DNA from: Buchnera aphidicola (Mindarus keteleerifoliae)
GTDB taxonomy: Bacteria; Pseudomonadota; Gammaproteobacteria; Enterobacterales; Enterobacteriaceae
Reading direction: 5' to 3'
Length of the DNA stretch: 64,000 bases
Assembly (NCBI RefSeq): GCF_039392895.1
Contig: NZ_CP135027.1
Coordinates: 124,001-188,000, forward strand
Shown: positions 1 to 64,000 of the stretch, piece after piece
How positions within the stretch are numbered: position 1 is the stretch's first letter
How the letters are laid out: the number at the start of each line of letters is the position of its first letter
Position numbers and translations under genes: made by a program
Notes under the pieces: generated by a model
Databases searched by the model: none
What the model was told of the DNA's origin: nothing
The model's input: only the letters and a program-made list of their open reading frames with translations

Positions 1-1
1 T

Positions 2-364
2 TTAAAAGAAATATTAGAATGTAAAAAAAGAGGAAATCGAGTTATAGCCGTAGGAACAAGTACACTAAGAGCACTTGAATCAATTCAAAGTAAAAAGAAG
101 AATGATTCTTCTTCTTTCAAAAAAACAAATATTTTTATATATCCTGGTTATAACCATACTATAGCAGATGGATTAATAACAAATTTTCATTTTCCTAATT
201 CTACTTTAATATTATTAGTTGCTTCTTTTTTAGGTTGTAAAAATACGATTAATGTTTATAAAGAAGCAATTAAAAAAAATTATAGATTTTTGAGCTATGG
301 AGATTCAATGTTTATTACAAATAAAAAAAGAAATGAAAAAAAAAATGTTTTTTTGTTTAAATAA
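2..364 (+). CDS. queA: QueA, S-adenosylmethionine:tRNA ribosyltransferase-isomerase (3' part only)
   Basis: The gene enters from the left edge; about 120 C-terminal codons are visible in the frame starting at base 2 and ending at TAA 362-364. The enzyme transfers and isomerises the ribosyl moiety of S-adenosylmethionine onto preQ1-modified tRNA to give epoxyqueuosine. The reading contains the family signatures [14 protein letters not shown], a [10 protein letters not shown] segment and a [13 protein letters not shown]-terminal motif, all close to enterobacterial QueA. tgt, the preceding step of queuosine synthesis, follows 33 bases downstream on the same strand, so the two are probably co-transcribed. 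The start lies outside the window. Confidence 0.95.
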
Positions 365-379
365 AAGAAAAATTTTTAA

Positions 380-1504
<1,125 letters not shown>

Positions 1505-1720
1505 TTGTATAGATATAAATATATCAACAATCAGTTTTTAGTTTTTTAGTTGTTAATAAAAATAAATTTTTATTTATCATTAAATAAATATGATCATGTA
1601 TATCTTGGATAGATATATCTAATACTTGGAATTAATATTTCATTTTTATAGATTTTTTATTTTAATGTTTGTTATCATAATTTTTTTTAATAGAAAATAT
1701 TTAGTTAAATTTCATTTGAT

Positions 1721-3673
1721 TTAAATTAACAATGCAAAATTTGTTATCTTTAAGAATATTTTTTTTACTTCATTTAACAATGACAAACGATTTAAGCAAA
1801 TATCATCATTTTTGTCATAAACAATTGTTTGTTCAAAAAAATTTTCTATAAATTTTATTAAATTAATAATTTTTAATAATGATTCTTTATATTTTTTTTT
1901 AGATAAAAGTTTTTTTATTGTGATTTTGTATTTTTTCAGTTCAAAAAATAGTTTTATTTCACTTTCATGAATTAGAAGTTTTTCATTTACAAAATAATTT
2001 ATTTTTTTATTATTTTTTTTTAATATGTTTTGAATTCTTTTAAAAATTGTAATTAGTAATTTTAATTTTTCTTTTAAAGAGAATAGCTCTATAATTTTGT
2101 TATTAATTTCTGTTAATTCATTTGATTCTAAATCTAAAACAGATTTGATTATCTTTATAGGATATCCTTTTTCTTTGTAAAAATTATATAACCGTATTAA
2201 AAAAAAATTTTTTATCTGAAATACTAATTCTTTTTTGTAATTTAAAGTAGTTAATTTAATCGATTTTTTTATTAATTGAATTAAATCAATATAGATTTGA
2301 TTATTTATGATTATTTTAATAATGCTTAAAGCAGCTCTTCTTAAAGAAAAAGGATCCTTTTCTCCTGAAGGAATTTTGTTGATTAAAAACATACTTGAGA
2401 TAGTGTCAATTTTATCTGCTATTAGTAAAGTACAACAAACGAGATCAGAGGGAATTTCCTTGCTTTTTTTGAAAAAACAATATTGATTTTTGATTGCATT
2501 TATTACAGAGATAGATTCTTTATCACAGAAAGCATAGTAACTACCTATAATACCTTGTAATTCTGGAAATTCAAAAACCATATTGGTAACAAGATCACAT
2601 TTTGATAATTCAGCAGCTCGATTTGATTCTTGTTCATTTGCTCCGGTAAATTTACAAATCCAAGTAGATAGTTTTTTTAATCGAATAGTTTTGTCGAATA
2701 AAGTTCCTAATTTTTCTTGAAAAATTACATTTTTTAAATTAGGAAGGTAACTTTCTAAATTTTTTAATCGATCTTTTTTTAAAAAGAAATTAATGTCTGA
2801 TAGTCTAGAATGTATAACTATTTCATTACCTATAATAATTTTTTCGTATTTTTTTGTTAAAATATCACTAATAATTAGAAAATAATTTTTTAATTTTTTT
2901 GATTTTTCGTATAGTAGAAAACATTTTTGAATATTTTGTATAACATGTTTTAATATTTCTAATGGAATTTTTAGAAATTTTTTTTTAAATTTTCCAATTA
3001 ATACATTAGGCCATTCAACCGACGATGTAATTTCTTCTAACAAACTTTTGTCAATATTTAGAACTCCATTTATTTTTTTTATTTTTTTTAACATTTTTTT
3101 ATATATTATTTGTTTTCTTTCTTCATAATTAGGAAGTACTTTACCAATATTCTTTAATATAATAGGATAATCAGCAGCGTGATTAAGAGTAATTTTTTTC
3201 TTTTCCATTAAAAAATGACCCTCTGTTACTCGATTAGAACAAATATTAAATAATTTTAGGTCAACAATTTTTGAATTTAATAGAGCTAAAATATATCTAA
3301 CGGGTCTATAAAATTTATATTTTTTGTCTTCCCATATCATTAATTTAGAAGAATCAATTTTTTTAAAAGAAAAACTAATAATTTTAGAGATAAGATCAAT
3401 ATCTTTTTTAGATTTTGTTTGATTTTTTAAATTTTTTTTTAGTGTTTCGTTTATTTTTTTTTCTTTGAAAGAGGACGAACATTTTTTTTTATTGGTTAAA
3501 TATATCTTGATAGCTAATCTTCTTGATGTAGCAAACCAAAATATTTTTTTATATTTTACATTGTAAATATTTAGTAATTTTTCAAAATTATTAAAAAAAG
3601 ATTTTGAAAGAGATTTCAATGTTTTAGCAGGTAGTTGTTCAGTTCCTAATTCAAATAAAAATATTTTTTTCAT
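1721..3673 (-). CDS. glyS: GlyS, glycyl-tRNA synthetase beta subunit
   Basis: Beta subunit of the alpha2beta2 bacterial glycyl-tRNA synthetase, which supplies tRNA-Gly binding. At 650 residues it is somewhat shorter than the roughly 689 of E. coli, mainly through N-terminal and internal trimming. Recognisable segments are FELGTEQLPAK at the N-terminus, FATSRRLAIKI, SLVEWP-like SSVEWPNVLIGKF, SKCDLVTNMVFEFPELQG, and the C-terminal anticodon-binding region ending near LNRLSLLNEVKKIF. It starts 18 bases after the glyQ stop, so the two form one operon. The protein is very Lys- and Ile-rich, as expected for a fast-evolving endosymbiont gene. Confidence 0.95.
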   Translation of the reverse strand: MKKIFLFELGTEQLPAKTLKSLSKSFFNNFEKLLNIYNVKYKKIFWFATSRRLAIKIYLTNKKKCSSSFKEKKINETLKKNLKNQTKSKKDIDLISKIISFSFKKIDSSKLMIWEDKKYKFYRPVRYILALLNSKIVDLKLFNICSNRVTEGHFLMEKKKITLNHAADYPIILKNIGKVLPNYEERKQIIYKKMLKKIKKINGVLNIDKSLLEEITSSVEWPNVLIGKFKKKFLKIPLEILKHVIQNIQKCFLLYEKSKKLKNYFLIISDILTKKYEKIIIGNEIVIHSRLSDINFFLKKDRLKNLESYLPNLKNVIFQEKLGTLFDKTIRLKKLSTWICKFTGANEQESNRAAELSKCDLVTNMVFEFPELQGIIGSYYAFCDKESISVINAIKNQYCFFKKSKEIPSDLVCCTLLIADKIDTISSMFLINKIPSGEKDPFSLRRAALSIIKIIINNQIYIDLIQLIKKSIKLTTLNYKKELVFQIKNFFLIRLYNFYKEKGYPIKIIKSVLDLESNELTEINNKIIELFSLKEKLKLLITIFKRIQNILKKNNKKINYFVNEKLLIHESEIKLFFELKKYKITIKKLLSKKKYKESLLKIINLIKFIENFFEQTIVYDKNDDICLNRLSLLNEVKKIFLKITNFALLI

Positions 3674-3691
3674 AAATTTTCCAAATAAAAG

Positions 3692-4567
3692 TTATAGTGA
3701 TTTTTTATATCTAATAGCTATTTCTTTTGTTAATGTTTGTATATAAAGAATTTTTTTTTGTCTTTCTGAAGAAGACATAGTTTTTTTAGCATCTAATAGA
3801 TTAAAATTATGTATAGCATATAAGGCATGTTCATAAGATGGTATCAATAGATTAGGTTTAAGAGATAATAGTCTTTTGGACTCTGATAAATGACTCTCAA
3901 AAAGATTTAATAGTAACTGAGTATTAGAATATTGAAAGTTATAAGCAGATTGCTCTATTTCATTTTGAATAAATAAATCTTTATAAGTGATTTCTTTTGT
4001 TTTATTTTTACTCCAAATTAATTCATAAACATTTTTAATATTTTGTATGTGCATAGAAATTCTTTCCAGCCCGTATGTAATTTCAATGGTTATAGGAAAG
4101 CAATCTATACCTCCAACTTGTTGGAAATAAGTAAATTGAGTTATCTCCATCCCGTTTAACCATACTTCCCATCCTATTCCCCAAGCTCCTAAAGTGGTAT
4201 TTTTCCAATCATCTTCAACAAAACGGATATCATTTTTTGTTGGATCAATTGAAATATATTTTAGTGATTCTAAATATAATTCTTGAATGTTAAAAGGAAC
4301 GGGTTTAATTATGATCTGAAATTGATAATAATGTTGTAATCGATTATCATTTTCTCCATATCTTCCATCATATGGTCTTCTAGATGCTTGAACATATCCA
4401 AATTTTGAAGGAGTAGAATTTATAGTAGTAAAAAATGTTTTATGATGAAATGTTCCAGCTCCAATTGGCAAATCTAAAGGTTGAATTATACAACAATCTT
4501 GTTTTTTCCAAAATTTTTGTAATTTGCAAATAATATCGTAAATAGTTAAAAAATTTTTTTTTTCCAT
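3692..4567 (-). CDS. glyQ: GlyQ, glycyl-tRNA synthetase alpha subunit
   Basis: Catalytic alpha subunit that activates glycine with ATP and charges tRNA-Gly together with GlyS. Length is 291 residues against about 303 in E. coli. Family hallmarks are [10 protein letters not shown] near residue 37, [23 protein letters not shown] (in two overlapping blocks), [18 protein letters not shown], and [15 protein letters not shown] followed by EITYGLERI. It is the first gene of a minus-strand glyQ-glyS pair and diverges from nfo across a 276-base AT-rich spacer. The start is the ATG at 4567, which aligns with the family N-terminus. Confidence 0.97.
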
Positions 4568-4728
4568 ATTTTTTCTTATTAAGTTTATTTGAATATTTAT
4601 AACAAATAGAATAAAAAATTTGATATAAACAATTTTATTATTAATATTTTTAAACGAGTATTAAAAAATGTTCTCTATATTATAGGCATGAACGATTGCT
4701 AGAATTAATTTTTAGTAAAATCTAACCA

Positions 4729-4760
4729 TTAATTTTTTAAATCTTGATTTAAAAAATTAA
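4729..4760. repeat. Perfect 14-bp A/T-only inverted repeat between glyQ and nfo
   Basis: The arms 4729-4742 and 4747-4760 are exact reverse complements and flank a CTTG loop. The repeat lies in the 276-base divergent spacer between glyQ and nfo, about 85 bases before the nfo start. The arms contain almost only A and T, so chance occurrence in such DNA cannot be dismissed, but a 14-bp perfect match is longer than nearby background. It could be a transcript-leader hairpin or a protein site. Nothing else recognisable is in this spacer. Confidence 0.4.
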
Positions 4761-4843
4761 AAAATAAAAAATATACTATTTTTTAATATATAGTATTATA
4801 CACATATAAATAAAATTAGTAATTTTTGGATTAAATTTAAAAT

Positions 4844-5689
4844 ATGAAATATGTTGGAGTTCATGTAAGTGCTTCAGGTGGATTAAAAAAAGCAGTTTTT
4901 CGAGCTTATAAGTTAGGAGCGACTGCTTTTTCATTTTTTACTAAAAATCAAAGAAGATGGATTGCTAAACCATTAACTAAAGAACAGATATTAGATTTTA
5001 AATTAGCTTGTAAAGAATGTAATTTTAATAACTTTCAAATACTACCACATAGTAGTTATTTAATAAATTTATGTCATCCTGAAAAAGAATTATTACAAAA
5101 ATCTAGAAAAGCATTTATTGATGAGTTGTATCGTTGCCAACAATTAGGATTATTATACTTAAATTTTCATCCTGGTAACTTTTTAAAAGAGTTTAACAAA
5201 AAAAAGTCTGCTCAAGTTATAGCGGATTCTATTAACATAGCGTTAGAAAAAGTAAAAGGAGTAAGTGCAATAATAGAAAATACAGCAGGACAAGGTACTA
5301 GCGTAGGGTATTGTTTTGAACAATTGTTTAACATTATACAAAAGGTTGATGATCAATCAAGAATAGGAGTTTGTATTGATACTTGTCATCTATTTTCATC
5401 TGGATATGAATTAAGAACAGAAAGGGATTGCGAGAATACATTTAAATTGTTTCAAGATATAATAGGATTTAATTATTTAAAAGGAATGCATTTAAATGAT
5501 TCAAAATCTGACTTTAATAGTCGTTTGGATCGACATCATAATTTAGGTCAAGGAAATATAGGGATGACTCCATTTCATTGGATTATGAATCAAGAAAACT
5601 TTAATAATATTCCGTTGATTTTAGAAACTATTGATTCTAATTTATGGAAAAAAGAAATATCTTTGTTATTATCTATTTCAAATTTATAA
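4844..5689 (+). CDS. nfo: Nfo, endonuclease IV (AP endonuclease)
   Basis: Zinc-dependent endonuclease that cuts DNA 5' to abasic sites in base-excision repair. At 281 residues it matches the E. coli length (about 285). The start [12 protein letters not shown] is the family N-terminus. Metal-ligand blocks are present: [47 protein letters not shown], and ILETIDS near the C-terminus. It is followed after 72 bases by rplY. Together with ung (54890-55569) it is one of the few repair genes visible in the window. Confidence 0.97.
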
Positions 5690-5761
5690 GAATTTATCTT
5701 ATTTTTTTGATTATAGTAAGTATATTTGTACAAAAGTTTATATTTTTAATAGGAACTAAAA

Positions 5762-6046
5762 ATGTTAATTATTCATGCAACACAACGAGATAAAATTGGG
5801 AAAAGTGCAAGTCGATTATTACGAACAAAAAATAAGTTTCCAGCAATAGTTTATGGAAAAAAAAAACCAACTTTACATATTCAGATAGATAATAAAATTA
5901 TTATTAATTCAACATTTTTTAAAAAAAATATAAGGTTAATCATTTGTAATGAAAAATATATTGTTTCGATAAAAGAAATTCATTATCATGCATTTAAACC
6001 TAAAATAATACATATAGATTTTATTTATATAGATGAAATTAAATAG
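5762..6046 (+). CDS. rplY: RplY, 50S ribosomal protein L25
   Basis: 5S rRNA-binding protein of the large subunit. The 94 residues equal the short E. coli-type L25 without the CTC extension. The N-terminal SASRLLRTKNKFPAIVYG region and the C-terminal HIDFIYI strand fit the family. A run of 10 A at 5857-5866 encodes the Lys stretch after VYGK and is in frame, a useful contrast to the frame-shifting runs in prmC, ung and pth. An AGGA ribosome-binding site precedes the ATG. In E. coli rplY lies near proL, and here a proL relic follows. Confidence 0.96.
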   Translation: MLIIHATQRDKIGKSASRLLRTKNKFPAIVYGKKKPTLHIQIDNKIIINSTFFKKNIRLIICNEKYIVSIKEIHYHAFKPKIIHIDFIYIDEIK

Positions 6047-6105
6047 TTTTTCTTTAAAATATAAATTTTTTTCAATATTTAAAAAATTTTTATAGAAATA
6101 AATTT

Positions 6106-6181
6106 CGGCACGTAGCACATAGCTAGGTAGCATACTGTCATAGAGTGTCAGTGGTCGGGGGTTCAAATCCCTCCGTGCCGA
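6106..6181 (+). tRNA. proL: Degraded tRNA-Pro (proL-like) gene with anticodon altered to AGA
   Basis: A 76-base cloverleaf with a perfect 7-bp acceptor stem (6106-6112 with 6174-6180), discriminator A at 6181, and an intact T arm (6157-6173). C1-G72 and A73 are Pro-type features, and the sequence closely resembles E. coli proL as I recall it, including the U.U mismatch in the anticodon stem. In E. coli proL also lies near rplY. However, the D stem (6115-6118 with 6130-6133) has two mismatches, the D loop is enlarged, and the anticodon at 6142-6144 reads AGA instead of the expected GGG. CCA is not encoded. It is probably a tRNA pseudogene; altered decoding is the less likely alternative. Confidence 0.75.
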
Positions 6182-6228
6182 TTGATTTTAAAAATAGAAT
6201 ATATGTTTTTTGTAAAAAATATCAATTT

Positions 6229-6993
6229 TTAGATAGAAACAATTTTTAATATTGCGTGTCTAAAAAATGATACTTTTGGATGAAATTGAAGTAAAATCAA
6301 ACTAATTAATCCAATAAGAATTAATGTAATTCCAATATAATTTATTTTTTTAATTGATAATGAAAGAGTTAAGAATTCATTAGGATTTTTATTTCTATTT
6401 AACCATAACAACCATATTCCCATAGAAATAATTAAAAAAGTAGTTAATATTATCCATTTTAGATAGTTATCTTTTTCATTATATTTTGGAGAGTCTATAA
6501 CAATTCCTGTTATAATCCCGGGAAAAAAATATATAGGAGGCCATAATAAACAACCAATTATATCAGGAATTATAAATTTTTTAAAAGGTAGTTTTAACAT
6601 TCCTGAAACCATTGGAATTAGAGCTCTGGTAGGTCCTATAAAACGACCAATAAGTATAGTAGCTAAGCTATGATTTTGTACGGTATTTTTAATTTTTAAT
6701 AAAATCAATTTATATTTCTTTATGTTTTTAAATAAATGAAAGCATCGTTTAAATTTTAAACCTAAAAAATAAGATAACCAATCTCCTATTAAACAACCTA
6801 TTGTACTGGCAATCCATGCCGAATAAAAGTTTAATGTTTGGTTACCTATTAAAGTTCCTATCATGGACATAAAGACGATACCTGGCAAAAATAAACCAAC
6901 GATTGCCAATGATTCCAAAAAAGAAATTATAACTATAATGATAAAAGAATAAGCTAAAGATTGCAACAGTAATAATTTTAACCATGATTCCAT
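6229..6993 (-). CDS. yabI: YabI, DedA/SNARE-associated family inner-membrane protein
   Basis: Polytopic membrane protein of the DedA family, whose members are linked to lipid (undecaprenyl phosphate or phospholipid) translocation and envelope homeostasis; the exact substrate here is unknown. The 254 residues include the family core: a LESLAIVGLFLPGIVFM segment, GDWLSYFLG, and the conserved GRFIGPTRALIPMVSGM motif near residue 117. About five or six hydrophobic segments are visible, two of them close to the C-terminus. It stands alone on the minus strand and diverges from ksgA. The closest enterobacterial relative is YabI. Confidence 0.9.
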   Translation of the reverse strand: MESWLKLLLLQSLAYSFIIIVIISFLESLAIVGLFLPGIVFMSMIGTLIGNQTLNFYSAWIASTIGCLIGDWLSYFLGLKFKRCFHLFKNIKKYKLILLKIKNTVQNHSLATILIGRFIGPTRALIPMVSGMLKLPFKKFIIPDIIGCLLWPPIYFFPGIITGIVIDSPKYNEKDNYLKWIILTTFLIISMGIWLLWLNRNKNPNEFLTLSLSIKKINYIGITLILIGLISLILLQFHPKVSFFRHAILKIVSI

Positions 6994-7164
6994 AAATTCT
7001 CATTTCATTTATATTAATTTATGTTTTATATATTTTATACTTTATCAAAAAAAATAAAATTTATATTTTCTATTATTTGATAAAAATCAAATTTTTTGAG
7101 ACGGTTGCATTTTTTAAAAGTTTTATTATCGATATTTTTTTAAATTTAAAATAAGTTATATTAT

Positions 7165-7980
7165 ATGAAAAAAAAAATTCATAAATTTAAACCTTCAAAA
7201 AAATTAGGACAGAATTTTTTAATTAATAAAAATATTATTGATTTAATTATTAGAAAAATTGATCCAAAATTAGATGAAGTGTTTTTAGAAATTGGACCTG
7301 GATTAGGATCTTTAACTTTTCCTATACTCGATCTTATAAATAAACTTTATGCTATAGAAATTGATAACAGTTTATCAAAAAAACTAAAAGAAAAAGTTTC
7401 TTCAGAAAAGTTAACTGTTTTTTCTGAAAATGTTATAAGGTTTGACATGCAAAAATTTTATGAAAAGAAAAAAGTTCCAATACGAATTTTTGGTAATTTA
7501 CCTTATAACATTTCAGTTTTTTTAATGTTAAAATTATTAAAATTTCATCGTATTATAAAAGATATGCATTTTATGTTTCAAAAAGAAGTAGCTAATCGAA
7601 TTAAGGCTAATCCTAATACTAAAAATTACGGGAAATTAAGTGTAATAGTTCAGTATTTTTTTAAAGTTACATCATTAATAGATGTTCCAAAAGAATGTTT
7701 TTTTCCAATTCCTAAAGTTAACTCTTCCTTTATTCGATTAGAACCTCATTTTTTTCCTCCTTACTATGTAAGCAATATTAAATTGTTATCATATATTACT
7801 AATATGGCATTTTCTAAAAAAAGAAAAATGTTACGAAACAGTTTATCAGAATTATTTTCTGAAAAAAAATTACGTAATTTAGGCATTAATCCTTTACTAA
7901 GAGCTGAAAATATATCAATATCAGAATATTGTTGTTTAACCGAAGATTTAGTTAAAAAAAATTTTTTAATTCCGAAATAA
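7165..7980 (+). CDS. ksgA: KsgA (RsmA), 16S rRNA dimethyladenosine transferase
   Basis: Methylates A1518 and A1519 of 16S rRNA late in small-subunit assembly, using S-adenosylmethionine. Length is 271 residues, as in E. coli (about 273). Visible motifs are KKLGQNFLIN at the N-terminus, the SAM-binding LEIGPGLGSLT near residue 42, and the catalytic NLPYNIS motif near residue 112. The C-terminal helical domain is complete. In E. coli ksgA precedes apaG and apaH; here apaG is missing and apaH follows directly after 89 bases. Confidence 0.97.
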   Translation: MKKKIHKFKPSKKLGQNFLINKNIIDLIIRKIDPKLDEVFLEIGPGLGSLTFPILDLINKLYAIEIDNSLSKKLKEKVSSEKLTVFSENVIRFDMQKFYEKKKVPIRIFGNLPYNISVFLMLKLLKFHRIIKDMHFMFQKEVANRIKANPNTKNYGKLSVIVQYFFKVTSLIDVPKECFFPIPKVNSSFIRLEPHFFPPYYVSNIKLLSYITNMAFSKKRKMLRNSLSELFSEKKLRNLGINPLLRAENISISEYCCLTEDLVKKNFLIPK

Positions 7981-8069
7981 ATTTTTTTTTGCATTTAGTT
8001 TTAAAATATATTTGATATTTATCAAAAATATTTTTATTAATTATATTTTAAATTATTTAGGAAAAATAG

Positions 8070-8876
8070 ATGAGTACTTATTTTGTAGGAGATGTTCATG
8101 GTTGTTATAAAGAATTAAGATCATTGTTGCAGAAAGTTAAATTTGATTCAAATCAAGACGAACTTTGGTTAAGTGGAGATTTAGTTTCAAAAGGTCCTGA
8201 TTCATTAGATGTACTTCAGTATGTTTTTTCTTTAGGAAAATCTGCAAAAGTAGTTTTAGGAAATCATGATTTGAACTTATTATTAATACATGCTGGATTA
8301 AGAAAAAATAGTAAAAAAGATAATCTAACCGAACTATTAAAATCAAAAGATGCTGATCATCTAATTAATTGGCTAAGGAAACAACCATTATTAAGAATAG
8401 ATGAAAAAAGAAAAATATTACTTTCTCATGCTGGAATTTCTCCTCAATGGAATATTAAAACAGCAAAAAAATGTGCTAAAGAATGTGAATTAATGTTAAA
8501 AAAGAAAAATTATTTTAATATTTTGAATTCTATTAGAGGAGATTATCCAAACTTTTGGAAGAAAGAACTAGTAGGAACTTTTCGTTTTCGATTTTCTGTT
8601 AATGTTTTGACAAGAATGCGATATTGTTTTCCAGATGGAAGTTTAGAATTAAATTGTAAGGAAAATCCATCTTTGGTAAAAAAAGAAATCAAACCTTGGT
8701 ATGAAATAAAAAATTTATCTATTAGTAAAAAATATAAAGTTTTTTTCGGACATTGGTCGACTTTAGTTGGAACTCAAACGCCAAATTGGGTAGTTCCGTT
8801 AGATACTGGTTGTTGTTGGGGAAGAGGATTAACCATGATTCGATTAGAAGATCAAAAAAAATTTGTTCAGTATTAA
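8070..8876 (+). CDS. apaH: ApaH, diadenosine tetraphosphatase
   Basis: Symmetrically hydrolyses Ap4A and related dinucleotides to two ADP. It is a metallophosphoesterase with the phosphatase motifs in order: GDVHGCYKEL at residue 7, GDLVSKGPDS near residue 36, GNHDLNLL near residue 65, and SHAGISPQW. The C-terminal DTGCCWGRGLT is typical of ApaH. It has 268 residues against about 280 in E. coli. An AGGA box precedes the ATG. Its last 4 bases overlap the end of the convergent folA gene, so no room remains for a dedicated terminator. Confidence 0.96.
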   Translation: MSTYFVGDVHGCYKELRSLLQKVKFDSNQDELWLSGDLVSKGPDSLDVLQYVFSLGKSAKVVLGNHDLNLLLIHAGLRKNSKKDNLTELLKSKDADHLINWLRKQPLLRIDEKRKILLSHAGISPQWNIKTAKKCAKECELMLKKKNYFNILNSIRGDYPNFWKKELVGTFRFRFSVNVLTRMRYCFPDGSLELNCKENPSLVKKEIKPWYEIKNLSISKKYKVFFGHWSTLVGTQTPNWVVPLDTGCCWGRGLTMIRLEDQKKFVQY

Positions 8877-9382
8877 TATCTATGATTTTTTCGAACTAAT
8901 ATATTGAAACAAAATTCAATTTTTTTTAAGTTAGATAAAAAATAACTTTCTTTCTGAAAAATGATTCTCCAAGTATTTTTTTTCAAAAAAATTGGAAAAT
9001 ATGCATCGCCTTCAACATTAATGTTAATGTTTGTAATATAAATTTTTTTAATATAAGGAAACATTTGAAAGTATATGCTAGTTCCACCGATAATCATTAT
9101 TTCACTTTTTTTATTTTTTACTTCAAATTTTAACAGTTCGTCTATTGATGAAAGAGAAATAATTCCCTTAGTAGTAATTGGATTACTACTAATGATTATA
9201 TTTTTTCGAAAAGATAAAGGTTTACAATTAATTGATTCCCAGGTCTTTCGACCCATTACAATAAATTTATGGATAGTATTTTTTTTGAACCAAAGTAAAT
9301 CTTCAGGTAAGTACCAAGGTATTTTTCCATTAAAACCAATAACCAAGTTGTTGCTAACAGCAACAATTAAACTAAAAGTCAT
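8873..9382 (-). CDS. folA: FolA, dihydrofolate reductase
   Basis: Reduces dihydrofolate to tetrahydrofolate with NADPH. The 169 residues contain the N-terminal [20 protein letters not shown] active-site region (shown here in part), with the catalytic acidic residue in [19 protein letters not shown], and the NADPH-binding [13 protein letters not shown] block near residue 96. The C-terminus is a few residues longer than in E. coli (159). The start overlaps the end of carB by 11 bases, so it is probably translated as the last gene of a carA-carB-folA message. In E. coli folA is monocistronic. Its 3' end overlaps apaH tail to tail. Confidence 0.95.
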
Positions 9383-12300
9383 ATTTTATTTTCTTGTGTA
9401 ATTCTTGTAAAGAAAAAACATTTTTTGTTGGATTATTATTTAAAGCCATAATTGTTGCGTATGCTCCATTTAAAGTAGAATCATAATGTACTTTGTACTC
9501 TAAAGCGTTAGAGCATATTAATTTAGATTCTTCGATTTCTTCATAGGAATTTGAAACGTTAATTATGTATGAATATTCTTTATTTTTTAACCTATCTTGT
9601 ATATTAGGTCTTCCTTCTTTTAAATTATTAACAAATCTCGAATAAATTCCTGCTCTTTTTAAAATTTTGAATGTTTCTTGTGTAGAATCTAATTTAAATC
9701 CTATTTTTTTTAATTTTATTGCTAAATTAATTATGCTTGTTATGTTTTTTTCTTTTACTGAAAGTAAAGCTCTTCCTGGTAATTTGATACTTATTTGAGC
9801 ACCTAATAAAGCTTTTGAAAAAGCAATAGAAAAATTTTTTCCTATACCCATAACTTCTCCTGTTGATCTCATTTCAGGACCTAATAATGGATTAATTTTG
9901 TCAAATTTATTGAAAGGAAGTACCACTTCTTTTACAGAATAATAAGGAGGAATTATTTCTTTTGAAAATCCTTGAGAAATTAAATTTTTTCCAATTATAG
10001 TAAGTGCTGAAATTTTTGCTAATGGTATACCAATTGCTTTAGATACAAATGGTATTGTTCTAGCAGCTCTAGGGTTAACTTCTAATATGTATAATTTTTC
10101 ATTTTTAATAGCAAATTGAATATTAATTAATCCTAAAACTGATAATTCAAAAGATATTTTCTTTACTTGAGACCTAATTTTATTTAATATTTTTTTATTT
10201 AAGGTATAAGTAGGTAAAGAACATGCAGAATCTCCTGAATGAATCCCCGCTTGTTCAATATGTTCCATAATTCCACCGATCAAGATATTTTTTCCATCAA
10301 ATACAGCATCTACATCTACTTCTATAGCTCCTTCTAAATAATGATCTAATAAAATAGGAACATTTTTAAATAAAAACAATTTATTATTAAAATAATTTTT
10401 TAAGCAAGTTGAATTATATATAATTTCCATTGAACTTCCTCCTATAACATATGAAGGACGTGCTATAATAGGATAACCAATTTTTTTTGCTTCAATTAAG
10501 GCATTTTTTAAATTAGTAACAGTAGAATTTTTAGGTTGATTTAATCCTAATTTTTTTATCATATGCTGAAATTTGTTTCGATCTTCTGCCTTATCTATAT
10601 TCTCAGGACTTGTACCTAGAATATTAACTTTTTCTTTTTGAAGAAGTTTAGCTAATTTTAAAGGGGTTTGTCCTCCGTATTGAATAATTACTCCATATGG
10701 ATTTTCTATCCTAATTATCTCTAATACATTTTCTAAAGTAACAGGTTCAAAATATAGACGATCAGAAATGTCATAGTCAGTGGACACTGTTTCTGGATTA
10801 CAATTAATCATAATTATTTCGAATCCAGAATTTCGTAATGATAGAGCTGCATGAACACAACAGTAATCAAATTCAATACCTTGCCCTATTCTATTAGGTC
10901 CTCCACCTAATATGATAATTTTTTTATTATTATTATTGGGATTAGCTTCACATTCTTCCTCCCAAGTGGAATACATATATGCTGTTTCTGTAGAAAACTC
11001 TGCTGCACAAGTATCAACCCTTTTATAAACTGGAAATAAATTATATTCTTCTCTTTTTTTTCTGATATTTTTTTCTGTAGATTTTGTTAAGAAAGCAATT
11101 CTTTCGTCTGAAAATCCCTTTTTTTTCAAAAATGTTAAATAATTTTTGTTAATTTTAGAAAGGTTTACTTTTTTAAGATTTTTTTCTATTTCAATTAATT
11201 CTTTTATTTGTATTAAAAACCAAGGATCAATTAGAGATAGTTTATGAACTGCATGAACAGACATACCTATTCTAAAAGCATCTGCAATATGCCATATTCG
11301 ATCAGAACCTGGATTTTTTAATTCAAATTTTATTTGATTTAAATTATTTTCAGAATTTTTTTTTAATTTGGAATCAAATCCAGAAGCATTAATTTCTAAA
11401 CCTCTAATGGCTTTTTGAATAGATTCTTGAAAAGTTCTTCCTATAGCCATGACTTCTCCAACAGATTTCATTTGAGTAGTCAATCTATCATTACAACCTT
11501 TAAATTTTTCGAAGTTGAATCTAGGTATTTTTGTAACTATATAATCAATGGAAGGTTCAAAAGAAGCTGGAGAAGATGTACTAGTGATGTCATTTCTTAA
11601 TTCATCAAGAGTATATCCAACAGCTAATTTGGCTGCGATTTTAGCAATCGGGAATCCTGTTGCTTTGGATGCTAGCGCCGAAGATCTAGAAACTCTAGGA
11701 TTCATTTCAACGATAATCATTTTTCCATTTTTTGGATTTACAGCAAATTGAACATTGGATCCACCTGTTTTCAGTCCAATTTCTCTTAAAATTTTTATAG
11801 AAGCATCTCGCATTGCTTGATATTCTTTGTCTGTCAATGTTTGAGCAGGAGCAACTGTAATCGAATCTCCTGTATGTATGCCCATAGGATCTAAATTTTC
11901 TATTGAACAAACGATAATACAATTATCATTTTGATCTCTTACAACTTCTAGTTCGTATTCTTTCCATCCTATTAAAGATTCATCTATCAAAAGTTCATGA
12001 TTAGGGGAGAGATCTAATCCTTTTTCACAAATTTCTTTAAACTCTTCGTAATTGTATGCAATACCTCCTCCGGAACCCCCCATTGTAAAAGAAGGTCTAA
12101 TGATACAAGGAAATCCTATTTTTTTGGATACCTTGTAAGCATCTTCTATGGTATGAGCTATTCCTGATTTCGCGGTTTTTAGTCCTATTTTGTTTATTAA
12201 TTTTTCAAATAATTTTCTATTTTCTGCTTTTTTTATTGATTCGGCAGTAGCTCCTAACATTAAGATTTTATTATCCGATAATATTTTTCTATTTTCTAGT

Positions 12301-12602
12301 TCTAAGGCACAGTTAAGAGCTGTTTGTCCTCCCATGGTTGGTAGTAAAGCATCTGGTTTTTCTTTTTCTATAATTTTTTTGATAATTTTCCAATGAATTG
12401 GTTCAATATAAGTAATATCTGCCATATCAGGATCAGTCATTATCGTTGCAGGATTAGAATTAACTAAAATGGTTTTATATCCTTCTTCACGTAAAGCTTT
12501 GCATGCTTGAGCACCAGAATAATCAAACTCGCATGCTTGTCCAATAATTATTGGACCTGCTCCAAGAATTAAGATAGATTTGATATCAGTTCTTTTGGGC
12601 AT
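9372..12602 (-). CDS. carB: CarB, carbamoyl-phosphate synthase large subunit
   Basis: Makes carbamoyl phosphate from bicarbonate, ATP and ammonia delivered by CarA, feeding arginine and pyrimidine synthesis. The 1076 residues equal the E. coli length (1073) and show the duplicated ATP-grasp architecture: [21 protein letters not shown] at the start (listed in two parts: ILILGAGP, then [13 protein letters not shown]), a second [20 protein letters not shown] near residue 556, and the paired [18 protein letters not shown] and [18 protein letters not shown] motifs. The C-terminal MGS-like allosteric domain is also present. It overlaps carA by 17 bases and folA by 11, indicating translational coupling. 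Confidence 0.98.
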
Positions 12603-13770
12603 TTTTATTTTTTCCTGAATTTTTTTGTTTGTAATTCGTTTCCATTAATTTTATAAAATAATCAAATAATGATGAAGAATCATGAGGGCCTGGACTAGCT
12701 TCAGGATGTCCTTGGAAACTAAATACAGGTTTTTTGTTCCATTTTAGTCCTTGAAGAGAGTTATCAAATAAGGATTTATGTGTTATTTCAATATTTTTAG
12801 AAATAGTTTTAGGATCTACTGTGAATCCATGATTTTGAGAAGTTATTAAAACAGAGTTTGAATTAATGTCTTTTACAGGATGATTAGCCCCATGGTGTCC
12901 AAATTTCATTTTTATTATTTTAGCTCCACTAGCTAATGCTAAAAGTTGATGTCCTAGACAAATTCCAAACATAGGAACTTTCATTTTTAGAAATTTTTTT
13001 ATTGTACCTATAATGTATTTGCAAGGTCTGGGATCTCCAGGACCATTAGATAAAAAAATTCCATCAGGAGACAATTTCATTGTCTCTTTAAAACTAGTTT
13101 TTGCAGGAACTACAGTAAGAGAACAATTTCTGTGAAATAACATTCTCAACATGCTTTTTTTAACACCCAAGTCATAAACAACTACGTGAAAAGAGATTTT
13201 TTTTTTATTAATAAAAATGGTATTATTTTCTACTTGTAAAGGATGCAAATCTTTTTTCCATTTGTAATAAAATTGAGTAGAAACTTTTTGAACTAAATCG
13301 ACACCTTGTAAACCTTTAAAATTTTTAATTTTATCATTTGCTTTTTTTATATTCTTGTATTCTTTTCCGGAAATAATACATCCATTTTGGGATCCTTTCG
13401 TACGTATTATTCTAGTTAATTTTCTAGTGTCTATGTCAGAAATGCAAATAATGTTATTTTTTTTTAAATATTCTGGAAAAGTAGAAGTGCTTCGATAATT
13501 ACTAGAAATCAAGGAAACGTCTTTAACAATTAATCCTTTAGCATAAATTTTTTTTGATTCTCCATCATCTACATTAATCCCAACATTGCCGATATGGGGA
13601 TGAGTTAATACAATTAGTTGATGAGAATAAGAAGGATCTGTGAGTATTTCTTGATATCCAGTAATAGAGGTGTTGAATACCACTTCCCCTACTGTAGAAC
13701 CAATTTCGCCTACAGATTTTCCAAAAAATATAGTTCCGTCTTCTAGTACTAATGTTGCTGATTTTCTCAA
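12586..13770 (-). CDS. carA: CarA, carbamoyl-phosphate synthase small subunit
   Basis: Glutamine amidotransferase subunit that hydrolyses glutamine and channels ammonia to CarB. The class I glutaminase core is complete: [11 protein letters not shown] near residue 240, the nucleophile in [15 protein letters not shown], and the [12 protein letters not shown] block with the catalytic His. I start the gene at TTG 13770 ([12 protein letters not shown]), because GGAG lies 7 bases upstream and this matches the enterobacterial N-terminus; an upstream in-frame TTG at 13782 overlaps the ribosome-binding site. This gives 394 residues. It follows dapB by about 100 bases. No arginine-repressor-like site is obvious. 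Confidence 0.95.
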
Positions 13771-13869
13771 ATGGAACTCCAATTATTAAAATTAACTATT
13801 TATAATTTAAAAAAAAACCAATTTTATGGGTATATTATCTAAAATTAGCAAATTTGTCTATTTTTGAAT

Positions 13870-14679
13870 TTATATCTTAAGTACATCTTCCATATTATAA
13901 TACCCATCATTTTTTCTTAAAATCCAATTTAAAGCTCTTAAAACTCCATTAGCAAACAAAGTTCGATTGCTTGCTTTATGAGATATTTCAACTCTCTCCC
14001 CTTTACTAGCAAATATAATAGTATGTTCTCCTATAACATCTCCCCCTCTAATAGTGGAAAAACCAATTTTTTTGATTGGTCTTTTTCCAATTTTTCCATT
14101 TCTTTCATATATAGAATGATCTTTAAGTTTCCAATTCATAGTATTAGCAATCTTTTCTCCTAACATTAAGGCAGTTCCAGATGGAGCATCTATCTTTTTA
14201 TTATGATGGAACTCCATAATTTCAATATCAGAATGAGGAACTAATGTTTTTGTAATTTTTTCTAATATATTCAAAATTAAATTGATGCCTATGCTGTAAT
14301 TAGCAGAAAAAATAATTGCTATTTTTTTGGAACTTTCCTTTATTTTTTGAATTTCTTGTTCATTAAAGCCTGTTGTACCTATGATCATTTTTTTTTTGTA
14401 TTTTTTGCAAAGAAAAAGATTTCGCATCGTTTCAGACGTATTACTAAAATCGATTAAAATGTCAAAATTTTTTATTTTTTTTTCTAGACAGCAATCTGTT
14501 TTAATGTTTATATTTTTTATACCTAAAATTTTTCCTAGATCTTTTCCAATTCTAGGATCTGTTTTTTTTATAATAGCAACAGTGATATTAAAGTTTAAAT
14601 CTTTATGAATTTTTTTAATTAGTATTTTACCCATTTTTCCCAATGCACCAAAAATTGCAATTCTTGTAATTTTTTTCAA
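13870..14679 (-). CDS. dapB: DapB, 4-hydroxy-tetrahydrodipicolinate reductase
   Basis: NAD(P)H-dependent reductase of the diaminopimelate/lysine pathway, relevant both to cell wall and to lysine supply for the host. RIAIFGALGKMGK is the nucleotide-binding loop, IGTTGFNEQE and the catalytic EFHHNKKIDAPSGTA motif follow. The start is TTG at 14679 with AAGAGGA upstream, giving about 269 residues like E. coli (273). A longer frame reaching 14730 would add 17 residues without homology and would swallow the ribosome-binding site. It is probably the first gene of the unit dapB-carA-carB-folA. ispH and lspA, which lie between dapB and ileS in related genomes, are absent. Confidence 0.95.
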   Translation of the reverse strand: MKKITRIAIFGALGKMGKILIKKIHKDLNFNITVAIIKKTDPRIGKDLGKILGIKNINIKTDCCLEKKIKNFDILIDFSNTSETMRNLFLCKKYKKKMIIGTTGFNEQEIQKIKESSKKIAIIFSANYSIGINLILNILEKITKTLVPHSDIEIMEFHHNKKIDAPSGTALMLGEKIANTMNWKLKDHSIYERNGKIGKRPIKKIGFSTIRGGDVIGEHTIIFASKGERVEISHKASNRTLFANGVLRALNWILRKNDGYYNMEDVLKI

Positions 14680-15132
14680 ATTGTTTTCCTCTTTTAAGTT
14701 TGCAAGCAATATTAGTGAACTAATTAACATTGAAACAACATAGTATTTAACATTTTTTTAAATTTTTTAATGTTTTCAGTAATGAGATTAAATTAACTAA
14801 TCTTGAAATTAGAAAAAATATAATTTTAAATAATAGTTATTATATATAGTTAGAAATATTTTCATAAAAAATTTGTAGTATATATATAGAAAATAGTTAA
14901 TTTTAATAAAATTAAACAAGTTTTAAATATTTTTTAATTAAAATTAGAAGAATGAAACTTTCAATTTTTTACTAAAAAAATTATTTTTTAAATTGTAATT
15001 AAAATATTAATTTATGCATTTTTACTATGGTTTAATTTGATTTAAATTAGTATTTAAATATTTTGAAAATATAAAATTTATTTTTTTTATGTATTTTAAA
15101 ATGAAGTTTTTTGAATTTTAAATCATATATTT
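14680..15132. other. 453-base AT-rich spacer between dapB and ileS
   Basis: No open frame, RNA gene or clear hairpin terminator is visible in this stretch. In enterobacteria and, as I recall, in other Buchnera, ispH and lspA occupy this interval. The spacer may be the eroded remnant of them, but I find no readable protein similarity in any frame. It should hold the dapB promoter at its left end and the end of the ileS message at its right. Confidence 0.5.
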
Positions 15133-17964
15133 TTATAAAAAAAATCTTTTTTCTCCTTGTTTTAAGATGTTGTCTTTGCATCTATTGCAAATATTTTGCA
15201 TTTTTTCTTTTTCTATTATTTTATTTTCTGAACTAAAATAATGCCAACATCGAAGACATTTTGTTCCTTGTATTTTTTTTAAATAAATTTTTAATTTTTT
15301 TATTTTGCTACTGCAGTAAGCTTCTAATGGAGCTTTGTGATATTCTTCAATATTGGCTTTGGAAGTTAAGAATGCAAATTTTAGTTCGTTGTTTAATACG
15401 TTTAAAATATTTTTATTTTTTTTATCTAAGTAAATAGTTACCGATACTTCTAATGAATTTTTAATTATTTTTTTTAATTTCCATTTTTCTAAAATTTTGT
15501 TAACTTCATTTTTTATTGCAATAATTTTTTTCCAAAAGAGATTATTAATTTCAGTGTTTTTTGGTAAATTAAATAGTTGATCATACCAATTTTTAGTAAA
15601 AATATATTTTGAATTTTTTCCTGGTGAATAATTCCAAGATTCATCAGCTGTAAATGGTAAGATAGGAGCTATCCATCGAATAATAGCATGTAAAATATGA
15701 TACAAACTAGTTTGAGCACTTTTTCTAATAATTCCATTTTTTTTAGTCGTATACAATCGATCTTTGATAATGTCAAAATAAAAAGAACTTAAGTATATTG
15801 AACAAAAGTAAAGTATAGTTTGAAAAACGTCGTGTATTCTATAAGCTTTATATGAAGATATTATTTTTTCTTGAGTAGATTTAGTTTTTTCAATAATCCA
15901 CTGATCCAGTAATATCATTTTACAAGAAGAAAGTAGATCTGTTTTTATGTTAAAGTCATACAAGTTAGAAAGACAAAACCGGATAGTGTTTCTTATTTTT
16001 CTATAATGATCACTTGTTTGTTTTAACATTTCATGAGAAATTGAAATATTTTCAGATACATCAGTAGATGCTACCCATAATCTTAAAATATCAGCTCCCA
16101 ATGTTGTAATAATTTTTTTTGGGTTTATAGTATTTCCTATTGACTTCGACATTTTATATCCTTGTTGATCAACAGTAAACCCATGAGTAAAAATTGTTTT
16201 AAAAGGAGATTTTTTTATGGTAGCACTAGATAATAAAATAGAAGACATAAACCAGCCTCTATATTGATCTGAACCTTCTAAACATATATCTGAAATTTCT
16301 TCTTTTTTAGTATCATTAATATATATATCTGATATTTTCATGGATCCTGATTCAAACCAAACGTCTAATATATCTGTACTTTTATAATACATATCAGAAT
16401 TTTCTTTAACAATTTCTTTTAAATTTAGGTCCCACCATATTTCTATTCCTGAATTTGATACTTTTTTAGATATTTTTTTTAATATAAATTCGGTTGATGG
16501 ATGTAATTCTTTTGTTTTTTTATGAATAAAAAAAGGTATTGGTACTCCCCATGTTCTTTGTCTAGAAATACACCAATCAGGACGAGTTAATAACATCGAT
16601 TCCATTCTTTTTTTTCCCCAATTTGGAATCCATTTTATATCTTTAACAAATTTTAAAGCAGTATTTCTTAAATTATTTTTATCTAATCCAATGAACCATT
16701 GAGGAGTAGTTCGGAAAATTACTGCAGATTTGTGTCTCCAACAATGAGGATAATTATGTCTTATTTTTTCTAAATGCAATAAATTATTATTTTTTTTTAA
16801 TAACTTGATAATAATATCAATACTTTTATATATATGTATATTAGTTAGTAATTTATGTGTTCCGGATAAAAAAATTCCATTTTTATCTATATTATTAGAT
16901 ATTTTAATTTTATATTTTTTACATATATCGTAGTCTTCAGGTCCATGATCAGGGGCAATGTGAATAGCTCCAGTTCCTATTTTTGAAGTAACATGTTTTG
17001 ATAAAATTACGGGTGTTGTAATTTCTAAAAAAGGATGTAAGAAATATAATTTTTCTAATTTTTTTCCAGTAAAACTAGTTATAGGATTCCAGTTTAAAAC
17101 ACCTATTTTTTCCATTGTTTTTTTTGTTAATTTTTTTTCTAAAATTAAAAAATTGTTTTTAATTTGAATAAGTTGATATTCAAAATCAGGATGTACAGCT
17201 ATTGCTTTATTGGAAGGTAGACTCCAGATAGTAGTAGTCCAAATTGGAAGATAAATAGAATAATTATTTAAATTAATATTTATTTTAAAAATCTTTTTGA
17301 GGATATCAGTATCAATTGCTTTAAATAGCACTATAGCTGAATCAGATTTTTTTTCTTGATGTTCAATTTCTGCATCTGATAAAGATGATTGACATTCAAA
17401 GCACCAATGAACTGGTTTAAAACCTCGGTATAAATGATTATTTTTTATTAGTTTTGAAAGCTGTTTTATAATATTTCCTTCTGATTTAGGGTTCATAGTT
17501 AAAAAAGAATTTTTCCAATCTCCTAGAACACCTAATTTTATAAAATCTTTCTTTTGGTTTTCTACTTGTTGTAAAGCATAGGATCTACATAATGATCTAA
17601 ATTTTTTTTTAGGAATGTCTTTTTTTAATTTTCCTATTTTTTTTTCAACTTCATGTTCGATAGGTAATCCATGACAATCCCAAGATGGTATAAAAGGAAC
17701 ATCAAATCCTGACATTATTTTTGATTTTATGATAATATCTTTTAAAATTTTATTTAAAGCATGACCTAGATGAATATTTCCATTAGCATAAGGAGGTCCG
17801 TCTTGAATAAAAAATTTTTTTTTCCCTTTTCTAGATAAACGAATATGATTATATAAATCATCTGTATTCCATTTTTCTAATATCAAAGGTTCTTTTTTAA
17901 ATAAATCTCCTTTCATTGAAAAGTCGGTTTTAGGTAAATTTAAAGTAGATTTATAGTCATTCAT
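15133..17964 (-). CDS. ileS: IleS, isoleucyl-tRNA synthetase
   Basis: Class I synthetase charging tRNA-Ile, with an editing domain against valine. The 943 residues match E. coli (938). The HIGH-type signature appears as PPYANGNIHLGHA near residue 58, the KMSKS loop as GYKMSKSIGNT near residue 600, and the WCISRQRTWGVPIP block lies near residue 455. The C-terminal zinc finger is kept: CLRCWHYF and CNRCKDN. No frameshift is seen despite many A and T runs. It is isolated from its usual neighbours ribF upstream and lspA downstream. Confidence 0.98.
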   Translation of the reverse strand: MNDYKSTLNLPKTDFSMKGDLFKKEPLILEKWNTDDLYNHIRLSRKGKKKFFIQDGPPYANGNIHLGHALNKILKDIIIKSKIMSGFDVPFIPSWDCHGLPIEHEVEKKIGKLKKDIPKKKFRSLCRSYALQQVENQKKDFIKLGVLGDWKNSFLTMNPKSEGNIIKQLSKLIKNNHLYRGFKPVHWCFECQSSLSDAEIEHQEKKSDSAIVLFKAIDTDILKKIFKININLNNYSIYLPIWTTTIWSLPSNKAIAVHPDFEYQLIQIKNNFLILEKKLTKKTMEKIGVLNWNPITSFTGKKLEKLYFLHPFLEITTPVILSKHVTSKIGTGAIHIAPDHGPEDYDICKKYKIKISNNIDKNGIFLSGTHKLLTNIHIYKSIDIIIKLLKKNNNLLHLEKIRHNYPHCWRHKSAVIFRTTPQWFIGLDKNNLRNTALKFVKDIKWIPNWGKKRMESMLLTRPDWCISRQRTWGVPIPFFIHKKTKELHPSTEFILKKISKKVSNSGIEIWWDLNLKEIVKENSDMYYKSTDILDVWFESGSMKISDIYINDTKKEEISDICLEGSDQYRGWFMSSILLSSATIKKSPFKTIFTHGFTVDQQGYKMSKSIGNTINPKKIITTLGADILRLWVASTDVSENISISHEMLKQTSDHYRKIRNTIRFCLSNLYDFNIKTDLLSSCKMILLDQWIIEKTKSTQEKIISSYKAYRIHDVFQTILYFCSIYLSSFYFDIIKDRLYTTKKNGIIRKSAQTSLYHILHAIIRWIAPILPFTADESWNYSPGKNSKYIFTKNWYDQLFNLPKNTEINNLFWKKIIAIKNEVNKILEKWKLKKIIKNSLEVSVTIYLDKKNKNILNVLNNELKFAFLTSKANIEEYHKAPLEAYCSSKIKKLKIYLKKIQGTKCLRCWHYFSSENKIIEKEKMQNICNRCKDNILKQGEKRFFL

Positions 17965-18402
17965 CGAAAACCTCTAAAAACTTAGACAAAAGTTAGTTTG
18001 TTTACAAACAAAAAGTCATCTGAAATTAATTTTTTTGACTTTAATTTTTGTATTGAAAGTATAGATTTTTTTTCATTAAATAAATGTAAATATTTTATTT
18101 AAAATTAATTTTTTTTTAAATAACTTGTTCAGTATAATCTATTATTAAATAAAAAGTTATTTCTTTTTTCAAAATTCTAAAAACATTGATAAAAATTATT
18201 TTTATAAATTTAAATAATTTAAATAAAAAGAATGTTTTTTTTAAGTAAAAAATATTTAGAAAATAAAAAAATATTGTTTAATGAATACTTTTAATCTAAT
18301 TTAAATATTTATAAAATTATTATAAAAATATAAATGCAAATAATATTGATTGTGTAATAATGAGATAATAATATATAAAATATAAAAGTGGAGTAGTTGA
18401 AA
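17965..18402. other. 438-base spacer between ileS and rpsT
   Basis: This divergent spacer is where ribF sits in enterobacteria (rpsT, ribF, ileS). No ribF-like frame remains on either strand. It should carry promoters for ileS (leftward) and rpsT (rightward); only the latter shows a reasonable sigma-70 pattern, listed separately. Confidence 0.5.
18346..18374 (+). promoter_or_regulatory. Putative sigma-70 promoter of rpsT
   Basis: TTGATT (18346-18351) and TAATAT (18369-18374) are separated by 17 bases, and transcription would begin about 20 bases before the UUG start of rpsT. In such AT-rich DNA matches of this quality can arise by chance, so the position next to a highly expressed ribosomal gene is the main support. 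Confidence 0.4.
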
Positions 18403-18696
18403 TTGGCTAATCTTAAATCTTCTAAAAAAGATGCTATAGTTTCTAAAAAAAGAAGACTTTTAAATATGAGTAAGCGTTCTATGATTAGAACATTTATAAA
18501 AAAAGTTCGTATTGCTATTTTTTCTAAAAAAAAGGAAAAGATTATATTTTCTTTTAGAAAAATGCAATCTATAGTAGATAAGTATTCGAAAAAAGGATTA
18601 ATTCATAAAAATAAAGCTGCTAGATTAAAATCAAGAATAAATAACAAAATTAAAAAAATTTTTGGAGAAACAAAAGTTTTAAATAAATTAAAATAA
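18403..18696 (+). CDS. rpsT: RpsT, 30S ribosomal protein S20
   Basis: Small-subunit primary 16S rRNA-binding protein. The start is TTG at 18403, giving MANLKSSKKDA, which matches the enterobacterial MANIKSAKK; GGAG at 18390-18393 is 9 bases upstream. An upstream in-frame TTG at 18397 is too close to this site. E. coli rpsT is also known to start with UUG. RSMIRTFIKKV and KGLIHKNKAARLKS are the conserved cores. At 97 residues it is longer than E. coli S20 (87), with a Lys-rich C-terminal tail. It converges on dnaJ, with a strong hairpin between them. Confidence 0.95.
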   Translation: MANLKSSKKDAIVSKKRRLLNMSKRSMIRTFIKKVRIAIFSKKKEKIIFSFRKMQSIVDKYSKKGLIHKNKAARLKSRINNKIKKIFGETKVLNKLK

Positions 18697-18740
18697 ATAT
18701 TTTAATAGAATCATTGATTCTAGTTTATTAATTTTTCTTT

Positions 18741-18797
18741 GAAAAAAAAGAATAGTATTGTTTCCATTTTAAAAAATAATTGGAAAACAATACTATT
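18741..18797 (-). terminator. Hairpin terminator at the end of dnaJ (shared with rpsT)
   Basis: The arms 18751-18766 and 18781-18797 form a stem of 16 pairs with a single bulged base. On the minus strand the stem is followed by a run of eight T (18749-18742 read in reverse), giving a classic intrinsic terminator 15 bases after the dnaJ stop. On the plus strand the T run is lacking, but the stem could still shield the rpsT 3' end. Confidence 0.75.
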
Positions 18798-18811
18798 AAT
18801 ATAATAAAAAA

Positions 18812-19948
18812 TTATCTCGTTAATTCATCAAAAAATTTTTTTACTCCATCAAAAAATCTTTTTGATTTCGGACTATTTTTTTTTTTTTTACAATTATCAA
18901 AACTTTTTCCTAATTGATATAGCAGATATTTTTGTTTTTCGTTTAAATTAATAGGTGTTTCTACTATTACTCGACATAATAAATCTCCTTGATATCTGGT
19001 TCTAATAGATTTTACACCTTTTCCTCTCATTCTAAATAATTTTCCTGATTGTGTTTCAGACGGAATCTTTAATTTTATTTTTCCGTCTAATATGGGTACT
19101 TCAATTTCTCCTCCTAATGCTGCCATCGAAAAATTTATAGGAACTTCACAATATAGATCATTCTCTTTTCGTTGAAAGATAGGATGGTTTTTAACTATTA
19201 TTTCAACGTACAAATCTCCATTTGGAGCTCCATAATTTCCAGGCCTACCTTCGTTGTTTAAACGAATTCGATCATTATTATCTACCCCTGCAGGAATTTT
19301 AATAGATAAATTTTTATATTTTTCTATTTTTCCTTCCCCTCTGCAGATGTTACAAGGAACTTTAATTATATCGCCTTTTCCGTAACAAACAGGACAAGTT
19401 TGTTGAACTGTAAAAAATCCCTTTCTCATTTGTATTTTCCCTTGACCGTTACAACTTGAACATTTTTTAGGTTTAAGACCGTTTTTAGAACCAGTTCCAT
19501 AACATGATGAACAATGTTGTAAAGAAGGAATTCTTACTTTTTTTACAGTCCCTCGTACAGCTTCTTCTAATGTTAGTTCTATTTGATATTCTAAATCCTT
19601 ACCTTTAGAAGATCTTTCTTTTTTACTATTTCCAAAAATATCTCCAAAAACATCTCCAAAGATATCACTAAAATCGGCAGAAGTATTAAAATTTCCATGA
19701 AAACCACTTCCAGAATTACCTTGTTCAAATGCAGCATGTCCATATTGATCATAAGCAGTTCTTTTTTGATTATTAGAAAGAACTTCATAAGCTTCTTTAA
19801 TTTCTTTAAATTTTTTTTCAGCAATTTTATTACCTTGATTTCGATCAGGATGATATTTCATTGCTAAACGTCTATAAGCTTTTTTTATATCTCTATCTTC
19901 TGATGATTTCGATACTCCTAAAACTTTATAATAATCTTTTTTTCCCAT
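18812..19948 (-). CDS. dnaJ: DnaJ, Hsp40 co-chaperone
   Basis: Delivers unfolded clients to DnaK and stimulates its ATPase. The 378 residues contain the N-terminal J domain with the HPD motif (KYHPDRNQG near residue 32), a Gly/Phe-rich linker (SGSGFHGNF), and four CxxCxGxG zinc repeats: [24 protein letters not shown] and CNICRGEG. The substrate-binding C-terminal domains follow. It is co-transcribed with dnaK across a 110-base gap that holds a G+C-rich hairpin. AGGAG lies 12 bases before the ATG. Confidence 0.98.
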
Positions 19949-19975
19949 GCTTTTTTTTTACTCCTAACGTATATT

Positions 19976-20003
19976 ACGGGCGTAGGAATCACTCCTCGCC
20001 CGT
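19976..20003 (-). promoter_or_regulatory. G+C-rich intercistronic hairpin between dnaK and dnaJ
   Basis: Read on the minus strand, ACGGGCG pairs perfectly with CGCCCGT, then after one bulged base AGGA pairs with TCCT around a 5-base loop. This gives 11 pairs in a neighbourhood that is otherwise almost all A+T. No T run follows, so it is not a complete terminator. The E. coli dnaK-dnaJ interval is also reported to contain an inverted repeat thought to lower dnaJ relative to dnaK. Preserved G+C pairs argue for selection on structure. Confidence 0.7.
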
Positions 20004-20058
20004 GCTGGGTATCGATTAATTGATTTTAATTATACTTTAGTTGATATTTAAAAAAATA

Positions 20059-21975
20059 TTATTTTTTAGGTTCTTTTATTTCTTCAAATTCTGCATCTAC
20101 AATATCTGATTCTTTTTCTTTAGTAGATTCATTTGCATTTTCATTTTTAATATGATCATTTTTTTTTGAGTCAAATTCAGTTAATTTAGAAGATACTTTT
20201 AATAAATCTTGAATTTTATTTTCAATATTGTTTTTATCTTCTCCTTTTAGAGCGAGATCTAAATTATTGATTGAAGATAGAATAGTTTCTCTTTCTTCAT
20301 TGTTTATTTTATCTTTATGTTCTTCAAGTTTCTTTTTAGTATTATGAGAAATTTGATCTCCCTGATTTCTAGTTTGTATTAAATTTTCAAATTTTTGATC
20401 TGCTTCTGCATTGGCTTCTGCATCAGAGATCATTTTTTTAATTTCATTTTCATTTAATCCAGAAGATGCTTTTATGGTAATTTTTTGTTCTTTTCCTGTT
20501 TTTTTATCTTTTGCAGATACATGCAATATACCATCTGCATCAATATCAAAAGTAACTTCAATTTGAGGTATACCTCTAGGAGCAGCTTCGATTCCGTCAA
20601 GGTTAAATTGTCCTAATGATTTATTAGCAGAAGCTTGTTTCCTTTCACCTTGCAAAACATGTATTGTTACGGCAGATTGATTATCTTCAGCAGTAGAAAA
20701 AACTTGACTGTGTTTGGTTGGAATAGTAGTGTTTTTATTGATTAGTGTCGTCATTATTCCACCCATAGTTTCTATTCCAAGAGACAAAGGAGAAACATCT
20801 AATAATAAAACGTCTTTAACATCTCCAGAAAGAACTCCTCCCTGTACAGCAGCCCCTACTGCAACAGCTTCATCTGGATTAACATCTTTTCTAGGTTCTT
20901 TTCCAAAAAATTCAGCTACTTTTTGTTGAACCATAGGCATTCTAGTCTGTCCTCCAACTAAAATTACATCATTGATTTTATCGATATTTAAATTAGCATC
21001 TTTTAAAGCCATTTTTAATGGTTTAATAGATCTTATTACTAAATCTTCTACTAAAGATTCTAATTTAGAACGAGTTACTTTTATATTTAGATGTTTTGGA
21101 CCAGTAGAATCAGCAGTAATATAAGGCAAATTAACTTCTGTTTGTTGAGTAGACGATAATTCTATTTTTGCTTTTTCAGCTGTTTCTTTTAGTCTTTGCA
21201 TTGCTAAAGAATCATTTCTTAAATCAATTCCTTGTTCTTTTTTAAATGTATCTACTAGATAGTTGATTAGTCGATTATCGAAATCTTCTCCACCCAAATG
21301 CGTATCTCCATTTGTTGCAAGAACTTCAAAGGTTTTTTCTTTGTCTACATCATCTATTTCAATTATTGAAATATCGAATGTACCTCCTCCTAAATCGTAC
21401 ACAGCTACAATTCTATTTCCTTTTCCTTTATCTAATCCATAGGCTAATGCTGCTGCTGTTGGTTCATTGATAATTCTTTTTACTTCTAAACCTGCAATTT
21501 TACCAGCATCTTTAGTAGCTTGTCGTTGAGCATCATTAAAGTACGCAGGTACAGTAATTACTGCTTTGGTAATTGGTTCACCTAAGTAATCTTCCGCTGT
21601 TTTTTTCATTTTTTTTAAAACTTCAGCAGATATTTGAGGTGGAGCCATTTTTTTATTTTTGACGTTTAACCAGGCATCTCCATTATTAGATTGTACGATT
21701 TTATAAGGCATAATTTTAATATCTTTTTGTACTTCTTTATCTTTAAATTTTCTTCCGATTAATCTTTTTATTGCAAATAAAGTGTTTTCTGGATTAGTTA
21801 TAGCTTGTCTTTTAGCAGGTTGTCCAACTAGTATTTCATTTTCTTTGGTATAGGCTATTACAGAAGGAGTTGTTCTGTCTCCTTCAGCATTTTCTAATAC
21901 TCGAGTTTGTTTTCCATCCATAATAGCAACGCAAGAATTTGTAGTTCCTAAATCTATTCCTATTATCTTGCTCAT
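20059..21975 (-). CDS. dnaK: DnaK, Hsp70 chaperone
   Basis: ATP-dependent chaperone for nascent and stress-denatured proteins. The 638 residues equal the E. coli length. [17 protein letters not shown] begins the ATPase domain; [29 protein letters not shown] and [13 protein letters not shown] are intact; the linker is [19 protein letters not shown]. The C-terminal lid ends in a charged tail with EEIKEPKK. Codon use is slightly less AT-extreme than its neighbours, typical of a highly expressed gene. It is the promoter-proximal gene of dnaK-dnaJ and has a recognisable heat-shock promoter. Confidence 0.99.
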
Positions 21976-22142
21976 GTAAATTTCCTCTCAATTAAGTATG
22001 TTTGTATATTTATAAGCAGCAATAAATGATTAGTAATTTTAAAATAAATAAAAGATTCTAAAATCGATTAGTTTTTATTTTTATGAATTAAAGATACGAC
22101 GTGTGTTTTTGATATATAATTTTATATTGTTTAATAGTAAAT

Positions 22143-22170
22143 ACATGGGGTCTATTTGGGTCTGATCAAG
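22143..22170 (-). promoter_or_regulatory. Sigma-32 (heat-shock) promoter of dnaK
   Basis: On the minus strand CTTGAT (22170-22165), preceded by CCC, and CCCCATGT (22150-22143) are 14 bases apart, the arrangement I recall for E. coli dnaK P1 (CTTGAT, 14 bases, CCCCATTT). The G+C-containing boxes stand out strongly in an AT-rich spacer. Transcription would start near 22135, leaving a leader of about 160 bases before the dnaK ATG. Confidence 0.8.
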
Positions 22171-22305
22171 GGGTAATGAAAGAAAATATTATTTGATTTT
22201 AAAAAAAAATAAAAAAATAGATGATTTAATTTTATTATTTTGAAAAAAATGTACATTTTTACAGTATATTTTTTATTTTAAAAAAATATGTAAAAAATGT
22301 TTATT

Positions 22306-22337
22306 GATTTTAAAAAAATTTTTCTTTTTTTAAAATC
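22306..22337. repeat. Perfect 13-bp inverted repeat upstream of nuoA
   Basis: Arms 22306-22318 and 22325-22337 are exact reverse complements (GATTTTAAAAAAA type) around a 6-base loop, ending 65 bases before nuoA. It has no downstream T run in the nuo direction and could be a leader hairpin or the terminator of lost upstream genes. The A/T composition makes chance origin possible. Confidence 0.4.
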
Positions 22338-22402
22338 GATGTTTTTCAAAAATTAATGTTATTATTCTTTAACATGTAAATTTAATTTTTATTCATATTA
22401 AA

Positions 22403-22768
22403 ATGCTTAATTCAACATTTTCTTCGGATTTAATTTCATTTTTTATCTTTGTTTTTTTTGTTTTTTTTATTTGTTTTTTTATGTTAACTTTTAGTTTTTT
22501 TTTAGGAGAAAAAAAATTTTGTAAAAACAAAAATCTTCCTTTCGAATGTGGAATTGATTCTGTTGGAAATACTTCAATAAAATTTTTAGTAAAATTTTAC
22601 TTTATAGGAATTCTTTTTGTAATATTTGATGTGGAAGCATTATATATATATATATGGTCGGTTAATGCAGTTAAAATAGGAATAATAGGATTATTAGAAA
22701 TGGTTTCATTTATTTTTATGCTTTTGCTTTCTTTATTTTATGTAGTAAAGATGAAAACATTTTTTTAA
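22403..22768 (+). CDS. nuoA: NuoA, NADH-quinone oxidoreductase subunit A
   Basis: Membrane subunit near the quinone site of complex I. Three hydrophobic segments are visible (about residues 8-34, 59-85 and 90-114). The conserved loop KNLPFECGIDSVG and the FDVEALYIY motif in the second segment identify the family. At 121 residues it is shorter than E. coli NuoA (about 147), lacking the hydrophilic C-terminal tail. It is the first gene of a 13-gene operon running to 37323. Confidence 0.95.
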   Translation: MLNSTFSSDLISFFIFVFFVFFICFFMLTFSFFLGEKKFCKNKNLPFECGIDSVGNTSIKFLVKFYFIGILFVIFDVEALYIYIWSVNAVKIGIIGLLEMVSFIFMLLLSLFYVVKMKTFF

Positions 22769-22871
22769 GTATAATTTTTTAAATGTTAAAAAGCATAATT
22801 TATTTATAAAATATGGTATTTTTAATTGGTTTAATACTATTTTTTATTAAAACAAATCGAAAGGTACTTTT

Positions 22872-23465
22872 GTGAAATACATTTTAACTAAAGCAGATAA
22901 TTTTAGTACAAAAAAAAGTTTTAAAGAACAAGAAAAAAAATTGATAAAAAGTAATCAATTTATTAAAAAAAACGTTTTTTTAGGAAAATTAAAAAAAATT
23001 GTTAAAAACTTAGTTAATTGGGGAAGAAAAAATTCTCTTTGGCCTTATAATTTTGGATTATCTTGTTGCTACGTAGAAATGGTTACGTCTTTTACATCGG
23101 TTCATGATGTAGCTAGATTTGGATCAGAAGTACTGAGAGCTTCTCCTCGACAAGCTGATTTTATGGTTATAGCAGGAACTCCTTTTATTAAAATGGTTCC
23201 TGTTATTAAACGATTATACGATCAGATGTTAGAACCTAAATGGGTTATATCAATGGGTTCTTGTGCTAATTCAGGAGGAATGTATGATATTTATTCGGTA
23301 GTTCAAGGAGTAGATAAATTTTTGCCAGTAGATGTTTATATTCCCGGTTGTCCACCTCGTCCAGAAGCATATTTACAAGCTTTATTATTATTGCAAGATT
23401 CTATTACCAAAGAAGATCGTCCATTATCATGGATAATAGATAATCAAAAAATATATAAAAAATAA
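22872..23465 (+). CDS. nuoB: NuoB, complex I subunit B (Fe-S cluster N2)
   Basis: Carries the terminal 4Fe-4S cluster N2 that reduces quinone. All four cluster ligands are visible: the tandem Cys in [19 protein letters not shown], and PGCPPRPEA. The start is GTG at 22872 after AAGG at 22861-22864. The 197 residues lack roughly the last 20 residues of the E. coli protein, a charged tail outside the core. It lies about 100 bases after nuoA and before nuoCD. Confidence 0.97.
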
Positions 23466-23577
23466 AAAGTTTTTGAGAAAAAAGAAATTTGAAATATTTA
23501 TTATGGTTTTTTTAGATTAGTTGTAAAACAAAAAACTAGATTTAAATTAAATTAATATAAAAAACAAAAAAATATTT

Positions 23578-25374
23578 ATGAAAAATAAAATAATTAATGA
23601 TCGTATCAAAAAATTTAAAGATAAAAAAAAATATGATAATTTGATCATTGAAAAATTATATAAAAACTTTGATCAAAAAATTTTTAAATTTCAATTAACT
23701 TTAATTAATTTTCCGGTCTTATGGATCGAATCTGAAGATTTGTTAAAGGTAGCTACTTATTTGGCTAATTTATCAGATCCATATATAACATTATTTGATT
23801 TACACGGAATTGATGAACGATTACGAAAAAATCGAAAAAATGTTCCGATTTGTGACTTCTCAGTATTTTATCATTTTATTTCGTTTGAAAAGAATTTAGA
23901 TATTTTAATCAAAGTTTCGTTATTTAAAGAAAAATTATCTATTCCAACTTTAACCAAACTTTTTGTTAATGCTAATTGGTATGAACGAGAAACATGGGAA
24001 ATGTTTGGAATTGATTTTGTAGGCCATCCTCATTTAACAAGAATATTGATGCCAGTTACTTGGGAAGGTCATCCATTAAGAAAAGATTATCCTGCAAGAG
24101 CAACAGAATTTAAAAATTATCAATTAACTGAAGAAAAAGAAGAAAGAGAATCTAAAGCATTAAGATTTTCTCCAGAATTTTGGGGAATGAAAAGAAAAAA
24201 TAGTCATTCTGATTTTATGTTTTTAAATTTAGGTCCAAATCATCCATCTTCTCATGGTGCTTTTCGAATAGTTTTACAATTAGATGGAGAAAAAATTGTC
24301 GATTGTGTTCCAGATATAGGTTATCATCATCGAGGAGCTGAAAAAATGGCTGAACGGCAAACATGGCATAATTATATACCTTATACAGATAGAGTTGAAT
24401 ATCTAGGAGGTTGTGTGAATGAAATGCCTTATATTTTAGCCGTAGAAAAATTAGCAAATATTAAAGTTCCAGAAAGAGTAAAATGTATTAGAGTAATGTT
24501 ATCTGAATTATTTAGAATAAATAGTCATTTATTATATATTTCTACCTTCATTCAAGATGTAGGGTCTATGACTCCAGTATTTTTAGCATTTACCGACAGA
24601 CAAAAAATATATGATATAATTGAGTTTATTACTGGTGCAAGAATGCATCCAGCATGGTTTCGAATAGGAGGAGTTGCTTATGATCTTCCAAACGGATGGG
24701 ATAAAATTCTTAGTAAATTTCTCAATTGGATTCCTAAGAGATTAAAGTTTTATACCGATATGGCATTAAAAAATTCTATTTTGATATCTCGTTCAAAAGG
24801 AGTTGCTTCTTATAATAAAGATCAGGCTTTAGATTGGGGTGTTACAGGAGCTGGATTACGTGCAACTGGGGTAGAATTTGATGTTCGGAAGAAACGACCT
24901 TATTCTGGATATTCAAATTTTGATTTTGAAATTCCAATAGGAAATGGAGTTAGTGATTGTTATTCTAGGGTAACATTAAAAATGGAAGAAATTTTTCAAA
25001 GTTTAAGAATATTAAAACAATGTTTAAATAATATGCCTAATGGTTCTTTCAAAGCAGAACATCCTTTAACTACCCCCCCTTTAAAAAAAAATACTCTTAA
25101 AGATATTGAATCAATGATTACACATTTTTTACAAATGTCTTGGGGACCAATAATGCCTCCAAACGAAAGTTTTCAAATGATAGAAGCAACTAAAGGAATT
25201 AATAGTTATTATTTAATCAGTGATGGAGATTCAATGAGTTATAGAACTAGAATTCGGACTCCTAGTTTTGCTCATTTACAACAAATACCTTCTGTTATAA
25301 AAGGAAGTTTATTATCAGATTTGATCACGTATTTAGGCAGCATTGATTTTGTCATGTCAGATGTGGATCGTTAA
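23578..25374 (+). CDS. nuoC: NuoCD, fused complex I subunits C and D
   Basis: Fusion of the 30-kDa (NuoC) and 49-kDa (NuoD) subunits, as in other Enterobacterales; 598 residues against about 600 in E. coli. NuoC ends near residue 190 after the signature block [21 protein letters not shown] (given as [11 protein letters not shown] then [11 protein letters not shown]). NuoD begins around residue 210 with [15 protein letters not shown], and contains [13 protein letters not shown] and [11 protein letters not shown]. These form the quinone-binding interface with NuoB. The next gene begins 2 bases after its stop. Confidence 0.98.
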
Positions 25375-25376
25375 AA

Positions 25377-25865
25377 ATGAAAAAAAAATATTTAGATATT
25401 GTTCTGACTATGGAAGAACAAAAAAGAATTTTTGAAGAAAAAAAAAAATATGAATATCCTCAAGCTGCTGTTATAGAAGCATTAAAAATAGCACAAGAAA
25501 AGAGGAAGTGGATTTCTAAAGATGTTATTTATGCAATTTCAGAAATTTTGTCTATTCCTTCGGTATATGTACAAGAAGTAGCTACATTTTATAGTCAAAT
25601 TTTCCTTGAACCAGTTGGAAGGAACGTCATTCGATATTGCGATAGTGTAGTATGTTATGTTGTTGGATACAAAAAAATATTATCGATACTAGAGAAATAT
25701 TTAAAAATAAAACCAGGACAAACAACAATAGATAATAAATTTACTTTATTACCAATTTGCTGTTTAGGATGCTGTGATAGAGCACCAAGTATGATGGTTA
25801 ATGAAGATACTTATTTTAATTTATCTGATAAAAAAATTGTTTCGATATTGGAATCTTATTTATGA
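25377..25865 (+). CDS. nuoE: NuoE, complex I subunit E (2Fe-2S cluster N1a)
   Basis: Peripheral-arm subunit holding 2Fe-2S cluster N1a. The ligands are visible as [10 protein letters not shown] and [15 protein letters not shown]; the [14 protein letters not shown] segment is typical. Length is 162 residues (E. coli 166). A run of 11 A (25438-25448) encodes EKKK and is in frame, the same run length that breaks prmC. The gene starts 2 bases after nuoCD and overlaps nuoF by 4 bases (ATGA), so the three are translationally coupled. Confidence 0.96.
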
Positions 25866-27142
25866 ATAAAAAAATTCGAAAACCGGAGAGTCACCCTTTA
25901 ACATGGAGATTAAAAAAAAATAATAGTCCTATTTGGATTAATGAATATAAGTTAAAAAATGGGTATTCGGCATTAAAAAAAAGTTTATGCAAAATGAGTC
26001 CAGTAGAAATAATAGATGAAATTAAAAAATCAGAATTAAAAGGAAGAGGAGGAGCAGGATTTAATACTGGGATGAAATGGGATATGGTTTCGAAATCAAA
26101 AATTTCAAAAACAAAATATTTAGTTTGTAATGCTGATGAAATGGAGCCAGGGACGTTTAAAGATAGATTGTTAATGGAGAGTATTCCTCATCAATTAATT
26201 GAAGGAATGATAATCGCAGCTTTTGCTTTACAAGTTCATTGTGCTTATATTTTTTTACGAGGCGAATATATCCAGGCTCTGAAGAATTTAAAAAAATCAA
26301 TTTTTGAAGCTTATAAAATGGGGTATTTAGGAAAAAATATCTTAAAAACAGGTTTTAGTTTAAACATTTTTATACATACTGGAGCTGGACGTTATATTTG
26401 TGGAGAAGAAACAGCTTTATTAAATTCTTTAGAAGGAAAGAGAGCTAATCCCAGATTCAAACCTCCTTTTCCGGTAGAAATTGGTTTATGGGGAAAACCA
26501 ACCTGTATCAACAATGTAGAAACATTATCCAATGTTCCAGGTATAATATCTAATGGACATATTTGGTATAAAAATTTGTCAAAAAGCGTTGATTCTGGAA
26601 CAAAAATGATGGGATTTTCTGGAAATGTTAATACTCCTGGAATATGGGAACTTCCTTTTGGAACTACAGCTAGAGAAATTTTAGAAGATTACGCTAATGG
26701 AATGAAAAAAGGATTTCAGTTAAAAGCTTGGCAACCAGGAGGAGCTGGAACTGATTTTTTAACTCCTCAGCATATTGATGTTCCAATGGATTTTGAAAAT
26801 GTTAGTAAAATCGGTAGTAGATTAGGTACTGCAGTAGCTATGGCTGTAGATAATCATATTAATATGGTTAAATTAGTATACAATATTGAAAAATTTTTTT
26901 CTAGAGAATCTTGCGGTTGGTGTACTCCATGCAGAGACGGTTTACCTTGGATAGTAAAAATTTTAAAATCATTATCGAAAAAAAAAGGAAAGGAAGGGGA
27001 TATTGAATTATTAGAAGAATTAAGTTTAAGTTTATCATTTGGAAAAACTTTTTGTGCTCATGCTCCAGGAGCAATGGAACCTTTAACAAGTGCAATTAAA
27101 TATTTTAGGATAGAATTTGAAAGAGGAATTAAATTAAAATGA
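25862..27142 (+). CDS. nuoF: NuoF, complex I subunit F (NADH/FMN site, cluster N3)
   Basis: Binds NADH and FMN and starts electron transfer. Seen in order: [14 protein letters not shown] (FMN/NADH glycine-rich loop, residue 62), [32 protein letters not shown] near residue 175, and the cluster N3 ligands in [12 protein letters not shown] with a later Cys in [10 protein letters not shown]. The 426 residues are about 20 fewer than in E. coli. It overlaps nuoE by 4 bases and is followed by a 144-base spacer before nuoG, the longest gap within the operon. Confidence 0.98.
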
Positions 27143-27242
27143 TAATTTTTTATATTAAAAAATATAGGTTCTTAATTATTAATTTTAAATTTTAAATTTA
27201 ATTTCTTTTATAATTACTAATTAAAGAATTGATATTTTGAGA

Positions 27243-27248
27243 TATAAT
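27243..27248 (+). promoter_or_regulatory. Possible internal -10 box before nuoG
   Basis: A consensus TATAAT stands about 40 bases before the nuoG start in the only long spacer of the operon. No good -35 element lies 16-18 bases upstream, so this is weak evidence for a secondary promoter. Confidence 0.2.
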
Positions 27249-27286
27249 GTCAATTATCATATATTTTAATTTAATCGGAAATGTTT

Positions 27287-30022
27287 ATGTTTAAACTTTT
27301 TGTAGATGATATTGAATATTCTTTTAAAAAATCTTCTAATATATTAGAAGCTTGTCTAGTTTCAGGGGTAAACATACCTTATTTTTGTTGGCATCCTATG
27401 TTAGGAAGTGTAGGGTCATGTAGACAATGTGCTGTAAAATTGTATGCTAATGATACTGATAAAAAAGGGAAAATAGTCATGTCTTGTATGACCCCATTGG
27501 ACAAAAAAACAATTATTTCTGTACAGGAAAAAGAAGTAATAAATTTTAGAAAACAAATAATTGAATTATTAATGATTAATCATCCTCATGATTGTCCTAT
27601 ATGTGAAGAGGCTGGAAGTTGTCATTTACAAGATATGACTGTTATGACTGAACATTATTCTCGTCGTTATAGATATAAGAAAAAAACTCATTTAAATCAA
27701 TATTTAGGACCTTTTATACAACATGAAATGAATAGATGTATAAAATGTTTTCGGTGTGTTAGGTATTATCAGGATTATACTGATGGTAAAGATTTAGGAG
27801 TATTTGGAAGTGCAGATAATATTTATTTTGGACGTTTAAACGAAGGCATGCTTAATAGTGAACACTCTGGAAATTTAGTAGAAATTTGCCCTACAGGGGT
27901 TTTTACAGATAAAATATATTCTAAAAATTATACTAGAAAATGGGATATGCAATACGCTCCAAGTGTATGTCAATATTGCAGTATAGGATGTAATACTATA
28001 GTAGGAGAACGGTCTGGAAAAATAAGAAAGATCGATAATAGATTTAATAAAAATGTAAATCATTATTTAATATGTGATTTGGGAAGATTTGGATTTAGTT
28101 ATTCTAACTCAAATGATCGTCCCAAAAATTTAAAGGAGAAAATACAAGGAAAATTATTAGATTTAAATAAAGAAAATGTTTTTTTTAGAATAAAAAACAT
28201 CTTTAAAAATTCAAGTCAGGTTATAGGTATTGGTTCTTCAAGAGCAAGTATAGAAAGTAATTTTTCATTGCAAGAATTAGTAGGTAAAGAAAATTTTTCT
28301 ATGGGTGTTTCAAATGATGGAAAAGAGTTGTTGGATTTTATTTTAAATTTGATTAAAAATAGGAATTTTTCCGTTCCTACTTTATCCGAAATAGAAAATT
28401 GTGATGTTATTTTAATATTAGGTGAAGATTTAACCCAAATTTCTCCACGTATGGCATTAGCAGTAAGGCAAGCAGTTAAAAGAAAACAATATGGTAAGAT
28501 AAAAAAAATTAATGTTCCATTATGGCATAACAAAGCAGTTTTAAATATTTCTCAAGATAAGAAAAATAAATTATTTATAACGAGCATAGATCATACGAAA
28601 TTAGATGATATTTCTTCTTGGAATTATTATGCTTCTTATGAAAAGCAAGCTGAATTTTCTTTTTTATTAGCTAAAAAAATAAAAGACTTTTCATTTTCTA
28701 CAAAAAAGTTAGATCATATTTTTGAAAAAAAGATTTCTTTAATTGCAAGCAGTTTGTTGAATGCTAAAAATCCATTGATCATTTCTGGTTCTCATTCTAG
28801 AAGTATTTCTTTAATTAAATCAGCATCTAATATTGTTCAAGCAATAAAAAAACATAATAAAAATGTCAATTTAGTATTATTAACTCCTAATGCTAATAGT
28901 TTAGGAGTAGCATGTTTAGAAGGAATGTCTATTGAAACTGCATTAGAAAAAGTTGTTACTAAAAAAAATAGTTCCTTAATAATTTTAGAAAATGATTTAT
29001 ATCGATATATATCAAAATCTAAAGTTAATAAAGTATTAAAATTTGTCAAAAATATTATTACTATAGATCATATTTCAACTTTAACAACAGAAAAAAGTAC
29101 AATGATCATACCATGTACGAATTTTTTTGAAAGTTCCGGCACGGTTGTTAATTATGAAGGTCGAGCACAAAGATTTTTTAAAGTTTATGATCCAAATTTC
29201 TATAATAAAAACGTTTATGTTCTTGAGAGTTGGAAATGGTTGACATTATTTAGAAACTTTATTCTGGATAAAACAAAGAAGAATATATCATTTGATGATA
29301 TTGTAAATCAATGTGGAGAAAAACATCCTAAATTAAAAAAAATTGTTTCTATTTCTCCAAATTCAAATTTTCGAATTTTTGGTCAAAAAATAGCACGATC
29401 TCCTCATAGGTATACTGGAAGAACGGCTTTATTTCTAGATAAAAATGTTCATGAATTTCAGCGTTTAAAAGATAATGATACTATGTTTTCATTTTCAATG
29501 GAGGGTAATCAATCATTTAATCAAACTGCGTCTTATGTTCCTTTTATTTGGTTTCCAGGTTGGAATTCAGCGCAAGCATGGAATAAAGTTCAAATTGATA
29601 AAGAAAATAAATTATGTGAGGGTTTACGTTTATTTTCAAAGAATACTAAAAATAGAATTCCTTTCTTTAAAAGTAACAAAAGTGTTAATTATTTAAATGT
29701 AAACCTAAAAATTGTACCTTATTATTCAATCTATGGTAGCGAAGAAATAACTCAAAAAGATTCAATTATTTTAAAATTAATAAAATCAACTTACATAAAA
29801 ATCAATAAATTGACTGCTATAAAGTTAGGTTTTAAAGAAAATAGTTTTATTACATTTTTTTATTTTAAAGAAAAATTTATTTTTAAAGTAAAATTTTCTG
29901 TTTTTTTAGATAAAAATATAATTTCTTTACCCATAGGTTTTCCAAATATTCCTTTTTCTCTAATAGAAAAAAATATAAAAAATTTAAAAATAGAAAAACA
30001 ATGTATTTTATTAAATGAATAG
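27287..30022 (+). CDS. nuoG: NuoG, complex I subunit G (Fe-S, molybdopterin-fold)
   Basis: Large peripheral subunit that carries electrons through several Fe-S clusters. The N-terminal ferredoxin domain has [20 protein letters not shown] (in two parts: [20 protein letters not shown]), then [29 protein letters not shown] and [20 protein letters not shown] marks the extra cluster N7 site before the degenerate molybdopterin-like domain. I start at the ATG 27287, because GGAA at 27277-27280 abuts the first ATG (27281) but is well spaced from the second; this gives 911 residues. nuoH follows with its ribosome-binding site inside the nuoG end. Confidence 0.96.
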
Positions 30023-30032
30023 GAATTTTATT

Positions 30033-30959
30033 ATGCTTAAAACCATAATTTTGTTATTATTGACAATTTCGTTTTCTGCTTCATTAAGTGTAATAGAAAG
30101 AAGATTATTAGGATTGTTTCAAAATCGTTATGGTCCAAATAGAGTAGGTTGGCAGGGATCGCTTCAACTAATAGCTGATATGATTAAAATTTTTTTTAAG
30201 GAAGATTGGATTCCGCCTTTTAGTAATAAAATAATATTTGTATTAGCTCCTATTATTTCATTTTCTTCTTTGTTAATAATAGTTCCTATTATACCTATAA
30301 CTAAGGAATTATTAATAATAGATATTAATATTGGTATCTTGTTTTTTTTAATGATGGCTAGTTTATCAGTTTATTCTATATTGTTTGCCGGATGGTCTAG
30401 TAATAATAAATATGCTCTATTAGGTGCTTTACGTGCTTCAGCTCAAACATTAAGTTATGAGATTTTTTTAGGATTATCTTTAATGGGAGTTGTTCTTCGT
30501 GCTGGATCTTTTAATATTCTTGATATTTTAAATAGTCAAAAACAAGTATGGAATATTGTACCTCAATTTTTTGGTTTTATAGCTTTTTTTATTTCTAGTT
30601 TGGGAATTTCTCATAGACATCCATTTGATCAACCAGAATCTGAACAAGAATTAGCAGATGGTTATCATCTTGAATATTCAGGAATAAAATTTGGGTTATT
30701 TTTTATAGGAGAATATATTTCAATAACAACGTTATCTGGCTTAATGACTGTTATATTTTTAGGAGGATTTTATGGTCCATTTTTTCCTTCTGTTATATGG
30801 TTTTTAATTAAAATGATTTGTTTAATATTTCTTTTTATTTTAATACGAGCTTCTTTACCCCGGCCTAGATATGATCAAATGATTTCATTTGGTTGGAGAT
30901 GGTGCTTTCCTGTTACTCTATTAAATTTATTAGGAACTTCTATTTGGTTGATATGTTAA
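30033..30959 (+). CDS. nuoH: NuoH, complex I subunit H
   Basis: Membrane subunit linking the quinone chamber to the proton-pumping arm. About eight hydrophobic segments are present. Conserved loops are [49 protein letters not shown] (in part) and [19 protein letters not shown] with its acidic residues. I place the start at ATG 30033 (308 residues), since AGGA at 30021-30024 is 8 bases upstream; an ATG at 30015 lacks a ribosome-binding site and would overlap nuoG by 8 bases. Confidence 0.96.
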
Positions 30960-30985
30960 TAACATTCTAAAATATAAGGTTAGAT

Positions 30986-31531
30986 TTGGTTATGAAAAAA
31001 AGTATAAAAAATATTTTTAGTCAATTTCGAAGTATTTGGGTGGTTTTAAAAAATATTTTTTCTAAAAGAGAAACAAAATTATATCCTGAAGAAAAGATTA
31101 AATTATCTTTTCGTTATCGAGGCAAAATTGTTCTTACAAAGACAGAACAAGGCGAAGAAAGATGTGTAGCATGTAATTTATGTGCTACTGTTTGTCCAGT
31201 AGATTGTATTTCTTTACAAAAAAAAGTTAATAAAAAAAATAAACGTTGGTATGCGAAGTTTTTTAGGATTAATTTTTCTCGATGTATTTTTTGTGGATTA
31301 TGTGAAGAAGCATGTCCAACTGCAGCTATACAATTAACGCCTAATTTTGAATTAAGTGAATTTAAACGTAAGAATTTAATTTATGAGAAAAAAGATTTAT
31401 TAATCTCAACTTCAGGAAAATATCCAGATTATGATTTTTATAATTATACTGGTGTATCTATTAAAGGTAAATTTAAAGGAGAATTAAAAAACGAATCTAA
31501 ACCGATTAAATCAACTACTTTACTTCCTTAA
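30986..31531 (+). CDS. nuoI: NuoI, complex I subunit I (two 4Fe-4S clusters)
   Basis: Ferredoxin-like subunit with clusters N6a and N6b. The two CxxCxxCxxxCP motifs are [18 protein letters not shown] and [18 protein letters not shown]. The N-terminal amphipathic segment and the C-terminal [12 protein letters not shown] end match the family; 181 residues as in E. coli (180). The start is probably TTG 30986, 6 bases after AAGG and giving the same N-terminal length as E. coli. ATG 30992 is an alternative. Confidence 0.96.
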
Positions 31532-31555
31532 AATTATTTATAAAGAGAGTATTAA

Positions 31556-32056
31556 ATGCAATTAATAATTTTCTATTTTTGTGGAAGCTTATCTATTTTA
31601 GCTACTTTATTATTAATTTTTCAAAAAAATGCAATGTATGCATTATTTTATTTAATTATTTCTATAATATCCATTTCAGGAGTATTTTTTTCTTTAGGTG
31701 CTTATTTTGCTGCGGCATTAGAAATCATTATTTACGCAGGTGCAATAATGGTTTTATTTATTTTTGTTATTATGATGTTAAATCATAAAAGTGTTTGTGA
31801 TATACGAGAAAAAATAAATATAATGGAATTAATTATTTCAGTCTTTTTGTTTTATTTATTTGTTCAAATACTATTTAAGATGAATAGCATATTTTTTGAA
31901 AAAAAAATATATTTTGAAATAATTAGTACAGAAATTACAGGAATTAAATTATTTAGTTTATATGGCATTTTGGTTGAATTAATTTCAATATTATTATTAA
32001 CAGTTTTACTTATTATTTTTCATTTTGGGAAAAAAAATTTTGCGTTAAGAAAATAA
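31556..32056 (+). CDS. nuoJ: NuoJ, complex I subunit J
   Basis: Membrane subunit with about five hydrophobic segments. The conserved third segment with YFAAALEIIIYAGAIMVLFIF, read as AALEIIIYAGAIMVLFIFV, and the following MMLN identify the family. Length is 166 residues (E. coli 184), the shortening being at the C-terminus. It starts 25 bases after nuoI, preceded by AGAG, and is followed by nuoK. Confidence 0.94.
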   Translation: MQLIIFYFCGSLSILATLLLIFQKNAMYALFYLIISIISISGVFFSLGAYFAAALEIIIYAGAIMVLFIFVIMMLNHKSVCDIREKINIMELIISVFLFYLFVQILFKMNSIFFEKKIYFEIISTEITGIKLFSLYGILVELISILLLTVLLIIFHFGKKNFALRK

Positions 32057-32110
32057 AAAGATTTTTAAATTTATAAAAATATGTAAAATTGATAAAAAAG
32101 GATTATGAAT

Positions 32111-32413
32111 ATGATTCCTGTTACACATGGTTTAATGCTTTCTTTTCTTTTATTTTTTTTAGGAATTTATTCTCTTATTATTAGAAGAAACTTTTTATTT
32201 ATGTTAATTTCATTAGAGATAATCATAAATGCTATCGCAATTGCTTTTGTTGTTTCGAGTAGTTATTGGCATCAAGTAGATGGTCAAATTATGTATATTT
32301 TTTTAATTACGATAGCTGCTTCAGAAGTAAGTATTGGTTTAGTTTTATTATTACATTTATATAAATATTCCAAAGATTTAAATACCGATAAATTAAGTGA
32401 GACAAATCAATGA
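32111..32413 (+). CDS. nuoK: NuoK, complex I subunit K
   Basis: Small proton-translocating membrane subunit with three transmembrane segments. Conserved: [17 protein letters not shown] with the essential Glu in the second segment, and [13 protein letters not shown] with the second Glu in the third. The start is ATG 32111, 8 bases after AAGGA and giving 100 residues exactly as in E. coli; ATG 32105 is only 2 bases from the site. Its last 4 bases overlap nuoL (ATGA). Confidence 0.95.
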
Positions 32414-34245
32414 GCATAAGTATTATATGTTCTGTATTTTGGATGCCGTTAGTAGCATTTTTATTATTGACATTTTTTCTAAAAAAAAAATCAAATATTT
32501 TTCCTTCATTAGTAGGTACTACATCCATTTTTTACTCATTTATAGTTACTATATTAATAAGTATTAATTTTTTAATTGATTCTAAAATAACAGTTATCAA
32601 ACATTTATGGACTGTCATTTCTTTAAAAAAATTTATTGTTAATTTTAATTTAATATTAGATAGCTTATCATTAGTAATGTTAATTATGGTTTTGGGAATA
32701 AGTTTACTGATACATTTTTTCAGCGTTTGGTACATGAGTTTTGAAAAAAATAATTCTAGATTTTTTTCTTATACTAATTTGTTTGTTTTTAGTATGAGTA
32801 TATTAGTTTTATCAGGAAACTTAATTTTCACATACATAGGATGGGAATTAGTAGGAATTTGTTCTTATTTTCTTATAGGATATTATTTTAGTAGTGTTAA
32901 AAATATTCAATCAGCTATGAAATCATTCATAATAACTCGATTAGGAGATATTTTTTTATTATTAGCTATAATGATGTCTTATTATCAGTTTAAAACATTT
33001 GATTTTGAAAAAATTAATTATTTATTGGAACATAATTTTTATTCTAAGAATTCATTAGAATTAATTGCATTGTTTTTTCTGTTAGGATCAATTGGAAAAT
33101 CAGCTCAAATACCTCTTCATATTTGGTTACCTAAAGCAATGAAAGGTCCTGCTCCAGTTTCAGCTTTAATACATGCAGCTACTATGGTAACAGCCGGAAT
33201 ATATTTAATTCTAAGAATGCATAATTTGTTCTTTTTAGCCCCTAATATATTATATTTATCAGGAGTTATAGGTTCATTAACCTTATTGTTAGGAAGTTTT
33301 TTAGCCATATATCAAACAGATATAAAAAAAATCTTAGCTTATTCAACAATAAGTCAGTTGGGATATATGTTTTTGGCAATTAGTGTTCATGCATGGAATG
33401 CTGTAATTATTCATTTGATTACCCACTCTATTTTTAAAGCATTATTATTTCTTTCCGCTGGATCAGTAACTAGGGCTTCGAAGAATAAACAAAATATATT
33501 TGAAATTCCTGGATTTCGAAAAAGTTTACCGGTTACTTATTGGAGTTTTATAATAGGGGGATTATCTTTATTTTCTTTTCCTATTATTACATCTGGATTT
33601 TACAGCAAAGAATTAATTCTTTCATATTTGTTTTATAATGGATCACTTGTATTTTTTTTATTTAGTATAGTAGGATGTTTATTAACATCGATTTATGTTA
33701 GTAGATTAATTTTTATAGTTTTTTATAATAAGAAAAATGTGATTCAAAAATTTTCTTTTAGTATATATAAAATTATACCTTTAATAATATTAATGATGTT
33801 ATCAACATTTTTGGGTCATTTTTTATTAATTCCCTTGTATCAAATATTTCCAGAAAGCAATTATTTGGGAAAAAATGAATTTTGGTTAGAAATTTTCAGT
33901 ATTATATTTATATTCTTAGGATTATACATTTCATATTATAAATTTTATTTAAATAAATTTTTTTTTCCTTTTTTTCAAAGAAGTTTTTGTTTTTTAAATT
34001 TTTTTAATTTGATAGCAAAATTTTTTACTTTTAATTTTATATATAATTTTTTTATAGTACGAGTTTATTTGATTATTGTTAAATTATTAATTAAGGATCC
34101 TTTAAAAATATGGGCTAATTATTCTACAATACTAGTTGTACTTATGAATAAACTTTTATTTTTAAATTCAAAAAAATATTTACGACGGTATATATCTTCA
34201 ATTATTGTAGGATTATTAATCATGTTTTTGTTTTCAACAATATGA
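32410..34245 (+). CDS. nuoL: NuoL, complex I antiporter-like subunit L
   Basis: Largest proton-pumping membrane subunit, 611 residues (E. coli 613). [19 protein letters not shown] carries the key Glu of the Mrp-type fold, followed by [20 protein letters not shown] (as [12 protein letters not shown] and [20 protein letters not shown]) and [12 protein letters not shown]. About 15 or 16 hydrophobic segments and the long lateral helix at the C-terminus are present. A run of 10 A (32481-32490) encodes the KKK of the first loop and is in frame. Confidence 0.97.
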
Positions 34246-34332
34246 AATAAAAAAATATTTATTATTATATTTAATTTTTGGATTTAATTTATATGTTAAA
34301 TAGAACTATTATTAAATAGGATTATAATACAA

Positions 34333-35826
34333 ATGTTACTTCTTTTATTAATTATAATTCCCTTTTTAGGAGGGTTTATAAGTTGGAAATCAGAACAATA
34401 CAATATAAAATATCCTCGATGGATTGCTTTAATAACAATGAGTATTGTTTTTTCATTATTAATGTATTTTTATTTTTATAAATTTATTAATTTTGTTCAT
34501 AGAACATCAGATCATCGATGGATTATTGAATTTTCATATCCTTGGATTCCTAAATTTGGCATAAGTTTTCACTTAGCTATGGATGGATTATCATTATTAA
34601 TGATTTTCTTAAGTTCAATTTTAGGAATTATATCAGTATTGTGTTCTTGGAATTTTTATCAGCATTATAAAGGATTATTTTATCTTTCATTATTGCATAT
34701 TTTTTCCGCAACAATGGGTATTTTTTTATCTGTTGATTTATTCTTATTTTTTTGTTTTTGGGAAATTATATTAATTCCAATTTATTTGTTAATTATATTT
34801 CCTAGTGTAAAAAATAATGCAAAAAGAAGACGAATTTCTTCTGCTAATTCTTTTTTTATGTATTCTCAATTTTCTAGTTTTATAATGTTAGTAGTTATAA
34901 TTAATTTATCAACTTTGTATTATATTAAATATAATTTTTGGACTTTTGATTATGAGTTATTAATAAATCTTTTTAATGAGAATAAAAATTTTTCTATTTT
35001 AGAACATGTCTTAATGATAGGAATGTTGATTGGGTTTGCTGTAAAAATTCCAATAGTACCCTTTCATGGTTGGTTTCCAAATGTTCATCGATATCTACCT
35101 GTAGTAGGATCTATTGATATAATTGGATTTTTATCGAAAACTGGAATTTATGGAATTTTAAAATTTGTAATTCCATTGTTTCCTAATTCATCACATAATT
35201 TGGCTAATTTTTTTGTTTTTTTAGGATTGTTAAATATTTTTTATGGAGCATTACTTGCATTTTCTCAAAGCGATTTAAAAAAAGTAATTGCTTACGGATC
35301 AATTTCTCACACAGGATTAATTTTTTCATCAATTTATGCTTATAATCAAATTTCATATGAAGGAGCAATTATATATTTAGTTTCTTGTTCTTTTTCTACT
35401 TCAGCATTATTTATTATAACAAGTTTATTAAAAAAATATTTTCATACCAAAAATATATATAAAATAAGTGGTTTATTAGAAAATTTTAGTTGGTTGCCGG
35501 GATTCTTTTTGTTTTTTTGTTTTTCTAGTATAGGTTTACCAGGAACTGGATCTTTTATTGGAGAATTAATGATTCTGATGGGAATTTTTGAAAAAAATCC
35601 AACATTATCAGGTATTTTTTTTCTTGGTTTGATGTGTTCCGTAGTATATACGCTAAGATTTATGCAAAATATTTGTTATGGAAATTACAAAAATGTTTCA
35701 GAATGTACAACCATTTCTTCAATTGATATTTTAACGTTGTTTATTATTTCATTTTTTTTATTTTTTATTGGATTAAATTCAAAATTTATTATTAATATTT
35801 TATGTTTAACAAAACCAATTATTTAA
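34333..35826 (+). CDS. nuoM: NuoM, complex I antiporter-like subunit M
   Basis: Mrp-type proton-pumping membrane subunit, 497 residues (E. coli 509). Conserved: FFCFWEIILIPIYLLI with the essential Glu, FAVKIPIVPFHGWFPNVH, and KKVIAYGSISHTGLI. About 14 hydrophobic segments. It starts 88 bases after nuoL, one of the wider gaps of the operon, with AGGA about a dozen bases before the ATG. Confidence 0.97.
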   Translation: MLLLLLIIIPFLGGFISWKSEQYNIKYPRWIALITMSIVFSLLMYFYFYKFINFVHRTSDHRWIIEFSYPWIPKFGISFHLAMDGLSLLMIFLSSILGIISVLCSWNFYQHYKGLFYLSLLHIFSATMGIFLSVDLFLFFCFWEIILIPIYLLIIFPSVKNNAKRRRISSANSFFMYSQFSSFIMLVVIINLSTLYYIKYNFWTFDYELLINLFNENKNFSILEHVLMIGMLIGFAVKIPIVPFHGWFPNVHRYLPVVGSIDIIGFLSKTGIYGILKFVIPLFPNSSHNLANFFVFLGLLNIFYGALLAFSQSDLKKVIAYGSISHTGLIFSSIYAYNQISYEGAIIYLVSCSFSTSALFIITSLLKKYFHTKNIYKISGLLENFSWLPGFFLFFCFSSIGLPGTGSFIGELMILMGIFEKNPTLSGIFFLGLMCSVVYTLRFMQNICYGNYKNVSECTTISSIDILTLFIISFFLFFIGLNSKFIINILCLTKPII

Positions 35827-35862
35827 TTTTTTTATTTATCTTAAAGGATATGATCTTTAATC

Positions 35863-37323
35863 ATGATAGTTTTTAAACAATTATTTAGTTTATTACCAGC
35901 ATTAATATTAATGCTAGTTGGTTTTATTTCTTTTCTTTTTATGTCATTCAAAAAAAATTTAAATTTAATTAAAAATTTGAATATATTAGGCTTTATATTA
36001 TCTTTATTATCTTTATTTTTAGTATATAGAAGTGTTCCTATAAAAATAGGAGAAATATTATTCATTAATTTTTTTTCTATCGTATATTTAGGTGTCTTGT
36101 TATTGATAGGGTTATGTTCTTGCATATTGTTTTTAACAAATAAAAAAAGATATATTCAAAATCCAGAAAATTTTTTTTTATTAATAAATTTAGCTATAAT
36201 AGGAGCAATGTTTGCAATTATTTCTAACAATATGATCATTATGTTTATAGGAATTGAACTAATGTCTTTACCTATGTTAGCTTTGTCTGGTTATTTTGTA
36301 AATGAAAAAAAATCAGTTGAAAGTTCTTTAAAATATTTAATTTTATCTACTATTTCTTCTTGTTTTTTATTGTTTGGAATATCTTTAATTTATTGCATTT
36401 CAGGAAATTTTAATTTTTTTCATTTTAATGAGTTATCTATTTTTAGTTCGTATGATGTAGATAGAATTGTATTATTTGCTTGGTGTTTTATATTAACTGG
36501 ATTTGGTATTAAAATTGCTATTTTTCCATTTCATTCATGGATTTCTAATATTTATGAAGGTATTTCTTTTTCTTCATTATTATTTTTTTCTACAATAATT
36601 AAAATTGTTTCATTTATCATTTTAATAAATTTTTTCATATTTTTTCCTAAAAACAATTTACATAATTTGTTTTTTTTAATTCAGATACTTTCATTTTTTT
36701 CGATTTTACTGGGAAATATATTGGCATTATTTGAAAAAAATATTAGAAAATTATTAGCTTATTCTTCAATAGCATATTTCGGATCTTTATTAATTTCTGT
36801 TGTTACGTTATTTGATAATAAATTTGCTTTAGAATCGTTTGGAATTAACATAGTTAATTATGTGCTTTCTAGTGTGATTTTTATTGGGATTTTGAATTAT
36901 ATTTCAACAATTGATAATAATCATTATCATAATGGTTTTGAATTTTATAAAGGATTATTTTGGAGAAATCCTATTCTTTCTATATTAATGACAATATCAA
37001 TATTTTCTTTTGCAGGCATTCCTTTTACAATAGGATTTTTTGGTAAGTTTTTTTTATTTTTATTAATAATAGAACAAAAATTTTATTTTTTAGGAATCAG
37101 TTTTCTTTTGGGAAGTGTATTAAGCATGTATTATTATTTGAGAATTGTAGTAAACATGTTTATTAATGAACCAATGATTAATAAAAAGAATCTTTTGATT
37201 AAAAAGAAAATTTCTAATAATTGGATATTTACTTTTTTTGGTTTTTTAATGATAATATTATCTATGTCAATTTTATTTTTCGGAATTAATTTAAATTTTT
37301 TAATTAATTTATTTTCGATATAA
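35863..37323 (+). CDS. nuoN: NuoN, complex I antiporter-like subunit N
   Basis: Last gene of the nuo operon and third Mrp-type proton pump subunit; 486 residues as in E. coli (485). MFIGIELMSLPMLALSGY holds the Glu of the fifth segment; GFGIKIAIFPFHSWISNIYEG and RKLLAYSSIAYFGSLL are the two conserved charged regions. About 14 hydrophobic segments. Phe is very frequent, as throughout the membrane proteins here. folC follows after 39 bases on the same strand. Confidence 0.96.
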   Translation: MIVFKQLFSLLPALILMLVGFISFLFMSFKKNLNLIKNLNILGFILSLLSLFLVYRSVPIKIGEILFINFFSIVYLGVLLLIGLCSCILFLTNKKRYIQNPENFFLLINLAIIGAMFAIISNNMIIMFIGIELMSLPMLALSGYFVNEKKSVESSLKYLILSTISSCFLLFGISLIYCISGNFNFFHFNELSIFSSYDVDRIVLFAWCFILTGFGIKIAIFPFHSWISNIYEGISFSSLLFFSTIIKIVSFIILINFFIFFPKNNLHNLFFLIQILSFFSILLGNILALFEKNIRKLLAYSSIAYFGSLLISVVTLFDNKFALESFGINIVNYVLSSVIFIGILNYISTIDNNHYHNGFEFYKGLFWRNPILSILMTISIFSFAGIPFTIGFFGKFFLFLLIIEQKFYFLGISFLLGSVLSMYYYLRIVVNMFINEPMINKKNLLIKKKISNNWIFTFFGFLMIILSMSILFFGINLNFLINLFSI

Positions 37324-37362
37324 AAAATTTAGAACTAACATTTAAATACGTTTATTAAGAAA

Positions 37363-38619
37363 ATGCATAAAAAAAAATTATCTTTTTTAGAATGGATTAA
37401 TTATATAAAATTTTTTAAAAGAAAAAATGATTTTTGTTTAAAAAATGTAATAAATATAGCTAAAAAATTAGATTTATTACATTTTTTTTCATTTATCTTT
37501 GTAGTTGGAGGAACAAATGGAAAAGGAAGCGTTTGTTATATTTTAGAAAAAATTTTATTGTACTCTAGGTATAAAGTTGGTTTATATACTTCACCTCATT
37601 TAATAAGTTATTTAGAAAGGATTCGAATCAATGGTTTTCATTTAGATAAAGATTGGCATGTTTTAGCTTTTAAAAAAATAGAAGAAGCTAGACAGTCTCT
37701 TAAAATTAGTTATTTTGATTTTATAACCTTATCCGCTTTATTTTTATTTAAATATTTTAAGGTAAATGTTATCATTCTTGAAGTAGGTCTAGGGGGTAAA
37801 TTAGATGCAACTAGTATTGTTGCTAATGATATTAGTATCATTACTAATATTGATTTTGACCATAAAGAAATTTTGGGGAAAACTCGTTTTAAAATTGCTC
37901 ATGAAAAAGCGGGAATATTCAAAAAAAATAAAATTGCTATTATAGGAGAAGAAAAAAGAATTCCAAAAAGCATATACTCAACTGCAAAAAAGTTAAATAC
38001 TTCATTAATTAGAGTTAATTTTGAATGGTTTTATGAAAAAAAAGAAAATACATGGAATTTCATAAGTAAAAAATGGAAATTTTATGGTCTTCCTTATTCA
38101 AATATCCCCTTAATAAATATTTCAGTAGCTTTTGCTGCATTATCTAAATCAAATTTGTTTGTTGATACTAATTTTTTAAAAAAAAAATTATTTCCAATTA
38201 ATATCCCAGGTCGTTTTTCGATAGTTCAAGAGAATCCTCGTATAATTTTAGATGTAGCTCATAATTCACATGCTTCATTTTATTTATCTAAAGAAATAAA
38301 AAAAATTTCTAAAAAATATTTAAAAATTTATGCTGTAATTGGAATTTTAGAAAAAAAAGATTTTGATGGAATTGTCTCAAATTTTTTTGGAATAATTAAC
38401 AAATGGAATTTTATTTTATTAAATCAAAATGAGAAAAAGTTTATTGATCGTGTAAAAAAAAATTTATTTTTTAAAGATTACAAATTTTTTTTTAATGTTC
38501 AGAATGCTTGGAATGATATTTTTTTATCTGTTTCTAAAAAAGATTTAATATTAGTTTTTGGATCATTCATAACAGTTTCAAAGGTTATGAACATATTAAA
38601 AATAAATATTAATAAGTAA
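37363..38619 (+). CDS. folC: FolC, folylpolyglutamate/dihydrofolate synthase
   Basis: Mur-ligase family enzyme adding glutamate to (dihydro)folates. Seen: the P-loop GGTNGKGSVCYILE near residue 49, LYTSPHLISYLERIRING, VILEVGLGGKLDAT, NIDFDHKEILGKT with HEKAGIFK, PGRFSIVQENPRIILDVAHN, and the C-terminal LVFGSFITVS. The 418 residues match E. coli (422). It ends 24 bases from the convergent prs gene with no hairpin between. accD, dedD and cvpA, its enterobacterial neighbours, are not here. Confidence 0.95.
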   Translation: MHKKKLSFLEWINYIKFFKRKNDFCLKNVINIAKKLDLLHFFSFIFVVGGTNGKGSVCYILEKILLYSRYKVGLYTSPHLISYLERIRINGFHLDKDWHVLAFKKIEEARQSLKISYFDFITLSALFLFKYFKVNVIILEVGLGGKLDATSIVANDISIITNIDFDHKEILGKTRFKIAHEKAGIFKKNKIAIIGEEKRIPKSIYSTAKKLNTSLIRVNFEWFYEKKENTWNFISKKWKFYGLPYSNIPLINISVAFAALSKSNLFVDTNFLKKKLFPINIPGRFSIVQENPRIILDVAHNSHASFYLSKEIKKISKKYLKIYAVIGILEKKDFDGIVSNFFGIINKWNFILLNQNEKKFIDRVKKNLFFKDYKFFFNVQNAWNDIFLSVSKKDLILVFGSFITVSKVMNILKININK

Positions 38620-38643
38620 AATTTCAAAAATAAAATATAATAA

Positions 38644-39591
38644 TTAATGTTCGAACATTGCGGAAATAGATTCCTCATTGCTTATTCTTCGAATGGCTTC
38701 AGCTAACATTCCTGATAAAGTTAATGTACGTATATTCGATAAAGATTTAATAGATTTAGATAATGGAATAGTATCGCAAATAATTACTTCATCAATAACA
38801 GAATTTTTCAAATTTTCTTCGGCATTTCCTGAAAAAATAGGATGAGTGGCATATGCAAAAACTTTTCTAGCACCTCTTTCTTTTAATGCTTCAGCTGCTT
38901 TACATAATGTACCAGCAGTATCGATAATGTCATCAACTAATACGCAATCCCTACTTTCAACATCTCCTATAATATGCATTACTTGAGAAACATTAGTATT
39001 AGGTCTTCTTTTGTCTATAATAGCCATATCCGTATCATGTAATAGTTTTGCAATTGCTCTTGCTCTAATAACTCCACCTATGTCTGGAGAAACAACAATT
39101 GGGTTTTTAAATTTTTTTTTAAGCATGTCTTCAAGTAAAATTAAACTACCAAAAACGTTATCTACAGGAATGTCAAAAAATCCTTGTATTTGTTCAGCAT
39201 GAAGATCTACTGTTAATACACGATCTACACCAACAATAGATAAAAAGTCTGCTACTATTTTTGCAGTAATAGGAACACGTGCAGACCGAACTCTTCTATC
39301 TTGTCTAGCATATCCAAAGTAAGGAATTACAGCAGTTATTCTTCCTGCTGAAGCGCGTCTCAAAGCGTCTACTATAACAACCAATTCCATTAAATTATCG
39401 TTAGTAGGAAAACAAGTTGATTGAATTATAAAAATGTCTCCTCCTCTAACATTTTCATTTATTTGGACACTTATTTCACCGTCGCTAAACCTTTCTACAG
39501 TAGCATTACTTAAATGCAGAAATAATCTTTCAGCAATACATTTAGCTAATTTTGGTATGGAATTTCCAGAAAATAATTTTATATCATTCAT
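38644..39591 (-). CDS. prs: Prs, ribose-phosphate pyrophosphokinase
   Basis: Makes PRPP from ribose 5-phosphate and ATP for nucleotide, histidine and tryptophan synthesis. The start is the internal ATG at 39591 ([10 protein letters not shown]), which gives 315 residues, exactly the E. coli length; the frame is open further upstream but the additional 31 residues have no counterpart. Motifs: [19 protein letters not shown] (in part), [23 protein letters not shown], and the PRPP-binding [14 protein letters not shown]. It diverges from prfA. Confidence 0.97.
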
Positions 39592-39892
39592 GCAATTTCT
39601 CTTATAAAAATTATTTACAAAAATAAATTTAAAAAAAAATAAAAACGAAAGTATTTTTTGATTAATATTTTTTGATTTTAACAATTAATAATTTTTGTTA
39701 TTATAACTTTAATCATGTTTTTAGTAAAAATTAAATTTTTATTTAAAAAACTTTATAATAAATAACATTATATACCAAAAAATTTTTTTTAAAATATTTT
39801 ATTGTTTAATATGTGATATTTAAACAAAGCATTGTATTTTTTAAAAAAATTTAGTTTTGATTAATATTATTTTTAAAAATTAGCGGTGATTC
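39592..39892. other. 301-base divergent spacer between prs and prfA
   Basis: It holds the putative prs promoter (39700-39728, minus) and a TATAAT at 39754-39759 that could serve prfA but lacks a clear -35. ispE, lolB and hemA, which separate prs from prfA in E. coli, are gone without visible remains. Confidence 0.45.
39700..39728 (-). promoter_or_regulatory. Putative sigma-70 promoter of prs
   Basis: On the minus strand TTTACT (39728-39723) is followed after 17 bases by a perfect TATAAT (39705-39700), about 110 bases upstream of the prs ATG at 39591. The -35 matches the consensus at four of six positions. Confidence 0.35.
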
Positions 39893-40984
39893 ATGAACAT
39901 TCTTATTATTTCTAAATTAGAAAAGTTATATTTTAGGTACAAAGAAATAGAATTAATTTTATCGAATGTAAATAAAAGTTTAAATAAGGAAGAATTTCAA
40001 AATGTATCAAAAGAATATTTAAAAATTTCTAAAATAGTTAAATACTTTATAGATTGGAAAAAATGTAAAAAACAAATTAAAGCAGCAAAGAAATTATTAA
40101 AAGATATAGAAATTAAAGAAATGGCAGAAGAAGAAATAGTAATATTGAGAAATCATAAAAATTTAATAGAAAAAAAAATACGAATTTTATTATTACCTAA
40201 GGACCCTTATAATAAAAAAAGTTGTTTTGTTGAAATTAGAGCTGCTACTGGGGGTGATGAAGCAGCAATATTTGCAGGAAATTTATTTAGAATGTATTAT
40301 AAATATTCGGAAATGAATCATTGGGATTTTAATGTTATTAATGCAACTGAAAGTGAAAAGGGAGGATTTAAAGAAGTTATTATAAAAATAACAGGAAAAG
40401 AGGCGTGTAAAAAATTAAAATTTGAATCTGGAGGACATAGAGTTCAAAGAGTTCCAGAAACTGAATCGCAAGGAAGAATACATACTTCTACGTGTACTGT
40501 AGCTATAATGCCAGTTGTACCAGTATCAAAAGAATTTAAAATTAACTCTTCAGATTTAAAAATCGATACTTTTCGGTCTTCTGGAGCAGGAGGACAACAT
40601 GTAAATACAACCGATTCAGCTATACGAATAACTCATATTCCTACCGGACATGTCGTAGAATGTCAAGATGAACGATCCCAACATAAAAATAAAGCAAAGG
40701 CATTATCAATATTGTCTGCTCGAATTCATGCTGCTGAATTGGCAAAAAATAATGCTAAAAGTGCTTCCATAAGAAGAAATTTATTAGGAAGCGGAGAAAG
40801 ATCTGATAGAAAAAGAACATACAACTTTCCTCAAAATAGAGTAACAGAACATGGAATTAATTTAACGGTATATCGTTTAAATGAAATATTAGATGGAAAA
40901 TTAGATATTTTGATCAATCCTATTTTAGAAAAACACCAAGAAAGAGTTCTTTCCTCTTTGTCGAGAAAAAAAAATGAATATTAA
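39893..40984 (+). CDS. prfA: PrfA, peptide chain release factor 1
   Basis: Recognises UAA and UAG and triggers peptide release. The 363 residues contain the GGQ motif in [17 protein letters not shown] near residue 235, preceded by [18 protein letters not shown] (the PxT codon-recognition region lies before this). The C-terminal [18 protein letters not shown] is complete. Its last 11 bases overlap the start of prmC, whose product methylates the Gln of the GGQ motif, so the two are translationally coupled as in other enterobacteria. Confidence 0.98.
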
Positions 40985-41809
40985 AAATTGGATAAATTTT
41001 GCAGAAAAAAAATTAATAAAAAGTAGTACTACTCCTAGATTAGATGCCTTATTAATATTAGCATATGGAATAAAAAAACCTTTTTCTTGGATTATGAGTT
41101 TTAATGAAAAAAATATTAATTTTAAAGAAAAAAAAAAATAAATGATTTGTTAAAAAGAAGAACTTTACATGAGCCTGTAGCTTATTTGATAAAAAAAAAG
41201 GAATTTTGGTCTTTATCTCTTTTAGTGTCTCCTTTTACTTTTATACCTAGGCCAGAAACTGAAATCATAATTGAAATTATTCAAAATATGTTTGATAAAC
41301 AATCACAGTTACATATTCTTGATTTAGGTACAGGATCTGGAGCTATTGCTTTGTCGTTAGCTGATATATTTCCAAATTCTTATGTAATAGGAATAGATCA
41401 AATTTATAATGCTGTAAAAATAGCTAAAAAAAATGCAAGAAAATTATCAATAAACAATGTATTTTTTATGTATAGTGATTGGTTTTCATCTTTAGAAAGA
41501 AAGAATTTTCACATTATTGTAAGTAATCCACCTTATGTTAGTGCTGAAGATTATCAAAGTTTAAAATCTGAAATTTTTTTTGAACCTTATTCAGCATTGG
41601 TTTCGCCCGAAAAAGGATATTTTGATCTTAAAAAAATTATTAGATATTCTCAGAATTATTTATATCATAAGGGATGGTTATTAATAGAGCATGGTTCAAA
41701 TCAAAAAAAATTCATAAATAAATTTATGAAATTTAGTAATTTTAAAAATGTGAACAGTTATAGAGATCATCAAGGATTTTATCGGGTTACAATTGGACAG
41801 AAAAACTAG
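40974..41809 (+). pseudogene. prmC: PrmC (HemK), release-factor glutamine methyltransferase, split by a poly(A) frameshift
   Basis: N5-glutamine methyltransferase acting on the GGQ of RF1 and RF2. The first 55 codons ([14 protein letters not shown]...) start at ATG 40974 inside prfA and align with the PrmC N-terminal helical domain. They end at TAA 41139-41141 immediately after a run of 11 A (41128-41138). The rest, from about 41135 in the -1 frame, is intact: LHEPVAYL, LDLGTGSGAIALSLA (SAM site), SNPPYVSAED (catalytic NPPY), and a normal C-terminus. One more A in the mRNA, or -1 slippage on A-AAA-AAA, restores about 278 residues, the E. coli length. The intact remainder argues for a recently broken or still rescued gene; a sequencing homopolymer error is possible. 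Confidence 0.88.
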
Positions 41810-42013
41810 CATTTTTAAAAAGGATTATAAGATATTTAATTATTTTAAAATGTTCTGTATAATAACATAAAATTAATGAAATTAAATTAGTCAAAATACA
41901 AAACATTTTAAATTTGTTTATTTAACTAAATACTAAATAAATATTTTATTATCAAATGTTTATTTAAAATGCTTAATTTTAATTCAATTAAAATAAATAA
42001 TATTGAGAATAAC

Positions 42014-42823
42014 ATGAAAATCTTTTCTAACATTGATTTTTCAAAACAATCAATTTTTGAATCTATGGTGGTTGCTTTTCAGTTAATAAGGAAAAACTTT
42101 CCTGCAGAAGAGGTGAAAAAAGAACTAAAAAGTCGAATAAAAGAAATAAAATTTTCTATTAGTAGTGAAAACAATGAAATTAATAAATTAAAAAAAATGT
42201 TACAAATATTTTATTCTAAATGGGGGTTTGGAGGGGCAAACAAAAAATATAAGTTATCAGATGTATTATGGATTGATTCAGTATTAAAAACACGTCAAGG
42301 AACAGCTGTTTCATTAGGCATTATTATACTTTATATAGCAAAAGAATTAGAGTTATCGTTAACCCCCGTAATTTTTCCAACTCAACTTATTTTAAGATCA
42401 GATATAAGAGATAAAAAACCTTGGCTAATTGATCCTTTTAATGGAGAAACTTTAAATGAACATATATTAGAGGTTTGGTTAAAAGGAAATATTAGTCCTA
42501 CCGCTTTACTGTATAAAAATGATTTAAATGAAGCAAAATCACTAACAGTAATTAGAAAAATATTAAATACATTAAAGGCAGCTTTAATGGAAGAAAAAAA
42601 TATGGAATTAGCTCTAAATGTAAGTAATTTATTAATACAGTTAGATCCTAATGATCCTTATGAAATTAGAGATCGAGGACTAATTTATGCTCAATTAGAA
42701 TGTGGAAAAGTTGCTTTAAGAGACTTGGCGTATTTTGTAGAACATTGTCCTGAAGATCCAATTAGTGAGATCATAAAAGTTCAAATACATTCTATAGAGC
42801 AAAAAAAAATAACTTTTCATTAA
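42014..42823 (+). CDS. sirB1: SirB1 (YchA), transglutaminase-like/TPR protein
   Basis: Protein of unknown biochemical function in the SirB1/YchA family. It has a transglutaminase-like N-terminal fold (KWGFGG, DVLWIDSVLKTRQGTAVSLG) and a C-terminal TPR-like part (NDPYEIRDRGLIYAQLECGK). The final CPEDPISEIIKVQIHSIEQKKI matches E. coli YchA. I start at ATG 42014 (MKIFSNIDFSK), giving 269 residues as in E. coli; the frame is open to 41969 but the added 15 residues have no counterpart. In E. coli it follows prmC and sirB2 and precedes kdsA; here it stands alone after prmC. Confidence 0.9.
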   Translation: MKIFSNIDFSKQSIFESMVVAFQLIRKNFPAEEVKKELKSRIKEIKFSISSENNEINKLKKMLQIFYSKWGFGGANKKYKLSDVLWIDSVLKTRQGTAVSLGIIILYIAKELELSLTPVIFPTQLILRSDIRDKKPWLIDPFNGETLNEHILEVWLKGNISPTALLYKNDLNEAKSLTVIRKILNTLKAALMEEKNMELALNVSNLLIQLDPNDPYEIRDRGLIYAQLECGKVALRDLAYFVEHCPEDPISEIIKVQIHSIEQKKITFH

Positions 42824-43047
42824 AATTTGATAAATTTAACTTGAATTAAGTTCAATTAGCTTTTAATTAAAATATTAAAGATACAAAACATTAGTTAGTT
42901 GTAATAATTTTAAGAAATATGTTAGTTTTTTATATTTTATAAAAAATATTTTTTAGATGAAATAAAAAATGCATTTTTTATTAAAAAAATTAAAAAAGAG
43001 TTTATTTTCGAATAAATATATTTTTTTATAAATTAGGGATTGATTAT

Positions 43048-44253
43048 ATGTCTCAAAAATTAGTTTTTGTTATCAATTCCGGTAGTTCTTCTCTAAAGTT
43101 TTCATTAATTGATTCAAAAAATTATAAAAAATGTTTAACCGGAATTATAGAATGTTTAAATTTATTAAATACCAATGTTTCTTGGAAATCAAAAGATGTT
43201 TGTATTAAAAACTTTTATTTGAAATCTTATATGAATCACGAAGAAGCTATTAGATTTATTCTTACTGAAATTATTCAAAAGAAAATGAATGTTGTTAATG
43301 ATATCGTTTCAATAGGTCATAGAGTAGTTCATGGTGGAGAAAAAATGAAAAGTTCAGCAATAATTAACAAAATGATAATAGATAACATCAAAGAATTATT
43401 TTGTTTTTCTCCTTTGCATAATCCCGTAAATTTATTAGGGATAGAGTCAGCTATTAAACAATTTCCTTCTCTTAGAAGAAAAAATGTTGCTGTTTTTGAT
43501 ACTTCTTTCTATCAAAAATTACCAGAATGTACATATTTGTATGGAATTCCATACATTTTTTATAAAAAATATGGAATTCGAAGATATGGGGCACATGGAA
43601 TTAGTCATTCTTACATAATGAAAAAATCAGCAGAAATAATGCGTAAAGATTTAAAATCTATAAATATTATCTCATGTCATTTAGGAAATGGAGCTTCTGT
43701 ATCAGTTATAAAAAATGGAGTTTGCTTAGATACTTCTATGGGATTAACTCCGTTAGAAGGATTAATCATGGGGACACGTAGCGGTGATATTGATCCTTCT
43801 ATTATTTTTTATTTGTATGAAAAAGTTAAAATGAGTATTAAAGAAATTAAAAATCTATTGAATAAAAAATCAGGCATTTTAGGTTTAAGTGAAAACACTA
43901 GTGATTTTAGAAATTCTGAAAAAAAATATTTTTTTAACAAAAAAGCAAAGAGAACTGTAGATATTTTTGTCTATAGATTGGTGAAGTATATTTCTTCTTA
44001 TTTTTTTTTAATAGCTAAAAAAATAGATGCATTGGTTTTTACTGGTGGAATAGGTCAAAATTCTGTTTTAGTAAGAGAATTAGCCGTTTTAAAATTATCG
44101 AGTTTAGGATTTAAATTATCTAAAAAATTCAATAATGAAAATGGATTAAAAAACAATTTCCGAATTAGTACAGAAAAAAGTATACCTATTTTAGTTATTT
44201 CTACTGATGAAGAGTTAGAAATTGCCAATGAAACAGTGAGATTAATAAAATAA
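43048..44253 (+). CDS. ackA: AckA, acetate kinase
   Basis: Interconverts acetyl phosphate and acetate with ADP/ATP; with Pta it yields ATP from acetyl-CoA. The 401 residues match E. coli (400). Signatures: VINSGSSSLKFSLI at the N-terminus, GHRVVHGGEK near residue 91, FDTSFYQKLPE, HGISHSY, GNGASVSVIKNG with MGLTPLEGLIMGTRSGDIDP (in two parts), and FTGGIGQNS near residue 330. GGGATTG precedes the ATG. It is followed after 31 bases by pta. Confidence 0.98.
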   Translation: MSQKLVFVINSGSSSLKFSLIDSKNYKKCLTGIIECLNLLNTNVSWKSKDVCIKNFYLKSYMNHEEAIRFILTEIIQKKMNVVNDIVSIGHRVVHGGEKMKSSAIINKMIIDNIKELFCFSPLHNPVNLLGIESAIKQFPSLRRKNVAVFDTSFYQKLPECTYLYGIPYIFYKKYGIRRYGAHGISHSYIMKKSAEIMRKDLKSINIISCHLGNGASVSVIKNGVCLDTSMGLTPLEGLIMGTRSGDIDPSIIFYLYEKVKMSIKEIKNLLNKKSGILGLSENTSDFRNSEKKYFFNKKAKRTVDIFVYRLVKYISSYFFLIAKKIDALVFTGGIGQNSVLVRELAVLKLSSLGFKLSKKFNNENGLKNNFRISTEKSIPILVISTDEELEIANETVRLIK

Positions 44254-44284
44254 AGTTTTATATGCATAATTTAAAGAGGTATTT

Positions 44285-46396
44285 ATGTCTAAAGTTATAA
44301 TGTTAATTCCTATTGAAAAGAATGTAGGGTTAACAACCATCAGTTTAGGAGTTATTTCTGCTATTCAAAAAAAAACTTCTAATATTGGGTTTTTTAAACC
44401 TATAATTAATAGTAATAACTTAGAAAAAATGGATCATACTTCTCAAATTCTTTCAACGAATTTTTCTATTTTTATTATAAAATCTATTCATATTAAAATA
44501 GATGATGTCATATATAAAAAAAAATTTTTTTCTAATTTAATTGAAAGAATTATAGATCGATATGAATCTTATAAAAACAAAACTGAAATTACTTTAATTG
44601 AAGGATTCAGTATAAAAAATAATCCTATATGGAACAAATTAAATTTCAAAATTGCTAAAATTTTAAATGCAAGAATTATTCTTGTCACTATTTTTAAAAA
44701 ATTAAGTAATTTAAATAAATTCAAAAAAAAAGAAGTAGATTTTTATTTTAAAAAAAATCTTGATGGTGTTATCGTTAACAAAAAAAATGAACCAAATTTT
44801 TTAAAAAATATCGACAATGTTTCAGAATTTGATTTTTTTTACCAAAAAAAACTTTTTTTAAAATATCAATTTATTAAAAAAATAAAGTTTTTACCTATTA
44901 TAGCAGCTATTCCATGGACTATGAAATTATTAGAAACTCCAATATTAAAAATTACTAATTATCTTAATGCTTTTAGCTTTTGCAAGAGAAAAAAAACAAA
45001 AAATTTTTTAGTTAATAAAATCAAAATTTTTAATCAAGATTATAAAAATATGAAGGAAGAAGATATTTCTAATTCATTAATTATAGTTAATAGTAACTTT
45101 TTAAAAAAAATTAAATTTTATATAAATTTTTTTGAAAAGAAAAATATTAATTTTTCTATTTTAGTAGTTTTTGGAAATATGGAAAAAAAATCTTTGTATT
45201 TAAGTTTGTCAAAAATTAATATTTCTATTTTTTTTATTTATCTTGATTTTTATGAAGTTTTGTTTTTATTAAAAAAGTTTAGTTTTAAGTTTTTTGCTGA
45301 TGAAGGTACAAGAATTAAAAGAATAGCACGATATGTTCAATCATTTATTAATAAAAAATGGACAAATAATATAATAAAAAAAAAGGAAAATAATCATTTT
45401 TTAGTTAATCCTGAAATGTTTAAATATAAATTGAAAAAAAATGCCATTCTATTAAATAAAACGATTCTTCTTCCTGAAGGGAATGATCCTAGAATTATTG
45501 AGTCGGCAAATATATGTTCGAAATTAAGAATAGCTAATTGCATTTTGTTAGGAAATAAAAATGAAATAAAAAAAATAGCTTCCATTAAAAAAATTTCTTT
45601 AAATAAAAACATCAAAATTTTAGAACCAAAGGTTATTCAAGAAAATTACAAAAATGATTTAATTGAAATATATTCGAAAAAAGGAATAGAGAGAAAAATT
45701 GCAGAAAAAGATATTAAAAAAAACATTATTTTGGCAATGTTATTATTATTAAATAACAAAGTAGATGGAGTGGTTGCTGGAGTTATAAATACTACTTCAG
45801 AAGTAATTCGATCAGCATTAAGAATAGTTGGAATGTCTAGAGAAGTAAAGTTAATATCTTCTATATTTTTCATGTTATTGGAAGAAAAAATTTTAATTTA
45901 TTCCGATTGTGCTATTAATCCCAATCCTTCTTCAGATCAATTAGCAGACATAGCTATACAGACATTTAATTCATCAAAACTTTTTGGAATTGATCCAAAA
46001 ATAGCAATGCTTTCGTATTCTACAGGATTTTCTGGTGGAAAAAATAGTTCTATAGAAAAAGTAGTTTTAGCTAAAGAAATTTTAAATAAAAAAAGACCAG
46101 ATATTCTTGTAGAAGGACCTATTCAATACGATGCTGCAATAGATTCTGAAATATCAAGATTAAAACTTCCAAAATCTATTTTAAAAGGAAAAGCAACAAT
46201 TTTAATTTTTCCGGATTTAAATAGTGGAAATATAGCCTATAAAGCAGTTCAAAATTCAACTAAATCTACTTGTATAGGACCTATTCTGCAAGGAATAAAA
46301 AAACCAATCAACGATTTATCTAGAGGATCAACTGTTATTGACATTGTTTATACAATAGCTACAACGGTCATACAAACAAATGACAAAATTATTTAA
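44285..46396 (+). CDS. pta: Pta, phosphate acetyltransferase
   Basis: Interconverts acetyl-CoA and acetyl phosphate. The long 703-residue form has an N-terminal P-loop-like regulatory domain (VIMLIPIEKNVGLTTISLG), a degenerate central DRTGG domain, and the C-terminal catalytic domain from about residue 390 (LPEGNDPRIIESA, VDGVVAGVINTTSEVIR, SYSTGFSGGKNS, FPDLNSGNIAYKAVQ). The N-terminal two thirds are strongly diverged and Lys/Phe-rich, while the catalytic domain is well conserved. GAGGT lies before the ATG. It converges on yfaE with 25 bases between. Confidence 0.96.
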   Translation: MSKVIMLIPIEKNVGLTTISLGVISAIQKKTSNIGFFKPIINSNNLEKMDHTSQILSTNFSIFIIKSIHIKIDDVIYKKKFFSNLIERIIDRYESYKNKTEITLIEGFSIKNNPIWNKLNFKIAKILNARIILVTIFKKLSNLNKFKKKEVDFYFKKNLDGVIVNKKNEPNFLKNIDNVSEFDFFYQKKLFLKYQFIKKIKFLPIIAAIPWTMKLLETPILKITNYLNAFSFCKRKKTKNFLVNKIKIFNQDYKNMKEEDISNSLIIVNSNFLKKIKFYINFFEKKNINFSILVVFGNMEKKSLYLSLSKINISIFFIYLDFYEVLFLLKKFSFKFFADEGTRIKRIARYVQSFINKKWTNNIIKKKENNHFLVNPEMFKYKLKKNAILLNKTILLPEGNDPRIIESANICSKLRIANCILLGNKNEIKKIASIKKISLNKNIKILEPKVIQENYKNDLIEIYSKKGIERKIAEKDIKKNIILAMLLLLNNKVDGVVAGVINTTSEVIRSALRIVGMSREVKLISSIFFMLLEEKILIYSDCAINPNPSSDQLADIAIQTFNSSKLFGIDPKIAMLSYSTGFSGGKNSSIEKVVLAKEILNKKRPDILVEGPIQYDAAIDSEISRLKLPKSILKGKATILIFPDLNSGNIAYKAVQNSTKSTCIGPILQGIKKPINDLSRGSTVIDIVYTIATTVIQTNDKII

Positions 46397-46421
46397 AAAT
46401 AATTTTTTTAATGTAAAAAAT

Positions 46422-46688
46422 TTAAATTTTAATTTCTATATTATGCTCTACAATGCAACAACAAGAAAGAATTTCGCCCGGTTTTAAAAAAGCTAAAGGA
46501 GAAAAACTTTGATATAGAATTTTTCCTTTTATAAGAACAACTTTACATGTTCCACAATATCCTTTTTTGCATTGATAATCGATATTAATTTGATTAAGAA
46601 GTAAAATACTTAATAAAGAAATACAATTTTTCGTATTAACATAAATTTTTTTATTCCTATTTATAATTAAAATGCATTTTTTTTTCAT
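46422..46688 (-). CDS. yfaE: YfaE, 2Fe-2S ferredoxin for ribonucleotide reductase maintenance
   Basis: Plant-type ferredoxin thought to regenerate the diferric-tyrosyl radical cofactor of NrdB. Cluster ligands are seen in YQCKKGYCGTCK and the later PGEILSCCC. I start at ATG 46688 (MKKKCILII), giving 88 residues near the E. coli 84; a frame start at 46718 would overlap nrdB by 26 bases and adds non-homologous residues. It is the third gene of nrdA-nrdB-yfaE, four bases after the nrdB stop. Confidence 0.92.
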   Translation of the reverse strand: MKKKCILIINRNKKIYVNTKNCISLLSILLLNQINIDYQCKKGYCGTCKVVLIKGKILYQSFSPLAFLKPGEILSCCCIVEHNIEIKI

Positions 46689-46692
46689 ATTT

Positions 46693-47823
46693 TTACAATT
46701 CAAATGAATTAAGATCATTATCTAATAATTCTGAATTTATTTGTCCTACTAAATAAGAACTGACTTCAACTTCTTGAGGAGCCATTTGAACATTATCGGA
46801 AGATAACCATTGATTAATCCAAGGTATAGGATTTGATTTTCTTTGAAAAGGTTGTTTTAATCCAACTGATTTCATTCTAACATTTGTAATATATTCAATA
46901 TATTGGCACAAAATTTCTTTGTTTAAACCCAACATAGATCCATCTGAGAATAAATATTCAGCCCATTGTTTTTCTTGTTCAGCAGCTTTTAAAAAGATTT
47001 GGAAACATTCATCTTTGCATTCATTTGTAATATTAGCCATATTTTCATTATTTTCTTTATTTTGCAAAATATTAATTATATGTTGAGTGCTAGTAAGATG
47101 TAATGCTTCATCTCTGGCTATTAATCGAATAATCTTTGCATTTCCTTCCATTATTTCTCGTTCCGCAAAGGCAAAAGAGCATGCAAAACTTACATAAAAT
47201 CTGATAGCTTCTAAAGCATTTACACTCATTAAACATAGATATAATTTTTTTTTTAAAGAATTTAAATTAATAATTTTTTTTTTATTATTAATATATTGAA
47301 CCCCTTCTCCTAATAAATGCCAATAGCTTGTATATTGAATAAAATCATCGTAATAGAAAGAAATATCTTTTGCTCTGTTAGATATCGATTGATTATTAAT
47401 GATATCTTCAAATATTAATGAAGGATCATTAGTTATATTTCGAATTATGTGAGTGTAAGATCTAGAATGTATTGTTTCAGAAAATGACCAAGTTTCAATC
47501 CATGTTTCTAATTCTGGTATTGAAACAACAGGTAAAAAAGCTATGTTAGGGCTTCTTCCTTGAATTGAATCTAATAAAGTTTGATATTTTAGATTACTTA
47601 AAAAAATATGTTTTTCATGTTTTGGCAGATTATTAAAATCAATTCTATCTTTAGATAGATCTATTTCTTCCGGTCTCCAAAAAAAAGACAACTGTTTTTC
47701 TATTAATTTTTCAAAAATTATGTATTTTTGTTGATCGTATCTGGAGATGTTCACTGATTGTCCAAAAAACATTGGTTCTTGCAAAGGGTCATTTTTTTTT
47801 TTTGAAAAGGTTGTGTATGTCAT
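46693..47823 (-). CDS. nrdB: NrdB, class Ia ribonucleotide reductase beta subunit
   Basis: Provides the diferric-tyrosyl radical for reduction of ribonucleotides. Its 376 residues equal E. coli. Radical-site features: [16 protein letters not shown] at the start, [14 protein letters not shown] with the iron ligands and the radical Tyr near residue 122, and [24 protein letters not shown] (as [14 protein letters not shown] and [13 protein letters not shown]) with the remaining ligands. The C-terminal tail [21 protein letters not shown] is the NrdA-docking peptide. It starts 34 bases after nrdA. Confidence 0.98.
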
Positions 47824-47857
47824 GTAAATACCTCTAAAAATAGTTGGAAAAAATTTT

Positions 47858-50143
47858 TTATAGATTGCAAGCTCCGCTATCGCAATTTTCTAATTGCATA
47901 GAATCATCAGAATCGTTTATTTTATGCATGTTTCCTTCTCTAGTATTTTGATAATATAAAGTTTTTAATCCTAATTTATAAGCAGTTAATAAATCTTTTA
48001 ATAATAATTTCATAGGTATTTTTCCATCTGAAAATTTAGAAGGATCATAATTAGTATTAGTTGAAATAGATTGATCAACAAATTTTTGCATAATTCCAAC
48101 TAATTTAAGATATCCGATATTATCAGGTATATCCCATAATAATTCGTATTTTGATTTTAACTTTTTGTATTCAGGAACAACTTGTTTTAACATACCATCT
48201 TTAGATGCTTTTATACTAATAAAACCTCTAGGAGGTTCAATTCCATTAGTTGCATTCGATATTTGAGAAGATGTTTCTGAAGGCATAATAGCAGATAAAG
48301 TAGAGTTTCTTAAGCCATATTTTGATATTTTTTTTCTGAGAAATTCCCAATTTAAGTGTAATGGTTCATTGCAAATAATATCGATTTCTTTTTTATAAGT
48401 ATCAATAGGAAGTATTCCTAATGAATATTTTGTTTGATTATAAAGAGAACAACTTCCTTTTTCTTTTGCTAAATTACAAGATGCATTTAGTAAATAATAT
48501 TGTATAGCTTCAAAAGTTTGATGAGTTAATTTGTTAGCACTTCCGTCAGAATATTTAACATTATTTTTAGCAAGATAATAAGCAAAATTTGTAACTCCTA
48601 CACCAATAGCTCTTCTTCCTAATGCTCCAATTTTTGCACTTATAATAGGATATTCTTGATAATCCAATAAAGCATCCAATGCCCGAACAATTAAATTAGA
48701 AAGATCATCTAATTCTTTAATATTTTTTATTTTTCCTAAATTTAATGCTGATAATGTGCATAATGCTATTTCTCCTTTCGGATCTAAAATATTATTTAAA
48801 GGTTTAGTTGGTAAAGTTATTTCTAAACATAAGTTAGATTGTCTGATCGGAGCTACTTTAGGATTGAAGGAACCATGAGTATTACAATGATCTACATTTT
48901 GTATATAAATTCTTCCAGTAGAAGTTCTTTCCTGCATTAATAAAGAAAATAAATCTATAGATTTAATTTCTTTTTTTCTTATGTTTTTATCATTTTCGTA
49001 TTGAGTATATAATTTTTCAAATTTTTTTTGATCTGAAAAAAAATAGTTGTATAACAAAGGAACATCAGAAGGACTAAATAAGCTAATTTTTTTTCTTGAT
49101 ATTATTCTTTGATAAATTAATTTGTTTATTTGTATAGCATAATCGACATGTCTTACTCGATTTTCTTCAATTCCTCTGTTATTTTTTAAAACCAATAAAT
49201 TTTCAACTTCTAAATGCCAAATAGGATAAAACAGAGTAGCTGCTCCTCCTCTAACCCCACCCTGAGAACAAGATTTAACAGCAGTTTGAAAATATTTGTA
49301 AAAAGGAATACAACCAGTATGAAATGCTTCACCTTCTCGAATTGGACTACCCACTGCTCGAATTTGACCTACATTAACACCAATCCCTGCTCTTTGAGAT
49401 ACATACTTTACTATAGAACTAGCAGTTGCATTGATAGAATCTAAATTATCAGCACATTCGATTAAAACACAGGAACTAAATTGTCGAGTAGGAGTTCTTA
49501 CTCCGGCCATAATTGGTGTTGGTAACGAAATTCGAAAAGTAGAAATAGCATCATAAAATTTTTTGATGTAAAATAATCTATTTTTTTTAGAATATTGTGA
49601 AAATAAACATGCAGAAATAAGAATATATAAAAATTGAGGGCTTTCATATATTTTTCCTGTAACTCTATTTTGAACTAAATATTTTCCTTCTAGTTGTTTT
49701 ACAGCAGCGTATGAAAAGTTCATATCTCTATCATGATTGATAAATGAATTCATAATTTGATATTCTTTTTTAGAAAATTGATTTAATAATTTTTCATCAT
49801 ATTTATTTAATGAAACATTATTTTTAACGTGTTGGTATAATTCGGGTGGAACAAATTTTCCATATGCTTTTTTTCGAAGATGGAAAATAGCTAATCTAGC
49901 TGCCATATATTGATAATCGGGAACTTCCTTGGAAATTAAATCAGCCGCGGCTTTAATAATTGTTTCATGAATGTGAATTGTTTTAATTCCGTTATAGAAT
50001 TGAATTCTAGAACGTAATTCTACTTGAGAAATTGAAATATTATGCAATCCATTAGAAGCCCAATTTAGTACTTTATAAATTTTTTCTAAATCAAGTACTT
50101 CTTTTCTACCATCTCTTTTAGTAACTAATAGATTTGAATTCAT
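47858..50143 (-). CDS. nrdA: NrdA, class Ia ribonucleotide reductase alpha subunit
   Basis: Catalytic subunit making deoxyribonucleotides. The 761 residues equal E. coli. The N-terminal ATP-cone begins [16 protein letters not shown]. Active-site Cys lie in [13 protein letters not shown] (near 225), [13 protein letters not shown] and [11 protein letters not shown] (near 439 and 462). The C-terminal redox pair is in CDSGACNL. The radical-transfer Tyr pair lies toward the C-terminus in [11 protein letters not shown]. The gene follows gyrA after a hairpin terminator and so probably has its own promoter in 50144-50284. Confidence 0.98.
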
Positions 50144-50284
50144 CTTAAATATGCCTATTATTAATAATAATTAATACAATTTTTTATTGAGATTAAACAT
50201 TTTTATAAAACATTAAGAATTTTTGTTTTTAGTTTAGTTTTTTAGATTGAAATGTATTTTTATTAAAAATAATTAATATTTTTT

Positions 50285-50332
50285 AAAAAGGTAGCATTAC
50301 TACAAGTAAAAAACATTTGTAATGAATGCTAC
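50285..50332 (-). terminator. Intrinsic terminator downstream of gyrA
   Basis: Arms GTAGCATT (50291-50298) and AATGCTAC (50325-50332) pair perfectly; after a small internal loop five further pairs (TACAA with TTGTA) extend the stem. On the minus strand the stem is followed by a C and five T (50289-50285). It lies 18 bases beyond the gyrA stop and separates gyrA from nrdA. Confidence 0.75.
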
Positions 50333-50350
50333 TTTGTAGCTGTAGTGTTT

Positions 50351-52888
50351 TTATGTTATTTTTTTATAAAATGATTCATCAATTCTTTGAAGAGCAACTA
50401 CTTTTTCTTTTTTGTTTGTTCTGATTAAAATCACCCCCTGAGTATTTCTTTTTAGATTGCTAATTTCTGATACCCTAGTTCTCACAAGAGTTCCAGCATT
50501 AGTAATCATCATAATTTGATCGTTTTCTGACACTTGAATAGCAGCAATCATTGCTCCATTTTTTTTTGTAATTTTTATAGCAATGATACCTTTTGTTGAA
50601 CGAGATTTGATTGGAAAATCAGAAATTTTAGTTCTTTTTCCATATCCATTTTTTGTAACCATAAGAATATTTCCTTCTCCTTCAGGAACAATTAAAGATA
50701 CTATATGATCAGTATCTTTTATTTTTATACCCTTTACCCCTGAAGCTGTTCTTCCCATTTTTCGAACAAATTTTTCGGAAAAATGAACAATTTTACCGGA
50801 AGCAGTAAATAACATAATATTATCTTTTCCATTTGTTAACGCTGCTCCTATAAGTTCATCTTCTTTTTTTAAGTTTACAGCAATAATTCCTGCGTTTCTA
50901 GGTTTACTAAATTCTTTGAGAGAAGTTTTTTTTACTGTTCCTTTTAATGTAGCCATAAATACGTTGATATTGTCTTTATATTTAGAAACAGGTAAAATGG
51001 CAGTTATTCTTTCTTTTGAACTTAATGGTAGAATATTTATTATAGGTCTTCCACGAGCATGTCGACTAGTTTCAGGAAGTTGGTATACTTTCATCCAATA
51101 TAGTATACCTGTACTAGAAAAACATAAAATTGTGTCATGTGTATTTGCTACTAATAAAATTTCAATGAAATCTTCTTCTTTAATACGAGCAGCAGATTTT
51201 CCTTTTCCGCCTCTTTTTTGTGCTTCATAATCAGAAATAGGTTGGTATTTTACATACCCGGAATGGGAAAGTGTTACAATTACTTTTTCTTGAGAAATCA
51301 TATCTTCAATATTAATATTTTTTTGATTTTTATTAATAATTGTTTTTCTTTTATCATTAAAAGAACATTTAATTTCAACTAATTCTTTTTTTATCATATT
51401 AGTTAATTTTTCTGAATCTTCTAAAATAAGGTTTAATTTTTTTATTTTTTTTGTTAAAAAATTGTATTCTTCAAAAATTTTTTTTTGTTCTAAAGAAGTT
51501 AATTTTTGTAATCTTAATTCTAAAATTGATTGAATTTGTTTTTTACTAAAAGAAAACTTAAACTTTTCATTTTCATCTTTTTTTTCGGTTAATTCAAATT
51601 TTTTTTTTGTATTTTTATTTAAATTATCTTTTTCTTTCAAAAAAAATTTTTTTGAGATTAATATTTTTTTTGCTTCAGCAGGTGTTTTTGAATTTTTAAT
51701 TAACTTAATAATTTCATTAATGTTAATTAAGGCTAAATTTAATCCTTCTAAAGTATGAGTTTTTTTTTGGTATCTTTTTAACTTAAACAAACATTTTTTT
51801 GTAACTATTTTTTTTCTATGAAGAATAAATTGTTTCAAAATTTCTTTTAAATTCATTGTTTTTGGTTGTCCATTGCACAATGCAACCATGTTAATTCCAA
51901 AAGAAATTTGCAATGATGTTAAAATATATAATCGATTTAAAATAATTTCAATAATTGCATCTTTTTTAACTTCTATAACTATTCTCATACCATCTTTATC
52001 AGATTCGTCTCTTAATGCGATAATTCCTTCAATTTTTTTTTCTTTTACTAATTCTGAAATTTTTTCAATTAATTTGGATTTGTTAACTTGGTAAGGTAGT
52101 TCATAGATTACAATAATTTTTTTTTTCAATTTTTTATTAATTTCAATTTTACTTTGAGCACGAATAAAGATTTTACCCTTTCCTGTTTCATAAGCTTCTT
52201 TTATTCCTGAATGACCATTAATTATTCCTGCGGTTGGAAAATCAGGACCAGGTATGTATTGCATCAAACCTTTTACATCAATATCTTCATTTTTAAGATA
52301 AGCAAGACATCCATTAATAATTTCTTTTAAATTATGAGGAGGAATATTGGTTGCCATGCCTACAGCAATTCCAGATGTACCATTAATTAATAAATTTGGT
52401 ATTCTAGTAGGTAAAATTTCTGGGACGATTTCTGTTCCGTCGTAATTTGGAATAAATTTAACGGTATCTTGATCTAAATCATTTAGAAGTTCATGCGCGA
52501 TTTTAGACATTCTAACTTCTGTATAACGCATAGCTGCAGCAGCATCGCCATCAATTGAACCAAAATTACCTTGTCCGTCAACTAACATGTATCGTAAAGA
52601 AAATGGTTGAGCCATTCTAACTAGAGCATCATAGACTGAAGAATCTCCATGAGGATGATATTTACCTATGACATCTCCTACTATTCTGGCAGATTTCTTA
52701 TATCCTTTATTCCAGTCATTATTTAAAATTTTCATAGCAAACAATATTCTTCTATGAACTGGTTTTAACCCGTCTCGAACGTCTGGTAAAGCTCTTCCGA
52801 TTATTACAGACATAGCATAATCTAAATATGATTTTTTTAATTCTCGTTCAATATCGACCTGTTTAATGACGTTAGTAAGGTCTTTCAT
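50351..52888 (-). CDS. gyrA: GyrA, DNA gyrase subunit A
   Basis: Breakage-reunion subunit of DNA gyrase. The 845 residues include the catalytic Tyr in [10 protein letters not shown] (near residue 122), the quinolone-pocket region [19 protein letters not shown] with wild-type Ser and Asp, and the C-terminal beta-pinwheel with the GyrA box as QKRGGKG near residue 554. The protein lacks the acidic C-terminal tail found in E. coli (875 residues). A Lys/Glu/Phe-rich patch near residues 412-450 is less conserved. It is transcribed from its own promoter (52935-52963). Confidence 0.97.
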
Positions 52889-52934
52889 AGATTTTTTTCT
52901 CTTTATAGTTTGTTCCTTATTTTAAAGATGTAAA

Positions 52935-52963
52935 ATTATACCATAATGAATTTATTCGGTGAA
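52935..52963 (-). promoter_or_regulatory. Putative extended -10 promoter of gyrA
   Basis: On the minus strand TTCACC (52963-52958), a 17-base spacer, and TATAAT (52940-52935) preceded by TGG form an extended -10 promoter. Transcription would start near 52928, about 40 bases before the gyrA ATG. Confidence 0.55.
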
Positions 52964-53073
52964 TCTAAAGAAAATTATTCTTTCTTTTTAAAATCATTAA
53001 TCAATGATCAAAGATTAATAATTACTAGTTTAGAAAAAGAATATTTCAAATAAAAATATTTTATAAAAATGCG

Positions 53074-53090
53074 ATAAGTACTATACTTAT
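53074..53090. promoter_or_regulatory. 17-base palindrome between gyrA and the DUF2076 gene
   Basis: ATAAGTA and TACTTAT are perfect reverse complements around a 3-base centre. It lies in the divergent spacer, 67 bases upstream of the DUF2076 start. It might be an operator or a leader hairpin; no known regulator with this site is inferred. Confidence 0.3.
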
Positions 53091-53157
53091 GTATGATATT
53101 GTTCATTAGTTTTCAAAATTTAATTTGTTTTAATATATTAGATAGAGAATAAATGTT

Positions 53158-53928
53158 ATGCAAAAAGAAGAAAAAATTTTAATTGAAAATTTGTTTAAAA
53201 AAATAGAAAAAGTCGAAAATCAATCAAAACAGCAAGATTTATCAGCGGATGAATTGATTAAAAATATGATTAAAAAACAACCAAATGCCGCTTATTATTT
53301 AACACAAGTGGTTTTGGTACAGGAATTAGCTATTAAGAAAATGAATAAAGAAATTCAATTGTTGAATTCTAAAATTCAAGATCAAAAAAAGAAAATAAAA
53401 CATCATTCAGATAGTTTTTTATTTGGATGTTTAGACTTTTTAAAAAATAAAAAAAATGATTCAAATAAAAAAAATAACGATTATTCATTAAATGCTAAAA
53501 ATAAAGAAGAAAAAATTTCTTCTACAGAAAAACAAAACTCATTTCAGCCTACTTCAGGTTTTAATTCAAACAGTTTTCTTTCAAATGCTGTTCAAACTGC
53601 TGTTGGTGTAGCTAGTGGAATTGTAATGGGAAATATTTTGACTAATTTATTTCGACATGATTCGATAAAAGAAGAAACAGTTAGCGATATAAATTCTTCA
53701 GAATCTGTGTTGGATCCTGATATATCTAATACTTATATAGACAATATTGAAGAGGAAAAAAATAGTAATTATTATGATATAAATGATAATTTTAACGGCA
53801 ATGAAACGAATTTTTCTGACGAAAATTACAGCAATGATAATAATGGTTTAAATAAATACGAAGATGAAAAATATGAAAATTCGAGTTATGAAGAAGATAA
53901 TTACGAGGATGATGACAATTTTATTTAA
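53158..53928 (+). CDS. DUF2076-family protein of unknown function
   Basis: The 256 residues have three parts. Residues 1-85 are charged and helical, probably coiled coil, with the family block ADELIKNMIKKQPNAAYYLTQ (as KKQPNAAYYLTQVVLVQE). Residues 140-165 form a Gly/Ala-rich hydrophobic stretch (VQTAVGVASGIVMGNILTNLF in two parts: QTAVGVASGIVMG, NILTNLF). Residues 166-256 are an acidic Asp/Glu/Asn/Tyr/Ser tail ending DDDNFI. No signal peptide is visible. The N-terminal and hydrophobic blocks resemble the enterobacterial DUF2076 family; its function is not established. It diverges from gyrA and converges on ahpC. Confidence 0.8.
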   Translation: MQKEEKILIENLFKKIEKVENQSKQQDLSADELIKNMIKKQPNAAYYLTQVVLVQELAIKKMNKEIQLLNSKIQDQKKKIKHHSDSFLFGCLDFLKNKKNDSNKKNNDYSLNAKNKEEKISSTEKQNSFQPTSGFNSNSFLSNAVQTAVGVASGIVMGNILTNLFRHDSIKEETVSDINSSESVLDPDISNTYIDNIEEEKNSNYYDINDNFNGNETNFSDENYSNDNNGLNKYEDEKYENSSYEEDNYEDDDNFI

Positions 53929-53953
53929 TAAAAAATAGTTTTTTAATATTAAA

Positions 53954-54005
53954 AAAATTTCAGAATACGCTATTTTAAAGTTTTTTAATAAAATAGTGTA
54001 TTCTG
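53954..54005 (-). terminator. Intrinsic terminator of ahpC, in the convergent gap
   Basis: Arms 53961-53977 and 53989-54005 form 17 pairs with one G-U type mismatch, around an 11-base loop. On the minus strand the stem is followed by AAA and seven T. It is 50 bases beyond the ahpC stop; on the plus strand the stem may also end the DUF2076 message, but no T run follows there. Confidence 0.7.
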
Positions 54006-54054
54006 AATAAATAAGCGATTAGTAAATGGTTAACTAGTTTTTTATTGAATTAAG

Positions 54055-54657
54055 TTATAAATCTTCTAAATGATCATGAAAGTAATTTCGAACTCCATCA
54101 GGAGAAGGAGTCATTGCAAATTTTCCTTTTTTCCAATTAGCTGGGCATACTTCTCCATTCATTTCATGGAATTGTAAAGCATCTACCATTCTGAGCATTT
54201 CTTTTATATTTCTGCCCAAAGGTAGATCGTTAACAACTTGATGTCGTATACAAAATTTTTTATCAATTAAGAAAGAGGCTCTTAATGCAACACCGAGAGT
54301 AGGATGCATAATTCCATAAGATTTCTGTATTTCTTGTTTAACATCTGAAACCATAATAAATTGAATATTTCCAATTCCACCTTCGTTTATTGGAGTTTTT
54401 CTCCAAGCATTATGAACGAAAACAGAATCTATAGATACACCTACCAATTCTACTTTTCTTTTTTTAAATGATTCATAGAGATTGTTAAAAGCAATGATCT
54501 CTGAAGGACATACAAAAGTAAAATCCATAGGCCAGAAAAATAAAACAGTCGTTTTTCCTGAAACATAGTTTTGAAAATTAAAATTTTCAATTATTTCATC
54601 ATTTTTTAAAATTGCCGGAGCAATAAAATTCGGTGCTGGTAAACTTACTAAAACCAT
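54055..54657 (-). CDS. ahpC: Typical 2-Cys peroxiredoxin (AhpC/TsaA type)
   Basis: Reduces hydrogen peroxide and organic peroxides. The peroxidatic Cys is in FTFVCPSEIIAF (near residue 50) and the resolving Cys in GEVCPANWKKG (near residue 170). The 200-residue form with a C-terminal NYFHDHLEDL extension resembles the TsaA/Prx1-type protein known from Buchnera and Yersinia rather than the shorter E. coli AhpC; no ahpF is nearby, so the reductant is probably thioredoxin. AGGAG lies before the ATG. Confidence 0.94.
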   Translation of the reverse strand: MVLVSLPAPNFIAPAILKNDEIIENFNFQNYVSGKTTVLFFWPMDFTFVCPSEIIAFNNLYESFKKRKVELVGVSIDSVFVHNAWRKTPINEGGIGNIQFIMVSDVKQEIQKSYGIMHPTLGVALRASFLIDKKFCIRHQVVNDLPLGRNIKEMLRMVDALQFHEMNGEVCPANWKKGKFAMTPSPDGVRNYFHDHLEDL

Positions 54658-54889
54658 TTATTTCTCCTAAATTTAACGAAAAATTAGTCAATAAATTTTA
54701 ATTAATTTGAATATATTTTTCGTTTATAAATTGATATACTCAGAAATAGTAGAATTTAAATTCTTTGTTTTATATTATTAATATGAGAGCAAATTATATA
54801 ATAAGATTAACATTTATTGTATGCTTAAAATTTTATTTTTAGTATGAAATAGATATTTCATAATTGCAAGATATATATCAGGAAAGAAA

Positions 54890-55569
54890 ATGAAAAAAAA
54901 TAAAAAAATTAGTTGGAAAGATCTTTTGCATCAAGAAAAAAAAAAAAATATTTCATTAAAATCATGCAATTTATTTGTAAAGAAAAAGAAAAAAAAAATA
55001 TTTTTCCTGAAAAAAAAAACATTTTTAGATCTTTTTTTTTAACTCCATTTGAAAATTTAAAAGTAGTTATTTTAGGACAAGATCCCTATTATAATAAAAA
55101 TAAAGCTGACGGATTGGCTTTTTCTGTTCCAAAAGGAGAAAAAATTCCTCCTTCATTAAAAAATATAATTAAAGAATTGAAGTCAGATCTAGAAATAGAG
55201 TTTATTTTTAATAATAATGGTTGTCTAGAACATTGGGCAAGACAGGGTGTGTTTTTATTAAACACTATTTTAACAGTAGAGGAAAATAAACCAGGATCTC
55301 ATAGAAATATAGGATGGGAAAAATTTACCGATGTAGTTATCTCTATGATTAATAATTATAAGAAAGGCGTAATTTTTTTATTTTGGGGAGCATATGCACA
55401 AAAAAAAATTTCTAAGATAGATTTTAATGTTCATTATATTTTAAAAGCTGCTCATCCTTCTCCTTTTTCTGCAAATAAGGGATTTTTTGGTTGTAAACAT
55501 TTTTCGCAAGTTAACAATATATTAGTTTCTAGGGGAGAAAAACCTATAAATTGGTCATTTTCCCCTTAA
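54890..55569 (+). pseudogene. ung: Ung, uracil-DNA glycosylase, frameshifted at a poly(A) run
   Basis: Removes uracil from DNA. The start ATG 54890 gives MKKNKKISWKDLLHQEK, aligning with the E. coli LTWHDVLAEEK start. At a run of 13 A (54936-54948) this frame leaves the homology and reaches TAA at 55040-55042. The rest is in the -1 frame: YFIKIMQFICKEK, the water-activating Asp in LGQDPYYNK, FLLNTILTVEENKPGSH, and the catalytic AAHPSPFSANKGFFG. A continuous frame begins at TTG 54913, but its first residues do not match the family. With 14 A the gene reads as about 227 residues (E. coli 229). It may be rescued by slippage, be a fresh pseudogene, or reflect a homopolymer sequencing error. Confidence 0.88.
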
Positions 55570-55623
55570 ATTATATTTAATTTATTTTTTTTCAAAATTT
55601 TAAAAAATAGACAGAGAATCTTA

Positions 55624-56166
55624 TTATTTTTTTGAAACTTCAACTAAAGATTTTCTTAATTTTTCTCCATTTAAAGTATATCCTTTTTTCAAAATAGAAG
55701 TTATGTAATTTTCTTTTATTAATTTAGATTTTTTTTCAGAAACTTTTATATGTAAGTTGGAATTAAATTTTTGATTGATTTTACCTTCTTCATGAATTCC
55801 AAAATTTTGTATAATTTTTAAGAAAGAATTTAATGTCATCACAATACCTTCAGTGAAATTTTTATTTTCTTTATTTGATGAATTTAAATCATTTAATATT
55901 TTTTCCACATAATCAACTATTGGAAGTAATTTAAGTGAAAATTTTTTTTTTGTTTCTAATTGAATTAAATTAATTTCCTGTTTTGATTTTTTTTCAAAAT
56001 TTTCTATTTTTGCTTGTTCTCTAAATCTGATATCAATATTTTTTTTTTGGATTTCTAATAATTTTTTTTTAAAGTTAGAGATTATTTTTTCTTTTATTTT
56101 TGGGTTTTTTTTAATAATATTATTAATATCTTCAATATTGAATTCTTTTTTTTTTGAATTTTTCAT
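55624..56166 (-). CDS. grpE: GrpE, nucleotide exchange factor for DnaK
   Basis: Releases ADP from DnaK in the chaperone cycle. The 180 residues (E. coli 197) comprise a long Lys/Glu-rich N-terminal coiled coil, the LKLLPIVDYVEKILND segment, and a beta-wing C-terminus with NYITSILKKGYTLNGEKLRKSLVEVSK (in part: ILKKGYTLNGEKLRKSLVEV). Similarity is best at the C-terminus. It converges on ung and lies downstream of ssrA on the same strand, reflecting the enterobacterial grpE-smpB-ssrA neighbourhood with the genes between lost. Some Buchnera have two grpE genes; whether a second exists lies outside this window. Confidence 0.93.
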   Translation of the reverse strand: MKNSKKKEFNIEDINNIIKKNPKIKEKIISNFKKKLLEIQKKNIDIRFREQAKIENFEKKSKQEINLIQLETKKKFSLKLLPIVDYVEKILNDLNSSNKENKNFTEGIVMTLNSFLKIIQNFGIHEEGKINQKFNSNLHIKVSEKKSKLIKENYITSILKKGYTLNGEKLRKSLVEVSKK

Positions 56167-56465
56167 TTTGTCTTTTTTAAAATTATATTAGGTTAAAAAA
56201 TGATTTTATTATTATAGAAGATGAAGTCTTATTTTCAACAAAATTGTTTTTGATGATTTTCATCATGCGAAAAATTTCAAAAATAAATATAATTTATAAA
56301 TTAAATTATTTTTTGAAATAAGAAATAATTTTTTTAAAAATATAAGATAGAGTTTATATATTTTTTGTTTAGATTATAAAAAATGTTAAATAAAGTTAGT
56401 CAGATTTAATAATAGATGAAATTTATAAATTTTAAATTAAGTTTTTATTTTTAAAATTAAATTTT
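56167..56465. other. 299-base spacer between grpE and ssrA
   Basis: Holds the grpE promoter (56211-56238) near the gene. The rest is AT-rich without an open frame. smpB, recN and nadK, found between grpE and ssrA in E. coli, are absent here. No clear terminator hairpin follows ssrA. Confidence 0.5.
56211..56238 (-). promoter_or_regulatory. Promoter of grpE
   Basis: On the minus strand TTGAAA (56238-56233) and TATAAT (56216-56211) are 16 bases apart. The TTGAAA preceded by a G also resembles a sigma-32 -35 element, but no CCCCAT-type -10 follows, so housekeeping transcription seems more likely. The grpE start is about 45 bases downstream. Confidence 0.5.
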
Positions 56466-56831
56466 TGGAGCTGGCGGGATTCGAACCCGCGTCCAAAATT
56501 TTTACGACGTATGGAACTACATGTTTATTCTATTTATTGAATATTTTTTTTAATTTTGAATAGAAACAAAATTAAAATTTTGCTTAATTGAGTTATGCAT
56601 AAAAGTATTAAGCAAACTTTTTATGCAATCTCTTTTAAAGTTATCTTTCTGTATATCAAAATTTGAAGAGAAAAAAAATTTTGAAAGAAAGGCTTTATAA
56701 CAGTTTATTAAGCTGCTAAAGCGTAATTTTCTTTTTTTGCAACTATTTTTTTTGGTTTTTTTACGAGGCAAACCATTCCTCGACATGCCCATTAGTTTTC
56801 AATAATTTTGTCAAATCCATAGAACAGCCCC
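56466..56831 (-). ncRNA. ssrA: tmRNA (SsrA)
   Basis: Transfer-messenger RNA rescuing stalled ribosomes. The 5' end GGGGCTGTTCTATGG (from 56831) and the 3' end GGTTCGAATCCCGCCAGCTCCA (to 56466, in parts) form the alanyl tRNA-like domain; the G-U type third pair expected for Ala identity is consistent with the ends. The tag frame begins with the GCA resume codon at 56740-56738 and encodes AKKENYALAA, followed by tandem TAA stops (56710-56705). E. coli encodes ANDENYALAA, so the Asn-Asp pair is replaced by Lys-Lys. CCA is not encoded. The length of about 366 bases is normal. Confidence 0.95.
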
Positions 56832-56985
56832 TTCTATGAAGAAATATTTTACTTCATTTTATTATAAAAGTCGAAATATTTTTTACATGAATTATTTTTT
56901 TAAAGTACTTTTTTTAAATTTTTATTGGTGATAAAATAATACTTATTTGTTAAAAGTTATTTATATTCTAAAAAAGGATATATTT

Positions 56986-57300
56986 ATGGACGTAATCAAA
57001 AAAATAAAATCTCAAATTAAAAAAAATTTGGTTCTATTATATATGAAAGGCACTCCAACTAAACCTAGTTGCGGATTTTCCTCTAAAGCTGCTGAAATTT
57101 TATCAAAATGTAAAAAAGATTTTTTTTATGTAGATGTTTTAGAAAATTCAGATATTAGAATAGCTTTGCCTAAATTTTCTAATTGGCCAACTTTTCCTCA
57201 ATTATGGATTAATGGAAATTTAATAGGAGGATGTAGTATTATTATTAAAATGTTTGAAAATGGTAAACTTCAAGAGTTAATTGACAATATTAAAAAATAA
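56986..57300 (+). CDS. grxD: GrxD, monothiol glutaredoxin 4
   Basis: Monothiol glutaredoxin involved in Fe-S cluster trafficking. LLYMKGTPTKPSCGFSSKA contains the CGFS active site near residue 30; WPTFPQLWINGNLIGGCSI is the glutathione-binding and cis-Pro region. The start is ATG 56986 with AAAAAGGA upstream (104 residues; E. coli 115). A TTG 39 bases earlier is in frame but adds residues without homology. Relevant partners here are the many Fe-S subunits of complex I. Confidence 0.96.
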   Translation: MDVIKKIKSQIKKNLVLLYMKGTPTKPSCGFSSKAAEILSKCKKDFFYVDVLENSDIRIALPKFSNWPTFPQLWINGNLIGGCSIIIKMFENGKLQELIDNIKK

Positions 57301-57343
57301 AGACGTTAAATTTTAAAAATTTCTGATCAATTTTATTCATTTA

Positions 57344-58009
57344 TTATTTTATTACTTTAGAAGTATCAACTTTTTCGTTAGAAGGAGGCCATCCACCTAA
57401 TCTTTTCCATCTATTGACTAATTCGCAAAATAAATTAGCAGTTTGCATAGTGTCATATAAAGCAGAATGTGCTTGATTATTATCAAAATTTAAACCTGCT
57501 ATTTTACAAGCTTTAGCTAATACAGTTTGTCCTAAAACTAAACCGCTTAATGCTGCAGTGTCAAATGTAACGAATGGATGAAAAGGATTTTTTTTAAAGT
57601 TTGTTCTTTGAGCAGCAGCCATTAAGAAATTATGATCAAAATTTGCGTTGTGAGCAACAACAATAGCTTTTGAACATTTTTTTAATTTGAGTCTATTTTT
57701 AACTACTTTAAATATTTTTTTTAGAGCTGTTTTTTCTGTGACCGCTGCTCTTAGAGGATTAAAAGGATCAATTTTATTGAATGCTAAAGCTTCCGATTCA
57801 ATATTAGAACCTTGGAAAGGTTCAATGTTAAAATGGATAGGTTTTTCTTTTTTTAACCAACCCTTTTCATCCATAAAAAGAGTAATCATAGCTATTTCTA
57901 ATATGGCATCCTGTTTTGGATTAAACCCTGCTGTTTCTATATCTATAACTACAGGATAAAAGCTTCGAAATCGATTCTGAAGAGAATTTAATTCTTGAAT
58001 TATAGACAT
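57344..58009 (-). CDS. rnt: Rnt, ribonuclease T
   Basis: 3'-5' exoribonuclease maturing stable RNAs and tRNA ends. DEDDh motifs are present: [11 protein letters not shown] near residue 20, [11 protein letters not shown] near residue 119, and [11 protein letters not shown] with the catalytic His and Asp near residue 181. The family-specific [14 protein letters not shown] and WKRLGGWPP end are conserved. The 221 residues match E. coli (215). In E. coli rnt and grxD are neighbours; here they converge with 43 bases between. Confidence 0.97.
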
Positions 58010-58260
58010 ATTTTGTTAATCTCATTATTAAAGAAAAATTTTTTATATTTTTTCATGGTCCGGTCTTATTTTAAATTAGTTTATTGAAAATCGATATTTT
58101 ATATTATATCAATAATATTTTTTTTTAAAGACTAAATATTAGAGAATATAAAAGTTTTTATATAATTTTTTTTTATTGGAAGTAATGATTTAAGTATGTT
58201 ATAATTTTTCATAAAATGCATAATATATTATTTAAATTTAATTTTTAAATGGTGAAAGAA

Positions 58261-58884
58261 ATGAGTTTTAAATTACCAAAATTGTCATTTTCATATGAAA
58301 GTTTAGAACCTTACATTGATAGAAAAACTATGGAAATACATTATACTAAACATCATCAAACATATGTAGATAATACAAATAAAATTTTAAATAATACAAT
58401 TTATTCAAATTATTCAGAAAATAAGTTGGTTCGAGAACTAAAAAAAATAAACATAAAAGATAAACAGATTTTAATAAACAATTTAGGTGGACATATTAAT
58501 CATAGTTTTTTTTGGAAGAATTTAAAGTTAGGAACTAAATTGTTTGGAACACTTAAATCAGCTATAAAAAAACAATTTTATTCTTTTGAAAGTTTTGTAA
58601 ATATTTTTGAAAAAGTAGCTTTAGAACATTTTGGATCAGGATGGGTATGGTTAATTAAAGAATCAAGTCAATTAAAAGTGGTATCCACTGTAAATCAAAA
58701 TAATCCTTTAATGGGAAAATCAATTAATAGTTTTAAAGAAGCAAGTCCTATTATTTGTTTAGACATATGGGAACATGCTTATTACTTGAAATATAATAAC
58801 AGAAAAATAGATTATATAAAATCATTTTGGAATATTATTAATTGGGAAGAGGCAGAACGTCAATTTTTATTATTGAATCTTTAA
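58261..58884 (+). CDS. sodA: SodA, superoxide dismutase (Mn type)
   Basis: Converts superoxide to hydrogen peroxide and oxygen. Metal ligands: His in TKHHQTYVDN, His in GGHINHSFFW, and Asp/His in CLDIWEHAYYLKYN. Gln in VNQNNPLMG is the outer-sphere residue typical of Mn-SOD. I start at ATG 58261 (MSFKLPKLSF), with GGTGA just upstream, giving 207 residues as in E. coli (206); ATG 58249 is in frame but overlaps the ribosome-binding site. Confidence 0.96.
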   Translation: MSFKLPKLSFSYESLEPYIDRKTMEIHYTKHHQTYVDNTNKILNNTIYSNYSENKLVRELKKINIKDKQILINNLGGHINHSFFWKNLKLGTKLFGTLKSAIKKQFYSFESFVNIFEKVALEHFGSGWVWLIKESSQLKVVSTVNQNNPLMGKSINSFKEASPIICLDIWEHAYYLKYNNRKIDYIKSFWNIINWEEAERQFLLLNL

Positions 58885-58993
58885 AAAATTATTAATTTTA
58901 CTCTAAATTTTTTAAAGAAGAAGATAAAAAATGTTATTTATATAAAAAATATAAGATTAAATCAAGTTTTGATTAAACGTTTAAGGAATAATT

Positions 58994-59532
58994 TTGAATG
59001 ATCATAAAATGTTAATAGGTTTAGGAAACCCTATTTCTAAATATCATGGAACTAGACATAATGTAGGATCTCAATGCATACAATGGATAGCAGATTATTA
59101 TTCAATTAAGTTAAAATTAAAAAAAAAATTGGTTACATAGGTATTTTAGATAAAACATATTTGTTGATTCTAAATACATTTATAAACATTTGTGGTAGTT
59201 CATTTTCTACTGCTTTGGATCGTTATAATATTAAAATTGAAAATGCATTAATTTTTCATGATGAATTAGATTTACCATTAGCTAGTATTCGGTTTAAAAA
59301 TTCCATAGGACATAATGGTCACAATGGTATTAGAAATATTATAGATAATATAGGAAGAGGTGTTTTTTTAAAAAGAATTGCTGTAGGTATAGGTAGACCT
59401 AAAGAAAAATTAGAAATAGTAAAATATGTGTTATCAAAATTTTCTTATTTAGAAAAAAAAAAAATTTATGAGTCCATATTTCCGACTATAAAAAATATAA
59501 ATCAATTGATAAAAAATTGGGATGATTTTTAA
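58994..59532 (+). pseudogene. pth: Pth, peptidyl-tRNA hydrolase, frameshifted at a poly(A) run
   Basis: Recycles peptidyl-tRNA; essential in E. coli. The frame from TTG 58994 encodes MLIGLGNPISKYHGTRHNVG with the catalytic His, then at a run of 10 A (59119-59128) runs into TAG at 59138-59140, codon 49. From there the -1 frame continues the family: GYIGILDKTYLLILNTFINICG, FHDELDLPLASIR with the conserved Asp, and GHNGHNGIRNII. Eleven A would give a whole protein of about 179 residues (E. coli 194, the C-terminus shorter). The intact remainder in an essential gene argues for rescue or sequencing error rather than decay. TTG follows AAGGA at 58983-58987. Confidence 0.9.
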
Positions 59533-59606
59533 ATTAAAAATGTTAACTGACTATCATTTTTTATTTTAAATTACAAAAATTTAATAGATATGAAAATAGG
59601 ATAAAA

Positions 59607-60704
59607 ATGAGTTTTAAATGCGGTCTTGTTGGTCTTCCCAATGTAGGTAAATCAACATTATTTAATCTTTTAACTAAATCAAATATTTCAGCAGAAAATT
59701 ATCCCTTTTGCACTATACAACCTAATATAGGTATCTCTCCTATTATAGATAAAAGATTATGTAAAATTTCAAAAATAGAAAGTTCAAAAAAAATAATTTT
59801 TACTTATATAAAATTTGTTGATATAGCAGGGTTGGTCAAGGGGGCTTCAAAAGGAGAAGGATTAGGAAACCAATTTTTAAGTCATATACGAGAAATTGAT
59901 GCAATCATACATGTTGTTCGTTGTTTTGAAAATAAAAAAATTGTACATGTTCACGATATTATTGATCCTGTTCAAGATGTTGAAATTATCAATATGGAAT
60001 TAGCTTTGTCAGATTTGAAACTTTGTGAAAAAAGTATATTAAGAATTGAAAAAAACATAAAAAAAAATGATCGAAAAGATTTAAAAAAAATAGTTTTTTT
60101 GAAAAAATGTATTAAATATTTAGAAAAATTTTCTACCTTAAAAAACATTGAATTAGATAAAGAAGAAATTTTTTATGTCAGAGAATTGAAATTCTTAACT
60201 TTGAAGCCAATGATGTATGTTGCAAATATAGACGAGACAGAAAATAGTAATTTTTTATATTTTAAAATTAAAAATTTTTTGAAAAAAGAAAAATTTAATA
60301 TAATTTCTATATCTTTATCAAAGCTTAAAGATATGAAAGGTAATAAACCTAAATCAGATGATGACAAAAAAGAAAATTATTATTATTTTAATACAAAAAA
60401 TAATATTTTAAATAAAATCACTGAGAAAGGTTCAAAATTGCTAAATTTGAAAACATTTTTTACTGTAGGTCCTAAAGAATCAAGAGCGTGGAGCATTAAA
60501 GAAAACACTACGGTATTAGATGCTGCTAAAAAAATTCATTCTGATCTTAAAAGAGGATTTATTAGAGCACAAGTAATGTCATACACTGACTTTATTAATT
60601 ATAAAGGCGAAAAAGGTGTTAAGTCTGCTGGAAAATACAGAACTGAAGGAAAAGATTATATTGTTCAAGATGGAGATATTTTACAAATATTATTTAAAGT
60701 TTGA
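59607..60704 (+). CDS. ychF: YchF (EngD/OLA1 family), redox-regulated ATPase
   Basis: Obg-like P-loop ATPase associated with ribosomes. GLVGLPNVGKSTLFNLLT is the P loop; FVDIAGLVKGASKGEGLGNQFL is switch II; the usual NKxD position reads YVANIDE. The C-terminal TGS domain contains KESRAWSIKENTTVLDAA, FIRAQVMSYTDF and the end KDYIVQDGDILQILF. The 365 residues match E. coli (363). pth precedes it, as in E. coli. It converges on thrC with a hairpin in between. Confidence 0.97.
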   Translation: MSFKCGLVGLPNVGKSTLFNLLTKSNISAENYPFCTIQPNIGISPIIDKRLCKISKIESSKKIIFTYIKFVDIAGLVKGASKGEGLGNQFLSHIREIDAIIHVVRCFENKKIVHVHDIIDPVQDVEIINMELALSDLKLCEKSILRIEKNIKKNDRKDLKKIVFLKKCIKYLEKFSTLKNIELDKEEIFYVRELKFLTLKPMMYVANIDETENSNFLYFKIKNFLKKEKFNIISISLSKLKDMKGNKPKSDDDKKENYYYFNTKNNILNKITEKGSKLLNLKTFFTVGPKESRAWSIKENTTVLDAAKKIHSDLKRGFIRAQVMSYTDFINYKGEKGVKSAGKYRTEGKDYIVQDGDILQILFKV

Positions 60705-60705
60705 T

Positions 60706-60737
60706 TTTTATTAGAGGAATTTTTCCCTCTAATAAAA
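60706..60737. terminator. Bidirectional hairpin between ychF and thrC
   Basis: Arms 60706-60717 and 60726-60737 are perfect 12-bp reverse complements around an 8-base loop, starting one base after the ychF stop and ending ten bases before the thrC stop. The distal ends of the stem are T4/A4, so either strand ends with an A-U pair run; neither direction has a long separate T tract. Confidence 0.6.
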
Positions 60738-60747
60738 TTATAAAAAA

Positions 60748-62037
60748 TTATTTTTCTAATAAAAACTTTCTTAATTTTAAAAAATTTGGTCGCATGTTAT
60801 GCGATAATAAAGGAAGTTTACATCTTTCTTTCAATACTTTTGGAAGTAAAATTTCTTTTTTTAAAATTTTTTCGATTGTTTCTTTAAATTTTGCTGGATG
60901 CGCTGTACCCAAAAATAATCCAAATTGATTAGGTTTTATTTTTTCTTTTAATAATTTGTAGGCAATAGCTGCATGAGGTTCGGAATCATAGCCTAAATTA
61001 GATAATTCATGTAGTGTATTGACAGTTTGATCATCAGATACACTTCCGAATCCTAATTCTGTTAAGTCCCATTTTTTTCTTTTGAATAGTTCTTCTACTC
61101 TAGGCCAATTATTAGGTCTGCTAATATCCATTGCATTAGATATAGTTGAAATAGTATTTTTTGGTTCCCAGTTTCCACTTTTTAAAAATCTAGGAACGGT
61201 ATCATTAGCGTTAGTCGCAGCAATAAAAGATTTGATAGGAAGTCCTAATGATTTAGCTAATAATCCAGCAGTTAAATTTCCAAAATTTCCGCAAGGTACA
61301 GAAATTATTAATTCAATTTTTTTCTGTTTTGGAATTAAAGCAAATGCTTCAAAATAATAACAAATTTGAGCTAGTAATCTGCTTATGTTAATTGAATTAG
61401 CGGAATTTAAACCAGTAATTTTTTTTAATTCTTCATCATTAAAAGCTTGTTTTACTAAAGTTTGACATTCATCAAAACTTCCATTTATTGCAATAGTCGT
61501 AATATTTTCACCTAAGGTGCAGAATAATTTTTCCTGCAAAGCACTTATTTTTCCTTTTGGATAAAGAATAACTACTCTTACATTTTTCATTTTATAAAAA
61601 GCATGAGCTACTGCTGCTCCAGTATCTCCAGAAGTAGCAGTTAAAATTGTTACTATTTCATTTTTGTTATTTAAATAAGATAACATTTGAGCCATGAATC
61701 GGGCACCAAAATCTTTGAAGGCTAAGGTAGGTCCATGAAATAATTCTAAACAAGCTATATTTTCAGTAACTTTTATAATTTTAGGTCCTGAAAAAGAAAA
61801 TGCTTTTTTAACTTTTTTTTCTAGTTCTGTTTTTTTTATTTCATTTTTTATAAATTTGGAAAGAATTTCGCTACTTCTAGAAATAAAGTTCATATTCAAT
61901 AATTCAGATAGTTTTTCTTTCTTAATAGATGGTAAATCTTTTGGGAAAAATAACCCCTGTTGACTACCTAGTCCTAATTTAACCGCTTTTGAAAATTCTA
62001 CTGTTTCAGTATGATCTTTAAGATTGTATAGTTTCAT
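60748..62037 (-). CDS. thrC: ThrC, threonine synthase
   Basis: PLP enzyme converting O-phosphohomoserine to threonine, an amino acid the aphid cannot make. The 429 residues equal E. coli (428). The PLP Lys is in HGPTLAFKDFGARFMAQ near residue 107; TATSGDTGAAVAHAF, SVPCGNFGNLTAGLLAK (phosphate-binding) and PHAAIAYKLL are present. It starts 3 bases after thrB, last gene of thrABC. Confidence 0.98.
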   Translation of the reverse strand: MKLYNLKDHTETVEFSKAVKLGLGSQQGLFFPKDLPSIKKEKLSELLNMNFISRSSEILSKFIKNEIKKTELEKKVKKAFSFSGPKIIKVTENIACLELFHGPTLAFKDFGARFMAQMLSYLNNKNEIVTILTATSGDTGAAVAHAFYKMKNVRVVILYPKGKISALQEKLFCTLGENITTIAINGSFDECQTLVKQAFNDEELKKITGLNSANSINISRLLAQICYYFEAFALIPKQKKIELIISVPCGNFGNLTAGLLAKSLGLPIKSFIAATNANDTVPRFLKSGNWEPKNTISTISNAMDISRPNNWPRVEELFKRKKWDLTELGFGSVSDDQTVNTLHELSNLGYDSEPHAAIAYKLLKEKIKPNQFGLFLGTAHPAKFKETIEKILKKEILLPKVLKERCKLPLLSHNMRPNFLKLRKFLLEK

Positions 62038-62040
62038 TTT

Positions 62041-62970
62041 TTACCTTATTATTCGAGTTCCTATTGGATCTAATTTACAAATATGTACGAATCCTTTTTT
62101 ATTTTCTAGATAGTTATTAAATAACCAATCGGCTATTTTTTTAGCAGTAGAAATATTTTCTGAAATAGCAAATAAAGTTGGTCCAGAACCGGAAATTCCA
62201 AAACTAATAGCACCTATTTTTTTTATAGTTTTTTTTATATGTAAAAAATTATTTAATGAATTAATCCGATATGGTTCTGCAATGAGGTCAATCATTAATT
62301 TTGCTGCTAATTTTTCTTGTTTACTATGGGATGCATGAATAAATCCTGCAAGATTTTGGCTGTGTTTAATACATATTTTTTTATCATACATTTTAGGTAA
62401 GATTTTTCTTGCTTTTTCTGTAGGAATTTTAATTCCAGGCCATGCTATAATCCAAAGCCATTCCTTGAAATAAGGAATTAATTGGCTAATAATATCGTTA
62501 TTATTAATAATTAGTTGTAAGCCGCCTAAGTAGCAAGGTGCTACATTATCATAGTGAATACTACCTGAAATTTTTCCTTCTAGTTTTCCCATTAATACTA
62601 ATAATTCCGTAGAATTTAAAGGATTATTACAGAATTTATTCATAGCAACCAATGTTGATACAATAGAACAAGCGCTGGATCCTAAACCTGATCCAATAGG
62701 CATATTTTTTTCTAAAGTAATTGTAAAAGAAATTTTTAAATTAGTTTTTTTCTTAAAATAGTTCCAGCATTTCCATACGATATTATCGTTAACGTTTAGA
62801 GGTAATTGATTGGAAAAATTTCCTTTATTTATTAATTTAAATTTTTTAGAAGATTTTATGGTAACACAATCTCCTAACAAAGAACCATCAATTGGGGCTA
62901 GAGCTGCTCCTAATATATCAAAACCTACTCCTACATTACCAATAGAAGCAGGAGAATAAATTTTTATCAT
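62041..62970 (-). CDS. thrB: ThrB, homoserine kinase
   Basis: GHMP kinase phosphorylating homoserine. [21 protein letters not shown] begins the fold (parts [21 protein letters not shown]); [15 protein letters not shown] is the ATP-binding GHMP motif near residue 90; [15 protein letters not shown] is motif 3. The 309 residues match E. coli (310). It starts 1 base after the thrA stop, indicating tight coupling in thrABC. Confidence 0.98.
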
Positions 62971-62971
62971 T

Positions 62972-64000
62972 TTAGGTTCCTAAATTATATGATAATGTTC
63001 GTAACAAATCAGAAAAAACTCCAGCTGCAGTAACATTGTTTCCTGCACCATATCCTTTTAATACTAATGGGTTTGGTTGATAATATTCCGTATAGAAAGC
63101 GAGCGCATTTTCTCCATTTTTTATAAAATATAAAGGATCATTTTCATTTATTTTTTGTATTGTAACTTTACATTGTCCATTTTTTTCTATTATACCAACA
63201 AAACGAAGAGTTTTATTTTCTTTTTTTGCTTCTTCTACTTTGTTTGAAAAATTAGTATTTAATTTTTTAATTTCTATAAAAAAATCATTTATATTTAAAT
63301 TTAAATTAAAGTTTTTTGGTAAAAGCGATTCGATTTTTATATCGGATAATTCTAAATTATATCCCATTTCTCGAGCTAAAATTAATAATTTTCTTGCTAC
63401 ATCAATTCCAGATAGATCATCTAGCGGATTAGGTTCTGTAAATCCTAATTCTTTTGCCATCATAGTTGCTTCAGATAAAGGAATTCCTTCATCTAATTTT
63501 CCAAATATGTAGGATAAAGAACCTGATAAAATTCCTCTAAATTGAATTAATTTATCTCCGGAATTAAGTAAATTTTGAAAATTTTCAATTACAGGTAAAC
63601 CTGCTCCAACGTTTGTTTCATATAAAAATTTTCTATCATATTTTTTAGAAACTAATCGAATATTTTCGTATAATTTATAATTTGAAGTGTTTGCTTTTTT
63701 ATTTGAAGCAACTATGTGCATTCGATTAGACAGAATATCTATGTATTTATCTGCTATTTTTTCACTGGAAGTACAATCTACAAAAATAGGATTTGTAAAA
63801 TTGTTTTTTTTGATTTTATTTAAAAGATTTGTTAGATTAAACAAATTTTGACTATTTTTAAATTTTTTTTCCCAGTTTGTTAGCTCTATTCCTTTTTTAT
63901 TAAAAATTACTTTTTTACTATTAGATATTGAACATATTTTAATATCTATATTTTTTTTTAGTAGTATTTTTTGTTGTTTTTTAAGTTGATTTAATAAGGT
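62972..64000 (-). CDS. thrA: ThrA, aspartokinase I-homoserine dehydrogenase I (3' part)
   Basis: Bifunctional enzyme; only the homoserine dehydrogenase part (343 codons) is in the window, and the kinase half lies beyond the right edge. The frame is open to base 64000: [17 protein letters not shown], then [77 protein letters not shown] and the end [18 protein letters not shown]. There is no frameshift in the visible part, including a run of 9 A (minus strand, at 63951-63959). It is the first gene of thrABC. Confidence 0.97.

What the first reader, a model, noticed from the sequence alone, without database searches (positions are those of the whole stretch)
6106..6181. proL-like tRNA with anticodon AGA and broken D stem
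Acceptor and T arms are intact and Pro-like, but the anticodon expected as GGG is AGA, and the D stem has two mismatches; the stem and anticodon changes from the E. coli gene are mainly G-to-A or C-to-T. If dead, Pro codons must all be read by the UGG tRNA. If still charged with proline, it would insert Pro at Ser UCU codons, so inactivity is more likely. It seems to capture a tRNA gene in mid-decay, with promoter-independent arms still near-perfect.
Basis: partly seen in the sequence, partly recalled or inferred. Interest (0 to 1): 0.62.

Follow-up and report, generated by a model that had tools for sequence, protein, structure and literature searches.

The report
Dead tRNA keeps a useful stem
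A proline tRNA gene in this aphid symbiont (Buchnera) has lost its ability to read codons, and in many related symbionts the same dead gene has been worn down to one short GC-rich stem just after a ribosomal-protein gene, which suggests that the stem has a second job unrelated to translation.

Summary
Window 6106-6181 is the proL (tRNA-Pro GGG) orthologue. Its anticodon is AGA, two D-stem pairs are broken, and the acceptor and T arms are intact. Two congeners keep a perfect GGG tRNA at the same rplY-proL-dedA junction, and the only other Pro tRNA in this genome is UGG, so decoding death is well supported. 'Mid-decay' is only half the story. In 23 other Buchnera genomes, from at least 7 genera, the cloverleaf is degenerate, in most beyond recognition (interior no better than shuffled sequence). 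Yet both strands of the acceptor stem survive 3' of rplY with no broken pair, with 3 or more compensatory changes and 2 plus-strand G-U wobbles. Thirteen further genomes examined have neither arm; none has only one. Where tRNA-Ala(GGC), in a matched position 3' of gltX, is absent (16 genomes), no stem remains. The stem persists where the neighbour dedA has gone, and no U-run follows it. Best reading: the acceptor stem of this dead tRNA is kept by selection as a structure in the rplY 3' UTR, either an exonuclease barrier or a maturation signal resembling plant mitochondrial t-elements. The window copy is an early stage. Function is inferred; no transcript data were available.

The parts
5762..6046 (+). 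rplY (ribosomal protein L25), the gene directly upstream; the element lies 58 nt after its stop codon
   Evidence: ORF; synteny in relatives; spacing
6105..6112 (+). U(-1) and 5' strand of the acceptor stem (TCGGCACG); conserved element, 5' half
6174..6181 (+). 3' strand of the acceptor stem and discriminator A73 (CGTGCCGA); conserved element, 3' half
6115..6133 (+). broken D arm: C11-A24 and A12-C23 mismatched, G10-U25 wobble, D loop 2 nt longer than in congeners; an alternative UAGC/GCUA hairpin is predicted
   Evidence: sequence; congeners; folding
6135..6151 (+). anticodon arm; stem CTGTC/GTCAG as in congeners, loop ATAGAGT, anticodon AGA at 6142-6144 (GGG in congeners)
6157..6173 (+). intact T arm (GGGGG/CCCTC, loop TTCAAAT)
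6229..6993 (-). dedA-family gene (yabI), convergent neighbour; undetected in several genomes that keep the stem

Best explanation
Window 6106-6181 is a proL gene (tRNA-Pro GGG) that no longer decodes. Its acceptor stem is kept because it also serves, at RNA level, as a structured element in the 3' UTR of rplY. Across Buchnera the tRNA function has been lost repeatedly (UGG reads all Pro codons), and in many lineages the D arm, anticodon and finally T arm erode while the GC-rich 7-8 bp acceptor stem remains. The product is a hairpin or closed stem that most likely sets and protects the 3' end of the rplY transcript: either as a barrier to 3'-5' exonucleases, or as a tRNA-like cleavage signal of the t-element type, which the window copy, with T arm intact, could still be. 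Shown: orthology, selective survival of the stem, paired retention of its two arms, association with rplY rather than dedA. Strongly inferred: death of decoding. Inferred: transcription with rplY, 3'-end function, choice between barrier and processing signal. My estimate is about 0.85 that the stem is kept by selection for a non-decoding role, and about 0.45 for the 3'-end mechanism in either form.
For: Pattern TCGGCACN{45,75}GTGCCGA occurs once per genome in 23 of 71 reduced genomes, and the reversed control pattern never does; every site checked lies 3' of rplY. Variants bring the set to 29 genomes. Stem identity to an intact relative is 14-16 of 16 in all 24 degenerate copies, while the interior does not clearly exceed the best of 100 shuffles in 20 of 24 (clear exceptions G000, G118, G287); interior GC is 4-31% in all but G000 and G287, against 75% in the stem. 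Pair table over 29 genomes: no broken pair among 1:72 to 7:66; C4-G69 to U-A in 3, G7-C66 to A-U in 4 (genus g116 and separately G320), and two one-sided changes, both G-U on the plus strand. Thirteen genomes without the stem keep neither arm. The gltX tree implies at least 5 independent losses of the intact tRNA if a lost tRNA does not return. Matched control: where tRNA-Ala(GGC) 3' of gltX is absent (16 genomes, including 9 that keep the proL stem on a degenerate body), its acceptor stem is undetectable. dedA is undetected in G184, G271, G078 and G207, which keep the stem. Folding z-scores of the degenerate elements run from about -2.6 to -6.7.
Against: There is no expression or RNA 3'-end evidence. 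Some lineages lost the stem altogether (G321, G285, G020, all of genus g98), so it is not essential everywhere. The backbone of the tree is unresolved, so independent losses could be as few as about 5. A DNA-level site cannot be excluded formally. In G032 a degenerate tRNA-Ala also keeps its acceptor stem, so retention early in decay may be general. The control may partly reflect deletion rather than slow decay of tRNA-Ala.
Confidence: 0.6

Rival explanations
1. Plain decay: the tRNA gene is a pseudogene caught midway, and the intact acceptor and T arms are residual.
For: In the window copy most changes are G-to-A or C-to-T and fall in the D arm and anticodon; congeners are intact. G032 has a tRNA-Ala in a similar state.
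Against: In long-dead copies the interior has no detectable similarity left while the 14-16 stem bases survive; tRNA-Ala(GGC) leaves no stem when it is gone; both arms are kept or lost together.
Confidence: 0.12
2. Bacterial t-element: RNase P and 3' tRNA enzymes cleave at the remnant to mature the rplY mRNA, as degenerate tRNA-like stem-loops do in plant mitochondria (one of the two forms of the best explanation).
For: In Silene vulgaris mitochondria an armless fMet pseudogene 58 bp from atp6 yields CCA-tailed reads and is thought to serve as such a signal (PMC8662596). The window copy keeps the T and acceptor arms. U(-1), C1-G72 and A73 are conserved in nearly all copies.
Against: In many copies pairing runs 1-4 bp beyond the tRNA ends, which should hinder cleavage and CCA addition; T arms are gone in most; loops shrink to 24-34 nt.
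Confidence: 0.2
3. Intrinsic transcription terminator for rplY, dedA or both.
For: The stem lies in a convergent intergenic region; conserved terminators are common in Buchnera spacers (PMC3164680).
Against: No consistent U-run follows the stem on either strand; the loop is 24-63 nt; the stem persists where dedA is undetected.
Confidence: 0.05
4. DNA-level inverted repeat (protein-binding site), unrelated to RNA.
For: The sequence itself, not only the pairing, is nearly invariant; one site per genome.
Against: Spacer length varies from 24 to 63 bp without evident phasing; compensatory changes keep pairing; both one-sided changes are G-U on the plus strand, allowed in RNA but breaking DNA symmetry.
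Confidence: 0.1
5. The window copy is a functional tRNA with anticodon AGA (serine UCU decoder, or proline inserted at UCU).
For: A cloverleaf is still partly foldable.
Against: A broken D arm; tRNA-Ser GGA and UGA are present; there is no long variable arm for seryl-tRNA synthetase; G36, a proline identity base (own knowledge), is lost; AGA occurs in no relative examined; UCU is the commonest serine codon (457 in 31 window ORFs), so proline there would be harmful.
Confidence: 0.03

Closest known systems
t-elements of plant mitochondria (tRNA-like 3' maturation signals; e.g. degenerate fMet near atp6 in Silene vulgaris, PMC8662596)
   Same: A degenerate tRNA relic beside a protein gene that keeps the terminal stem and loses the cloverleaf; thought to mark the end of a neighbouring mRNA
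   Different: Bacterial; seen in many lineages with stem sequence and pairing conserved; often extended beyond the tRNA ends; no processing data
3'-terminal stem-loops that survive 3'-5' exonuclease processing of Rho-terminated bacterial mRNAs (processing noted in PMC7815308; the stem-loop stop is own knowledge)
   Same: Would act as a simple barrier at the end of a transcript; needs no U-run
   Different: Derived from a tRNA acceptor stem; rests here on inference from structure alone
Conserved hairpins and terminators in Buchnera intergenic spacers (PMC3164680)
   Same: Conserved structure in a spacer of a reduced genome
   Different: That study compared four Aphidinae Buchnera plus those of Baizongia and Cinara cedri; its main text names neither rplY nor yabI
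tRNA-Pro(GGG), E. coli proL
   Same: Orthologous gene; acceptor, T arm and anticodon stem
   Different: Anticodon AGA, broken D stem; dead in decoding

Membership tests
tRNA-Pro(GGG) / proL | Orthology by sequence and position | tested here: met
   Same junction rplY-proL-dedA as intact GGG tRNA in G001, G002 and G303
tRNA-Pro(GGG) / proL | GGG anticodon | tested here: not met
   AGA at 6142-6144
tRNA-Pro(GGG) / proL | Four-arm cloverleaf with paired D stem | tested here: not met
   Two D-stem mismatches
tRNA-Pro(GGG) / proL | Aminoacylated, CCA-tailed product | not testable with these tools
   No RNA data held
t-element | tRNA-like terminal stem next to a protein gene | tested here: met
   Stem 10-129 nt after the rplY stop in 28 genomes measured
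t-element | Cleaved by RNase P and/or RNase Z | not testable with these tools
   Needs RNA ends or in vitro cleavage
intrinsic terminator | GC stem followed at once by a U-run | tested here: not met
   U counts of 2-8 per 10 nt on + and 1-7 on -, without a consistent run
conserved RNA stem | Compensatory changes and no broken pairs | tested here: met
   Pair table over 29 genomes; the changes come from at least 3 lineages

The most novel reading that the evidence does not exclude
A bacterial counterpart of the t-element: a tRNA gene that had doubled as the 3'-end signal of the ribosomal-protein gene rplY lost its decoding role independently in many symbiont lineages, and in most of them only the signal, the acceptor stem, was kept, turning a tRNA gene into an mRNA 3' element still handled by tRNA-processing or exonuclease machinery.
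Probability: 0.4. Interest if true: 0.82.

Novelty: new variant of a known kind. Interest (0 to 1): 0.7.

Why it matters
It gives a graded series, from intact tRNA through broken cloverleaf to bare stem, in which loss of a tRNA and survival of a second function can be watched across many related genomes with preserved gene order. It suggests that some tRNA genes next to protein genes carry a hidden role as mRNA 3'-end structures, one that becomes visible only when decoding is dispensable, and that pseudo-tRNA relics in reduced genomes should not be dismissed as junk. It also makes a direct prediction about RNA 3' ends in well-studied aphid symbionts.

Tried and rejected
Intrinsic terminator: rejected for lack of a U-run on either strand. 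Link to dedA: rejected, since the stem stays where dedA is undetected. General property of dead tRNAs: the tRNA-Ala(GGC) control 3' of gltX shows no leftover stem in 16 genomes, with one partial exception in G032. A second control with tRNA-Leu(GAG) by pattern told only where near-intact copies are, not relics: inconclusive. Other Rfam families in the remnants: none beyond the tRNA match in L164. The genome-contig scan with rplY returned no Buchnera. The paper on Buchnera tRNAs by Hansen and Moran (2012) is not held; other papers searched do not mention the element. Plasmid similarity named some genera (g11 includes Cinara confinis, g77 Ceratoglyphina bambusae, g116 Formosaphis micheliae; G070 has the chromosome length given for Baizongia pistaciae Buchnera), but the host of the window genome was not determined.

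Full report
OBSERVATION. Window 6106-6181 is a tRNA-like gene matched by Rfam's tRNA model at 32.7 bits, the weakest of 34 tRNA matches in the genome, the next being 54.7 bits. Base by base: acceptor CGGCACG/CGTGCCG perfect; D stem G10C11A12C13 / G22C23A24U25, giving C11-A24 and A12-C23 mismatches; anticodon loop ATAGAGT, hence AGA; T arm GGGGG/CCCTC paired with one G-U. ARAGORN's tRNA-Met call at 6113-6181 is a misreading of the broken cloverleaf. Two congeners, G001 and G002, carry an intact tRNA-Pro(GGG) at the same place between rplY and a convergent dedA-family gene. Against them the window copy has 8 substitutions and 2 indel positions, while 33 other tRNAs average 2.3-2.6 differences. 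tRNA-Pro(UGG) is the only other proline tRNA found in the genome, and 292 of 478 proline codons in 31 window ORFs are CCU or CCC, so UGG must read them.

DEATH OF DECODING. AGA would read serine UCU. A36 removes a proline identity base (own knowledge), the D arm is broken, there is no long variable arm for serine charging, and tRNA-Ser GGA and UGA are present. No relative examined has AGA. I conclude that the gene no longer decodes; this is inference from sequence.

WHAT RELATIVES SHOW. Reading the rplY-dedA junction in other Buchnera-like genomes changes the picture. G303 and G326 have GGG tRNAs; G230 keeps GGG but has a broken D stem; G118 keeps acceptor, T and anticodon stems but has anticodon UAA and no D arm; G070 (chromosome 615,980 bp, the length given for Buchnera of Baizongia pistaciae in PMC3164680) keeps the acceptor and anticodon stems only; and nearly all the rest of its genus (g69), plus genera g116, g11, g84, g77 and one member of g19, keep little more than the acceptor stem. 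A whole-genome pattern search finds TCGGCACN{45,75}GTGCCGA exactly once in each of 23 of 71 reduced genomes, with no hit for the reversed control pattern.

STATISTICS. For 24 degenerate copies (the window copy included) the 16 stem bases match an intact relative at 14-16 positions. The interior clearly exceeds the best of 100 shuffles only in G000, G118 and G287. Interior GC is 4-31% in all but G000 and G287. Over 29 genomes no stem pair 1:72 to 7:66 is broken. Two pairs show two-sided changes (4:69 in genus g84; 7:66 in g116 and separately in G320), and there are two one-sided changes (3:70 in G207, 7:66 in G302), both G-U in the plus-strand RNA. In thirteen genomes that lack the element, neither arm is found with fewer than three mismatches: the arms are kept together or lost together. 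Pairing often extends 1-4 bp beyond the tRNA ends, which is not tRNA-like. This extension was not corrected for relatedness, so it is suggestive only.

INDEPENDENCE. On a gltX tree, well-supported nodes place intact genes beside dead ones in three genera (G001 and G002 beside G000; G303 beside G118; G326 beside G070, with nine further relatives outside that pair). If a lost tRNA does not come back, at least five separate losses are needed; the backbone is unresolved, so the true number may be near nine. The copies in G000 and G118 died recently and say little about long retention; the informative ones are the others.

CONTROL. tRNA-Ala(GGC) sits 3' of gltX in the same orientation in most of these genomes. 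In 16 reduced genomes it is absent there, and its acceptor stem cannot be found better than chance; 9 of these 16 keep the proL stem on a degenerate body. G032 holds a degenerate tRNA-Ala with an intact acceptor stem, a reminder that early decay can look like this. The control therefore speaks against retention being automatic, not against its happening at times. Deletion rather than slow decay of tRNA-Ala remains possible.

WHICH GENE, WHICH MOLECULE. The stem lies 10-129 nt after the rplY stop. dedA is undetected in G184, G271, G078 and G207, all of which keep the stem, so the stem goes with rplY. Both wobbles fit plus-strand RNA. No consistent U-run follows on either strand, which speaks against an ordinary intrinsic terminator. 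Variable loop length (24-63 nt) makes a DNA-binding inverted repeat less likely but not impossible.

MECHANISM. I propose that the stable tRNA, read through from rplY, once defined the 3' end of that message, and that the acceptor stem alone still does so after decoding became dispensable. Two forms are possible: a barrier at which 3'-5' exonucleases stop (in E. coli, Rho-terminated transcripts are processed by 3'-5' exonucleases, PMC7815308), or a processing signal like the t-elements of plant mitochondria, where an armless fMet pseudogene near atp6 is thought to have become such a signal (PMC8662596). Extended pairing and loss of the T arm favour the barrier for late copies; the window copy could serve as either. 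Nothing here shows transcription; that is the main gap.

NOVELTY. tRNA relics as mRNA end signals are known from plant mitochondria. I found no report of this in bacteria in the held literature, but Hansen and Moran (2012) could not be read. I class it as a new variant of a known kind.

Noticed in passing
own genome G000:C1:73899-73972 (L068) and G000:C1:342571-342657 (L073): tRNA-Ala(GGC) and tRNA-Leu(GAG) differ from congeners at 11 and 9-12 positions, far more than other tRNAs; like proL they are redundant isoacceptors and may be the next to go.
   Followed up: partly
L254 3158-3231 (G032): A degenerate tRNA-Ala with apparent anticodon AGC, weak D arm and intact acceptor stem, not called by ARAGORN.
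   Followed up: partly
L206, L163, L207 (genus g144), 3' of rplY: No acceptor stem, but another hairpin, TTGTTACTG..CAGTAACAA, conserved in all three species at the same place; its core could derive from the anticodon arm of proL.
   Followed up: no
L202 (G032), 3' of rplY: A 19-bp perfect hairpin TGTTTTAAATTGCTGTTAT..ATAACAGCAATTTAAAACA in place of the tRNA relic.
   Followed up: no
L167, L173-L177 (genus g69): dedA matches carry in-frame stops in 6 of 11 genomes, so the neighbouring gene is itself decaying.
   Followed up: no
window 6113-6181: ARAGORN names the broken gene tRNA-Met(CAT), a likely source of wrong annotation.
   Followed up: yes
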